The notes beneath the pieces are model-generated. The model worked only from the letters and a program-made list of their open reading frames with translations, was not told where the DNA came from and did no database searches. The position numbers and the translations under genes are program-made. Shown one piece after another: positions 1 to 36,836 of a DNA stretch of 36,836 nucleotides. The first letter of the stretch is position 1. Each line of letters begins with the position of its first letter. This DNA comes from an uncultured Paracoccaceae bacterium (lineage in GTDB: Bacteria > Pseudomonadota > Alphaproteobacteria > Rhodobacterales > Rhodobacteraceae). The stretch lies in the NCBI GenBank assembly GCA_947489705.1, contig CANLEQ010000029.1:1-36836 (forward strand), given 5' to 3'.

Positions 1-495
1 CAGATCCACCGAGACTTGCGAGCGCTGGTTCCCCAACGCTCGTCGTTCATCAACCACTTGGCGGCGGGCGACGACGATCTCCGTGATCCGTGCCATCATT
101 ATAGAAGGCGGTTCCGTCGGTACGGGCTTCATGACGGCTGCGAACTCCGCCAGAACCTCCGCGTCGATCTCGTCCGTCTTGGCAAGTCGTCCCAGGACAT
201 CGGCAAACCGCCGGGTGCGGTAGGGATTGATGATCGCAACCGGAATGCCCGCCTCGTGCAGGCAGGCATGTGCTGCCCGGTGATAACGTCCTGTTGCTTC
301 CATCACGACCAGGCTGGCCACGGAAGCTAGGCAGCAATTTCGCAACTCCTCCAGTCCGGCCGCGTCGTTGCGGACCCGGAACCGATCCCTGCAAGGGTGC
401 ACGCACACGTCGAGATACGTCTTGCTGACGTCGATGCCGACGACAGTTCCCGGCTGTTGGTGATCGGTCGTTGCCTTTCCTCTTATTCGGGACAT
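1..495 (-). CDS. IS110-family transposase, N-terminal part (cut by window edge)
   Basis: The reading frame starts at ATG 495 on the minus strand, after a GGGGAG ribosome-binding site, and runs off the left edge without a stop, giving 165 residues. It begins MSRIRGKATT and holds the DEDD-transposase landmarks of IS110/IS1111 elements: VGIDVSK (first Asp) near residue 20, VVMEATGRYH (Glu), and the pair in LAKTDEIDAEVLAEF. IS110 enzymes move DNA by a RuvC-like mechanism, and some are now known to be guided by a bridge RNA made from the element's non-coding end. The C-terminal Transposase_20 half lies outside the window, so intactness cannot be judged. The element's end probably lies between 496 and about 640, but IS110 elements lack terminal inverted repeats and I could not place the boundary. 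Confidence 0.9.
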   Translation of the reverse strand, partial: MSRIRGKATTDHQQPGTVVGIDVSKTYLDVCVHPCRDRFRVRNDAAGLEELRNCCLASVASLVVMEATGRYHRAAHACLHEAGIPVAIINPYRTRRFADVLGRLAKTDEIDAEVLAEFAAVMKPVPTEPPSIMMARITEIVVARRQVVDERRALGNQRSQVSVDL

Positions 496-676
496 CGCTG
501 ACTCCCCTCCATCTGTTCAGGCCCAAACCACAGTCGGGGACCGGCCTAGCTTTGCTCCGGCCCTGAGAAGCCCAGGGGGCAACGGCCCAATCCCCATCTC
601 CCCGATACCTCGATTGTAGGTACTCCGGGAGAGACGCTCCGCGTGCTGAAGCGTCCTGCAAGAAAGATAAGAGGGG

Positions 677-708
677 GCTTCGCCTTGGAGCGATCCGATC
701 CGGATCGG
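677..708 (+). promoter_or_regulatory. Leader motif, copy 1 (dyad upstream of DUF736 gene)
   Basis: This 32-nt stretch begins GCTTCGCCTTGGAG and ends in a dyad, CGATCCG-ATC-CGGATCG (7-bp arms). It matches 8311-8342 at 26 of 32 positions, and both copies sit shortly upstream of the start codon of a plasmid accessory gene. The role is unknown; an operator or a 5'-UTR element is possible. Confidence 0.45.
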
Positions 709-736
709 GAAAGAAATCCAGCCAAGGAGCACGAAG

Positions 737-1411
737 ATGATCACCGGAACCCTGACCCAGAACGCCGACGCCCGCACCTTCACCGCCAGCATCTCCACGA
801 TGATGTTCGACATCGCGCGGATCGCGGTCGTGCCGAACCCCTACAAGACCGCCGACAACCACCCCGACTTCCACCTCGAGGTCCGCACCATGCGCGTGGG
901 CTCGATGTGGAAAGCCGTCAGCGAGAAGAGCAAGCGGGAGTATTTCTCGCTCGCGCTCACGGACAAGATGGGCCGGACATGGCGCATGAACGCGGTTCGC
1001 AACGAGGAGACGCCCGACGGGGAATGGCAGATCGTTCCGATGACGGGCGGCAAGACGGAGCAGATCGCTCTCACCGGCCAGCTGGAAATGCTCGACGATG
1101 ACAACTTCGCGGGCTTCATCGGCGGCTACGACTTCGACATGGATTTCACGGCCGTCGAGTCCCAGACCGAGACCGATCCGAACCACCCGGATTACCACAT
1201 CGAGGCGCGCAGCCCGGCGGGCGTCCTGATCCGCATGGGGTCGATCTGGAAGGCGAAAAGCGAGCGCACCGGCACCGAGTACCTGTCGATCGCCTTCTCG
1301 TCGCCGCGGGGCACCCAGCATCGCGCGAACGCCTTCCGCCGCGAGGATGCGGCCTCGGGCGAGTACGAGATCGTCGCCCTCACCGGGCCGGACCTCGCCG
1401 TCGTCGCCTGA
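737..1411 (+). CDS. Tandem DUF736 domain protein
   Basis: The 224-residue product contains two copies of the DUF736 fold. The first covers about residues 1-100 (start MITGTLTQ, middle HPDFHLEVRT, then GSMWKAVSEKSKREYFSLAL). The second covers about 115-215 (HPDYHIEARS, then GSIWKAKSERTGTEYLSIAF). A typical DUF736 protein is about 100 residues with one copy, so this is a duplication within one gene. DUF736 genes are common on alphaproteobacterial conjugative plasmids, often near transfer or replication genes, and their function is not established. The start has a good site (AAGGAG, 7 nt upstream). A strong terminator follows at 1437, so the gene probably forms its own transcript. A single-stranded DNA or RNA binding role is only speculation. 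Confidence 0.9.
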   Translation: MITGTLTQNADARTFTASISTMMFDIARIAVVPNPYKTADNHPDFHLEVRTMRVGSMWKAVSEKSKREYFSLALTDKMGRTWRMNAVRNEETPDGEWQIVPMTGGKTEQIALTGQLEMLDDDNFAGFIGGYDFDMDFTAVESQTETDPNHPDYHIEARSPAGVLIRMGSIWKAKSERTGTEYLSIAFSSPRGTQHRANAFRREDAASGEYEIVALTGPDLAVVA

Positions 1412-1436
1412 TCCATCTTCCATAGCCGGAAACCAA

Positions 1437-1468
1437 GGGCCGCACCCCGCGTCGGGTGCGGCCCTTTT
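1437..1468 (+). terminator. Rho-independent terminator after DUF736 gene
   Basis: A perfect 11-bp stem (GGGCCGCACCC / GGGTGCGGCCC) with a 6-nt loop is followed by TTTT. It lies 25 nt after the stop codon. Confidence 0.9.
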
Positions 1469-1506
1469 CGTGCGCGACCCCAACCCGCTTCGGAAAGGAC
1501 CGACGC

Positions 1507-1845
1507 ATGGATACTTCGATACATGACACACCGACGATGGACCGCTCGTCGGTTGCCGCCGCGGCTCTCGACTCGACTGCTTGGCGGATGGACCTGCCGC
1601 CCGCCCAGATCACCCGAGCGTTCGCGCTGTCGAACTGGACGAGCGTCGAGGAGATGATCGAGCGCGAGTTCGAGGGCAATTATCGCGAGTATTTCCCGAA
1701 ATGCGACATGACCCATCGGGACGAGGCGGTCATCGCGGAGATCTTCGATATGCTGGCCGGTACGTTCGACGACCCGCGCCGGGCCATGCGGTGCGGCGTC
1801 TGGACACCGCCAGGCGGCTCGACCGGAGGGCGCTCCGATGGGTGA
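1507..1845 (+). CDS. Hypothetical protein, first gene of a five-gene overlapping cluster
   Basis: This encodes 112 residues starting MDTSIHDTPT. ATG 1507 is preferred over an upstream in-frame ATG at 1456, which lies inside the terminator region; a GGAAAGGA site precedes 1507. The central segment (DLPPAQITRAFALSNW, then VEEMIEREFEGNYREYF) looks helical and acidic, and the C-terminus is Gly-rich. I recognise no domain. The stop overlaps the next start by 8 nt, so translation is probably coupled through 3220. Unnamed genes of this kind are usual in accessory stretches of alphaproteobacterial conjugative plasmids. Confidence 0.75.
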   Translation: MDTSIHDTPTMDRSSVAAAALDSTAWRMDLPPAQITRAFALSNWTSVEEMIEREFEGNYREYFPKCDMTHRDEAVIAEIFDMLAGTFDDPRRAMRCGVWTPPGGSTGGRSDG

Positions 1846-2260
1846 GGGTCTCTACTGGAGCCGCGACGGGCGTACCGCCTATGCCGAGCCCTACGACGAC
1901 GATCTCGATCCCGAGGATGTCGATCTCTGGACATGGGCCTACGACGATCTCGTCGCGACTGTCCGCGCGTCTCTCAGCGCCGCCTGGTGGCCGGTCGCGC
2001 AGGAATGGCGGGAGCGATCGAGCCGCATCGTCGCCCGCAACGGCCTCCACGAAGTCTGGCTGACAGGCGACAGCTACGGCCGCGTCCACATCACCTTCGG
2101 CGTCCGGCAGCACCTCGACGAAACCGATGCACTGGCAAGGCATGGCCTCGATGCCCGCGCAGAAGCGTTCTTCGACGCGCTCGGCCAAGTCTATCCGCTG
2201 CGTGTCCGGACAAGCGCCTGGACCAGCGCCCCGCGCGAGACGTGGAGGGCTGCGGCATGA
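1838..2260 (+). CDS. Hypothetical protein (overlapping cluster)
   Basis: This 140-residue protein starts MGEGLYWSRDGRTAYAEP, within the end of the preceding gene. It is rich in Asp, Trp and Tyr in its first third (DDDLDPEDVDLWTWAYDDL) and Arg-rich later, giving a mixed-charge soluble protein. There is no signal peptide or membrane segment and I recognise no motif. Its stop overlaps the next ATG as ATGA (2257-2260), which indicates translational coupling. Confidence 0.75.
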   Translation: MGEGLYWSRDGRTAYAEPYDDDLDPEDVDLWTWAYDDLVATVRASLSAAWWPVAQEWRERSSRIVARNGLHEVWLTGDSYGRVHITFGVRQHLDETDALARHGLDARAEAFFDALGQVYPLRVRTSAWTSAPRETWRAAA

Positions 2261-2523
2261 CGCATCGCATCACGCTGCAATCGAAGCCGTCGCCGCACTT
2301 CGGCGAGACGCACAAACGCTGGCAGGTCCACCTGAATGGCGAGCCGTGGGGCGATCCGTTCTACTACAACATGCGTGGGTTCCGGGGCGTCTTGCCGACG
2401 CCGGACGGGCGCGGCTTCGACCCCGGCGAGGTGACGCTGACGCGGCTCCGGCAAGAGGTCGCGCGGATCAATCGCGAGGCGTGCGAAGCCGCGCCCGCCT
2501 CGACCCCGGCGGCTGGCGCGTGA
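2257..2523 (+). CDS. Small hypothetical protein (overlapping cluster)
   Basis: The product has 88 residues and starts MTHRITLQSKPSPHFGETHK at the ATGA overlap with the gene before. The body (WQVHLNGEPWGDPFYYNMRGFRG) suggests a small beta-rich fold, and the end is a helix followed by an Ala/Pro tail. Many upstream codons are open in this frame, but the coupled ATG is the natural start. The function is unknown. Confidence 0.7.
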   Translation: MTHRITLQSKPSPHFGETHKRWQVHLNGEPWGDPFYYNMRGFRGVLPTPDGRGFDPGEVTLTRLRQEVARINREACEAAPASTPAAGA

Positions 2524-2747
2524 GCGCCCCCGCCTCGATCCTCGGCCACTGGTATGCCACCGGCCCCGCGGACAAACCGTTCCGCAAGGACGATCCCGAC
2601 TGGAATATCCATCGCATCGTCGAGGATACGCCGGGTTTGCCAGACGTGCTGATCGAGAACGCAGGAGGCCAGCGGTTCCTGCTCGCCCGCGAGATCGCCA
2701 TGGCGATCGCTCTCCCCCCTTCCGACCTCGAAAGGACGATCCCATGA
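2520..2747 (+). CDS. Small hypothetical protein, GTG start (overlapping cluster)
   Basis: A 75-residue product begins at GTG 2520, which overlaps the previous stop as GTGA and so supports coupled translation. The sequence reads MSAPASILGHWYATGPADKP, then a segment with WNIHRIVEDTPGLPDVLIEN and AREIAMAIALPPSDLER. I recognise no family. The stop overlaps the next ATG by 4 nt. Start choice rests on the overlap; no separate ribosome-binding site is clear. Confidence 0.65.
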   Translation: MSAPASILGHWYATGPADKPFRKDDPDWNIHRIVEDTPGLPDVLIENAGGQRFLLAREIAMAIALPPSDLERTIP

Positions 2748-3220
2748 AGATCGAACTCAAGGCGATCCAGTACGCCGCCTTCTCATCCGAGGAGACCAAC
2801 TGCTACACCGCCAATCTCTATATCGAAGGCCGCAAGATCGGCACGGTCGGCAATGACGGGCATGGCGGTCCGGATCACATTCACGGCGATCATGCGGCCT
2901 TCGCGGCGGCCGACGAATGGTGCAAGGCCAACCTGCCCAAGTGGACCGGCCATGACGGTACGCCGCGCGACACCGATCTGGAGTTTCATTGCGGCCAACT
3001 CGTCGATGACTGGCTCGTGGCCCGCGACCTGAAGACCGCGCTGCGGACCAAGGTGGTGATGCGCGATCCCGCAGATGGGTGCCTTTATGAGGTGAAGCAC
3101 CGCAAACAGGTGGAGGCCACGATCGCGGGCGTTCTCAGGCAGCATCCCGGTGCTGTGATCCTGAACACCCTGCCCTTCGACGAGGCGCTGACGCTCTATC
3201 GCGCAGCAACCTCGCCATGA
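2744..3220 (+). CDS. Hypothetical protein, last gene of overlapping cluster
   Basis: This 158-residue protein starts MKIELKAIQYAAFSSEETNC at an ATGA overlap. Its first part (YTANLYIEGRKIGTVGNDGHGG, then HIHGDHAAFAAADEWCKANLP) has several histidines and glycines. The second part contains HCGQLVDDWLVARDLKTAL, and the C-terminus predicts alternating strand and helix. The His/Cys content might bind a metal, but no classical motif is complete. It looks like an uncharacterised protein type found on rhodobacterial and rhizobial plasmids. It ends a tightly packed cluster that probably makes one polycistronic mRNA. Confidence 0.8.
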   Translation: MKIELKAIQYAAFSSEETNCYTANLYIEGRKIGTVGNDGHGGPDHIHGDHAAFAAADEWCKANLPKWTGHDGTPRDTDLEFHCGQLVDDWLVARDLKTALRTKVVMRDPADGCLYEVKHRKQVEATIAGVLRQHPGAVILNTLPFDEALTLYRAATSP

Positions 3221-3302
3221 TGGCGGACGCGGTTCCGCTGCGAGAAATCGTCGGTATGTCGTGAAAATCGGCCCGGTACATCGGAAACGGATCGACAGGA
3301 GA

Positions 3303-3347
3303 ACCCCATAGGGTGTAAACAAACCAAGAACACACCAGATATGGGGT
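3303..3347 (+). promoter_or_regulatory. Dyad that could hide the Shine-Dalgarno of the next gene
   Basis: Nested perfect arms are visible: ACCCCAT (3303-3309) with ATGGGGT (3341-3347), and inside them GGTGT (3312-3316) with ACACC (3332-3336). The 3' arm contains the GGGGT that lies 7 nt before ATG 3354. Folding of the mRNA could therefore block ribosome entry. It might instead be a DNA operator. Confidence 0.45.
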
Positions 3348-3353
3348 CAGGTC

Positions 3354-3899
3354 ATGCTACAGATGATCGACAAGGATACCGGCCTGACGATGAGCATGGC
3401 CGTGCAGGCGAAACCACAGAACCCCCGCACGGCCGAGAACAACATCTTCCAGTTCGTAACATGGACCAAGGGTCTCGGCGATACACATCGCTGGCGCAGC
3501 CACGACGATTTCCTGTCCGCCATCAAGACGCAGGATCACCTGATCTACCGGCTCCGGAAAGGAGAGCGATCGCGCCGCGCGACGCTCGCCATTCTCCATG
3601 ACAACGAAGCCCCCACGATCGGCTACGCCTTCGCCCACTACGACCTTCTGCGTCTGGAGTTCGACGTGCCGGGCGACATCGGCCCGGAGGAGGTCAAGCG
3701 CGCCCTCGACCTGCTGATGGTGGAGCTGCTGACCTACGAAGAGTACATCGCCGGCCAGGTCTACAGCTTCGCAATCACCGACAAGGCCGGGACCGTGCTG
3801 GATGCTCAGGACAACATCTATGGCGAGGATTACGCCGAGCATCTCGCTCGCGAAGCCTTCGACATTCACCGCCTCGGTATCGGGGCCCACGGCTCCTGA
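3354..3899 (+). CDS. Hypothetical protein
   Basis: The 181-residue protein starts MLQMIDKDTGLTMSMAVQAK. A second in-frame ATG at 3363 is possible, but the GGGGTCAGG site fits 3354. The middle (NIFQFVTWTKGLGDTHRWRS, then LIYRLRKGERSRRATLAIL) is followed by an acidic helical part (GPEEVKRALDLLMVELLTYEEYI) and an alpha/beta end. There is no signal peptide or transmembrane segment and I recognise no domain. The dyad over its ribosome-binding region is described separately. The next gene begins 37 nt downstream on the same strand. Confidence 0.75.
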   Translation: MLQMIDKDTGLTMSMAVQAKPQNPRTAENNIFQFVTWTKGLGDTHRWRSHDDFLSAIKTQDHLIYRLRKGERSRRATLAILHDNEAPTIGYAFAHYDLLRLEFDVPGDIGPEEVKRALDLLMVELLTYEEYIAGQVYSFAITDKAGTVLDAQDNIYGEDYAEHLAREAFDIHRLGIGAHGS

Positions 3900-3936
3900 T
3901 CCATCGGACAGTCGACAAGGCAAAGGCGCGGGTCTC

Positions 3937-4303
3937 ATGCCCTGGAGTGTCATAAACGTCTACGAGGCGGCGATCAGGTTTCATCTGCAAGCCGATTTCG
4001 TGGAGTCGAACGCCGACATCCTGGCCCTGGTGGAAGATCCCGACGACAGCGTGTGGTACGCGGCTTGCCGGGTCGGGGATAGCGTCTGCGGTTTCGTCGT
4101 TTACTCCGACGTTGCCCATCGAGATCGAGACCTCTGCATGGTGAAGATCGTCCTGGAGGACGAAGGGCCCCGCCATCGGAGCGCCACCTGAAGTCCTCGA
4201 GCAGCTTTCGCCGACATCAGATCCCACAGCGAACGAATGGCGCACCGCCTGCTATCGTACTGCACTCGGTGTTCCCACGATCATCGCGTATTCTGCTCAT
4301 TGA
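3937..4303 (+). pseudogene. Frameshifted hypothetical gene (one extra C near 4168-4171)
   Basis: Reading from ATG 3937 gives MPWSVINVYEAAIRFHLQAD and continues to EDEGP before an early stop at 4191 (84 residues). Removing one C from the run at 4168-4171 restores a sensible frame: EDEGPAIGAPPEVLEQLSPT, then an EWRTACYRTA segment, ending IIAYSAH at TGA 4301-4303, about 121 residues in all. The restored end, with a phrase like EDEGP, then a proline-rich VLEQLSPT, then WR.ACYR, resembles the C-terminal pattern I recall for DUF6927-type plasmid proteins; that family match is tentative. The defect may be a real mutation in a C run or a base-calling error. Confidence 0.6.
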
Positions 4304-4842
4304 ACATGGATTCGGACCTTCAGGCCGAACTTCGAAAGCAGGTTATGGCCCCGGCGTAGGGCAACCTTATGGCACCTCCCGCCCGGCTGACGCCGGCCGG
4401 GACAGCCGCCCTACTCGGCCCCCCTGCGGCGGGCCTCCCCGAGCCCTGACCCCCTGCCCGCGCTATGGGCCGGGGGTTCGGACTTCGCCGAACGCCCCTC
4501 CGTTGCACCAGGCTGAACCGCCGTCCTCGGGGATTCGCCGCTTCGCGACGAACGCCGCTCGGCCGGGGCTTCAAGCCGGACCGGCGCCCGAGGGCATCGC
4601 TTGTCCGTCCCCCCTGAGCCATTCGCGGCCTGATCGAACCTGACGGACCGGGAGGCCGGCGGTCCGGTCGCGCGCTGCGCTCCCCAACGACAAATACGGC
4701 TTCCACGCCCTGCGGGCGCGGACCCTCCGCATTTGACGTTGCCCCCATCCCCCCGGCACGTCCTGTTCTGGCCGTGCGAACGGCTGCGGGATGACGAACA
4801 AGCGATGCCCCCAATGGGTCTGTCCGTAATTAAGAATAAGGA
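4304..4842. other. GC-rich stretch with no convincing gene
   Basis: Several open frames exist on both strands, but their translations are Arg/Pro/Gly-rich and low in complexity, as expected of chance frames in GC-rich DNA. The stretch holds copy 1 of a 52-bp repeat (4408-4459). Composition changes sharply to AT-rich near 4821. Confidence 0.6.
4408..4459 (+). repeat. 52-bp non-coding direct repeat, copy 1
   Basis: It begins GCCCTACTCGGCCC and ends CTGCCC, and matches 8006-8057 in 49 of 52 positions in the same orientation. Both copies lie in long non-coding gaps upstream of accessory genes. Confidence 0.8.
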
Positions 4843-4868
4843 GGCGCTAAAGCGCCATTATTTTTATT
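4843..4868 (+). terminator. Short hairpin with T-rich tail
   Basis: GGCGC-TAAA-GCGCC is followed by ATTATTTTTATT. It resembles a weak intrinsic terminator at the entrance of the AT-rich segment upstream of the DUF2493 gene. Confidence 0.4.
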
Positions 4869-4893
4869 CCGAATTGATTTGCAATCAATTCGG
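4869..4893. promoter_or_regulatory. 25-bp perfect palindrome, candidate operator
   Basis: The arms CCGAATTGATT and AATCAATTCGG are perfect 11-bp reverse complements around TGC. The site lies in an AT-rich island (about 4821-5010) about 190 bp upstream of the DUF2493 gene, where a promoter is expected. The binding protein is unknown. Confidence 0.5.
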
Positions 4894-5078
4894 GTGTGCG
4901 CCAGACAACAAGAGTCAAAACAAACGGAATTAGGGAATTGGGCAAGGAAACAATTCACCGAAAATGCGAATAAACCATTGGATCGGGGCGCATTTAATTA
5001 GTAAAAAGGATGCAGGGAAAGCGAATGTCGCTCCCCTCCAAAGCCGGAAATGTCCGGCGCACAATTAGGACTAAGCCA

Positions 5079-5972
5079 ATGCTCACCACCTATGATGAAA
5101 TCGAATTGTTTGGCCTTACCGAAAACGGCAGCGACGACTTGCCCATTCCCCACGACGAGGAATTGCAAGGCCGCGCCGTGGGCGAAGCGTTCGAGGCGCT
5201 TTTCGGCGTCCTTCAGGGATCGGGCCTCGCGTCCGAGGTGGAACCCCTCGCCCATGCCTTCGCGACCATGTTCCAGCGCCGCGCCGTGTCGCTGGACCAA
5301 GCCGCAGACCGTCAGAAGGTGAAGGCCCGCGCCCTGATCGGATCGCAGGACGGTAGCGAGATCGCGGAGCAGGAGCTTGACCAGACCACGCGCCTTTTCA
5401 CTATCCTGCAAGAGAAAGCCGACGCCCTCAAAGTCATGGCCGAGGAAGCGGCGCAGCTTTACGAAAGCGAGACGGGCGAGCATTACACCCCTGTCACCGG
5501 CGACCGCACCACGCGCCGCGCGATGGAAACCGGCGCGGTATTCGAGGCGAAAACGCTGCTGGACGCCGCCGACCGCGAGGAAGCCGAGCGCAACAAGGTC
5601 GCGGGAACCAAGATCGCCGTCGCTGGCGATGCCGATTGGATCGAGAGTGCGCCCATCTGGAAGCGGCTGGACGCCGCCCTTGCCAGATGCCCGGACATGG
5701 TGCTTTGCCACAAGGCTTCGCGTGGAGCCGAGCGCATCGCCGCCGCATGGGCAAAATCGCGCAAGGTGCCGCAGATCCTTTTCCGCCCGAACTGGGCCGC
5801 GCACAATCGGGCCGCCCCGTTCCGCGCGAACGATGAAATGCTGACCGCCCGGATCGCTGGCGTGATCCTCTTCGGAGGCGGCGGCATCGGCCTCAACCTT
5901 GCCGAGAAGGCCGAGGGCAAAAAACTCCACGTCGCCCGCGTTCCCAAGCCGGAGGCACAGCGGGACGCCTGA
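5079..5972 (+). CDS. DUF2493 (SLOG-like) domain protein
   Basis: The 297-residue protein starts MLTTYDEIELFGLTENGSDD, with AGGA 8 nt upstream. In-frame ATGs at 5010 and 5025 are possible but add an atypical basic lead. The first 150 residues are helical and acidic. The DUF2493 Rossmann-like domain starts near residue 175 (KIAVAGDADWIESAPIWKRL), with DMVLCHKASRGAERIAAAWA and a later glycine stretch (VILFGGGGIGLNLAEKA). SLOG-superfamily members bind nucleotides or nucleotide derivatives, but no role is established for this plasmid branch. The gene stands alone between an AT-rich control region and a clear terminator, and is typical of alphaproteobacterial conjugative elements. Confidence 0.88.
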   Translation: MLTTYDEIELFGLTENGSDDLPIPHDEELQGRAVGEAFEALFGVLQGSGLASEVEPLAHAFATMFQRRAVSLDQAADRQKVKARALIGSQDGSEIAEQELDQTTRLFTILQEKADALKVMAEEAAQLYESETGEHYTPVTGDRTTRRAMETGAVFEAKTLLDAADREEAERNKVAGTKIAVAGDADWIESAPIWKRLDAALARCPDMVLCHKASRGAERIAAAWAKSRKVPQILFRPNWAAHNRAAPFRANDEMLTARIAGVILFGGGGIGLNLAEKAEGKKLHVARVPKPEAQRDA

Positions 5973-5996
5973 CCCGCACCCATCGAACCCCGAGAC

Positions 5997-6024
5997 AGGG
6001 CGGCCCGCGAGGGTCGCCCTTTTT
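5997..6024 (+). terminator. Intrinsic terminator after DUF2493 gene
   Basis: AGGGCGGCC pairs with GGTCGCCCT (one G-T wobble) and a TTTTT tract follows. It lies 24 nt after the stop. Confidence 0.85.
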
Positions 6025-6025
6025 C

Positions 6026-6815
6026 GTGCGAGCGCCGCCCAGGTTGAACCGTCGCCCTGGTGGCGACCGCATCGAGGTTGACCAGGGCGGTCGGAACCGG
6101 CTCTGCCGGCACCGACCGCCCCGGCCCTGCGCTGTCCGCGCGGGAGCGCCTGCGGCGCGACAGTCCCGGCTCCGCCGTTCCGCCGAACAAACACGGATGG
6201 ACGCGGCTGTTAACCTCCACCCCGCCTGCGGCGGGCCGGAGGGCCGCGTGAGACATCATGCCGACAGGCAACCGTGTCGCGCCGCTGGTCGCGCTGTTCA
6301 TGTGGGGCGCGTCGGCCCCCTACCCTCGGCTTCGCGTGTCGGGCAGGGAACGGGCCTGACGGCCCGTCGCGCAGTCGCGCGGCGTCGCACCTGGCACCCG
6401 CAGCCGAGGCGGCCGCGGCGGCTCCGGCCTGTCGCCGAGCCGCCGATTACGCTTCGGTCGGGATCGCGTGCCGCGACCGCTCCCTGCGCTCCATCGCCGT
6501 CTCCGCGTCAGCCCTCCACCGCGCGTCCACCGCCGGCTGCTGATCGGAAACGCACACACTGAGAAGCGGCAGCATATCCTCCGGATGCGCTCCCAAAGCA
6601 CCCCGCCTCAAGGATCGGAAAACTCTTCGGCACCGTCGCTCGGCCTCCGCTGTCCTCCTCGTCACCAGCCGTTGCGCGAGCTGCATCCGGTCCCCGCGAA
6701 GACTTTTCCGCCCGGCTCCGCCGGCGCTGCGCGTCCTTGACCCGGGGCGTTTCGGAATCGGGGGACCGGACATGCTCCCGCATCTCAGCGTGAGTCTGCA
6801 TCACAGGAGACCATC
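6026..6815. other. 790-bp GC-rich region without a supported gene
   Basis: All open frames on both strands give Arg/Pro/Ala-rich low-complexity translations, and none has a good ribosome-binding site. I see no tRNA-like fold or recognisable mobile-element end. The last 40 nt probably hold the leader of the gene at 6816, which is preceded by CAGGAGACCATC. Confidence 0.55.
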
Positions 6816-7208
6816 ATGTCCGACTTCGACATCGCCGCCACCGTCGCCTACGTCGACGCCAACGCCCAGCCCAAAGGCCGCTACGGCAGCGTCTATGAAC
6901 TCTGGCAGCAAGCCCGCAACAGAGAAGCCTACGCCTTGCTCGGCCATGTCCCGGACGAGCACTTCGACGCGACCGTGAAAGCCCTGAAGGACAAGGGCGT
7001 GATCATCGAGAGCGAACGGCCACCGGAGGGTCTCTGCCAGCACTGGCTGGACGCCGACACCTGCCCATGCGGCTGCTTCGAAGGTGATGCCCTCGACGAC
7101 GCAGCCTGCCGGGAGGCTCGCGCCCGAGTGACTGTGACCGACGATCTCGATGCCCCCGAGGAGCCAGATCCGTATCTCGATACTCTCCCCGATGTCGAAG
7201 ACGACTGA
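6816..7208 (+). CDS. Hypothetical protein
   Basis: The 130-residue product starts MSDFDIAATVAYVDANAQPK after an AGGAG site. The first half (GRYGSVYELWQQARNREAYA, then VPDEHFDATVKALKDKGVII) reads like a small winged-helix or helical fold. Next comes a Cys cluster, CPCGCF, with a further Cys at each side (LCQHWLDADTCPCGCF), which might bind zinc. The tail is strongly acidic (EEPDPYLDTLPDVEDD). I recognise no family. A textbook terminator follows within 10 nt, so it is a single-gene transcript at its 3' end. Confidence 0.8.
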   Translation: MSDFDIAATVAYVDANAQPKGRYGSVYELWQQARNREAYALLGHVPDEHFDATVKALKDKGVIIESERPPEGLCQHWLDADTCPCGCFEGDALDDAACREARARVTVTDDLDAPEEPDPYLDTLPDVEDD

Positions 7209-7216
7209 CGCCGAGC

Positions 7217-7239
7217 GCGGCCCCTTCGGGGGCCGCTTT
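7217..7239 (+). terminator. Intrinsic terminator with UUCG tetraloop
   Basis: GCGGCCCC-TTCG-GGGGCCGC is followed by TTT. It is a perfect 8-bp stem with the stable UUCG loop. Confidence 0.9.
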
Positions 7240-7648
7240 CGCCGTTGTCACCGGCGCGCGTCAGTCGATGATACCACGAGGGGCTTCGGGCCGGCCGCGT
7301 GGCAGCGCGTCCGGCCCGGCCTGATGGTGCTGCCTCGGCGAATATCCCCGTCCGCGCGGTAGCAGTATCCAGCCCACATCGCCGCGCCGATCAAATCCGT
7401 CAGCGGCGAGGTGCCCGTCACGAGGCTCAAAAAGACGACCAGCTCGGTGATGGCAGCGGTACTCGCTCCGCGAGACCGGCGAACCCTTCCTCACCATCAA
7501 ACTCGACTTCCCCGTCGCCGTCACCGAGCTGGTCGCCTTCCCCGCAGGCCGCGCGAAGACGACGAACCGCCCATCGACGGGTGATCGGCGGGGCGGCCTG
7601 CGGGCCGCCCTTCGCCTTGGCGGCCGACGCCGGCCGAAGCCGGCGGGC
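7240..7648. other. Gap with a possible gene relic
   Basis: I find no intact gene here. Around 7450-7520 one plus-strand frame reads YSLRETGEPFLTIKLDFP, which looks protein-like, but no start or consistent frame supports it. It may be a decayed remnant. A perfect 8-bp GC hairpin (7591-7610) follows without a T tract. Confidence 0.35.
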
Positions 7649-7888
7649 CTACCGCTGATCCCGTTCCTCAAGCGCGCCTTCGTAGCAGCTTCGACCCTCA
7701 GCTTTCATCCACGCTTCGTGGGCAAGGCGCATCTCGCGCATCTTTCGAGCCGCTCTCAGCAATATCGCGTCCTGTTCGGGCGTCAGATTGCTGAACGCCT
7801 CACGAAGTTCCGCATTGAAATCTACGTCCACGCGATCGAAGCGCGACAGCCTGAGCGGCGGTTGATGGTCCTGATTGGTATGTGCCAT
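7649..7888 (-). CDS. Small hypothetical protein, minus strand
   Basis: This 79-residue protein starts MAHTNQDHQPPLRLSRFDRV. The middle (FNAELREAFSNLTPEQDAIL, then LRAARKMREMRLAHEAW) predicts two or three helices, and the protein is small, charged and soluble. The ribosome-binding site is weak (GTGAAAGA upstream). The residue mix is more protein-like than that of the chance frames around it, and it is the only minus-strand candidate in this accessory stretch. The function is unknown. Confidence 0.5.
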   Translation of the reverse strand: MAHTNQDHQPPLRLSRFDRVDVDFNAELREAFSNLTPEQDAILLRAARKMREMRLAHEAWMKAEGRSCYEGALEERDQR

Positions 7889-8005
7889 CAGTTCTGTCTT
7901 TCACGGGGAAATGTCCAATGCGACAACCAGAATCCGGGGGCGATGGAACGTCAAGAACCGAAGGATCGTGGCCCCTCCGCGCACGGCCTTCGCCGTGCGC
8001 TTGGC

Positions 8006-8057
8006 GCCCTACTCGGCCCACCTCCGGCGGGCCTCCCCGAGCCCTGACCCTCTGCCC
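8006..8057 (+). repeat. 52-bp non-coding direct repeat, copy 2
   Basis: It matches 4408-4459 at 49 of 52 positions in the same orientation, and lies about 310 bp upstream of the gene at 8368. Confidence 0.8.
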
Positions 8058-8310
8058 TCCCTTCGGCCTGGTGCGGCGTCGGCCGTCTCCTCCGGAGCCA
8101 CCCGCCGCCGCGGCCGAATGGTCGGTCAGCGGGCCAGGTCTCGGCCCTTCGAGTGACGGTCCCCGGTGCGTTCCGGACCTGACCACAAGCCACTCGTCTC
8201 CCTTCGCTGTGTGATGGCGCGTCCGACTCGCAGCATGTGGACAGCTCCGTTCACACGGCCCTTCGGGCCGAGCAAGAAGGACAGGGAAACGCAGGGAAAG
8301 AAGAGAGGCA

Positions 8311-8342
8311 GCTTCGCTTGGGAGTGATCCGGACAGGATCGG
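8311..8342 (+). promoter_or_regulatory. Leader motif, copy 2
   Basis: It begins GCTTCGCTTGGGAG and contains GATCC-N5-GGATC. It matches 677-708 at 26 of 32 positions, and lies 25 nt upstream of the chosen start at 8368. Confidence 0.45.
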
Positions 8343-8367
8343 AGAAACCTCCCAGATGGAGACGACA

Positions 8368-8730
8368 ATGCCCCTTCATTCCACCGCCATCGAGGACGTG
8401 GACCGCTACGAGCTGGCCACCATCCTCGCCGGGCTGCGCCTCTTGCAGCAGACCCCTGCCCTTCCCTTGGAGATCGAGGAGATCGCGACCGACTGCAACG
8501 AGTTCACGCCCCTCGACCCCGAACAGATCGACGCCCTTTGCGAGCGGATCAACGCAGTCTCCGAATACCCGTGGCGCGACGTGACGGAGGACGATCCCGA
8601 GACTGCGGCGATGGAGGCCCGGATCGCGGGCCTCTTCGAGACGATCGAGGACGTAGCCGAGACCGAGCGGGCCAGTGAAGTCCACGACCAGCAGATGCGC
8701 GACCGCGCCTACTTCGAGGGGGGCGTGTGA
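8368..8730 (+). CDS. Hypothetical acidic protein
   Basis: The 120-residue product starts MPLHSTAIEDVDRYELATIL. ATG 8368 is preferred because GGAGA lies 5 nt upstream; an in-frame ATG at 8356 is the alternative and adds four residues. It is strongly acidic and helical (EIEEIATDC, EDDPETAAMEARIAGLFETI) with no recognised motif. Its stop overlaps the next gene's start (GTGATGA at 8727-8733), so the two are likely coupled. It sits just after copy 2 of the leader motif. Confidence 0.75.
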   Translation: MPLHSTAIEDVDRYELATILAGLRLLQQTPALPLEIEEIATDCNEFTPLDPEQIDALCERINAVSEYPWRDVTEDDPETAAMEARIAGLFETIEDVAETERASEVHDQQMRDRAYFEGGV

Positions 8731-9110
8731 TGATCCGCCAATACAACAGCCAGCGTCATCGCCGTGTCGAGATCGGCGGGCGCATCCGCCAGGTCGGCAC
8801 CGTGCCGATCGGCACCATCGTCCTCATCCAAGGCCGCAAGCTGCAAGTCGAGGCATGGCTTCCGCGCGACTACAGCGCCTGGGAGCGCGGCCGGTTCGTG
8901 ACCAAGCGGATCGCCGGCGGCCATCTCGCGCAGGTCCGCGACCTCGCCACCGGGCGGATCGCCCATCTCTCCGATGCCTTTCTGGTCGATGCTGTCTCGA
9001 TCCGCACTGACGAACCAAACGGTCGGGCGCTTCTGCGCCGTGCCGCGCTGCGCGCCGGACGTACGATCGCCGCAGTCGCCGCAGATCAGCGCCAGTCGGA
9101 GGACGCTTGA
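8730..9110 (+). CDS. Hypothetical basic protein
   Basis: The 126-residue protein starts at ATG 8730 (MIRQYNSQRHRRVEIGGRIR), with GTG 8727 as an alternative one codon earlier. It is basic and beta-rich in its first half (VGTVPIGTIVLIQGRKLQVE, then a WLPRDYSAWERGRF segment) and helical at the end. The composition suits nucleic-acid binding, but no named fold is evident. It is coupled to the acidic protein encoded just before it; a complex of the two is conceivable but unproven. Confidence 0.75.
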   Translation: MIRQYNSQRHRRVEIGGRIRQVGTVPIGTIVLIQGRKLQVEAWLPRDYSAWERGRFVTKRIAGGHLAQVRDLATGRIAHLSDAFLVDAVSIRTDEPNGRALLRRAALRAGRTIAAVAADQRQSEDA

Positions 9111-9164
9111 TGCCCTGTCATTCCGTATGCCTCGTCTCGGATTTCCCCCTGCGGCATGTGATCC

Positions 9165-9554
9165 ATGTCGAGACAGCCCGCGCCACAGATTGTCGCCCGG
9201 CTTCTTGCCGAACGTTTCCCCGGCTTGGCCTTCAGCTACGATCAGGGGCCTGACTGCCGATCCGGCGATTGTCATCCGTCGATCCGGGACAGCGCCTTGT
9301 CGTTCGAGGTGCAACAGCTCGTCGCGGCCGAGTTGGTTCTCGAAGCCGATGCCAACCCAACCGGCCTGCCGAAATGGTGCGCCTTCCAGTATCGCAATGG
9401 TGGGGTAGTAGCACATCTCGACCACGACCTTCGGGCGATGGAGGGGTGCAGGCGCGACTTCGATGTCGTGCAGGAGCGGGTGATATATTCGCACCGGCCA
9501 AACCCTGACGACGTGCTGAATAGCTTCAGGGCCGTGACTGACATCAGCGCCTGA
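9165..9554 (+). CDS. Hypothetical protein
   Basis: The 129-residue protein starts MSRQPAPQIVARLLAERFPG. Several Cys and His residues are spread through it (a CRSGDC pair near residue 31), with an aromatic central part (WCAFQYRNGGVVAHLDHDL). The ribosome-binding site is weak. The gap of 54 nt to the preceding gene and the same strand suggest a shared transcript. I recognise no family. Confidence 0.6.
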   Translation: MSRQPAPQIVARLLAERFPGLAFSYDQGPDCRSGDCHPSIRDSALSFEVQQLVAAELVLEADANPTGLPKWCAFQYRNGGVVAHLDHDLRAMEGCRRDFDVVQERVIYSHRPNPDDVLNSFRAVTDISA

Positions 9555-9590
9555 TTTGGGGCGAGAAATCGCCTCAAACCCCTTATTTCA

Positions 9591-9619
9591 TTGGCATATA
9601 CAGGCCCTCATGATAGTAT
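9591..9619 (+). promoter_or_regulatory. Sigma70-like promoter for gene at 9654
   Basis: TTGGCA (9591-9596), a 17-bp spacer and TAGTAT (9614-9619) lie 35 nt upstream of the start codon. The fit to TTGACA-N17-TATAAT is good (4 of 6 in each hexamer or better). Confidence 0.6.
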
Positions 9620-9653
9620 CGGGATACGGATGATCCCGGCGGAAAGGCTGACC

Positions 9654-10226
9654 ATGAACGCTTTCACCAGCATAAAATCCGCGTGGAAATCCGCGCAGCT
9701 CCTCATTGCGTTTCATCGCACGTCGAGCGGTCACAAGCGGAACGACCCCCGGCTCTGGAGCCCGCCCAACGGGGTCGCGGGTGTCACAGAAGATCCCCGG
9801 GCCAAGGAGTCCTTCCTTGTCGTGCGCGGTCACGGCGATGCGGGCGATGTGCAGATCAAGCTCCATCCCGATCAGCTCGTCGTGCGTCGTGATCCCGATG
9901 CGCTCGGATGGACCGGCGTCATCATTGACCACTACGGCGTGAAGGTGCGCGTCGGCGATGTCTGGATCACCGTCCAGGCCGATGGTTCCATCAAGCGCGA
10001 AGCGATCAGCGGAGCGGACGACACAAGCTGGATCGAGGCCAACGGCGGGTTTCTGAGGCTGACGCCGGAGATGGAGATCAACGTGTCTGGAGATGGCGAG
10101 AAGATCACCCGTACCCGGCCGGAGGATTTCGCGGCGATCGTCGGAGACGTGGCGATCAGCAAAGAACGAGCAGAACCTGGAGCGCCGCTCGTCTACGATA
10201 AGATGCAACGTCTCGCGAAGGACTGA
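9654..10226 (+). CDS. Hypothetical beta-rich protein
   Basis: The 190-residue protein starts MNAFTSIKSAWKSAQLLIAF. GGAAAGG lies 7 nt before ATG 9654; in-frame upstream codons back to 9591 overlap the predicted promoter and are rejected. After a short amphipathic N-terminus the protein is rich in beta-strand patterns (GDVQIKLHPDQLVVRRDPD, then VIIDHYGVKVRVGDVWITVQ), reminiscent of repeated-strand or baseplate-like folds. I could not assign it to a family. There is no clear signal peptide. It has its own promoter and terminator, so it is a single-gene unit. Confidence 0.75.
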   Translation: MNAFTSIKSAWKSAQLLIAFHRTSSGHKRNDPRLWSPPNGVAGVTEDPRAKESFLVVRGHGDAGDVQIKLHPDQLVVRRDPDALGWTGVIIDHYGVKVRVGDVWITVQADGSIKREAISGADDTSWIEANGGFLRLTPEMEINVSGDGEKITRTRPEDFAAIVGDVAISKERAEPGAPLVYDKMQRLAKD

Positions 10227-10247
10227 CCCCCCTGCCCTATCGTGTTG

Positions 10248-10271
10248 AGCCCCGCCTCCGGCGGGGCTTTT
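10248..10271 (+). terminator. Intrinsic terminator
   Basis: AGCCCCGCC-TCC-GGCGGGGCT is a perfect 9-bp stem followed by TTT. Confidence 0.9.
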
Positions 10272-10720
10272 CGCGTTTAGCCAAGCGCGGTGTGGAAATC
10301 CGGGGATGGGACGGTGATCACGGCGGCTCAATGGCGTTCCTTGTCAGGCACTGCCAAAACTGCCAATTCACGCCCGCGGTTCAGGCCCGCCACGCAGAAA
10401 ATCGCGCCTGCGCCGACGCTCCGAAGATGACCGACTGACCATCCATAAGATCCGGCAGCCAAGCGATTGGGTATCGCAGCAGCAGGGCACACGGTAAATG
10501 CATGGCGACGAAGAGATATCTGCGTGCTAAATTATATACATAAAGGTGAGGCGGGGATGAGTTCGAGGTTCTGCCCTGCAAGATTGACTGCGCTGAGCCC
10601 CTGCCTCACGCCCCACCCAGTCGATCCTCTTCGGCGTTGCCGTGTTGACCGGGGGGCTGAGCACGCTCTGCTGCTAACTGCTCGACGCCTTTCCCGCCTT
10701 CGTACAGATCAGGCGGGCGG
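10272..10720. other. Intergenic region upstream of methyltransferase gene
   Basis: There is no supported gene in these 449 bp. An AT-rich patch near 10528-10545 (AAATTATATACATAAAGG) may belong to a promoter for the plus-strand gene. The remainder is GC-rich and unremarkable. Confidence 0.5.
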
Positions 10721-11335
10721 ATGAAGTTCTACGACACCCATATCCTCCCTCGACTGACACATCTGGCGATGCGCCAGGATCTTTTGCTCCCATACCGCCG
10801 CCGAACTGTCTCCGGCGCGAAGGGGCGCGTCCTTGAGATTGGCATCGGCTCCGGTCTGAACCTGCCCCTTTATCCAAACGCAGTCGACCATGTCATCGGT
10901 ATCGACCCTTCGGCGGAACTTCTCAGCCTCGCCGCGGTCGCCTCCCGCAGTAATACACTTGAAGTTGAACTCATCGAAGGCTTTGCCGAGAATTTGCCGC
11001 TGGAGAGCCAAAGCGTCGACAGCGTCGTCACGTCGTGGACGCTATGCAGCGTTTCGGATCCCCGGCAGGTGCTCTCCGAAATCCGACGGGTTCTGAAGCC
11101 GGGCGGCATCTTTAGTTTCGTGGAGCATGGTCTGGCGCCAGAGGTGCGGGTGCAGAGGTGGCAACGGCGACTGACGCCGATCTGGAGCCGCTGCGCCGGA
11201 AACTGTCATCTCGACCGGGCGCCCGCCGCCATCGTCAAGGAAAGCGGCTTTCAATTAGAGCGGCTGGAGACTGGCTATGCGACCGGTCCCAAGCCCATCG
11301 TCTTCATGTACGAAGGCCTCTCACGGCGAAATTGA
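10721..11335 (+). CDS. Class I SAM-dependent methyltransferase
   Basis: The 204-residue protein starts MKFYDTHILPRLTHLAMRQD after GGCGGGCGG. It shows the Rossmann-like motifs of the Methyltransf_11/UbiE-like group: motif I VLEIGIGSGLNLPLY (about residues 37-51), an acidic residue after the second strand (IGIDPS), NLPLESQSVDSVVTSWTLCS as motif II, and LKPGGIFSFVEHG as the post-II loop. Such enzymes transfer a methyl group from S-adenosylmethionine to small molecules or lipids; the substrate here cannot be deduced. It stands alone between the accessory region and the vir genes and is probably cargo. Length fits the METTL7-like bacterial subgroup. Confidence 0.88.
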   Translation: MKFYDTHILPRLTHLAMRQDLLLPYRRRTVSGAKGRVLEIGIGSGLNLPLYPNAVDHVIGIDPSAELLSLAAVASRSNTLEVELIEGFAENLPLESQSVDSVVTSWTLCSVSDPRQVLSEIRRVLKPGGIFSFVEHGLAPEVRVQRWQRRLTPIWSRCAGNCHLDRAPAAIVKESGFQLERLETGYATGPKPIVFMYEGLSRRN

Positions 11336-11440
11336 AGATCGCGGCGCGAAGACCACCGCGATGGCTACCGATAAGCTCAAAACCCAATAAAACCGCCGGG
11401 AGATCTGGTAGCTGAAGACGCTTGTGAGCGCATTGGTCAT
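11321..11440 (-). CDS. Possible small membrane peptide
   Basis: A minus-strand frame gives 39 residues, MTNALTSVFSYQISRRFYWV followed by a hydrophobic segment (LSLSVAIAVVFAP). It overlaps the 3' end of the methyltransferase gene by 15 bp in convergent orientation. The single hydrophobic stretch could span the membrane. The ribosome-binding site is weak, so this may be a chance frame. Confidence 0.25.
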   Translation of the reverse strand: MTNALTSVFSYQISRRFYWVLSLSVAIAVVFAPRSSISP

Positions 11441-11508
11441 CGATTCATCTTGCCTTTTCTCGTTCAGCCGGAAGAGGCCAAGCCAAACCGCGGGGGAGGT
11501 GATGCCAG

Positions 11509-12144
11509 TCAGGTCGTGCGAAGATAATGTTCGAGAGCGGCGTCGAGAATGCGGCTTCCGATCTGCGACTTGCCCAGCAGCCCCTTGGGATCGAGATGTG
11601 CAACCGCCTTGGCGTAGAGATCGTCAGGCATGGACCGCGACGTCTCGACACGTCCTCCCCGCCTCTTTGATGGCGCCATCACGGCTGGCAGGTCTGTGGT
11701 CTCGAGTGCTGCGCTATAGGCTGTCATGCCCATCGAGAGACACAGGCCGAGCGCCTTCTGTCGCCCGTAGATCGTGACGAGTTCATCATAAATGGCGTGT
11801 TCTCCAGCAGCGGGAGTACGGACATACCCTCGAAATCGTACATTCTGGCCGGTGGCGGCTTTTTGTTTTGCAGTTCGCTCTGGCGTGGTCGGTTGCTTGA
11901 GTTGTCGTGCACCGGCAGGAGTCTGTCGTGGCGCGGCCTTGATGGGCATCTCGACACTCGTGGGCGCCTCGTCCGTCCTGGAAATCCTTCGCTCCTCCTT
12001 GGCGGCGGCGTCTGAGTGCGAGCTCGGTCCGCGTGTATCTGCCTCCTCTAGAGATTGCCGCGTCGGCATCGTGCCCGATGACGGCGGGTGTCTGTGTCGG
12101 ATCGAGGCATAATTCATGCCCGGCGGGATTTTCTTGAGGGCCAT
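11509..12144 (-). CDS. virC2: VirC2-like conjugation protein
   Basis: The 211-residue protein starts at ATG 12144, which overlaps the virC1 stop (TGATG). The N-terminal 100 residues are polar and disordered (Pro, Ala, Arg). The C-terminal 110 residues resemble the VirC2 ribbon-helix-helix domain: DELVTIYGRQKALGLCLSMG, later SRSMPDDLYAKAVAHLDPKG and SRILDAALEHYL. In Agrobacterium VirC2 works with VirC1 to bind the overdrive sequence beside the border and to raise T-strand production. Identification rests on this pattern and on the position next to virC1 and opposite virD1-virD2. Homology is inferred by eye, so confidence is moderate. Confidence 0.75.
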   Translation of the reverse strand: MALKKIPPGMNYASIRHRHPPSSGTMPTRQSLEEADTRGPSSHSDAAAKEERRISRTDEAPTSVEMPIKAAPRQTPAGARQLKQPTTPERTAKQKAATGQNVRFRGYVRTPAAGEHAIYDELVTIYGRQKALGLCLSMGMTAYSAALETTDLPAVMAPSKRRGGRVETSRSMPDDLYAKAVAHLDPKGLLGKSQIGSRILDAALEHYLRTT

Positions 12145-12866
12145 CACGCAAGCTCCGGCACTGTCAGTGCCGCTAGGATCTCGTCCACCATCGGCTCGGC
12201 CTGGGCCAACGACATGCGCGTTTGCGGTGCCCTGAGCCGCATTACGGAGTCGGGATGGGTTCGGAGATAGTCCGCGTAGAGATTGAGCGGGCCGTTCCCG
12301 GCCATACTCTTGTAATACTTGCTGAAGGGTATCCGGACGGCGAAGGCCGGCAGATCCTTCATGATCTCCATGGCTGCCCGTTCAGCGATCGTGAACTTCG
12401 CATCGTCGGTCTGCACGCGGTTCAGCAGGAAGCCGGTGGGAATATCGACCTCCGCGGCCTTCTGCAGGTTCATGACATACTCCATCGTCTCCAGCGCGAT
12501 ATCCAGCTCGCCTGTGCCGAGATCGGTCGGGATCACGATCAGATCGGAATTCAGCACGGCGAGCTGGTTCAGGTCGGATCCGCCGCCGTGCGTGTCGATA
12601 AGAAGATATTCCGGCTGGTCCCGTTCGGCTTGTTCGAACGCCGCTTCCAGGCGCTCTTCGTCCGAGCCATCGTAGACCTTGATATTGTCCTCGTCCCAGG
12701 CGCCGATGGCGCGTCCGTAGTTTCGCCATTTGACGACTGACCTGTTCTCATCGGCATCGATGAGACCGAGGCGGATGCCCCGCTTGTTCAGAACCGACGC
12801 CATCAGGCACAGCGAGGTGGTTTTCCCCGCACCGCCTTTGAACGCCAGGAAGGTGATTATCCGCAC
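12144..12866 (-). CDS. virC1: VirC1-like ParA-family ATPase
   Basis: From GTG 12866 (AAGGA 7 nt upstream) the product is 240 residues, close to the roughly 230 of VirC1. It begins MRIITFLAF and has a deviant Walker A, KGGAGKTT (residues 10-17), then LGLIDADENRSVVKW (Walker A' region) and YLLIDTHGGGSD (Walker B). VirC1 is a ParA/MinD-type ATPase that recruits relaxosome complexes to the VirD4 coupling protein at the cell pole. No ParB partner is adjacent, which argues for transfer rather than partition. The frame stays open for 86 further codons upstream, to ATG 13124, through a Cys-Gly repeat array, so an N-terminally extended form cannot be excluded. It is translationally coupled to virC2. 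Confidence 0.85.
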   Translation of the reverse strand: MRIITFLAFKGGAGKTTSLCLMASVLNKRGIRLGLIDADENRSVVKWRNYGRAIGAWDEDNIKVYDGSDEERLEAAFEQAERDQPEYLLIDTHGGGSDLNQLAVLNSDLIVIPTDLGTGELDIALETMEYVMNLQKAAEVDIPTGFLLNRVQTDDAKFTIAERAAMEIMKDLPAFAVRIPFSKYYKSMAGNGPLNLYADYLRTHPDSVMRLRAPQTRMSLAQAEPMVDEILAALTVPELA

Positions 12867-12902
12867 AAGAGGTCCTTTCTGCTTTTGCTTTGCCCCGGCC
12901 GC

Positions 12903-13118
12903 TTCGCCGCACGTGCCGCAACGAACGCGGGCACCGCGATTGCCACATCTGCCGCACTCACCGTCAGTGCCGCACATGCCGCAGATACCGCACTTGACGC
13001 AGGACCCACATGTGCCGCAGCTGCCGCATTCGCCGCATTCGCCGCATTCGCCGCACTGAGCGCACAAGCCGCATGATCCGTACCTGCCGCAGATACCGTT
13101 CTTGCCGCATCTGCCGCA
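12903..13118. repeat. 24-unit degenerate 9-bp tandem array (TGCGGCNNN on minus strand)
   Basis: Twenty-four consecutive 9-bp units keep perfect period with no slippage over 216 bp. Read on the minus strand, most units are TGCGGC plus three variable bases; the closest run is three identical TGCGGCGAA units near 13036-13062. It lies between virC1 and virD1, 205 bp from the nick-site candidate. It could be a protein-binding array used by VirC1/VirC2 or another relaxosome or partition protein. On the minus strand it also reads as a Cys-Gly-X repeat in frame with virC1. Confidence 0.85.
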
Positions 13119-13322
13119 GAGCATCGTGCCGCACGCTGCCTCCTCAAGGGCATTCGTAGCCCGACGAGACCCGCCGACAGGCGGCTCCTCTCATGGCTTC
13201 TCCAGCTGCGTTTCATGCGGTCCAATCGGCAGGGGTTGCTTCTTCGAAGACACCCGGACTCTTGACCGGCTGCGACGGAAGGTAAAGGATGAAACTACAC
13301 GATTGGGACGAAATTGTACGAT

Positions 13323-13354
13323 TGGCAGGATATATCCAAAAGTAGAACTTTTGG
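13323..13354 (-). other. oriT: Origin of transfer (oriT) candidate with T-DNA-border-like nic
   Basis: The plus strand reads TGGCAGGATATAT (13323-13335), identical to the core of Agrobacterium T-DNA borders. After a 6-nt spacer comes GTAGAAC, where borders have GTAAAC. Directly adjoining is a perfect inverted repeat, CCAAAAGT-AGA-ACTTTTGG (13336-13354). By analogy, VirD2 would cut the minus strand in ATATATCCTG^CCA, between 13326 and 13325, with the inverted repeat 5' of the nick as in MOBP origins. A direct repeat ACGATTGG (13299-13306, 13318-13325) lies on the other side. The relaxase accessory gene starts 36 bp downstream. Confidence 0.8.
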
Positions 13355-13390
13355 AAACTAGACGGCCAGAGCAGGGATCGACGAGCGATC

Positions 13391-13867
13391 ATGGCGAAGA
13401 GCGACGGCAAGGCGCCCGGGTGGGAGAGCCGCGAGATGAAGGGCGGCGATTGGGTCGAGCGCGTCGAGCCTGGACGGAAGGCGCGCGCCGAGAAGACCGT
13501 CTCGGTGAAGATGACGGAGGCCGAGCTGGCCGAGTTCGACGCGCAGATCGCCACCCTGGGGATCAGGCGGAACCGTGCCCTTCGGATCGCCGCGCGCCGG
13601 ATCGGGGGCTTCGTGGAGGCGGATCAGGCCCAGGTCGAGGCGCTGCGCGACATCACGCGACAGCTCGTCGGTGTCGCGCGCAACATCAACCAGATCGCGA
13701 AGGCGGCGAACCGGACCCGTGATCCGGAGTACCGGGCCTTCATGGAAGAGCGCGCAGCACTCGGCCGCGAACTTGCGCGGGTGCAGGGACAGACCCAGGC
13801 GATCCTCGATCTCGCGGCGCGGCGCGAGGACGGGTTGGCGCGGCTCGCCCGGGCGGCGGGCGCGTGA
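13391..13867 (+). CDS. virD1: VirD1-like relaxase accessory protein
   Basis: This 158-residue protein starts MAKSDGKAPGWESREMKGGD. A ribbon-helix-helix-like stretch (EKTVSVKMTEAELAEFDAQI) is followed by GIRRNRALRIAARRIGGFVE, which matches the VirD1 pattern of SRN-hydrophobic-R-A-RR-GGF. The C-terminal half is a long charged helix (RELARVQGQTQAILDLAARR). VirD1 and its MobC relatives bind near nic and help the relaxase to open double-stranded DNA. It overlaps the relaxase gene by 4 nt (GTGA) and follows the oriT candidate, which supports the assignment. VirD1 proteins are usually near 150 residues. Confidence 0.85.
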   Translation: MAKSDGKAPGWESREMKGGDWVERVEPGRKARAEKTVSVKMTEAELAEFDAQIATLGIRRNRALRIAARRIGGFVEADQAQVEALRDITRQLVGVARNINQIAKAANRTRDPEYRAFMEERAALGRELARVQGQTQAILDLAARREDGLARLARAAGA

Positions 13868-15639
13868 GCAATCCGGTCGAGCGGTATCTGGAGCGCGCCA
13901 GGGCGGCAGCACCGCATGTCTCCGCGCTCGATGCGGTGATGGGCGAGGACTGGGCGATCGTCGACGTGGGCCGTGCCAGGCGGGGACAGGATCCGTGGCC
14001 GGGATTGCGGGCGGCGCATCGTGCCGATGTGGCACGCGGATTCTCCGGCGGCATGCTGCCGGGAAGAAAGCCGCAGGCGGTCGTGAAGATGATCCGCAAG
14101 GGAGGCGCGTCCGACGCCCGCGGTCTCAAGGCACAGATGGCATACCTGTCGCGGGACGGCGCGCAGCCTTTGCAGCGGTCGGAGGCCATGATGGGGATCG
14201 AGGTCGATGCCGAGCAGGCGGCGCTTCTGGCGAAGGACTGGCGGATGCCGCCGGAGGGTTCCGGCCGGGCCGACCGCACGTCGCACTTCATCGTCAGCTT
14301 TCCGCAGGACGCGCAACACGAACCGGCCGAGCGCGCGGGCCGCGCCTGGGCGGAGGAGATGTTCGGCTCCGGCCAGTATGGCGGCGACAGCTACGATTAC
14401 TACACCGCGTTCCATACCGACCGGGCGCATCCGCACATGCATGTCGTCGTCTACCGACGGGGGCTCGAGAACGGCGCGTGGCTCAAGGTCTCGCGGCGCA
14501 GCGACGTGAACTACGACCGGATGCGCGCAATCCTCGTCGAGGTCTCGGCACGCGAGGGGATCGAGCTGGAAGCGACGACGCGGCTTGCGCGCGGGGTGCA
14601 TGACAGGCCGGTGCCGGATGCGGAATACCGGCGAGCGGCGGCAGAGGGCCGGGAGGCCGAGGCGCCCGATCATACCCGCGAGACGGCGATCCGCGCGGCG
14701 GCGTCGCTCATCCATTTTGCCCGCCAGTTCGCGGCGGATGCCCGGGCGATCGCGCGCGATCTGCCGGAGCAGGCACAGATCCTGGACGCGATCTCCGAAC
14801 AATTGGCGGCGGGAAGGGCAATCACCGCGCGGGATTACGGCGACCTCACACCGGAAGGAGAGAAGCAGATGGCCGACAGGCTGGAAGACGTGACGACGGA
14901 GGTGCGCGGCAAGTTCGAGCGTCTCGACAATGATGTCGTGGACGTGGAGGACAATGCGACACGAATGCGGTTCCTGCGGCAGATCGCGGAGCTGAAGGCT
15001 AATACCGTGCCCTACATGCGCGATCCCGGTGCGCTTCGAGAGTTCGCCGAGCGCGACGAGAGCGGTCGCTTCGAGGCCATCGTTCCTTCGGACCCGGTGT
15101 CGCGCGAGGTCAAGTCGTCGGCCGATGAGGTCGCGCGGGACATCGCGGCCGGCTACGGGGTGGACCCCGATGCGACCCTCGAGCGGTATTCCGGCGCGAT
15201 CCCGTCGAAGGGGCTTGCCCGCCTCTTTGCCGAGGCAGAGGAACGCGAACGGTATGACACCCGGCAGCGAACGGGCGAGGGCCCCGAAAGCGTCGAAAAG
15301 CGAGAGGCCGAGCTGAGGCGGATGCGGACCGAATTGCGGAACGTCTACCGGGAAGGCCGCGAGATCGTGCAGGAGCAGTACACCCGGATGGCCGAATTCC
15401 GGAAAGAGCCCGGTTACAGTGATCGCGACGACGAGCAACCCGCGCGGAACGCTCTCGAGGTCGATGCGCAAACCAGGGCCGACGACCGCGACCGGTTCAT
15501 GGCCGCCAGGGACGGCTCAGCGGAGATACTCGAACAGCAGGTCCAGATCGACAAGCCGTCGCGCAACATCAGGATGACGCCCGAGCAGGAGCGCATCAGG
15601 CAGGAGCTCGAGCGCGACACCGACGGATACGACCGCTGA
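13864..15639 (+). CDS. virD2: VirD2-like relaxase (MOBP)
   Basis: The 591-residue protein uses GTG 13864, overlapping virD1. The relaxase domain spans about residues 70-265. It holds the likely catalytic tyrosine Y94 in MAYLSRDG, HFIVSFPQ near 141, AEEMFGSGQYGG near 163, the metal-binding HPHMH (189-193) and WLKVSRRSDVNYDRM, all in the order seen in VirD2. After this comes a long acidic, helical C-terminal region, larger than in Agrobacterium VirD2 (about 430-450 residues), with an Arg/Glu-rich end. Relaxases nick oriT, stay covalently bound to the 5' end and pilot the strand through the channel. The stop is 1 bp from the convergent virD4 stop. I see no nuclear-localisation-like cluster of the Agrobacterium kind. 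Confidence 0.93.
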   Translation: MSNPVERYLERARAAAPHVSALDAVMGEDWAIVDVGRARRGQDPWPGLRAAHRADVARGFSGGMLPGRKPQAVVKMIRKGGASDARGLKAQMAYLSRDGAQPLQRSEAMMGIEVDAEQAALLAKDWRMPPEGSGRADRTSHFIVSFPQDAQHEPAERAGRAWAEEMFGSGQYGGDSYDYYTAFHTDRAHPHMHVVVYRRGLENGAWLKVSRRSDVNYDRMRAILVEVSAREGIELEATTRLARGVHDRPVPDAEYRRAAAEGREAEAPDHTRETAIRAAASLIHFARQFAADARAIARDLPEQAQILDAISEQLAAGRAITARDYGDLTPEGEKQMADRLEDVTTEVRGKFERLDNDVVDVEDNATRMRFLRQIAELKANTVPYMRDPGALREFAERDESGRFEAIVPSDPVSREVKSSADEVARDIAAGYGVDPDATLERYSGAIPSKGLARLFAEAEERERYDTRQRTGEGPESVEKREAELRRMRTELRNVYREGREIVQEQYTRMAEFRKEPGYSDRDDEQPARNALEVDAQTRADDRDRFMAARDGSAEILEQQVQIDKPSRNIRMTPEQERIRQELERDTDGYDR

Positions 15640-15640
15640 G

Positions 15641-17857
15641 TCAGGGGGCGTGGCCTGCAAGGGCAGAGGCATCCGCGCGTGCCTTTTCAAGACGCGCCAG
15701 GGTGTCGGCTGCCCTGCTCCCGGAGGACGGCTTCGGACCGTCATGCGGGACGTCTTCCGAGGCGACAGGTTGCTTCCTCTCGCGCTTCGCCTTGCTGTTC
15801 GAAGTATCGGCAATCTGAGACGGGCTTACGCCATCTTCCACCCCTGCAAGTTTGCGGCGTGCTTCTTTCACCCGCGTGCTCAGAGCATCGACATGGATGC
15901 TCGCCTGTCGGAGACCTTTGATCCGTCGCTCTCGATCAGCTTCCGCGACATCGACAGAAGGCGCTCCCGGCTCCTCTGACGCAGGTGACGCAGGTGACGC
16001 AGGTGACGCAAATGCCGCCTTCTCTGGCTGAATGCCAACGTCTTCGACCCGTGGGTCTTGATATGCGGGCATATCACCTGCCTCTCTGGCGTCTTCGATC
16101 GCGGCCGCCGCCGACCCATCGGTGAGTGGACCGTCGCTGGGCCGCGGGTCAGTGTCGCCCGGGTCGATGGAAGGGTTCGAAGGATCGTACGGGTCGACAT
16201 TTGGCGGTTCGGGATAATCTCCCTTTTGGGACCCAAAGATTCTCTTCAGTTCGCGATCCTCAAAGAAGGTCACGCGATGCGCGATGATCGGCAGCATGTT
16301 CTGGACGAGAGCGACGACCTGATCCACGCCCAGCAGGCGAACCTGTTCCGGCCGGATCAGGCGAGCGCTTTCCATACGCTCGGAATAGGAGGTAGTCAGT
16401 TCGCCCCCTTTCCAGGATCTGGAGCGGGTTTTCCGGGTGAAATCCCCGATGGCCTTGCTGATGTAGTCCGGGGTCTCTTCGTCTGCCGGACCCATGAACA
16501 GCTGGATCCCGCAGTTCGAGATGAACGTGCCGGCGCCGTCCTTGCCGTAGAGATCACGCAGCGACGAAATAGTCTGCACGACGAGCATGACGCGCACCTG
16601 GTATTCGCGCAGCGTCGTGATGGCTGTCTTGAGGTTGTCCATCCGGCCCAGCGACACGAACTCGTCGAGAAGCATGAGGACGGGGTATTTGTCGCCCGTC
16701 TTCGGGTCTGGCAGGGTACGCTGCAGAATGGCCACGGCCTGCTGGAAGATCAGGCGCACCAATGGCGCAAGCGGTTCGATGTCGTTGGGTGGAATGACAA
16801 TGTAGATCGAGGCCGGCTGCGACCGCAGCGATCCGAGCCTGAAGTCGGTAGCCGCCGTCGCGTCCCGAACCATCGGGTCGGCCCAAAGGCCAAGCCCGCC
16901 ATCCATGAGGATCGAGAGATAGGCCGACAGATGCTTGTCATCGCGACTGGAGAACTTGTTGAAGATCGACCGTGCGTTGTCGGACCGGACCTCGACCGCC
17001 ATATTGAAGAGGTTCGTACTAGCCTTGCCCGGTTGCGATAGCGCGTCGTGGATCGCGGCAATCGTCGGTGTCCCACGCTCGATAACGAGAAGGGCCGTCG
17101 CCGCAAAGATGTCCCGAGCGCCATCGAGAAAGCCCTGGGCGCTATCTCCCTTGATCGTAATAAACGACGCTGCGAGCCGCCGCGCTTCGGTGAACTGTCG
17201 TCGGACATCCGTTGCCGCAACGTCTTCCAGCGGATTGAACCTGTGGGTCCGTCCCTCGGCGTCATAGGGCGAGAACCTGAAGACGCGATCTCCGAGCGTA
17301 TGCCGATGACGCGCCGTGTTTTCGTAGTTCGCTCCCTTGAGATCGAGACAGATGATCGACCCCGGATAGGTCAGAAGGGTAGGCGTCACGATCCCCACCC
17401 CCTTGCCGACGCCCGTAGGTGCCGTGATCAGGCTGTGCGGAATGGAGACCGACGTGAGATATGCAGCCCGGCTTTTCGGTGTTCCGAGCTTGCCGAAAAT
17501 CGGTCCGTTGATCTTCTGAATGCCAGAGAGAAGCTTTGCCCGCTTTATCTCTTCCCCGGTGGCCCACCGAGCCGATCCATGGCTCGTCAAAACCGGCTGC
17601 ATGCCGATCACCGGGACCAGCATCGTCATCGCCAGAGCGATACCCCCACCGATCATCGCCGCGGTACGAAACGGCTCGGACAGGACCCGCCACGAGACGG
17701 GAAGGAAGTTGAAGATCGTCCCGAACCCGACATTGGCGAGATCACCGCCTCTCGCCCATTCCGCATAGGCTCCGGAAGCAAGGATGCCAATTAGGCTTCC
17801 GATGAAGAGCCCGGCCAGCGCCAGAAGAAGGACATCTTTCGATCTGCTATCGGTCAT
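15641..17857 (-). CDS. virD4: VirD4-like coupling protein (T4CP)
   Basis: The 738-residue protein has N-terminal membrane segments (about 8-30 and 68-86), then GSARWAT, Walker A TAPTGVGKG (145-153) and Walker B YPVLMLLDEF (391-400). The TraG/VirD4 phrase LVVQTISSLRDLYG follows near 430. This inner-membrane hexameric ATPase recruits the relaxase-DNA complex to the secretion channel. The C-terminal 170 residues after about 560 are acidic and disordered, with an ASP triplet repeat encoded by a 9-bp DNA repeat. Such tails often bind cargo or accessory factors. It is the last gene of the virB operon, 12 bp after virB11. Confidence 0.94.
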   Translation of the reverse strand: MTDSRSKDVLLLALAGLFIGSLIGILASGAYAEWARGGDLANVGFGTIFNFLPVSWRVLSEPFRTAAMIGGGIALAMTMLVPVIGMQPVLTSHGSARWATGEEIKRAKLLSGIQKINGPIFGKLGTPKSRAAYLTSVSIPHSLITAPTGVGKGVGIVTPTLLTYPGSIICLDLKGANYENTARHRHTLGDRVFRFSPYDAEGRTHRFNPLEDVAATDVRRQFTEARRLAASFITIKGDSAQGFLDGARDIFAATALLVIERGTPTIAAIHDALSQPGKASTNLFNMAVEVRSDNARSIFNKFSSRDDKHLSAYLSILMDGGLGLWADPMVRDATAATDFRLGSLRSQPASIYIVIPPNDIEPLAPLVRLIFQQAVAILQRTLPDPKTGDKYPVLMLLDEFVSLGRMDNLKTAITTLREYQVRVMLVVQTISSLRDLYGKDGAGTFISNCGIQLFMGPADEETPDYISKAIGDFTRKTRSRSWKGGELTTSYSERMESARLIRPEQVRLLGVDQVVALVQNMLPIIAHRVTFFEDRELKRIFGSQKGDYPEPPNVDPYDPSNPSIDPGDTDPRPSDGPLTDGSAAAAIEDAREAGDMPAYQDPRVEDVGIQPEKAAFASPASPASPASEEPGAPSVDVAEADRERRIKGLRQASIHVDALSTRVKEARRKLAGVEDGVSPSQIADTSNSKAKRERKQPVASEDVPHDGPKPSSGSRAADTLARLEKARADASALAGHAP
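15977..16010 (+). repeat. Short 9-bp tandem repeat inside virD4
   Basis: TGACGCAGG occurs three times and then TGACGCA once more, head to tail. On the coding strand it encodes Ala-Ser-Pro triplets in the VirD4 tail. The period and the NGNCGCANN form resemble the plus-strand reading of the larger array upstream of virC1. Confidence 0.8.
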
Positions 17858-17869
17858 GTGTTCTTCGTT

Positions 17870-18850
17870 CTATGAAAGCGCCGGCATATAGACTTGCAGG
17901 ACGCCGCGCCGGCCTTTGTGGCGTCCTGTCTGTATCACCAGGTCGATCGTCGAACGGGCGTAGTCGAAGACGTCCTGCCGGGTCAGATCGAGACCGGCGC
18001 GCAGCACCATCATCGACAAGCGCTCCAGCGCCAGTTGGGGACTGTCGGCATGAATCGTGCTGATCGAGCCCGGATGCCCGGTGTTGATCGCCTCGAGGAA
18101 GTTGAAGGCTTCGGCCCCCCGGATTTCACCAAGGATCAACCTGTCGGGCCGCATCCGGAGCGCGCTTTCGAGCAAGTGGGCCGGGGAGCGTTCGGAATCC
18201 TTGCGCCTGTCGGCCACCAGTCCCACGGTGTTGGGATGCGGAAGGTGCAGCTCGGGCGCGTCCTCGATCGTCACCATGCGCTCACCGTGATCGGCCATGG
18301 ACATGATCGCGCGGGCGAGTGTGGTCTTGCCCGACGACGTGCCGCCCGAGATCAGCATGTTCAATTTTTCGCAGACGGCCCGGCGCATGAGGACGGGCAG
18401 GTCACCCGCTTCCGCAAGCCCTCTCAGCCCTTCGAGCTGTTGCCGTCGCCGGGCTTCGACATCGACCTCCGCGCCCATCAAAAAGCCTACTTCCTCCAGA
18501 TCGAGGATGCGCGAGACGTATTTGCGGATCGAGACCGACACGCCGTCCTCGATCGCGGGGGGCACGATGACCTGCACGCGCATGGATTGACCGAAGATGC
18601 GGATACGGCCCGACACGATAGGGTGTTTGGCCCCAAGCTGGTTCTTCGTCTCGTTCGCGAGGTGCGTGCCCAGCATCTTGAGGCGCTCGAACGGGATCGT
18701 ACCGCCCCATTTCTGCATGTGCGCCGCCCCGGCATACTCGACCCAGATGCTTTGATCAGGGTTGATGACGACCTCGTTCACACGCTCGGAGACGAGTGGC
18801 TCTCGAAGGGGCAGCAATCCCTGTTCTGCGTAACTGGCGGGGCCACTCAA
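17870..18850 (-). CDS. virB11: VirB11-like secretion ATPase
   Basis: The 326-residue protein has an N-terminal domain (VNEVVINPDQSIWVEYAG), then the NTPase core with Walker A GGTSSGKTT (169-177), an Asp box VTIEDAPELHLP, the LRMRPDRLILGEIRGAEAFN segment (Walker B) and the His-box GSISTIHADSP. VirB11 is a hexameric traffic ATPase at the inner face of the membrane that switches the machine between pilus assembly and substrate transfer. Its length fits the family. The start overlaps the virB10 stop by 4 nt. Confidence 0.95.
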   Translation of the reverse strand: MSGPASYAEQGLLPLREPLVSERVNEVVINPDQSIWVEYAGAAHMQKWGGTIPFERLKMLGTHLANETKNQLGAKHPIVSGRIRIFGQSMRVQVIVPPAIEDGVSVSIRKYVSRILDLEEVGFLMGAEVDVEARRRQQLEGLRGLAEAGDLPVLMRRAVCEKLNMLISGGTSSGKTTLARAIMSMADHGERMVTIEDAPELHLPHPNTVGLVADRRKDSERSPAHLLESALRMRPDRLILGEIRGAEAFNFLEAINTGHPGSISTIHADSPQLALERLSMMVLRAGLDLTRQDVFDYARSTIDLVIQTGRHKGRRGVLQVYMPALS

Positions 18851-20139
18851 AACACGAGATCCCGGTTCACGAACACGGTCATGTATGTGCCCTGGTCGAT
18901 GTAGATGACCGGCCCCGCCGAGAGGTAATCACCCATCACGCCCTGCGAGGCTGTTGCCAGGTCATCGCCTACGTCCTGCGCCGTATCGGATACCCTCGCG
19001 TTTGCATCGGGCCCGACGATGACTTCCGGCCCGGCGCCGATAAGCGAGATCAGCGCCGCGGAGCCGAACCGCTGGCGGAAGCGAGAATCTACGTATCCGG
19101 ACTGCCCGGACCGGCCAAGCGCGTCGGCTCCATAGCCTCCGAGCTCCACGCTGACACCCTGCGGTGTCACGGCGCGGTTCCATGCGATCTGAACCCGATC
19201 CTGCACCACAGACACGTCCGAATTGTAGGAGCCGATCAGACGCGAGCCCTGCGGGATCAGGATGTTCATTCCGTCGTGGCTCATCACGTTGTCGGTCACG
19301 ACCGCCCGGATCACCCCGGGCAGCTCCGTACTGACAGCCGTCTCCAGCACCGCGTTCAGCGTCGTACCCTGCACGATCGTCCGACCGGGATTGGCGATCT
19401 GCGTCGCGCGCACGGTGTCGTAGCTGCGCGAACTGGCCTCTGCCATGAACTGCTCGTTCGAAGACAACCGGCGGCCGGACCCATCTTCACCGCTGGCACC
19501 GCCACCCTGGTTGCCGCCTCCGGTCCTCGCCCCCGATGCGTCGAGCACGATGCTGTCCGACATGATCTGCGCCTCCGCGATTGCCGCGCGCCGAGCTCGC
19601 TCCTCCTCCAGCCGTTCGCGCGCCCTCCGCTCATCCTCGCTCGTATCCGCCCCGGTATTCTGGGTCAGTTGGGCAAGAAGGGTTTGATAGCGTTCCTCGG
19701 CCTCAGCCTGTTCGGTCCGCATCGCTTCCAGTTCCTCCTCGAGAGCATCGACCTTCGAGCCATCTCCTTGCGCGTTGCGAAGTGATTTCAGTTCATTCTC
19801 CAGCCGAGCGATGAGCTGGTCCTTGGCCTCGTCGCTTACATCGCTCGCTGGTTCTGGCGCCGAGGTCATCGTAGCCGGGGCAGAAGTCTCTGGTTCCGCC
19901 GTCCGAACCGGGGGCGGCATCCCGGTATCGACACCGGGAACCGCTTCTCGCTCCTGCATGTCGGTGGTCTGTGACGTGTCGGGGCCGCCGGTATCGACCT
20001 GTTCCGAAACGAGCAGGAAGTACGCAAGAGCTCCAGCCGCACCCAGCACAGCGGTCCCGGCCAAGAGGCGCGAGCGCCCGGCTGGACGATTGCGGCCGTC
20101 GAGGATCTCATCGCGGCGGGTTTTGTAGTCGTCGCTCAT
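18847..20139 (-). CDS. virB10: VirB10-like core complex protein
   Basis: The 430-residue protein has a short cytoplasmic end, one transmembrane helix (about 25-45, LLAGTAVLGAAGALAYFLLV), a Pro/Glu-rich linker with a coiled-coil section (KDQLIARLENELKSLRNAQG) and the C-terminal TrbI domain with TIVQGTTLNAVLETAVSTEL, then GSRLIGSYNSDV and the outer-membrane-pore end (YMTVFVNRDLVF). VirB10 spans both membranes and senses energy from VirD4 and VirB11. It overlaps virB9 and virB11 by 4 nt each, so translation is coupled. Confidence 0.94.
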   Translation of the reverse strand: MSDDYKTRRDEILDGRNRPAGRSRLLAGTAVLGAAGALAYFLLVSEQVDTGGPDTSQTTDMQEREAVPGVDTGMPPPVRTAEPETSAPATMTSAPEPASDVSDEAKDQLIARLENELKSLRNAQGDGSKVDALEEELEAMRTEQAEAEERYQTLLAQLTQNTGADTSEDERRARERLEEERARRAAIAEAQIMSDSIVLDASGARTGGGNQGGGASGEDGSGRRLSSNEQFMAEASSRSYDTVRATQIANPGRTIVQGTTLNAVLETAVSTELPGVIRAVVTDNVMSHDGMNILIPQGSRLIGSYNSDVSVVQDRVQIAWNRAVTPQGVSVELGGYGADALGRSGQSGYVDSRFRQRFGSAALISLIGAGPEVIVGPDANARVSDTAQDVGDDLATASQGVMGDYLSAGPVIYIDQGTYMTVFVNRDLVF

Positions 20140-20930
20140 TTCGTCACCACACTTCCTGTGAAGTCCGGATCATACCCGTAGCCCTGGGCGAGCCGCGGCG
20201 CCCGGCGTCCCCCCGGCACCGATCGGATGACATCGCCATGCGCAATGCAGATTTCCTCGTCGCCGATGCGGATGGTCCACCGATCGGACACGCGATCGAT
20301 GATCGTGGCGTTCTCGGTATGACGCGCGTTCACGATGATCTCGCGCCCGTCCGGGCCGACGAGGAAGATGCCCGGCCGGCGGGCGTTGCCAGGAAAGACG
20401 AAGATGGTCCGCTGGCCGTCGTCATAGACCTGGACGGGCTTGAGCTGATCGGCATCGCCGGCTGCGAAGTAGTTGTCGTCCTTCGGGCGCTCCGCGCGCT
20501 CGATCGCAGCCTTCCGCTGACGCGCCTCCTCCTGAGGATAGCGAAACGAGACCCGGTAGTTCAGATCGGGCGAGCCAACCTGCCCGGGACGGGCGCGCAG
20601 CTCGAAAGTGTAGGGCCGCTCGCTCGTATAGACCGTCATGTTTGTGTAGGCGCCCTCGATCAGCGGCTTCACGGACAGGATGTCGCCCCGATCGAGGCGG
20701 ACGATCTGCCAGCTCTCGCTGTCACCCACCTGGACCGATTCAATGCTCTCGCCTGCCTCGAACTCGATCGAGGTGATGAACCGCATGAAGGTGTCGAGCC
20801 GATAGACTTCGTGTTGGTCGTAGGTGAAGGATCGAATGCGGCTATCCTGCGGAAACGGACGGGGCTTCGTCTCGGCCGCGGCGGTGCCGCTCGAGGCGAC
20901 GAGCGCGAGGATGGCAATGGCGTGTCTCAT
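20136..20930 (-). CDS. virB9: VirB9-like core complex protein
   Basis: The 264-residue precursor starts at ATG 20930 (MRHAIAILALVASSGTAAAE), which gives a clean signal peptide with AXA cleavage. An upstream in-frame extension to 21053 would run inside virB8 and lacks a signal peptide. The mature part has RIRSFTYDQHEVYRLDTFM, FRYP near 145 and the C-terminal CagX/VirB9 domain that binds VirB7 and the VirB10 end (GQRTIFVFPGNARRPGIFLV, then a DRWTIRIGDEEICIA segment). It forms the outer-membrane core ring. It starts 4 bp after virB8. Confidence 0.93.
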   Translation of the reverse strand: MRHAIAILALVASSGTAAAETKPRPFPQDSRIRSFTYDQHEVYRLDTFMRFITSIEFEAGESIESVQVGDSESWQIVRLDRGDILSVKPLIEGAYTNMTVYTSERPYTFELRARPGQVGSPDLNYRVSFRYPQEEARQRKAAIERAERPKDDNYFAAGDADQLKPVQVYDDGQRTIFVFPGNARRPGIFLVGPDGREIIVNARHTENATIIDRVSDRWTIRIGDEEICIAHGDVIRSVPGGRRAPRLAQGYGYDPDFTGSVVTK

Positions 20931-20934
20931 GGGG

Positions 20935-21609
20935 TCAGCCTCTCGGATCGAGGGTTTCGGCGTCGATGCGATAGCCGGTGACGGTGAAGCCCAGCGGATT
21001 GCGCCACACCTGATCGAGCGTCCGTTCGGTGCGCGGATCGAACCGGTAGCCAACGACGGCCACGAAATCCCTTTCCACCGCAGGAGCGCCTAGCTGCTCC
21101 AGGCGCCGCACGAAGCGGACCTGAGCGGTGTTGTCGTCGAGGATCGACACCGACCGGATGCGTGCCGTGATCACCGTGTCGCCCCCGTAGAACGACGGCG
21201 GATACTGGTCCGATCCGCTATTCCAGACACCGCGCAGAGACGATTGCGCCTGGCCGACCGACATGGCGTCTACGAGCGGGATGCGCTCGGGGTTGTCGGT
21301 CGGATCATAGGTCTCGCGATTGGTGACGTAGCGGACCAACTCGGACTCCAGGACCGCGCGTTGATCCGCAAGGCTCGTCGGACGGACCGAGACGACCTGT
21401 TCGGACTCTCCCGTCGCGCGATCGACCATCACCACGTAGGGGCGCACCTCCTTGAGCGGCATCGCCAGCGCCAGGGTTACGGCCGACATGAGGCCAATGC
21501 TCATGCCGGTGATGCCCACGCCCCAGCCCCAGTTCCTTTGCCGGCGCAGGGAAAAGAAAACCTCGTTCTCGAACGCTTCGGCCGTCTGTTCGGGTGTTTT
21601 CTGCACCAT
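20935..21609 (-). CDS. virB8: VirB8-like inner-membrane protein
   Basis: The 224-residue protein has a short cytoplasmic N-terminus (AFENEVFFSLRRQRNWGW), one transmembrane helix (about 30-50) and a periplasmic NTF2-like domain containing SLADQRAVLESELVRYVTNRETYDP and, near the end, QVRFVRRLEQ and NPLGFTVTGYRIDAE. VirB8 is an assembly factor that bridges the core complex and the inner membrane platform. A good GGAGTC site precedes ATG 21609. About 100 bp separate it from virB6, with nothing recognisable inside. Confidence 0.93.
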   Translation of the reverse strand: MVQKTPEQTAEAFENEVFFSLRRQRNWGWGVGITGMSIGLMSAVTLALAMPLKEVRPYVVMVDRATGESEQVVSVRPTSLADQRAVLESELVRYVTNRETYDPTDNPERIPLVDAMSVGQAQSSLRGVWNSGSDQYPPSFYGGDTVITARIRSVSILDDNTAQVRFVRRLEQLGAPAVERDFVAVVGYRFDPRTERTLDQVWRNPLGFTVTGYRIDAETLDPRG

Positions 21610-21709
21610 GCAGGCAGACTCCTCTTGGGCCGCTTTCCCGACGGAAAAGCGGATGGTTTCGGGTTTGAGGCGACCGGCTGGGGGTCAGACCGTCGTCATC
21701 CGGTTTGGA

Positions 21710-22879
21710 TCAATCGTCTTTGTTGACGTCTTTCGACGGCGTCCGGCTTCTTCGAAGCCTCCGGGCCTTTCGGATCTCGTATTGCTGTCCGGCGTTCGCC
21801 GCCTTGAACCGATCGCTCGCGGTGGATTGTCTGCCGTGCATTGCCGCGAACTGGCTGGAATTGTCCGCGAAGGACTGGCGGATTTTCTTCTGGCGTTGGC
21901 GCTCGGCCGACCGCGCTTCAGCGGCATTGCCGCCCGACGCTTTCGCCTCGCGCCCCGCCGACCAGGCCTCGGCCTCGCCGCGGACCGCCGGTGACGCCGC
22001 TCGATAGGCTCCCCGGGCCCCCGCCGCACCCATCGCAGCGGCACCGCCCGCCATACCGGCCGCCCCGAGGGCCATCGCAGCACCATTGGCGGTCGCCGTG
22101 ATCGTGCCCGACAGACCGTTGACCAGCGTGGGCACCATCACGGTCATGAAGATTGCCCCGACGCCCACGATCAGGAAGCCGGCGGCGTCCTCAAGGTCAT
22201 TGGCAGTTGCAGCTTCTGAAATGAGGCCCTGACCAATCCCGACGATCGCTCCGACGACGCCGGCCATCACCAAAGGGATCAGGGCGAAGCCGAGCGTGAA
22301 CTTGACCCAGCTCTCGAAGAGATTGGAGGTCCCCCTGAACATCAGAGTCGGAATGAAGATCGGGGCCAGTGCGATCGCCATCCCGAGCCCGATTTTCCCA
22401 AGTGCGATGACAATGATCGCCGCAGCCGCCATGAAGCCGCCGATGGCCCAAACCATGATCGAGGCCATGCTGATGGAGTAGAAGGCGGCTTCATCGGCAA
22501 GCGCATCAGAGAACTCGAACATCGTCGTGATCATCTGATCAAAGGCGGTGTTGAGGTTTGGCGCCATGACGACACCCATGAGCTGCGCACCAAGCTCGCC
22601 GGGGACATTCGTGACTATGTTGTAGATCGGCAGGAACTGCGCCCAGCTTGTCGCGACGGCGGTGACGATGACGTAGCGCATGCCCCATTTTAGGTACTCG
22701 CCGACGCGGATCGGCACCCATTGCATCAGCGCGTTGATCGCGATGAAGGCGAGCCCGCAGACACCCATCGCCTGGCACAATGTGGCGAGCGGCCCGGCAA
22801 ACGTGACGAAGCTACTCTCTGCGTATCCCGTGATCGCTCCATCAAGCGTGTTCAGGGTGTTTTCCACGAACGATGCCAC
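21710..22879 (-). CDS. virB6: VirB6-like polytopic membrane protein
   Basis: The 389-residue protein starts MASFVENTLNTLDGAITGYA. It has several hydrophobic helices: about 27-50, 60-80, a set at 140-175 (SIMVWAIGGFMAAAAIIVIA) and further ones at 205-250. The C-terminal 130 residues are Ala/Gly/Arg-rich and probably cytoplasmic. VirB6 lies at the base of the channel in the inner membrane and touches the passing DNA. The length and topology fit the family. It follows the small exported gene by 14 bp. Confidence 0.9.
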   Translation of the reverse strand: MASFVENTLNTLDGAITGYAESSFVTFAGPLATLCQAMGVCGLAFIAINALMQWVPIRVGEYLKWGMRYVIVTAVATSWAQFLPIYNIVTNVPGELGAQLMGVVMAPNLNTAFDQMITTMFEFSDALADEAAFYSISMASIMVWAIGGFMAAAAIIVIALGKIGLGMAIALAPIFIPTLMFRGTSNLFESWVKFTLGFALIPLVMAGVVGAIVGIGQGLISEAATANDLEDAAGFLIVGVGAIFMTVMVPTLVNGLSGTITATANGAAMALGAAGMAGGAAAMGAAGARGAYRAASPAVRGEAEAWSAGREAKASGGNAAEARSAERQRQKKIRQSFADNSSQFAAMHGRQSTASDRFKAANAGQQYEIRKARRLRRSRTPSKDVNKDD

Positions 22880-22893
22880 CGCGGCTGTCCTCT

Positions 22894-23307
22894 CTACTCG
22901 ATCGCGCCGACATTGCGGCAGTAGGCGGTAACTTCGAAAGCTTCCTCGGCAATTCCCGGCATCTCCCGGAATATTGGGGCCAGTTCCATCGTCGACATAC
23001 CGAAATACTCTTCCGGCACCATAGCCTTGATTGCGTCCCAGTCCCGCCGGCCGTTCAGGCAGGTGATCTCGTAGATCCGACCTTCGGCATAAGCCTCACA
23101 TTGCTCGCGCCTATGGGCGAGGTCCCACCGTTCTCGGTAGCGCATCAGGATCTGGTAGAGACCGTTATTGGTGCCGGCGATTTCCCGGGCTTCGTCCTGG
23201 TCCATGTCCAACTGGTTTTCACAGACGAACGATCCGCCGATCGCATGGGCCATCGGGGTTCCGAGAAGCAGTGCAGTCGCGGCCGCCGTCATCGTGGTTC
23301 GTATCAT
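22894..23307 (-). CDS. Exported protein encoded between virB5 and virB6
   Basis: This 137-residue precursor starts MIRTTMTAAATALLLGTPMA, followed by HA, a typical signal peptide. The mature part carries four cysteines (FVCEN, EQCEAY, ITCLNG, AYCRN), probably two disulfides in the periplasm, and a central helix (GLYQILMRYRERWDLAHRRE). The start overlaps the virB5 stop by 1 nt (TGATG), so it is part of the transfer operon. I recognise no family. An accessory role at the VirB5/VirB6 stage, or entry exclusion, is possible from its position only. Confidence 0.8.
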   Translation of the reverse strand: MIRTTMTAAATALLLGTPMAHAIGGSFVCENQLDMDQDEAREIAGTNNGLYQILMRYRERWDLAHRREQCEAYAEGRIYEITCLNGRRDWDAIKAMVPEEYFGMSTMELAPIFREMPGIAEEAFEVTAYCRNVGAIE

Positions 23308-23999
23308 CAATTGTCTCCTGCGCGCATGAAGGTCCGTTGGGCCGCGCGCTCGCGCGCGTTCGAAAGAGCATCGGTCCCGGTCGCATTGGCGGTTGCCGCC
23401 TGGACCCGGAGCGTCTCGTTCAAAAGGACGGCGATCTCGCCCAACATGCGCGTGTTGTAATCGACCGACGCCTTGAGGTCAGCGTTGCTATCGATGTTCC
23501 CGATCAAATGGTTCACACGGCCCATCGACGCGTTCGCACGCGCATAGGTGTCCTCGGCCGTGGCGACAGCCGCGAGACCGGCCCCGGCCTGCGTGGCGAG
23601 CGCGCGGTCCTGCGGGACGTCCGAGGTCAGAAAGTCGTTGATGTTCGGCAGGTCGAACGTGCCCTTCAGCTCGTCAATCCGTGCCGTCAGCGCCGAGGAA
23701 TTGCCCGGAATGGCCGCGCCTGTGATCGCCCCCGACATGATAGAGGACAGGCTATCAGCCGACTCCCGCGCGGCGATGTCCGGCGCGGCGTTGAGGATGC
23801 CCGCAATTGCCTTGTCGCCAGTCATGCTTTCAAGCTGCCGGAGCTGGTTCGCGTAGTCCTGCCGCATCTGCTCGAGTTGGGCGAGAGCCTGGGCGACGGA
23901 CGCCGCATCGAACGTTGGCACACCCTGTGCCTCCGCGGTGTTGGTGAGGGACGTCGCGACGATGGCAACGACCGCCGCGCTGCGAAGAAATGCTCTCAT
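23307..23999 (-). CDS. virB5: VirB5-like minor pilin
   Basis: The 230-residue precursor has a signal peptide (MRAFLRSAAVVAIVATSLTN, cleavage near AEA-Q). The mature part is a long helical protein with the VirB5/TrbJ-like pattern (VAQALAQLEQMRQDYANQLR, then QLESMTG) and a C-terminal helical bundle (TRMLGEIAVLLNETLRVQAA). VirB5 proteins sit at the pilus tip and affect recipient contact. It overlaps the small lipoprotein gene upstream by 4 nt and the exported gene downstream by 1 nt. Confidence 0.88.
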   Translation of the reverse strand: MRAFLRSAAVVAIVATSLTNTAEAQGVPTFDAASVAQALAQLEQMRQDYANQLRQLESMTGDKAIAGILNAAPDIAARESADSLSSIMSGAITGAAIPGNSSALTARIDELKGTFDLPNINDFLTSDVPQDRALATQAGAGLAAVATAEDTYARANASMGRVNHLIGNIDSNADLKASVDYNTRMLGEIAVLLNETLRVQAATANATGTDALSNARERAAQRTFMRAGDN

Positions 24000-24124
24000 A
24001 CCCTAGCCTCCCCGGTGCTGTTGAGGGGTTCCCAGTTGCACACGCATGGCGACGTGCGCTCGGTGTAGCTCGCGCAGCCACTCAGAAGGGCAGCCAGGGC
24101 AAGCGCGATGGTGATCCTGAGCAT
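23996..24124 (-). CDS. Small VirB7-like lipoprotein
   Basis: A 42-residue frame runs from ATG 24124 to TGA 23996, overlapping the virB4 stop (TGATG) and the virB5 start (ATGA). It begins MLRITIALALAALLSGCASY. The lipobox LSGC puts the lipidated cysteine at residue 17, and two further cysteines follow (PCVC). VirB7 proteins are short outer-membrane lipoproteins that stabilise VirB9, often by a disulfide. Size, lipobox and operon fit; the place between virB4 and virB5 rather than between virB6 and virB8 is unusual. An entry-exclusion lipoprotein is the alternative. Confidence 0.8.
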   Translation of the reverse strand: MLRITIALALAALLSGCASYTERTSPCVCNWEPLNSTGEARV

Positions 24125-26487
24125 CAGATGGCCTCTTCAAGCTGCGACTGGTCATAACCGTCGTCATCATCGTCAGCCGGGTCGTCGTCCACGCGGCCGG
24201 CGCCAAGCGCAGTGAGCATCGGGCCGAGGACGGACAGGTCGAGATCGACGATCGTGCTGGAGTCGAAGCCCCGCACAAGCGCCGTGCGGGCACCGGCGGC
24301 CGAGGTGCAGAGATACGCTTCCTCGCGATCGGTCAGGTTGAGCGGATCGAGTTCGCGGGGCGTGTTCTTCGAGCTGGGGAACAGGATCTGGGTCACACAG
24401 CTCTCGAAAATCGACCCGCCGGCGCGGCTTTCCGCGATGTGGCTGACCCGCTGCGTCAGCATGACGACGACGACGTTCTTCTTGCGCATCGTCAGCATCC
24501 AGTCCTTCAGTCGCGACTGGAAATATGCGTCGTCGAGCATCTTCCAAGCCTCGTCGAGGACGATGATCGTCGGCTGCCCGTTCTCGACGGTGCGCTCGAT
24601 CCGCCGGAATATGTAGGAAAGCCACGCCGTGCGAACCGCTGGGCTGTCGAATATCTCCGTCATGTCGAATGCCGTGATCCTCTTGTCGAAGGTCAGGGGA
24701 TCGGTGCCGGAGCCCGGAAACAGCCAGTGATACTTGCCGTCATCCCACTGGCCCATGCGGGTATGCAGATCCCCGTCGTCATCGACAGAAGCGAGCTGGC
24801 TGCGGAAATGTGCGAGTGTCTGGAGGAAGGGGTCCGAATTGGCGTTGGACCCTACGGCTTTCGCCAGCGCCTCGGATTGCATGGGCGTAAGCGGTGCCGC
24901 GTCCTGCGTCAGGAGGGCGCCGAGCCAGTCGGTCAACCATCCCACGCCGCGAAGATCGTTCTCGGAGCGAAACGGATTGAAGCCGGTCGGCACGCCCATC
25001 TGCACCGCCGAGTAGCTGCCTCCAAGACTGCGGATTGCACTTTCCAGACCCCGATCCTTGTCGAACGCGATGATGCGCGGCTCCACGCGCTGCGATTGCG
25101 CCAGCAGGAACGCCGTGCCGAGCGTCTTGCCCGAACCTGTCCGGCCGATAACGAGCGTATGGCCCACCGTTCTGTCGCCCGGCTCGCCGGGCAGGTGGAA
25201 ATTGAAGCGGTATGGCTCGCCGTTCTCGGTGGGAAGGATGGTGATCGGTGCCCCCCAGGGCTCCTTTCCCGGCTTGAGACCGCGCCCGGTGGTGTGCAGT
25301 GCCACGAAATCGGCAAAGCACGAGGACGAAATCATCGCGTCCCGCGACCGGAAGGTGAAGTTGCCGGGATGCTGCGCGAAGTAGGCCGCCCGTGCGCCCA
25401 GGTCTTCGCGCACGGCGACCGCAAGTGCGCGCTGTGTCTGCGTCCTGATCTCGGCCGCCAGCGCGTCGAGTTCCTGCGGCGACCGGGCGACGGCCATGAT
25501 CGAGACCTGGTGCTGCCCGAAGCTGATCCGTCCGGAGGCAAGATCGTCCGCCGCATCGGCAAGCTGGTCCTGCGCCGAGCGCGCCGCGTCGTCGGCCGCA
25601 CTCATCTGGCGAACGGTGCGCTGGACGCGGGCGAGGGCCGGGACGAGATCCATCGGCGTGAAGGAATGCGTGACGACGGTATCTCCGGGCAGGTCGAACC
25701 GATCGAGAAAGCCGGGCGAGGTCTCGGTGGGGTACTTCTTGAAGGTGAACATTGCGCCATAGCGCATGTCCTCTTCATCGAGCCCCATGACGATGAAGCT
25801 GTCTCCCCGGAAGTCCACGCGGGACTCCACCATGAGGTTGCTGATCGGCGTGAAGGCGACCCCCGGCGCAAGAGGATGGAATTTGCCGGTAACGGCCGTC
25901 CGGAGAAACCCAAGCCAGCGGCCGTCCGAAAGCGTCAGGCGCTCGGGGCGTGCGGCACCTACCGCCTGCATCAAGTCTTCGGTCACTTCATTCAGGAAGG
26001 CGATGCGATGCGACCGTTCGCTGCGAAGATCGCGGTTCGATCCGCTGATGATCTTCGCCCAGAGACCGGAAAGACGCTTGGGACGGATTACGAGCGTCAC
26101 CATCGAAACGCGGTCACGCAAGCCGCCACCGGCGATCAATCCCTGCCATTGGTGGTCGATCCGGGCGGCGAAGCTGTCCCCCTGGACAGGAGGCATCGTC
26201 GGAGATATCCCATGAGATATGCGATGCACGTAGAACGCGATGTCGGGCCGCGCCTGAGCAACCGTAGAGCCAAAGGCACGCGCCAGGTCTGCAACGAACG
26301 TCTCGTCGGCCGTATCGGCCTCGATACCGGCGACGAGGAAGGATGCCATCACATCGCCGTCGCGCAGCATGATGACGTCATCCCCGACGCCGGTGACGTA
26401 GGGAAGATATGCAGCCAGCATATGCTCGCGCGTCAGGCCGACCGGATCGACGGCCTTGCGGCCAAGTCCCTGTTTGAGCTCAAGCAC
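24124..26487 (-). CDS. virB4: VirB4-like secretion ATPase
   Basis: The 787-residue protein has an N-terminal CagE/TrbE/VirB domain (FLVAGIEADTADETFVADLA, then about residues 80-400) and a C-terminal RecA-like ATPase. Walker A is GRTGSGKT (448-455) and Walker B is IIVLDEAWKML (641-651), with MLTQRVSHIAES as the following sensor region. VirB4 is the largest, most conserved T4SS ATPase and energises pilus assembly and substrate transfer. The length is typical. It overlaps virB3 by 8 nt upstream, which supports coupled translation. Confidence 0.96.
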   Translation of the reverse strand: MLELKQGLGRKAVDPVGLTREHMLAAYLPYVTGVGDDVIMLRDGDVMASFLVAGIEADTADETFVADLARAFGSTVAQARPDIAFYVHRISHGISPTMPPVQGDSFAARIDHQWQGLIAGGGLRDRVSMVTLVIRPKRLSGLWAKIISGSNRDLRSERSHRIAFLNEVTEDLMQAVGAARPERLTLSDGRWLGFLRTAVTGKFHPLAPGVAFTPISNLMVESRVDFRGDSFIVMGLDEEDMRYGAMFTFKKYPTETSPGFLDRFDLPGDTVVTHSFTPMDLVPALARVQRTVRQMSAADDAARSAQDQLADAADDLASGRISFGQHQVSIMAVARSPQELDALAAEIRTQTQRALAVAVREDLGARAAYFAQHPGNFTFRSRDAMISSSCFADFVALHTTGRGLKPGKEPWGAPITILPTENGEPYRFNFHLPGEPGDRTVGHTLVIGRTGSGKTLGTAFLLAQSQRVEPRIIAFDKDRGLESAIRSLGGSYSAVQMGVPTGFNPFRSENDLRGVGWLTDWLGALLTQDAAPLTPMQSEALAKAVGSNANSDPFLQTLAHFRSQLASVDDDGDLHTRMGQWDDGKYHWLFPGSGTDPLTFDKRITAFDMTEIFDSPAVRTAWLSYIFRRIERTVENGQPTIIVLDEAWKMLDDAYFQSRLKDWMLTMRKKNVVVVMLTQRVSHIAESRAGGSIFESCVTQILFPSSKNTPRELDPLNLTDREEAYLCTSAAGARTALVRGFDSSTIVDLDLSVLGPMLTALGAGRVDDDPADDDDDGYDQSQLEEAI

Positions 26488-26755
26488 GGTAGATCATCCC
26501 CTTGCCTTTGAACCAGCTTGGCGTCGGTGGCGTCCGAGACAGGCTCACGAAAATGACGTCGAGATAGCGAGGATCGTAGTTTGCGAGCGCCCGGAGTGCC
26601 GCGTAACCGATGGCCGCGCTTCCCAGCAGCCACAGGATCGACAGGAGCGCAACGAAACCGCCGACAGTCACGATGAAGAGCATCACGACGTAAGTCATCG
26701 GCAGGCCCGCGATCGAGACCGGTCTTGTGAGCGCCAGGAAGCACGGATTCCGCAT
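26480..26755 (-). CDS. virB3: VirB3-like inner-membrane protein
   Basis: The 91-residue protein starts MRNPCFLALTRPVSIAGLPM, the usual VirB3 opening (short head, then a LTRP-like motif). One or two adjacent transmembrane helices follow (TYVVMLFIVTVGGFVALLSI, then LWLLGSAAIGYAAL), and a cytoplasmic end with DPRYLDVIFVSL. VirB3 works beside VirB4 at the inner membrane. Its end overlaps virB4 and its start is 3 bp from virB2. Confidence 0.92.
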   Translation of the reverse strand: MRNPCFLALTRPVSIAGLPMTYVVMLFIVTVGGFVALLSILWLLGSAAIGYAALRALANYDPRYLDVIFVSLSRTPPTPSWFKGKGMIYRA

Positions 26756-26758
26756 GGA

Positions 26759-27043
26759 TCAGAGGCCCGCGAGGATCGTGCCCGCACCGAACAGGATCAC
26801 GAGACCGATCAGGACCGAGCCCGCGAATGCCCAGTTCATGCGGCCCATCAGGAACGCGATGCCGACCGCAGCGACGGCGACAAGACCGAGGGCTCGACCG
26901 GTCGTGCCCGTCAGGGCAGCCCCGATGGTCGTGAAGAAGTTGTTGAGGGGGGAGAGGTCTTGCGCCAGCGCCGGGCCGGCGGCAAAACTCAGTGCGAGCG
27001 CAACCGTCGCGATGCGCCGGTGCGAGGGGGTCAATACTGCCAT
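26759..27043 (-). CDS. virB2: VirB2-like major pilin
   Basis: The 94-residue precursor has a signal peptide ending near ALAQ (residue 28). The mature part contains two hydrophobic helices (about 44-65 and 70-92) separated by GRMNW, the normal VirB2/TrbC layout. It forms the conjugative pilus. The start lies 13 bp inside the end of virB1. Confidence 0.92.
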   Translation of the reverse strand: MAVLTPSHRRIATVALALSFAAGPALAQDLSPLNNFFTTIGAALTGTTGRALGLVAVAAVGIAFLMGRMNWAFAGSVLIGLVILFGAGTILAGL

Positions 27044-27708
27044 ACAGAGAGATCCTTTGCGGGATTTTTGGTAGAGATGGTGGGGGTGGTGGACCTGCGT
27101 TGCAGCGCAGGCCCGGGTTCTGCCGTTGGGATTTGACCAACCGCGGCAGTGATTTTGGCAACGTAGACACGGGTCTCCCGGAAGGGAGGTATTCCGCCAT
27201 ACTGCACAACCCGATGGGGCCCCGCGTTATAGGCGGCCAGTGCCAGTTTTACGCTGCCAAAGCGCTCCAGCTGTACCGAGAAATAGCGTACGGCACCGTC
27301 GCGATTTTGTGCGGGATCCCACGCATCGCGAACACCGAGGTCGCGTGCGGTCGCCGGCATCAGCTGCCCGAGGCCCTGTGCGCCCTTTGGAGACAGCGCG
27401 CGCGGGTTGAAGGCGCTCTCCGCACGGATCAGCTCGACGAACACCTTGGCGAACGTCATCGCATCGAGACCCGCCCGGCGCGGACCGGCACCGCCGGCAT
27501 GACGCAAGGCGACCTGTTCGGCCATCACCCGGTAGGCCTTTCGATCTTCCGAGACGAAGGCTGGTCTCAGGGTCTGCTTCGCTCGTGCTTCCAACCCAGC
27601 ACCGGGCGACTGCCTGACAATGACCTCACCACCAGAGGTGTACTCGTAGACCGTAGCACTGGCAGTGAGGGGCGCGCAGGGAAGTGCGACGGCGATCGCT
27701 CCGGTCAT
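27031..27708 (-). CDS. virB1: VirB1-like lytic transglycosylase
   Basis: The 225-residue protein starts at ATG 27708 (MTGAIAVALPCAPLTASATV), giving a signal peptide; GTG 27714 is a near alternative. The frame stays open far upstream, but that part overlaps another gene and has no coding character. The SLT domain shows the catalytic glutamate in ELIRAESAFNP, then LSPKGAQGLGQLMPATARDL and LALAAYNAGPHRVVQYGGIP. It opens peptidoglycan locally so that the T4SS can be built. It is the first virB gene in the operon and is preceded by one unknown gene. Confidence 0.93.
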   Translation of the reverse strand: MTGAIAVALPCAPLTASATVYEYTSGGEVIVRQSPGAGLEARAKQTLRPAFVSEDRKAYRVMAEQVALRHAGGAGPRRAGLDAMTFAKVFVELIRAESAFNPRALSPKGAQGLGQLMPATARDLGVRDAWDPAQNRDGAVRYFSVQLERFGSVKLALAAYNAGPHRVVQYGGIPPFRETRVYVAKITAAVGQIPTAEPGPALQRRSTTPTISTKNPAKDLSVWQY

Positions 27709-27844
27709 CAGCACTGCACGGATGGTGGCGATCTCGGACCAGAGAAGGGGGGATTGACGCCCTAAGCTGATCGCTTGGACGCTTGCCTGTTCTGTCCCGT
27801 AGTCTTCACGCGCGTCGCGCGGCTTGTCCGGGAAGCGGTGCCGT

Positions 27845-28219
27845 TCACGCCTCGTCTGCGCGGGCCCCGGATTTCTTTTCCTCTGCCATGGCGTCGGTCT
27901 GCTGCCTGTGCCGTTCCCCTTCGCACAATCCGATCGAGACGTTCCTGCAGCCGATATCGGCAAGGAACGAGACAAGTCCGGTAAGTGTCTTGAATGTCCT
28001 CGTCCTGATCGCGTTGCCGCTGACCACAAGAAGTTTGTCGTCGGCACCGTCGGGTGAAACGGATCGGACAGTCCACAATCCATACCAGACGTTATGGCGC
28101 TTCGCGGCGTCTTCTTCGGCAACAACGTCGAGACTGTACCCAGACCGCAGATTCTCGCGGAGTCCCTGTTCCGTAACCACATTCGGAGCTTCTTTTTCTC
28201 TGGCCACGGTCCGCTCCAA
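27845..28219 (-). CDS. Hypothetical protein at the head of the virB operon
   Basis: The 124-residue frame opens at TTG 28219; GTG 28207 (third of the candidate starts, residue 5) is a reasonable alternative. The body is protein-like: LRENLRSGYSLDVVAEEDAA, HNVWYGLWTVRSVSPDGADD, KLLVVSGNAIRTRTFKTLTG, then a CRNVSIGL segment and a charged tail. It resembles no family I know. The gene follows the operator-containing promoter at 28254-28282 and lies about 137 bp upstream of virB1, so it may be transcribed with the transfer genes. A regulatory role is possible but unsupported. Confidence 0.65.
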   Translation of the reverse strand: MERTVAREKEAPNVVTEQGLRENLRSGYSLDVVAEEDAAKRHNVWYGLWTVRSVSPDGADDKLLVVSGNAIRTRTFKTLTGLVSFLADIGCRNVSIGLCEGERHRQQTDAMAEEKKSGARADEA

Positions 28220-28253
28220 CAGTCGCTGGCCCGTGCATATCTACGATGCACGT

Positions 28254-28282
28254 TCCATATGATAATGTATTATCGGTTGCAA
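28254..28282 (-). promoter_or_regulatory. Promoter of virB operon with palindrome in its spacer
   Basis: On the minus strand TTGCAA (28282-28277) is followed by a 17-bp spacer and TATGGA (28259-28254). The spacer holds CGATAATACATTATCA, whose GATAAT/ATTATC arms form a palindrome. An exact reverse-orientation copy (18 bp, 28258-28275 versus 31252-31269) fills the spacer of the promoter facing repC. Confidence 0.65.
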
Positions 28283-28430
28283 CGTGTATTGTCTGTGATC
28301 ACACGCTTGCCTTTCAACCTTTTAGCTGTGGAATCACTCGAAATCCAAGTCCGTCCGGCCACAGGCGAGGAGGTGGTTGTTTGTAACTCATTTGCGATAC
28401 ATACAGGTGATGCAACCGAAGGAGCCCGCC

Positions 28431-28724
28431 ATGCCCGCCCAGACATCCATGATTCATGTTCGTGTCGACGACCATCTCAAGGCCCAGGCGACTGACGCCC
28501 TGGCCGGCGTCGGCCTCACCCTGTCTGATGCTGTCCGCATCCTGCTTACGCGTGTCGCTGCAGAAGGCGGCATGCCGGCGGGGCTCACCACCGACCCCGA
28601 AGCGTATGACGCTTGGTTCCGGATGAAGGTTCAGGAAGCGTTGCACGATCCACGCCCCAAATCGCCGCATGACCAGGTGATCCGTGAAGCCCGCGCTTTG
28701 ATCGACGCAAAACGCGGTGCCTGA
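28431..28724 (+). CDS. RelB/DinJ-family antitoxin
   Basis: The 97-residue protein starts MPAQTSMIHVRVDDHLKAQA, with GGAG 7 nt before ATG 28431; an upstream in-frame ATG at 28377 lacks support. The ribbon-helix-helix N-terminus (IHVRVDDHLKAQATDALAGV, then LTLSDAVRILLTRVA) is typical of RelB/DinJ. The C-terminus (WFRMKVQEALHDPRP) is the toxin-binding part. These antitoxins neutralise the partner toxin and repress their own promoter. It overlaps the toxin gene by 8 nt. On a plasmid the pair would stabilise inheritance. Confidence 0.9.
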   Translation: MPAQTSMIHVRVDDHLKAQATDALAGVGLTLSDAVRILLTRVAAEGGMPAGLTTDPEAYDAWFRMKVQEALHDPRPKSPHDQVIREARALIDAKRGA

Positions 28725-28992
28725 ACTCGAATGGACGGCGTCGGCAGTCGCCGATCTGATGGCAATCGTGGACTACATTTCCGATCATAATTCCGATGCG
28801 GCTCTTGCCTTGATGGAGCAGATCCAGCGCAAGGTCGGGGATCTTCCGGATCATCCGAAGCGGTGTCGTACGGGACGGGTCGAGGGGACGAGAGAACTCG
28901 TCGTCCAGCCAAACTACATCGTGATCTACGCGGAAACATCATCTGCCGTGACGATCCTTCGAGTTCTTCACGCAGCACAGATGTGGCCGTGA
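28717..28992 (+). CDS. RelE/ParE-family toxin
   Basis: The 91-residue protein uses GTG 28717 within the antitoxin end. It shows the ParE/RelE pattern: LEWTASAVADLMAIVDYISD, then GRVEGTRELVVQPNYIVIYA, and VTILRVLHAAQMWP at the C-terminus. Members either inhibit DNA gyrase (ParE) or cleave ribosomal mRNA (RelE); the GTRELV..NYI..Y motif and long N-terminal helix pair fit ParE slightly better. The pair with a RelB/DinJ antitoxin is a common mixed arrangement. Confidence 0.9.
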   Translation: MPELEWTASAVADLMAIVDYISDHNSDAALALMEQIQRKVGDLPDHPKRCRTGRVEGTRELVVQPNYIVIYAETSSAVTILRVLHAAQMWP

Positions 28993-29051
28993 GATGCGAC
29001 CGATCGACCTTCGGCGGCATGAGAGGCGCTTCGTGGGTCAGTTGCGCCAGC

Positions 29052-29094
29052 AATTCACGGGTGAATTCCATTCTGCTCGACCGGTATACCGGTC
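29052..29094. promoter_or_regulatory. Two adjacent perfect palindromes
   Basis: AATTCAC-GG-GTGAATT (29052-29067) and GACCGGTATACCGGTC (29079-29094, a 16-bp perfect palindrome) lie 12 bp apart in the gap between the toxin gene and the end of luxI. They look like operators, but no adjacent gene start is well supported. Confidence 0.5.
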
Positions 29095-29268
29095 CGTGAG
29101 CTCAGGCCTGATGGCCCTTGTTGCGGGCAACGTTCGCCGGCGAAAGCAGCGGAACAGGCAAGTGCGGCATCCACGGTCCGCCCCGCCACGGCCGGAATCC
29201 TATGACCAGCCTCGACGTCTGGGTTGGCGATGCGTCAGGTCACGCCAGTCAAAGGTCGAAGAAATACG

Positions 29269-29934
29269 TCAGTAATTCACCGGGCAAGAGAACGCGATGA
29301 AGCGGCCATCGCGGTTCGAGACGACAGGCCCCAAGGGCGCGGGCGCGAACCCCATACTGCGGGCCATGCGCATGAATGCAGGCGATCCCAGGAAGAAGCA
29401 GTGTTCTGCCGTTTGGGTTCTGAGAAAACGGTTCGCGCCGTGCAGAACAGACTTGGTGATCTGGAAGCTCTGGGACGTCGCCAGCCTGGTCAGCTCCCAG
29501 ATCTTGCGCGACTGAGGGGGTTCTTCAAAACACAGATCGGTCGGCATCCCCGGCAGCATACCCAGATGCGCGTCCCGGATCATGTAGGAATACATGCTGG
29601 AGCCCGTTCCGTTTACGCGATCGGTTTGACGCAGACGGGCGCCTCCGCAGACTTCAGGGCCACGGTGCGCGACGACATAGACGGCATCGAAGGTGTCGTA
29701 TTGCTCGTACTCGATCCCTTCGAACTGGTTGAGCTGCCAGTCCAGCTCGTCGATGAACACCCGTTTACGGTAGCCGAGGAAGTCGTTGACCAGATGCCAT
29801 TTGGGGATGCCATGGGGCATCTGGACGACCGAAATCTCGAAATCCCCGGACAGAAACCCGGCGTTCTCGGCAGCGGCAGCAGCGTTCACTGCTTCCGGCG
29901 TGTGCCTGTCAGAGAACATCAGCGTCTTGGTCAT
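29269..29934 (-). CDS. luxI: LuxI-family acyl-homoserine lactone synthase
   Basis: The 221-residue protein makes the quorum-sensing signal from S-adenosylmethionine and an acyl carrier. The family landmarks are present: YRKRVFIDELDWQL (R56, F60, W66 at the usual spacing), D80 and D83 in QYDTFDAVYVV, GGARLRQTD near 97, and WELTR with E147 and R150. Relative to standard LuxI the first landmark comes about 30 residues later, so either there is an N-terminal extension or translation begins at an internal Met (M39). AAGG lies before ATG 29934. The start lies 26 bp inside a small upstream ORF, and luxR is divergent. Confidence 0.92.
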   Translation of the reverse strand: MTKTLMFSDRHTPEAVNAAAAAENAGFLSGDFEISVVQMPHGIPKWHLVNDFLGYRKRVFIDELDWQLNQFEGIEYEQYDTFDAVYVVAHRGPEVCGGARLRQTDRVNGTGSSMYSYMIRDAHLGMLPGMPTDLCFEEPPQSRKIWELTRLATSQSFQITKSVLHGANRFLRTQTAEHCFFLGSPAFMRMARSMGFAPAPLGPVVSNRDGRFIAFSCPVNY

Positions 29935-30151
29935 CCAGCCTTGCCTTTCCCAGGAATTGCCTGCCGGAGGTATAGGGATTGATCAGCCAGAGGCCATGAT
30001 TTGTCACCTCCAGCGTCACGACCCCTTCAACCTGATAGGCGGCGAAATACTTGGACAAGGTCTCGGCCATGTCCTCGGTGAATTCGGCCCTGGCTTTGAC
30101 CACGAGATCGATGCCCGCGTCAAAGCCGCCGTATGTTACGTGTCCTGTCAT
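29909..30151 (-). CDS. Small ORF between luxI and luxR
   Basis: This 80-residue protein starts MTGHVTYGGFDAGIDLVVKA and continues with TEDMAETLSKYFAAYQVEGV and a strand-rich end (VTLEVTNHGLWLINPYTSGR). It overlaps the luxI start, so it is probably translated in the same mRNA. It is the first gene of the divergent unit facing away from luxR. I recognise no family; an anti-activator or cofactor role would only be a guess from position. Confidence 0.65.
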   Translation of the reverse strand: MTGHVTYGGFDAGIDLVVKARAEFTEDMAETLSKYFAAYQVEGVVTLEVTNHGLWLINPYTSGRQFLGKARLDDQDADVL

Positions 30152-30204
30152 GCCGGTCGTTATCAGCGAGCTCGGTCGTATTGTCTTGCGAAACTTGGCC
30201 GGAC

Positions 30205-30234
30205 TGCCTTATCGGATAGTCCGGTAAGACACAT
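30205..30234. promoter_or_regulatory. lux-box-like element upstream of luxR
   Basis: It contains CGGATAGTCCG (30213-30223), inside TGCCTTAT...TAAGACACAT. The outer CCGGACT (30199-30205) and AGTCCGG (30218-30224) also form a wider inverted repeat. It matches 30925-30954 at 24 of 30 positions, and the two 11-bp cores are exact reverse complements. It lies between divergent luxI-side and luxR genes. Confidence 0.55.
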
Positions 30235-30256
30235 TAACAAGTTATAGGTTTTTTGA

Positions 30257-30910
30257 ATGCCGCTGATGCAACCCACGGTAAAATCGTCGATGATCGCGAC
30301 CATGATTCCGAACTTCGACAGGGAGCGGGCCAAGCTGCGTGAAATCGCGACCTCCGGTTTCGTGCTTGGTCTGGGCATGAGCTGGCAAGGACCCGAGCAC
30401 CTTCACAGCGAGTTCCCTGAGGAATGGCGTAACCTCTACGAGCGCGAAAATCTTTATGTGGGGGATCCCGTCTTACTCTGGCACATCGTGAACACTGGGT
30501 TCCGCAGATGGAGTGAGATCAGACTCCCCGATGCCGTCGGCGTGATGAAGAAAGCCAGGACATTCGGGCTGAACTATGGCGCCGTCTTCGCCCAGAAGTC
30601 CGACGGGGGTCGGTGCTTCCTGAGCGTTGCGCGGGATGATCGAGAACTCGAGAACAACGAACTCGAGCAGATCGACGCGAAGTTCCGCGTGTGGGTTGAT
30701 CTTATCATGGACCGCTCTGTGCTGACGCCCGGCGAACTGGACATACTCAGAGCGTTTCGCGATGGATTTGCCCAACGTGAAACTGCCGAGATGTTCGGCA
30801 TCTCGGAATCGGCTGTGAAGCAGCGGGCGCTCAAAGCATGTTCCAAGCTCAACGCCCGGACCCGCACGCAGGCGGTCGCGATCGCGGTGGCGCGCAACTA
30901 TTTGGAGTAA
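30257..30910 (+). CDS. luxR: LuxR-family quorum-sensing regulator
   Basis: The 217-residue protein has an autoinducer-binding domain with W57, Y61, D70, P71 and W85, the very positions numbered so in TraR. The C-terminal HTH (about 150-217) has the conserved E160, L164 and G170 in LTPGELDILRAFRDG, followed by ETAEMFGISESAVKQRALKA. LuxR proteins bind acyl-homoserine lactone and then a lux box. It is somewhat shorter than TraR. No strong ribosome-binding site precedes ATG 30257; Met 4 and Met 12 are alternatives. It is divergent from luxI. Confidence 0.92.
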   Translation: MPLMQPTVKSSMIATMIPNFDRERAKLREIATSGFVLGLGMSWQGPEHLHSEFPEEWRNLYERENLYVGDPVLLWHIVNTGFRRWSEIRLPDAVGVMKKARTFGLNYGAVFAQKSDGGRCFLSVARDDRELENNELEQIDAKFRVWVDLIMDRSVLTPGELDILRAFRDGFAQRETAEMFGISESAVKQRALKACSKLNARTRTQAVAIAVARNYLE

Positions 30911-30921
30911 TACCCCGTCGT

Positions 30922-30954
30922 TTGTGCCTTTTCGGACTATCCGTTAAGATACAT
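30922..30954 (+). promoter_or_regulatory. Second lux-box-like promoter, upstream of 60-residue gene
   Basis: TTGTGC (30922-30927), a 17-bp spacer and TAAGAT (30945-30950) form a weak sigma70-like promoter. The palindrome CGGACTATCCG (30933-30943) fills the spacer, and its core is the reverse complement of the core upstream of luxR. Confidence 0.5.
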
Positions 30955-31027
30955 CTGGCGGTTTGTCCTTCCACCTCGTGACAGGACCGAGCAACTGGCC
31001 CCAGCCCTTGCGTTGGAGGTTAGGTCC

Positions 31028-31210
31028 GTGGCGAAGAAGCAGCCCAAGCTTGAAGCTATTCCGGTCTGGAAGGTTCGCCTCTCTGCGGACAACACGATCG
31101 TTGGCTATGTGTATCAGTGGAACACCGGCGATGTTCAGATCCGTTGGCTCGGCGCCAGGCGCACGCTGAAGGAGGTCTACTACGAGGACCTCGAAAACGA
31201 GCCAGGCTGA
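31028..31210 (+). CDS. Small basic/aromatic hypothetical protein
   Basis: The 60-residue product uses GTG 31028 with GGAGG 8 nt upstream. An in-frame TTG at 31013 overlaps that site and is less likely. The sequence (MAKKQPKLEAIPVWKVRLSA, then VGYVYQWNTGDVQIRWLGAR, RTLKEVYYEDLENEPG) predicts a small beta-rich fold. It follows the second lux-box-like promoter, so it may be under quorum-sensing control. The function is unknown. Confidence 0.7.
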   Translation: MAKKQPKLEAIPVWKVRLSADNTIVGYVYQWNTGDVQIRWLGARRTLKEVYYEDLENEPG

Positions 31211-31244
31211 GCAGAGCTGACAGTGAGGTTACGCCAGATCCTGC

Positions 31245-31273
31245 TTGATAGCGATAATACATTATCATAATGA
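31245..31273 (+). promoter_or_regulatory. Promoter facing repC with shared palindrome in its spacer
   Basis: TTGATA (31245-31250), 17 bp and TAATGA (31268-31273) form the promoter. The spacer carries CGATAATACATTATCA (31252-31267), identical to the element on the virB promoter. The leader from here to repC is about 290 nt. Confidence 0.65.
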
Positions 31274-31377
31274 TGGTGTGCTTTTGCCTCGGCAGAAGGA
31301 CGCCGCTTGCAGCAGCCGCGTTTGTGTCCCGCGGTGGAGGAAGTTCAAACAGCGAGCCGGATCACCCCACCAAAAAG

Positions 31378-31461
31378 AAAAACCCCCCGCAAGGCGACGA
31401 CCTCGGCGAAGGGTTTAGAACCTAGGGATTGGCGTCCCGAACAGGCCCAACAAGCTTTTCT
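31378..31461 (-). ncRNA. Candidate antisense RNA in repC leader
   Basis: On the minus strand TTGTCG (31496-31491), 17 bp and TAGAAC (31473-31468) could start a transcript near 31461. It would end at a GC-rich fold followed by GGGTTTTTC (down to 31378), about 84 nt. Its complement lies in the repC mRNA leader. RepABC-type plasmids control repC by such a counter-transcript, but this one is inferred only from promoter- and terminator-like sequence. Confidence 0.4.
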
Positions 31462-31562
31462 GGCTTGGTTCTAGGCACTTCCAAAACCCGCGACAAGAAA
31501 AAACGCATCTGTGCGAACAGGCGAGTTGCGAAGTCGCGCCATGCGCTATCGCGTAAGGAAAG

Positions 31563-32630
31563 ATGATGAGCAGAGACCACGCTGGCGAAAAACGCACGCT
31601 CCACAAGGCTTTGAGGGACGCGAAGCGCACGTTGAAATTATCCACCGGTGCCTACGTCACAGCGCAGGAACTGATAGCCCGCATTCCGGCTGCGGCACCA
31701 TCGGCTGTATCGCCGGCCAACGTCACCGAATTGGCACGGCACACGGGCGTCAGCCCGAAAACAATCAACAACCACACCCGCGAACTCATCAGACTGGGCC
31801 TCGTCCGAAACGCCTGCCTTGGAGGCGGGCGCCGGCACTGCCAGTATGATCACCGGGGACGGTTGATTGCGGTCTACGGCATCGACCTTTCCCCCCTTCT
31901 CGAGCGAGCCGAGGAACTCGCAGCACGCTCTGAGCAAAAACAGGAAGCCGCGACGGAGCACCGATGCCTTCGGGCGACAGTTTCGGCGACACGCCGAGCA
32001 ATCCGGCAACTTCTCGGCACAGCGAGCGGCCGCGAGGAACTTCGCGCCTGGACGAGTCTGCCCAGACGCATCGCCCATCTTTGTCTCGATGAGCTGCAAA
32101 ACCTCGCACGCCAGACGCAAGACCTTCTCTTCGCCCTGATGTCCGGTCGGAAAGAAATTCCCCACCGGCCGGACGAAGACGGCCAGCCATACATTACACT
32201 CCATAAACACTCATATTTCTGTAATCGGACGATGCCTACTCAGAAAAATGGAAGGCAGGACGCGCTTCGACCAACCTGTGGTTTGGAACACATCAGTCTC
32301 AGGCAGGCGGTCCTGGCCGCGCCCGCGGACTGGCGAGATGACATGGCACTGCACGGGCATGAAACCTGGCACGGTTTTCTGGGGACCGCGTACCAGAGAG
32401 CCATCGCCCTGGGCATCAACCCGTCGGTCTGGTCACAAGCCCAGGCAGCGATCGGAATGCAAGGCGCGGGTATTCTGGTGATGCTGGCCGATGCAAATTC
32501 GGTCGAACGTGGCGGAATCATCCGATCGGTCGGTGGCTGGATGCGCCGCATGACGGAACGTGCCGAAGAGGGTACGGCTCATCTGCATCGAAGCGTCTAC
32601 GCGCTGCTGAACCGGGAAGGAGCAGAATAA
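31563..32630 (+). CDS. repC: RepC-like plasmid replication initiator
   Basis: The 355-residue protein starts at ATG 31563 (ATG 31566 is adjacent; AAGGAAAG precedes). The N-terminal winged-helix part reads VTELARHTGVSPKTINNHTR, then ELIRLGLVRNA and YGIDLSPLLERAEELAARSE, as in RepC. The C-terminal part has LRQAVLAAPADWRDD, INPSVWSQAQAAIGM and GGWMRRMTERAEEGTAHLHR, matching the RepC C-terminal domain. RepC binds the origin inside its own gene and starts plasmid replication. No repA or repB lies next to it; VirC1 is the only ParA homologue in view. RepC is usually about 400 residues, so this is slightly short. Confidence 0.88.
   Translation: MMSRDHAGEKRTLHKALRDAKRTLKLSTGAYVTAQELIARIPAAAPSAVSPANVTELARHTGVSPKTINNHTRELIRLGLVRNACLGGGRRHCQYDHRGRLIAVYGIDLSPLLERAEELAARSEQKQEAATEHRCLRATVSATRRAIRQLLGTASGREELRAWTSLPRRIAHLCLDELQNLARQTQDLLFALMSGRKEIPHRPDEDGQPYITLHKHSYFCNRTMPTQKNGRQDALRPTCGLEHISLRQAVLAAPADWRDDMALHGHETWHGFLGTAYQRAIALGINPSVWSQAQAAIGMQGAGILVMLADANSVERGGIIRSVGGWMRRMTERAEEGTAHLHRSVYALLNREGAE
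32188..32227. other. AT-rich segment within repC, putative oriV
   Basis: About 40 bp (CATACATTACACTCC through ATATTTCTGTAATC) are far richer in A and T than the rest of the gene. In RepC replicons the origin lies in an AT-rich stretch in the middle of repC, so this is the likely opening site. It has not been tested. Confidence 0.5.
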
Positions 32631-32668
32631 GGAACGCTCGGGGGCCAGCTAACGACCAGCAGGTCGGT

Positions 32669-33463
32669 TCAACCGTGCCCGCGCATTTCCCTGCAGACTT
32701 CGCGGGACAGATCGCCCATGGAAGTCGCCTCCTGGTCTGGAATAACCAGCTCGTATTGGTGCGCGATGCGTCGAAAGCGCAACACGTACTGGCAGTGGAA
32801 GTCCGGGTTTGGCGGCAGCCAATCGAGCGGCCCGCGGGCCCCTTTGCGGCGATTGGTCGAGGCGTCTGTGGCGATCAGGTTCGCGGGGTCGTTGGCGAAG
32901 CGGACGCGCCTCTCCGTGTCCCATTCCGCGGCACCGCGGCGCCATGCGTAATAGAGCGGAACCACGTGATCGACATCCATCTCTCCGGCATTTGTGAAGA
33001 CCTGCCCGGTATAAGGATCGTTCCAGCGGCCGCGGAGGATCTCGCAGCCATTTGGCGTCGTCTCGAAAAGTCCGGTCGAGAGATCGGCCAGAAGCTCGTG
33101 ACGGGTGTCACGGCAATCTCCCGTAATATCCGTCCAGCCCCCAAGCGCGTCACGGTCGTAGGGTTGGGTGAACTCCCCCGTGATCGGCGTGGAGAGCGGG
33201 ATCGTGGCATCGCCCGCGCCCTGCCCTGCCGATTGGCAGTCTCCCTGCCCCTGCTTGGGATGACGACCACCGCTCCGCAGGCAAGCATCGACTGTCTCGA
33301 AACCCGTGAAGTGAATGGTTCGCTCGTAGTAGGCTCCGCCCGGGCAGTGGCAAATGGCGGACCTCGACATCTTGACCAGGTCCGCCCAGGCGGAGCTGCC
33401 GGTCGTAAGGACCACGAGGAATGCGACGCACCACGCAGCTTTCTGAAACCGGATTGCTCTCAT
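32669..33463 (-). CDS. Exported HNH-type nuclease (DUF1524-like)
   Basis: The 264-residue precursor starts at ATG 33463 (MRAIRFQKAAWCVAFLVVLT, with a hydrophobic core and cleavage near AWA). The mature part has cysteines (CHCPGG, DACLRSG) and an HNH/DUF1524 module: MDVDHVVPLYYAWRRGAAEW, FANDPANLIATDASTNRRKG and GPLDWLPPN, where DH in DVDHVVPL and the N near NLI are the catalytic pattern. Such nucleases hydrolyse DNA or RNA in the periplasm or outside the cell. Its stop lies 38 bp after the convergent repC stop. It could destroy incoming DNA, scavenge nucleotides or act in competition; the sequence does not decide. Confidence 0.82.
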   Translation of the reverse strand: MRAIRFQKAAWCVAFLVVLTTGSSAWADLVKMSRSAICHCPGGAYYERTIHFTGFETVDACLRSGGRHPKQGQGDCQSAGQGAGDATIPLSTPITGEFTQPYDRDALGGWTDITGDCRDTRHELLADLSTGLFETTPNGCEILRGRWNDPYTGQVFTNAGEMDVDHVVPLYYAWRRGAAEWDTERRVRFANDPANLIATDASTNRRKGARGPLDWLPPNPDFHCQYVLRFRRIAHQYELVIPDQEATSMGDLSREVCREMRGHG

Positions 33464-33639
33464 CGAAGGCCGTCGTTGACCCGCACCTGACCATTGCTGG
33501 TGGACATTCCACGGGGCCAGCCTACCCGCCCCGGTATCGCTGTACCAAGGCGCGAGTACGACTGAAATGAATCGTGGTGGCTTCTCAGGGGAAAACATGC
33601 ATCCGTCGCCGGGCCTCCGGGCGCATATTGGAGCCCGTT

Positions 33640-34083
33640 GTTTCCAGTTCGCAGAAAACTCGCCCCAGAACACCGACACTTGCCAGGCTGACGCCCCGAG
33701 TGAGCAACACTGCGACACGGTGAACGAGACGCCAATGCACTCATTCCGATCCGCCGCACCGGGAGGGCCTGGAAGCAAGATTGCCCGGCTGCGGTCGCGA
33801 GAAATGAAACCCTGCGGTCAACCCGGCATCTTGGACGGACGCTCTGGAAGACGTGGGCGGATATCATGTCCAAAGCGGGGTTGCGGTCAGGATAAGCTGC
33901 CTGAAGCTCTTCGGCGAGAGGATCATGTCACAGGACCCGACGGCCAGACCCCCCGAAATTCAAGTCCGCATCGCAATCATGAACCGCTCCTCGGCCATTG
34001 ACAGAGCCGAAATCGAAGCTGTGGCCTGAAAGCAGCCGGGAGAGGGCCAACTCACGCCGAAGCGGTCTTAGCAAAACATCGCC
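33640..34083 (+). pseudogene. Degraded IS5-family transposase, 3' half with element end
   Basis: Translation in shifting plus-strand frames matches the second half of an IS5-type DDE transposase. One frame gives ANALIPIRRTGRAWKQDCPA, then ARNETLRSTRHLGRTLWKTW; after a shift near 33856 the frame GYHVQSGVAVRISCLKLFGE continues to RAEIEAVA and TGA at 34029. The intact enzyme at 35604 reads ATPIIPIRKNGRAWKEDCPA and GYHARSRVEAKMQGIKAFGE at the same places. The element end, GGCGATGTTTTGC read on the minus strand, lies at 34083, 54 bp after the stop. The 5' half is missing or decayed. Confidence 0.8.
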
Positions 34084-34123
34084 ACATCAGGCTCCTAAGT
34101 CGAGGCTCCACCTTTTGCGCAGA

Positions 34124-34600
34124 TCACTCAACGATAATCCTGCCGAACGCCTCCGTGGGCGGCACGCCCTGATCTCGCACATGGATGGGATAGACGCCGG
34201 TGCGCATCGGATGAAAGCTGAAACGCGCCGAACCTTGGTCGTCGCATTCAATGGCGCGGAAGGTCAGACCCTGCATATAGAACTCGATGTCCGCTTCGCC
34301 GATCGACAAAACCCGTATATGAGAATTCTCAAGAAGTTCTGTCGCCTCGAAATGGAACCCCGTTTCCGACGTCAGCGCTTCCGGGCAGACGACATTGAAA
34401 CGATAATATCCGCCATGCGAAAGCGTGAACTCTTCGGGCTCGAGGACCGGCGCGCCGTCGTCACCGCGGGTGATTTCCATGAAAACGTCTTCAGGTGCGC
34501 CCGATCCAACCCGACCCGGTTCCTGCTCTTGAGCCAGCGCTGGCGATATGCCGAGCGCGCAAGCGCCAGCGACAAAAGTAATCCGGAGTAAGTTGAGCAT
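34124..34600 (-). CDS. Exported beta-rich protein, possibly cupredoxin-like
   Basis: The 158-residue precursor starts at ATG 34600 with a strong GAGGGGG site. Its signal peptide is MLNLLRITFVAGACALGISP, cleaved near ALA. The mature protein predicts a beta-sandwich: GYYRFNVVCPEAL, HIRVLSIGEADIEFYMQGLT and the end FHPMRTGVYPIHVRDQG, which resembles the loop of copper-binding cupredoxins before the last strand. The full set of Cu ligands (Cys-His-Met) is not evident, so copper binding is doubtful. It is divergent from the pentapeptide-repeat gene. Confidence 0.6.
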   Translation of the reverse strand: MLNLLRITFVAGACALGISPALAQEQEPGRVGSGAPEDVFMEITRGDDGAPVLEPEEFTLSHGGYYRFNVVCPEALTSETGFHFEATELLENSHIRVLSIGEADIEFYMQGLTFRAIECDDQGSARFSFHPMRTGVYPIHVRDQGVPPTEAFGRIIVE

Positions 34601-34661
34601 GTAGTCCCCCTCGGTGTCGGAGGGCATTGTCGCAAGTGAGGGGTCCGTTGGCAATCGGCGC

Positions 34662-34690
34662 TTGGCCGCGTGGCGCGGATAGGCTTAAAT
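34662..34690 (+). promoter_or_regulatory. Possible promoter of pentapeptide-repeat gene
   Basis: TTGGCC (34662-34667), a 17-bp spacer and TTAAAT (34685-34690) lie 31 bp upstream of the start codon. Confidence 0.4.
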
Positions 34691-34721
34691 CGGAGCGGAA
34701 AACCGCATCGGGAGACCAGGG

Positions 34722-35315
34722 ATGCCACGCCGCCGGATCCTCCTTTTTCTGACATGCCTCACGCTACCTGCAGCGGCGGAGACCGCACGGGAATCGCTCC
34801 TGGCGGAAAACCAGTGCCGCGACTGCGATCTGAGCGGCGCCGATCTGGCGGGCGCCGATCTTCGTGACGCTTACCTTACTTACGCGGTATTCGACGACGC
34901 CGACCTCCGCGATGCCGATTTGCGCGACGCATTCCTGCCATTCAGTAGTTTCGCCCGCGCAGACATGACAGGCATCATCCTCGACGGCGCCAACGTTCGG
35001 GACTCGGATCTGACCGACGCGACACTTCGGGGGGCATCCTTGAAGGGTGCGGCGTTTCCGCAAGGGACATTGAGCAAAGCTGATCTCACCGATTCAGATC
35101 TGTCCGGCGCATATCTTCAGAATGCGAATTTCAGCGAGGCGACCCTTGTCGATGTCGACCTGACGGACGCGGATCTCACGGGGGCAGCGCTCGGCGGCGC
35201 AGACCTTTCGGGGGCCGATCTCACCGGCGCGACCATCAGGGCTACCGGTCTTTCCGAAGCAACGTTCTGCCGTACCGTTATGCCGGACGGCGAAACTCGC
35301 AATGACAGCTGCTGA
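34722..35315 (+). CDS. Exported pentapeptide-repeat protein
   Basis: The 197-residue precursor has a signal peptide (MPRRRILLFLTCLTLPAAAE). From about residue 35 it carries a run of about 28 A(D/N)LXX-type repeats, for example LSGADLAGADLRDA, DDADLRDADLRDAF and GGADLSGADLTGAT, which form a right-handed quadrilateral beta-helix. Two CXXC-like cysteines precede the repeats (CRDC) and two Cys lie at the end. Cytoplasmic relatives such as Qnr mimic DNA and protect gyrase, but the signal peptide argues for a periplasmic or surface role here. The ribosome-binding site is GGGAGACCAGGG. Confidence 0.9.
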   Translation: MPRRRILLFLTCLTLPAAAETARESLLAENQCRDCDLSGADLAGADLRDAYLTYAVFDDADLRDADLRDAFLPFSSFARADMTGIILDGANVRDSDLTDATLRGASLKGAAFPQGTLSKADLTDSDLSGAYLQNANFSEATLVDVDLTDADLTGAALGGADLSGADLTGATIRATGLSEATFCRTVMPDGETRNDSC

Positions 35316-35359
35316 ATGCTCCCGAAGCCTTTGAGGCGTTTAAGGGTGCTTGCGCCGAT

Positions 35360-35549
35360 TGACGTGACCCCTTGTTTCTCCTCCAGGCGCTGCTGGAATC
35401 CAGACCGTAGCAAAGGAACTGGATATGAAGCGAAGCAGGTTCAGCGAAGAGCAGATCATCGGCATCTTGCGGGAGAATGACGCGGGGGCGACCGTCGCGG
35501 ATCTGTGCCGCAGACACGGGATGTCTCCGACGACGTTCTACGCTTGGAA
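35360..35549 (+). mobile_element. IS3-family fragment: left end and start of orfA
   Basis: TGACGTGACCCCTTGTTTCT at 35360 resembles the terminal repeat of IS3-family elements. From ATG 35425 the frame reads MKRSRFSEEQIIGILRENDA, then TVADLCRRHGMSPTTFYAWK, the usual HTH opening of IS3 orfA. It is cut at about 35549 by the IS5-family element, and no continuation of orfA is seen on the far side (36603 onward), so more than a simple insertion took place. Confidence 0.85.
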
Positions 35550-36602
35550 GGCATTGTTGCGTAACTCACGCCTGAGGCGTGAAGCCCCCTTACCCCGCTG
35601 ACGTTATGCCACGCGGACGATCTCGGCAGTGCCGAGTGCGTTAAAGCGGTTCATGAGGGCGATGCGGATGTGGATTTCGGCAGTCTGGCGGTCGGGATCT
35701 CTGGCGGCGATGCGCTCGCCGAATGCCTTGATGCCTTGCATCTTGGCCTCGACACGGCTTCGGGCGTGGTATCCGGTCCAGTGTTTCCAGAATGCCCTGC
35801 CGTAGTGCTTCGTGGCGCGTAGCGTCTCGTTCCGAGCCTTCGCCGCCGGGCAGTCTTCCTTCCAGGCGCGTCCGTTCTTTCGGATTGGGATGATTGGTGT
35901 GGCTTGCCGGTCGACGATGGCGGCATGGCAGCGGCGCGTGTCGTAGGCACCATCAGCAATCACTGTGCCGATCCGCTCGTCCTCGGGGATCTGGCCGAGC
36001 AGCTCGGGTAGGATTGGACTGTCACCGTCGCTGCTGGGGGTGAACTCGACGGCACGGATGTCCGAGGTCGCCGTATCCATAGCAAGATGCACTTTGCGCC
36101 ATTGACGGCGGCCCTGCACGCCGTGTTTGCGGGCTTGCCACTCTCCATCGCCGAGGAACTTGATGCCGGTGCTGTCCACCAGGAGGTTCAGAGGGCCGTC
36201 GATACGGCGGTAAGGGATCTGAACGGCCAATGTTTTCTGTCTCCGGCACAGGGTGCTGAAGTCAGGAACGGACCAGTCCAGCCCCGCCAGCCGCAGTAGG
36301 CTCGCCACCATGCCCGCGGTCTGTCGCAAAGGTAGCTTGAACAGAACTTTGACCGAGAGGCAGAACTGGATGGCGGCATCCGAGAAGACGGGAGGGCGCC
36401 CAGGTCGACCTGCGTGCGGCGCCAGCCAGGTCATGTCTTGGTCGACCCATATCAACATCGAGCCGCGCCTACGCAGCGCCGCATTGTAGCTGGACCAGTT
36501 CGTCGTGCGGTAGCGGGCGGGTGGAGGCTTGCTCATGCGACCCGTCTAACCGGATGGATTCGCGGTGTGAATCGTCCGAAGTCAGAGTTCTGCAACAATG
36601 CC
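35550..36602 (-). mobile_element. Complete IS5-family insertion sequence
   Basis: The ends are imperfect inverted repeats: GGCATTGTTGCGTAACTC at the left (35550-35567) and, read inward from 36602, GGCATTGTTGCAGAACTC, which agree at 16 of 18 positions. The element is about 1,053 bp and has one transposase gene on the minus strand. I could not find a target duplication. Confidence 0.88.
35604..36536 (-). CDS. IS5-family transposase
   Basis: The 310-residue protein starts MSKPPPARYRTTNWSSYNAA. It has a DUF4096-like/IS5 N-terminus, then the DDE acids: LLVDSTGIKF (first Asp), IGTVIADGAYDTRR (second Asp) and ARSRVEAKMQ (Glu). It ends with GERIAARDPDRQTAEIHIRI. The length and all three acids suggest an active enzyme that cuts and joins DNA at the element ends. 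The degraded copy at 33640-34029 comes from the same family, but is not a copy of this element because its ends differ. Confidence 0.94.
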   Translation of the reverse strand: MSKPPPARYRTTNWSSYNAALRRRGSMLIWVDQDMTWLAPHAGRPGRPPVFSDAAIQFCLSVKVLFKLPLRQTAGMVASLLRLAGLDWSVPDFSTLCRRQKTLAVQIPYRRIDGPLNLLVDSTGIKFLGDGEWQARKHGVQGRRQWRKVHLAMDTATSDIRAVEFTPSSDGDSPILPELLGQIPEDERIGTVIADGAYDTRRCHAAIVDRQATPIIPIRKNGRAWKEDCPAAKARNETLRATKHYGRAFWKHWTGYHARSRVEAKMQGIKAFGERIAARDPDRQTAEIHIRIALMNRFNALGTAEIVRVA

Positions 36603-36759
36603 GAGTAGCATCCAAAAGCGCAAATTTACCAATATCTAGCACCCGACATCGGGAAAGATGGTGGTGTCTCACCTCATTTGAATATACCCAGAAGGGAGCA
36701 TTCTTAGGAAAATAGAATTGATACAACGCCATCAAATAGAAAACTTTATCCTGAACATT

Positions 36760-36836
36760 GGCGATGTTGCACAAAGCGGCTTGAAGAGTGAGTTGGCCCT
36801 TTCCCACTTGAGTTCAGACGACGGCGTCGATCTCGG
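36760..36836 (-). mobile_element. End of a further IS (same type as the degraded one), cut by window edge
   Basis: From 36760 the plus strand reads GGCGATGTTGC and later GTGAGTTGGCCCT, close to the end of the degraded element at 34083 read inward (GGCGATGTTTTGC, then GTGAGTTGGCCCT). A minus-strand frame with the end EIDAVV and stop at 36814-36816 matches the RAEIEAVA end of that transposase, and the stop-to-end distance is 54 bp in both. The rest lies outside the window. The 157 bp between 36603 and 36759 are AT-rich and hold nothing I recognise. Confidence 0.6.

Follow-up and report, generated by a model that had tools for sequence, protein, structure and literature searches.

The segment between the divergent virC1-virC2 (minus strand) and virD1-virD2 (plus strand) operons of a RepC plasmid, studied here in a window of 36,836 nucleotides (the whole stretch of DNA analysed), is, on sequence comparison, very probably the conjugative origin of transfer (oriT) of that plasmid. 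By comparison it appears to be of the MOBP type and to belong to a conjugative VirD2 system, with a (Y)ATCCTG(Y) nick core, an inverted repeat immediately 5' of the predicted nick on the strand to be cut, and an adjoining MOBP relaxase operon. A sequence-only reading of the window had proposed that a border-like nic serves as the plasmid's own conjugation origin, a proposal that gains support from conservation among relatives, covariation of the hairpin and alignment with T-DNA borders.

Read on the minus strand, the site is TCCAAAAGT-TCT-ACTTTTGGA-TATATCCTG^CCAATC; 13355-13335 form the hairpin, and the caret marks the predicted nick. The nick core (13323-13335), 5'-ATATATCCTG^CCA-3' on the minus strand, is the border core TGGCAGGATATAT on the plus strand, and a motif search of the window located the latter as an exact match at 13323-13335 (+), in agreement with the earlier claim of an Agrobacterium T-DNA border core. 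Both the 13-bp border core, which we take to be TGRCAGGATATAT, and the AC at -18/-17 are present. The outer part of the border, presumably GTAAAY, is absent as such, the window having GTAGAAC, one base longer. The parallel that had been drawn between core, 6-nt spacer and GTAGAAC and the border end GTAAAC holds in its layout, which recurs family-wide (34 of the 38 distinct oriTs have GT at -23/-22 and AC at -18/-17) and is seen also in the AC at -18/-17 of 23/23 TATATCCTGYH sites of five Ti/rhizobial plasmids; the suggested alignment with known T-DNA borders gave a match at fixed spacing. The short core alone is not specific, since the minimal MOBP core TATCCTGC has three copies in the window, and TGGCAGGATATAT with up to three mismatches has four matches against 3.48 expected. 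With the loose core at chance level, what carries weight is the extended match, together with hairpin, location and conservation. The fuller pattern GTN3ACN6ATATATCCTGC has one exact match in the window, where 0.03 would be expected even at two mismatches. Immediately 3' of the nick, on the transferred strand, two direct repeats (13288-13330, 75% alike, 19-nt step) are possible sites for an auxiliary protein. From the nick position in MOBP/VirD2 sites (PMC3772185), the minus strand is predicted by analogy to be cut between 13326 and 13325.

The hairpin 5' of the nick (13335-13355, minus strand) has 9-bp arms (13335-13343 and 13347-13355) and a 3-nt loop, so that the inverted repeat is perfect, as had been described, and its arms are one base pair longer than the 8 bp given then. 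The end of the repeat lies 35 nt from the virD1 ATG; the place upstream of virD1-virD2 had been recognised correctly, the distance having been put at 36 bp. The hairpin tip, GT-N3-AC (13342-13348, minus strand), brings AC to -18/-17, as in T-DNA borders. Folding of 71 nt of single-stranded DNA around the hairpin gave -8.4 kcal/mol (z -3.97), which none of 200 shuffles equalled. The oriT rows collected from relatives number 42, of which 38 are distinct and 33 were aligned (four duplicates and L041, L047, L048, L051 and L052 being excluded). ATATATCCTG^C is present in 33 and TATCCTG^C in 37 of the 38 distinct oriTs. Among the 33 aligned ones, six of the nine hairpin pairs have changed on both sides; pairing is found in 83.5% of alignment cells compared with 32-46% when partners are slid, a control that keeps the relatedness of the sequences, which shuffling does not remove. 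The outermost pair is formed in only 9/33. An outer inverted repeat bracketing the nick scores at least 7 in 17/38 relatives, against 5.8% of mismatched pairs and 0/500 permutations; it is absent from the window and is therefore left out of the claim.

The site is surrounded by genes for conjugation, recognised mostly by profile matches. On the minus strand are virC2 (11509-12147), virC1 (12144-12866), encoding a ParA-like ATPase, virD4 (15641-17857), encoding the coupling protein, virB11 (17870-18850) and virB4 (24124-26487); on the plus strand are virD1 (13391-13867), the relaxase gene virD2 (13864-15639) and the plasmid replication gene repC (31563-32630). A LuxR-type regulator was also recognised. 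The virC1/C2/D1/D2 set named in the sequence-only reading is thus borne out, VirC2 by a profile match below the cut-off, as is the position of the site opposite virC1-virC2. VirD2 and its octopine Ti counterpart are 43% identical over 196 columns, and the Tyr and His motifs of Ti VirD2 are kept: the Tyr at residue 94 aligns with Tyr29, presumably the catalytic residue of Ti VirD2, and HTDRAHPHMHVVV aligns with HVDRDHPHLHVVV. VirC1, VirD1 and VirD4 are 35%, 32% and 43% identical to their Ti counterparts, respectively. A search of the VirD2 profile against solved structures gave no match, and a PADLOC scan of two window ORFs returned nothing. The virC1 ORF as called (12144-13124) is probably too long, as the VirC1 match begins near 12866, where a GTG start is likely, and the remainder is repeat array. 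In this remainder (12867-13124) the ORF runs for 86 residues, Cys/Gly-rich and collagen-like, into the array and is probably not coding; the Cys/Gly-rich N-terminus was set aside as a protein feature, being a probable by-product of an array that is open in frame. The window virD4 lies on the strand opposite to virD2, behind virB11, a layout different from that of L004, L006-L010 and L012, where the two genes share a strand and virD4 comes after virD2. A YspA-type SLOG gene (5010-5972) is situated in the predicted leading region, and a DUF2493-annotated gene precedes the relaxase operon in outgroup plasmids L095, L097, L098 and L099; we take the two to be of one family.

Conservation was followed in genome contigs and in plasmid records. 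A scan of genome contigs with a VirD2 alignment yielded 40 loci, 36 with a VirD1 match. The site precedes virD1 in 34 of these 36, the other two (L055, L056) belonging to the Ti/rhizobial clade, and it stands at the equivalent place in 34/34 loci with a VirD1 match of the clade to which the window belongs. Four loci (L053, L057, L059, L060) have neither a VirD1 match nor the site. L041 and L052 carry a variant core, and in the Roseibium/Labrenzia loci L047, L048, L051 and L052 the tip is one base closer. In the plasmid collection, all 16 records with a VirD1 relative have the site, 14 by blastn with the site and those of Jiella and Haematobacter by direct reading; it was read directly in eight, the blastn match being the evidence for the other eight. 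Retention of the core in relatives of the same relaxase, which had been named as a check, hence extends to every VirD1-bearing clade locus and plasmid record, with a covarying stem. The blastn search gave 17 matches in all, including R. litoralis NC_015729, outside the VirD1 list, and two Neisseria plasmids that matched in a different part of the query. MOB-suite types 14 of the 16 VirD1-bearing records as non-mobilizable. The source genome (G000) contains three systems, each with virD1-virD2 and a site of its own, in the window, on contig C23 (L004) and on contig C67 (L088); their stems are TCCAAAAGT, TCAAATGT and AGAAGTGT, respectively, and ATATATCCTG^C is identical.

The pattern GTN3ACN6ATATATCCTGC is rare, occurring in 2/385 genomes sampled from the class and 4/394 sampled from the family, the source genome being one in each; the reversed pattern has no match in the class sample and one in the family sample. 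It marks seven distinct genome places, six of them directly before virD1-virD2 (G432, G148 and G625 among these correspond to loci L025, L044 and L050, respectively) and the seventh on a small circular contig. In viral contigs, taken as a control, none of 37 pattern matches has at least 7/8 stem pairs and three have six, compared with at least 7/8 pairs at the same fixed geometry in 26/38 distinct oriTs; the four Roseibium/Labrenzia oriTs fail this geometry because their tip is shifted by a base.

Two small elements also carry the site, with imperfect hairpins. L090 (G596 contig C18), of 8.9 kb and probably circular given a terminal overlap of 120 bases, has one site with 7/8 stem pairs, together with capsid-like, Clp-type protease-like and D5-like genes and a Rep3-type initiator. 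A 12-bp outer repeat of L090 runs through the nick. L138, the P. marcusii plasmid pCP157_21 (3157 bp), has two inverted sites with 5 and 6 of 8 pairs; its predicted nicks are near 823 (+) and 889 (-), and short tandem repeats follow each core. Neither element has a VirD1 or VirD2 match, and no relaxase was found among the 10 ORFs scanned in L090 or the three annotated genes of L138, which fits use of the site in trans. The L090 site had no match in the phage records searched, and blastn for further small plasmids like L138 returned only itself and two known clade records.

Between the oriT and virC1 lies an iteron array (12905-13133) of 18 TGCCGCA units with at most one mismatch, 16 of their 17 spacings being multiples of 9. 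TGCCGCA reaches 38 per kb in the array against 2.9 elsewhere in the window, and the period-9 score is 1.78 compared with at most 1.16 in 300 random window stretches. Among 41 clade loci with an adjacent virC1 (a set that leaves out L028 and L030 and includes some near-duplicates), the DNA between virC1 and the nick shows periodicity, with z between 3.8 and 16.6 for the strongest of 28 lags, which is a multiple of 8 or 9 in 39 loci and 17 in L007 and L033. Periodicity does not exceed z 2.0 in four Ti/rhizobial gaps, which are shorter, and a period of 8 appears at z 6.7 in outgroup L014. In 2810-3450 of that plasmid, pGal_E78, an 8-bp array precedes a ParA-like gene and is accompanied by a 12-bp inverted repeat and no ATATATCCTG core.

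Most plasmids have an array unit of their own, and the units of the three systems in the source genome likewise differ. L021 and L022, for instance, have VirD2 proteins 98% alike, VirC2 proteins 24% alike and arrays that are unlike (similarity -0.01). At 30 loci without near-duplicates, array words track VirC1 modestly (r 0.20, 8/2000 permutations), VirC2 weakly (r 0.15, 51/2000) and VirD2 not at all (r 0.03, 672/2000). A stronger relation to VirC2, r 0.40 with all 33 loci, owed part of its strength to three near-duplicate pairs and was dropped, as only VirC1 stays clear at 30 loci. The oriT tracks VirD2 (r 0.59, 0/2000) and neither VirC1 nor VirC2 once VirD2 is held fixed. The sequence match of VirC2 is weak (profile below cut-off, E 0.013); its structural model, with pLDDT mostly above 90, consists of two strand-helix-helix units and has solved pTiC58 VirC2 as its sole match at E of 0.001 or less (1.7e-6). 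The best solved match of VirC1 is ParF. A ParG-type centromere has boxes at 8-bp spacing, and Ri plasmids have repeats near the right border. Of the parts of a type I partition-like centromere, the locus has a ParA-type ATPase gene (virC1), tandem iterons beside the genes and a ribbon-helix-helix partner, the last by the predicted VirC2 model only. The plasmid-specific units, the tracking of VirC1, the VirC2 model and the ParF match point to the array as a candidate binding site of VirC1/VirC2, which we consider reasonably likely, and a unit that differs between plasmids and follows VirC1, not VirD2, might fit a centromere-like site. No convincing 8-9-bp arrays were seen beside the borders of five Ti/rhizobial plasmids. 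VirC1 and overdrive (PMC4285021, PMC4949242, PMC8716806) and partition proteins at an oriT (PMC12421886) have been treated elsewhere.

Other functions for the site can be set against this evidence. The palindrome could chiefly regulate the virD operon, as an operator or attenuator to which VirD1 or some other regulator binds, with transfer starting elsewhere; it stands 35 nt before virD1, and in RA3 the auxiliary protein MobC is reported to autoregulate its operon. However, the invariant part is the MOBP nick core on the expected strand, there is no terminator-like site or sigma-70 match, and two small elements that lack virD genes carry the site as well, so that we hold this explanation to be very unlikely. 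A dual role, as oriT and operator, is possible. A relic or chance match without function is barely conceivable: loose matches of the core alone are indeed at chance level, but the site is kept in every clade locus and plasmid record with VirD1, with compensatory changes, and the relaxase motifs are kept too.

It is also most improbable that the site works like the T-DNA borders of Agrobacterium, sending a segment of DNA into eukaryotic cells, although the core is exact, relatives of VirC1, VirC2, VirD1, VirD2 and VirD4 are present, and a plasmid strand could in principle enter any cell. ACN6ATATATCCTGC occurs as a single copy in each of 7/7 clade plasmids (whole records), whereas each of 7/7 Ti/rhizobial records or genomes has 3-8 copies (pRL7 5, octopine Ti 4, p42a 3, S. 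meliloti pRRI128_4 8, Bradyrhizobium 4, and the genomes of L055 and L056 3 and 4, respectively), in one orientation within each record or contig. It is absent from 3/3 outgroup plasmids, and the reversed pattern is absent from all 17 records. Instead of the two or more same-oriented copies expected of a T-DNA, the window, which may not be the whole plasmid, has one exact site, and this adjoins the relaxase operon and has a complete hairpin. The octopine overdrive stretch has no match in the window with three mismatches allowed, and the short overdrive core is at chance level, so that no overdrive is recognisable nearby.

The virC1-virD1 gaps of the Ti/rhizobial loci L015, L016, L018 and L020 contain no core, nor do the 1018 bases before virD1 in p42a, where virC1 is not annotated, or the stretches available at L055 and L056. 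At the place of the hairpin, a run of at least five pairs is found in 1/17 distinct borders compared with 37/38 distinct oriTs (L088 included); the 17 border windows derive from 24 sites of five named plasmids, the seven sites of the L055 and L056 genomes lying outside this set. Border pairing, at 4.0 of 8, is about equal to that with a shuffled arm (3.7). Common to borders and oriTs are the AC of the tip, the core and the 6 nt between them, i.e., AC-N6-ATATATCCTG^C, while the 5' arm is mostly missing from borders, so that a border looks like half an oriT; T-DNA borders may have come from an ordinary plasmid transfer origin by shortening. The sole border of the 17 with a 5-bp hairpin at the oriT place (GATGT-TTT-ACATC) is p42a 94409-94427 (L077), perhaps a remnant, perhaps chance. 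The non-agrobacterial plasmids pRL7, S. meliloti pRRI128_4, the B. quebecense plasmid and p42a (L015, L018, L020 and L017, respectively) have 3-8 same-oriented cores away from virC-virD, and short tandem repeats follow some rhizobial border cores.

In a tree of 50 VirD2-type rows (a set that excludes the short rows L047 and L018 as well as duplicates and fragments), the six Ti/rhizobial rows (support 100/99) are sister to the oriT clade of 36 rows (support 91/95) and eight outgroup rows stand apart, under a midpoint root and with a program warning of long branches. Four of the eight outgroup plasmids (L096-L099) have, by scan, a core with two mismatches just before a mobC-like gene; L095 and L100 have, by eye, GCATTTCCTG^CC before that gene, and L014 and L094 have no core there. 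The most economical interpretation would have a nick site before virD1 as the ancestral state and a relocation of that site in the Ti/rhizobial lineage. As a serious but tentative possibility, borders would derive by truncation from an ancestral VirD2 oriT that stood between virC1 and virD1. The Ti/rhizobial lineage would have lost that oriT and dispersed its 3' half (tip, 3' arm and nick) in the form of same-oriented borders, without the 5' arm that rejoining of the circle requires. VirC1/VirC2 would have started out as a partition-type system whose centromere, specific to each plasmid, consisted of 8-9-bp iterons; overdrive would be what is left of it, and this module would be exchanged separately from that of oriT, VirD1 and VirD2. 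Transfer to E. coli is less efficient for plasmids started from a border than for those started from Mob and depends on RecA, which has been ascribed to weak re-circularisation by VirD2 (PMC5985610). If true, the reading would supply a cis-acting cause for this poor circularisation of border-started DNA in bacteria.

In the proposed mechanism, VirD2, helped by VirD1, would recognise the hairpin tip and 3' arm plus ATATATCCTG, cut the minus strand at the predicted nick and remain on the 5' end at 13325. The cut strand would leave through VirD4/VirB with the virC side first and the virD and virB genes last, a polarity deduced from the strand by analogy. VirC1 (ParA-like) and VirC2 (ribbon-helix-helix) would bind the adjoining 9-bp array and bring the relaxosome to the secretion channel, like VirC at overdrive in Agrobacterium. 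In other mobilisation systems a hairpin arm has a role in ending transfer; here, the chances being about even, the 5' arm would serve rejoining as transfer ends.

The resemblance of borders to IncP nick regions has long been known (reportedly Waters 1991). Among the matches listed from the open-access literature, which mostly leaves out subscription journals, no title or abstract opening concerned this oriT, the half-site relation of borders or the array, and this oriT variant is apparently undescribed as such. The available parts of two Roseobacter papers refer in a general way to VirD2 and, in one case, to oriT as well (PMC4886583, PMC4511512); T4SS have been reviewed (PMC12857230), and border and overdrive annotation is found in PMC11351099. 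The half-oriT relation of borders and the iteron array are the strongest new points; neither these nor the sibling systems of the source genome figured in the sequence-only reading. The analysis suggests that the T-DNA machinery has conjugative sisters, in which relaxase, auxiliary proteins, VirC and a border-like nick are all assembled around an apparently plain plasmid oriT. It makes the origin of borders from an oriT directly testable and predicts which part a border gave up. It also offers a concrete candidate DNA target for VirC1/VirC2 and, in GTN3ACN6ATATATCCTGC plus hairpin, a search pattern for oriTs in plasmids that MOB-suite calls non-mobilizable.

Compared with known systems, the window shares with Ti/Ri T-DNA borders AC-N6-ATATATCCTG^C at fixed spacing and homologous VirD1, VirD2, VirC1 and VirD4; however, borders are several (3-8), same-oriented, away from virC-virD and mostly without the 5' hairpin arm, whereas the single site of the window has the complete hairpin and lies in the virC1-virD1 gap. 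With the MOBP oriTs of RP4 and H. pylori tfs4 it shares the ATCCTG core and an inverted repeat just 5' of it, and with tfs4 also a position upstream of a virD2-like gene and a VirC1 homologue nearby, the tfs4 VirD2, with VirC1 as partner, cutting in an ATCCTG-dependent manner beside an inverted repeat upstream of virD2 (PMC3772185); it differs from both in the core extended to ATATATCCTG, the fixed tip GT-N3-AC and the attached iteron array. The VirC1-VirC2-overdrive system of Agrobacterium is similar in its ParA-like VirC1 and in the solved pTiC58 VirC2 matched by our model (PMC4285021, PMC4949242), but in the window a 9-bp tandem array takes the place of octopine overdrive. Finally, type I partition loci of the ParF/ParG kind resemble the window in the VirC1-ParF match, the ribbon-helix-helix-type model of the partner and the short tandem iterons, whereas the array of the window lies between oriT and virC1, inside a transfer locus.
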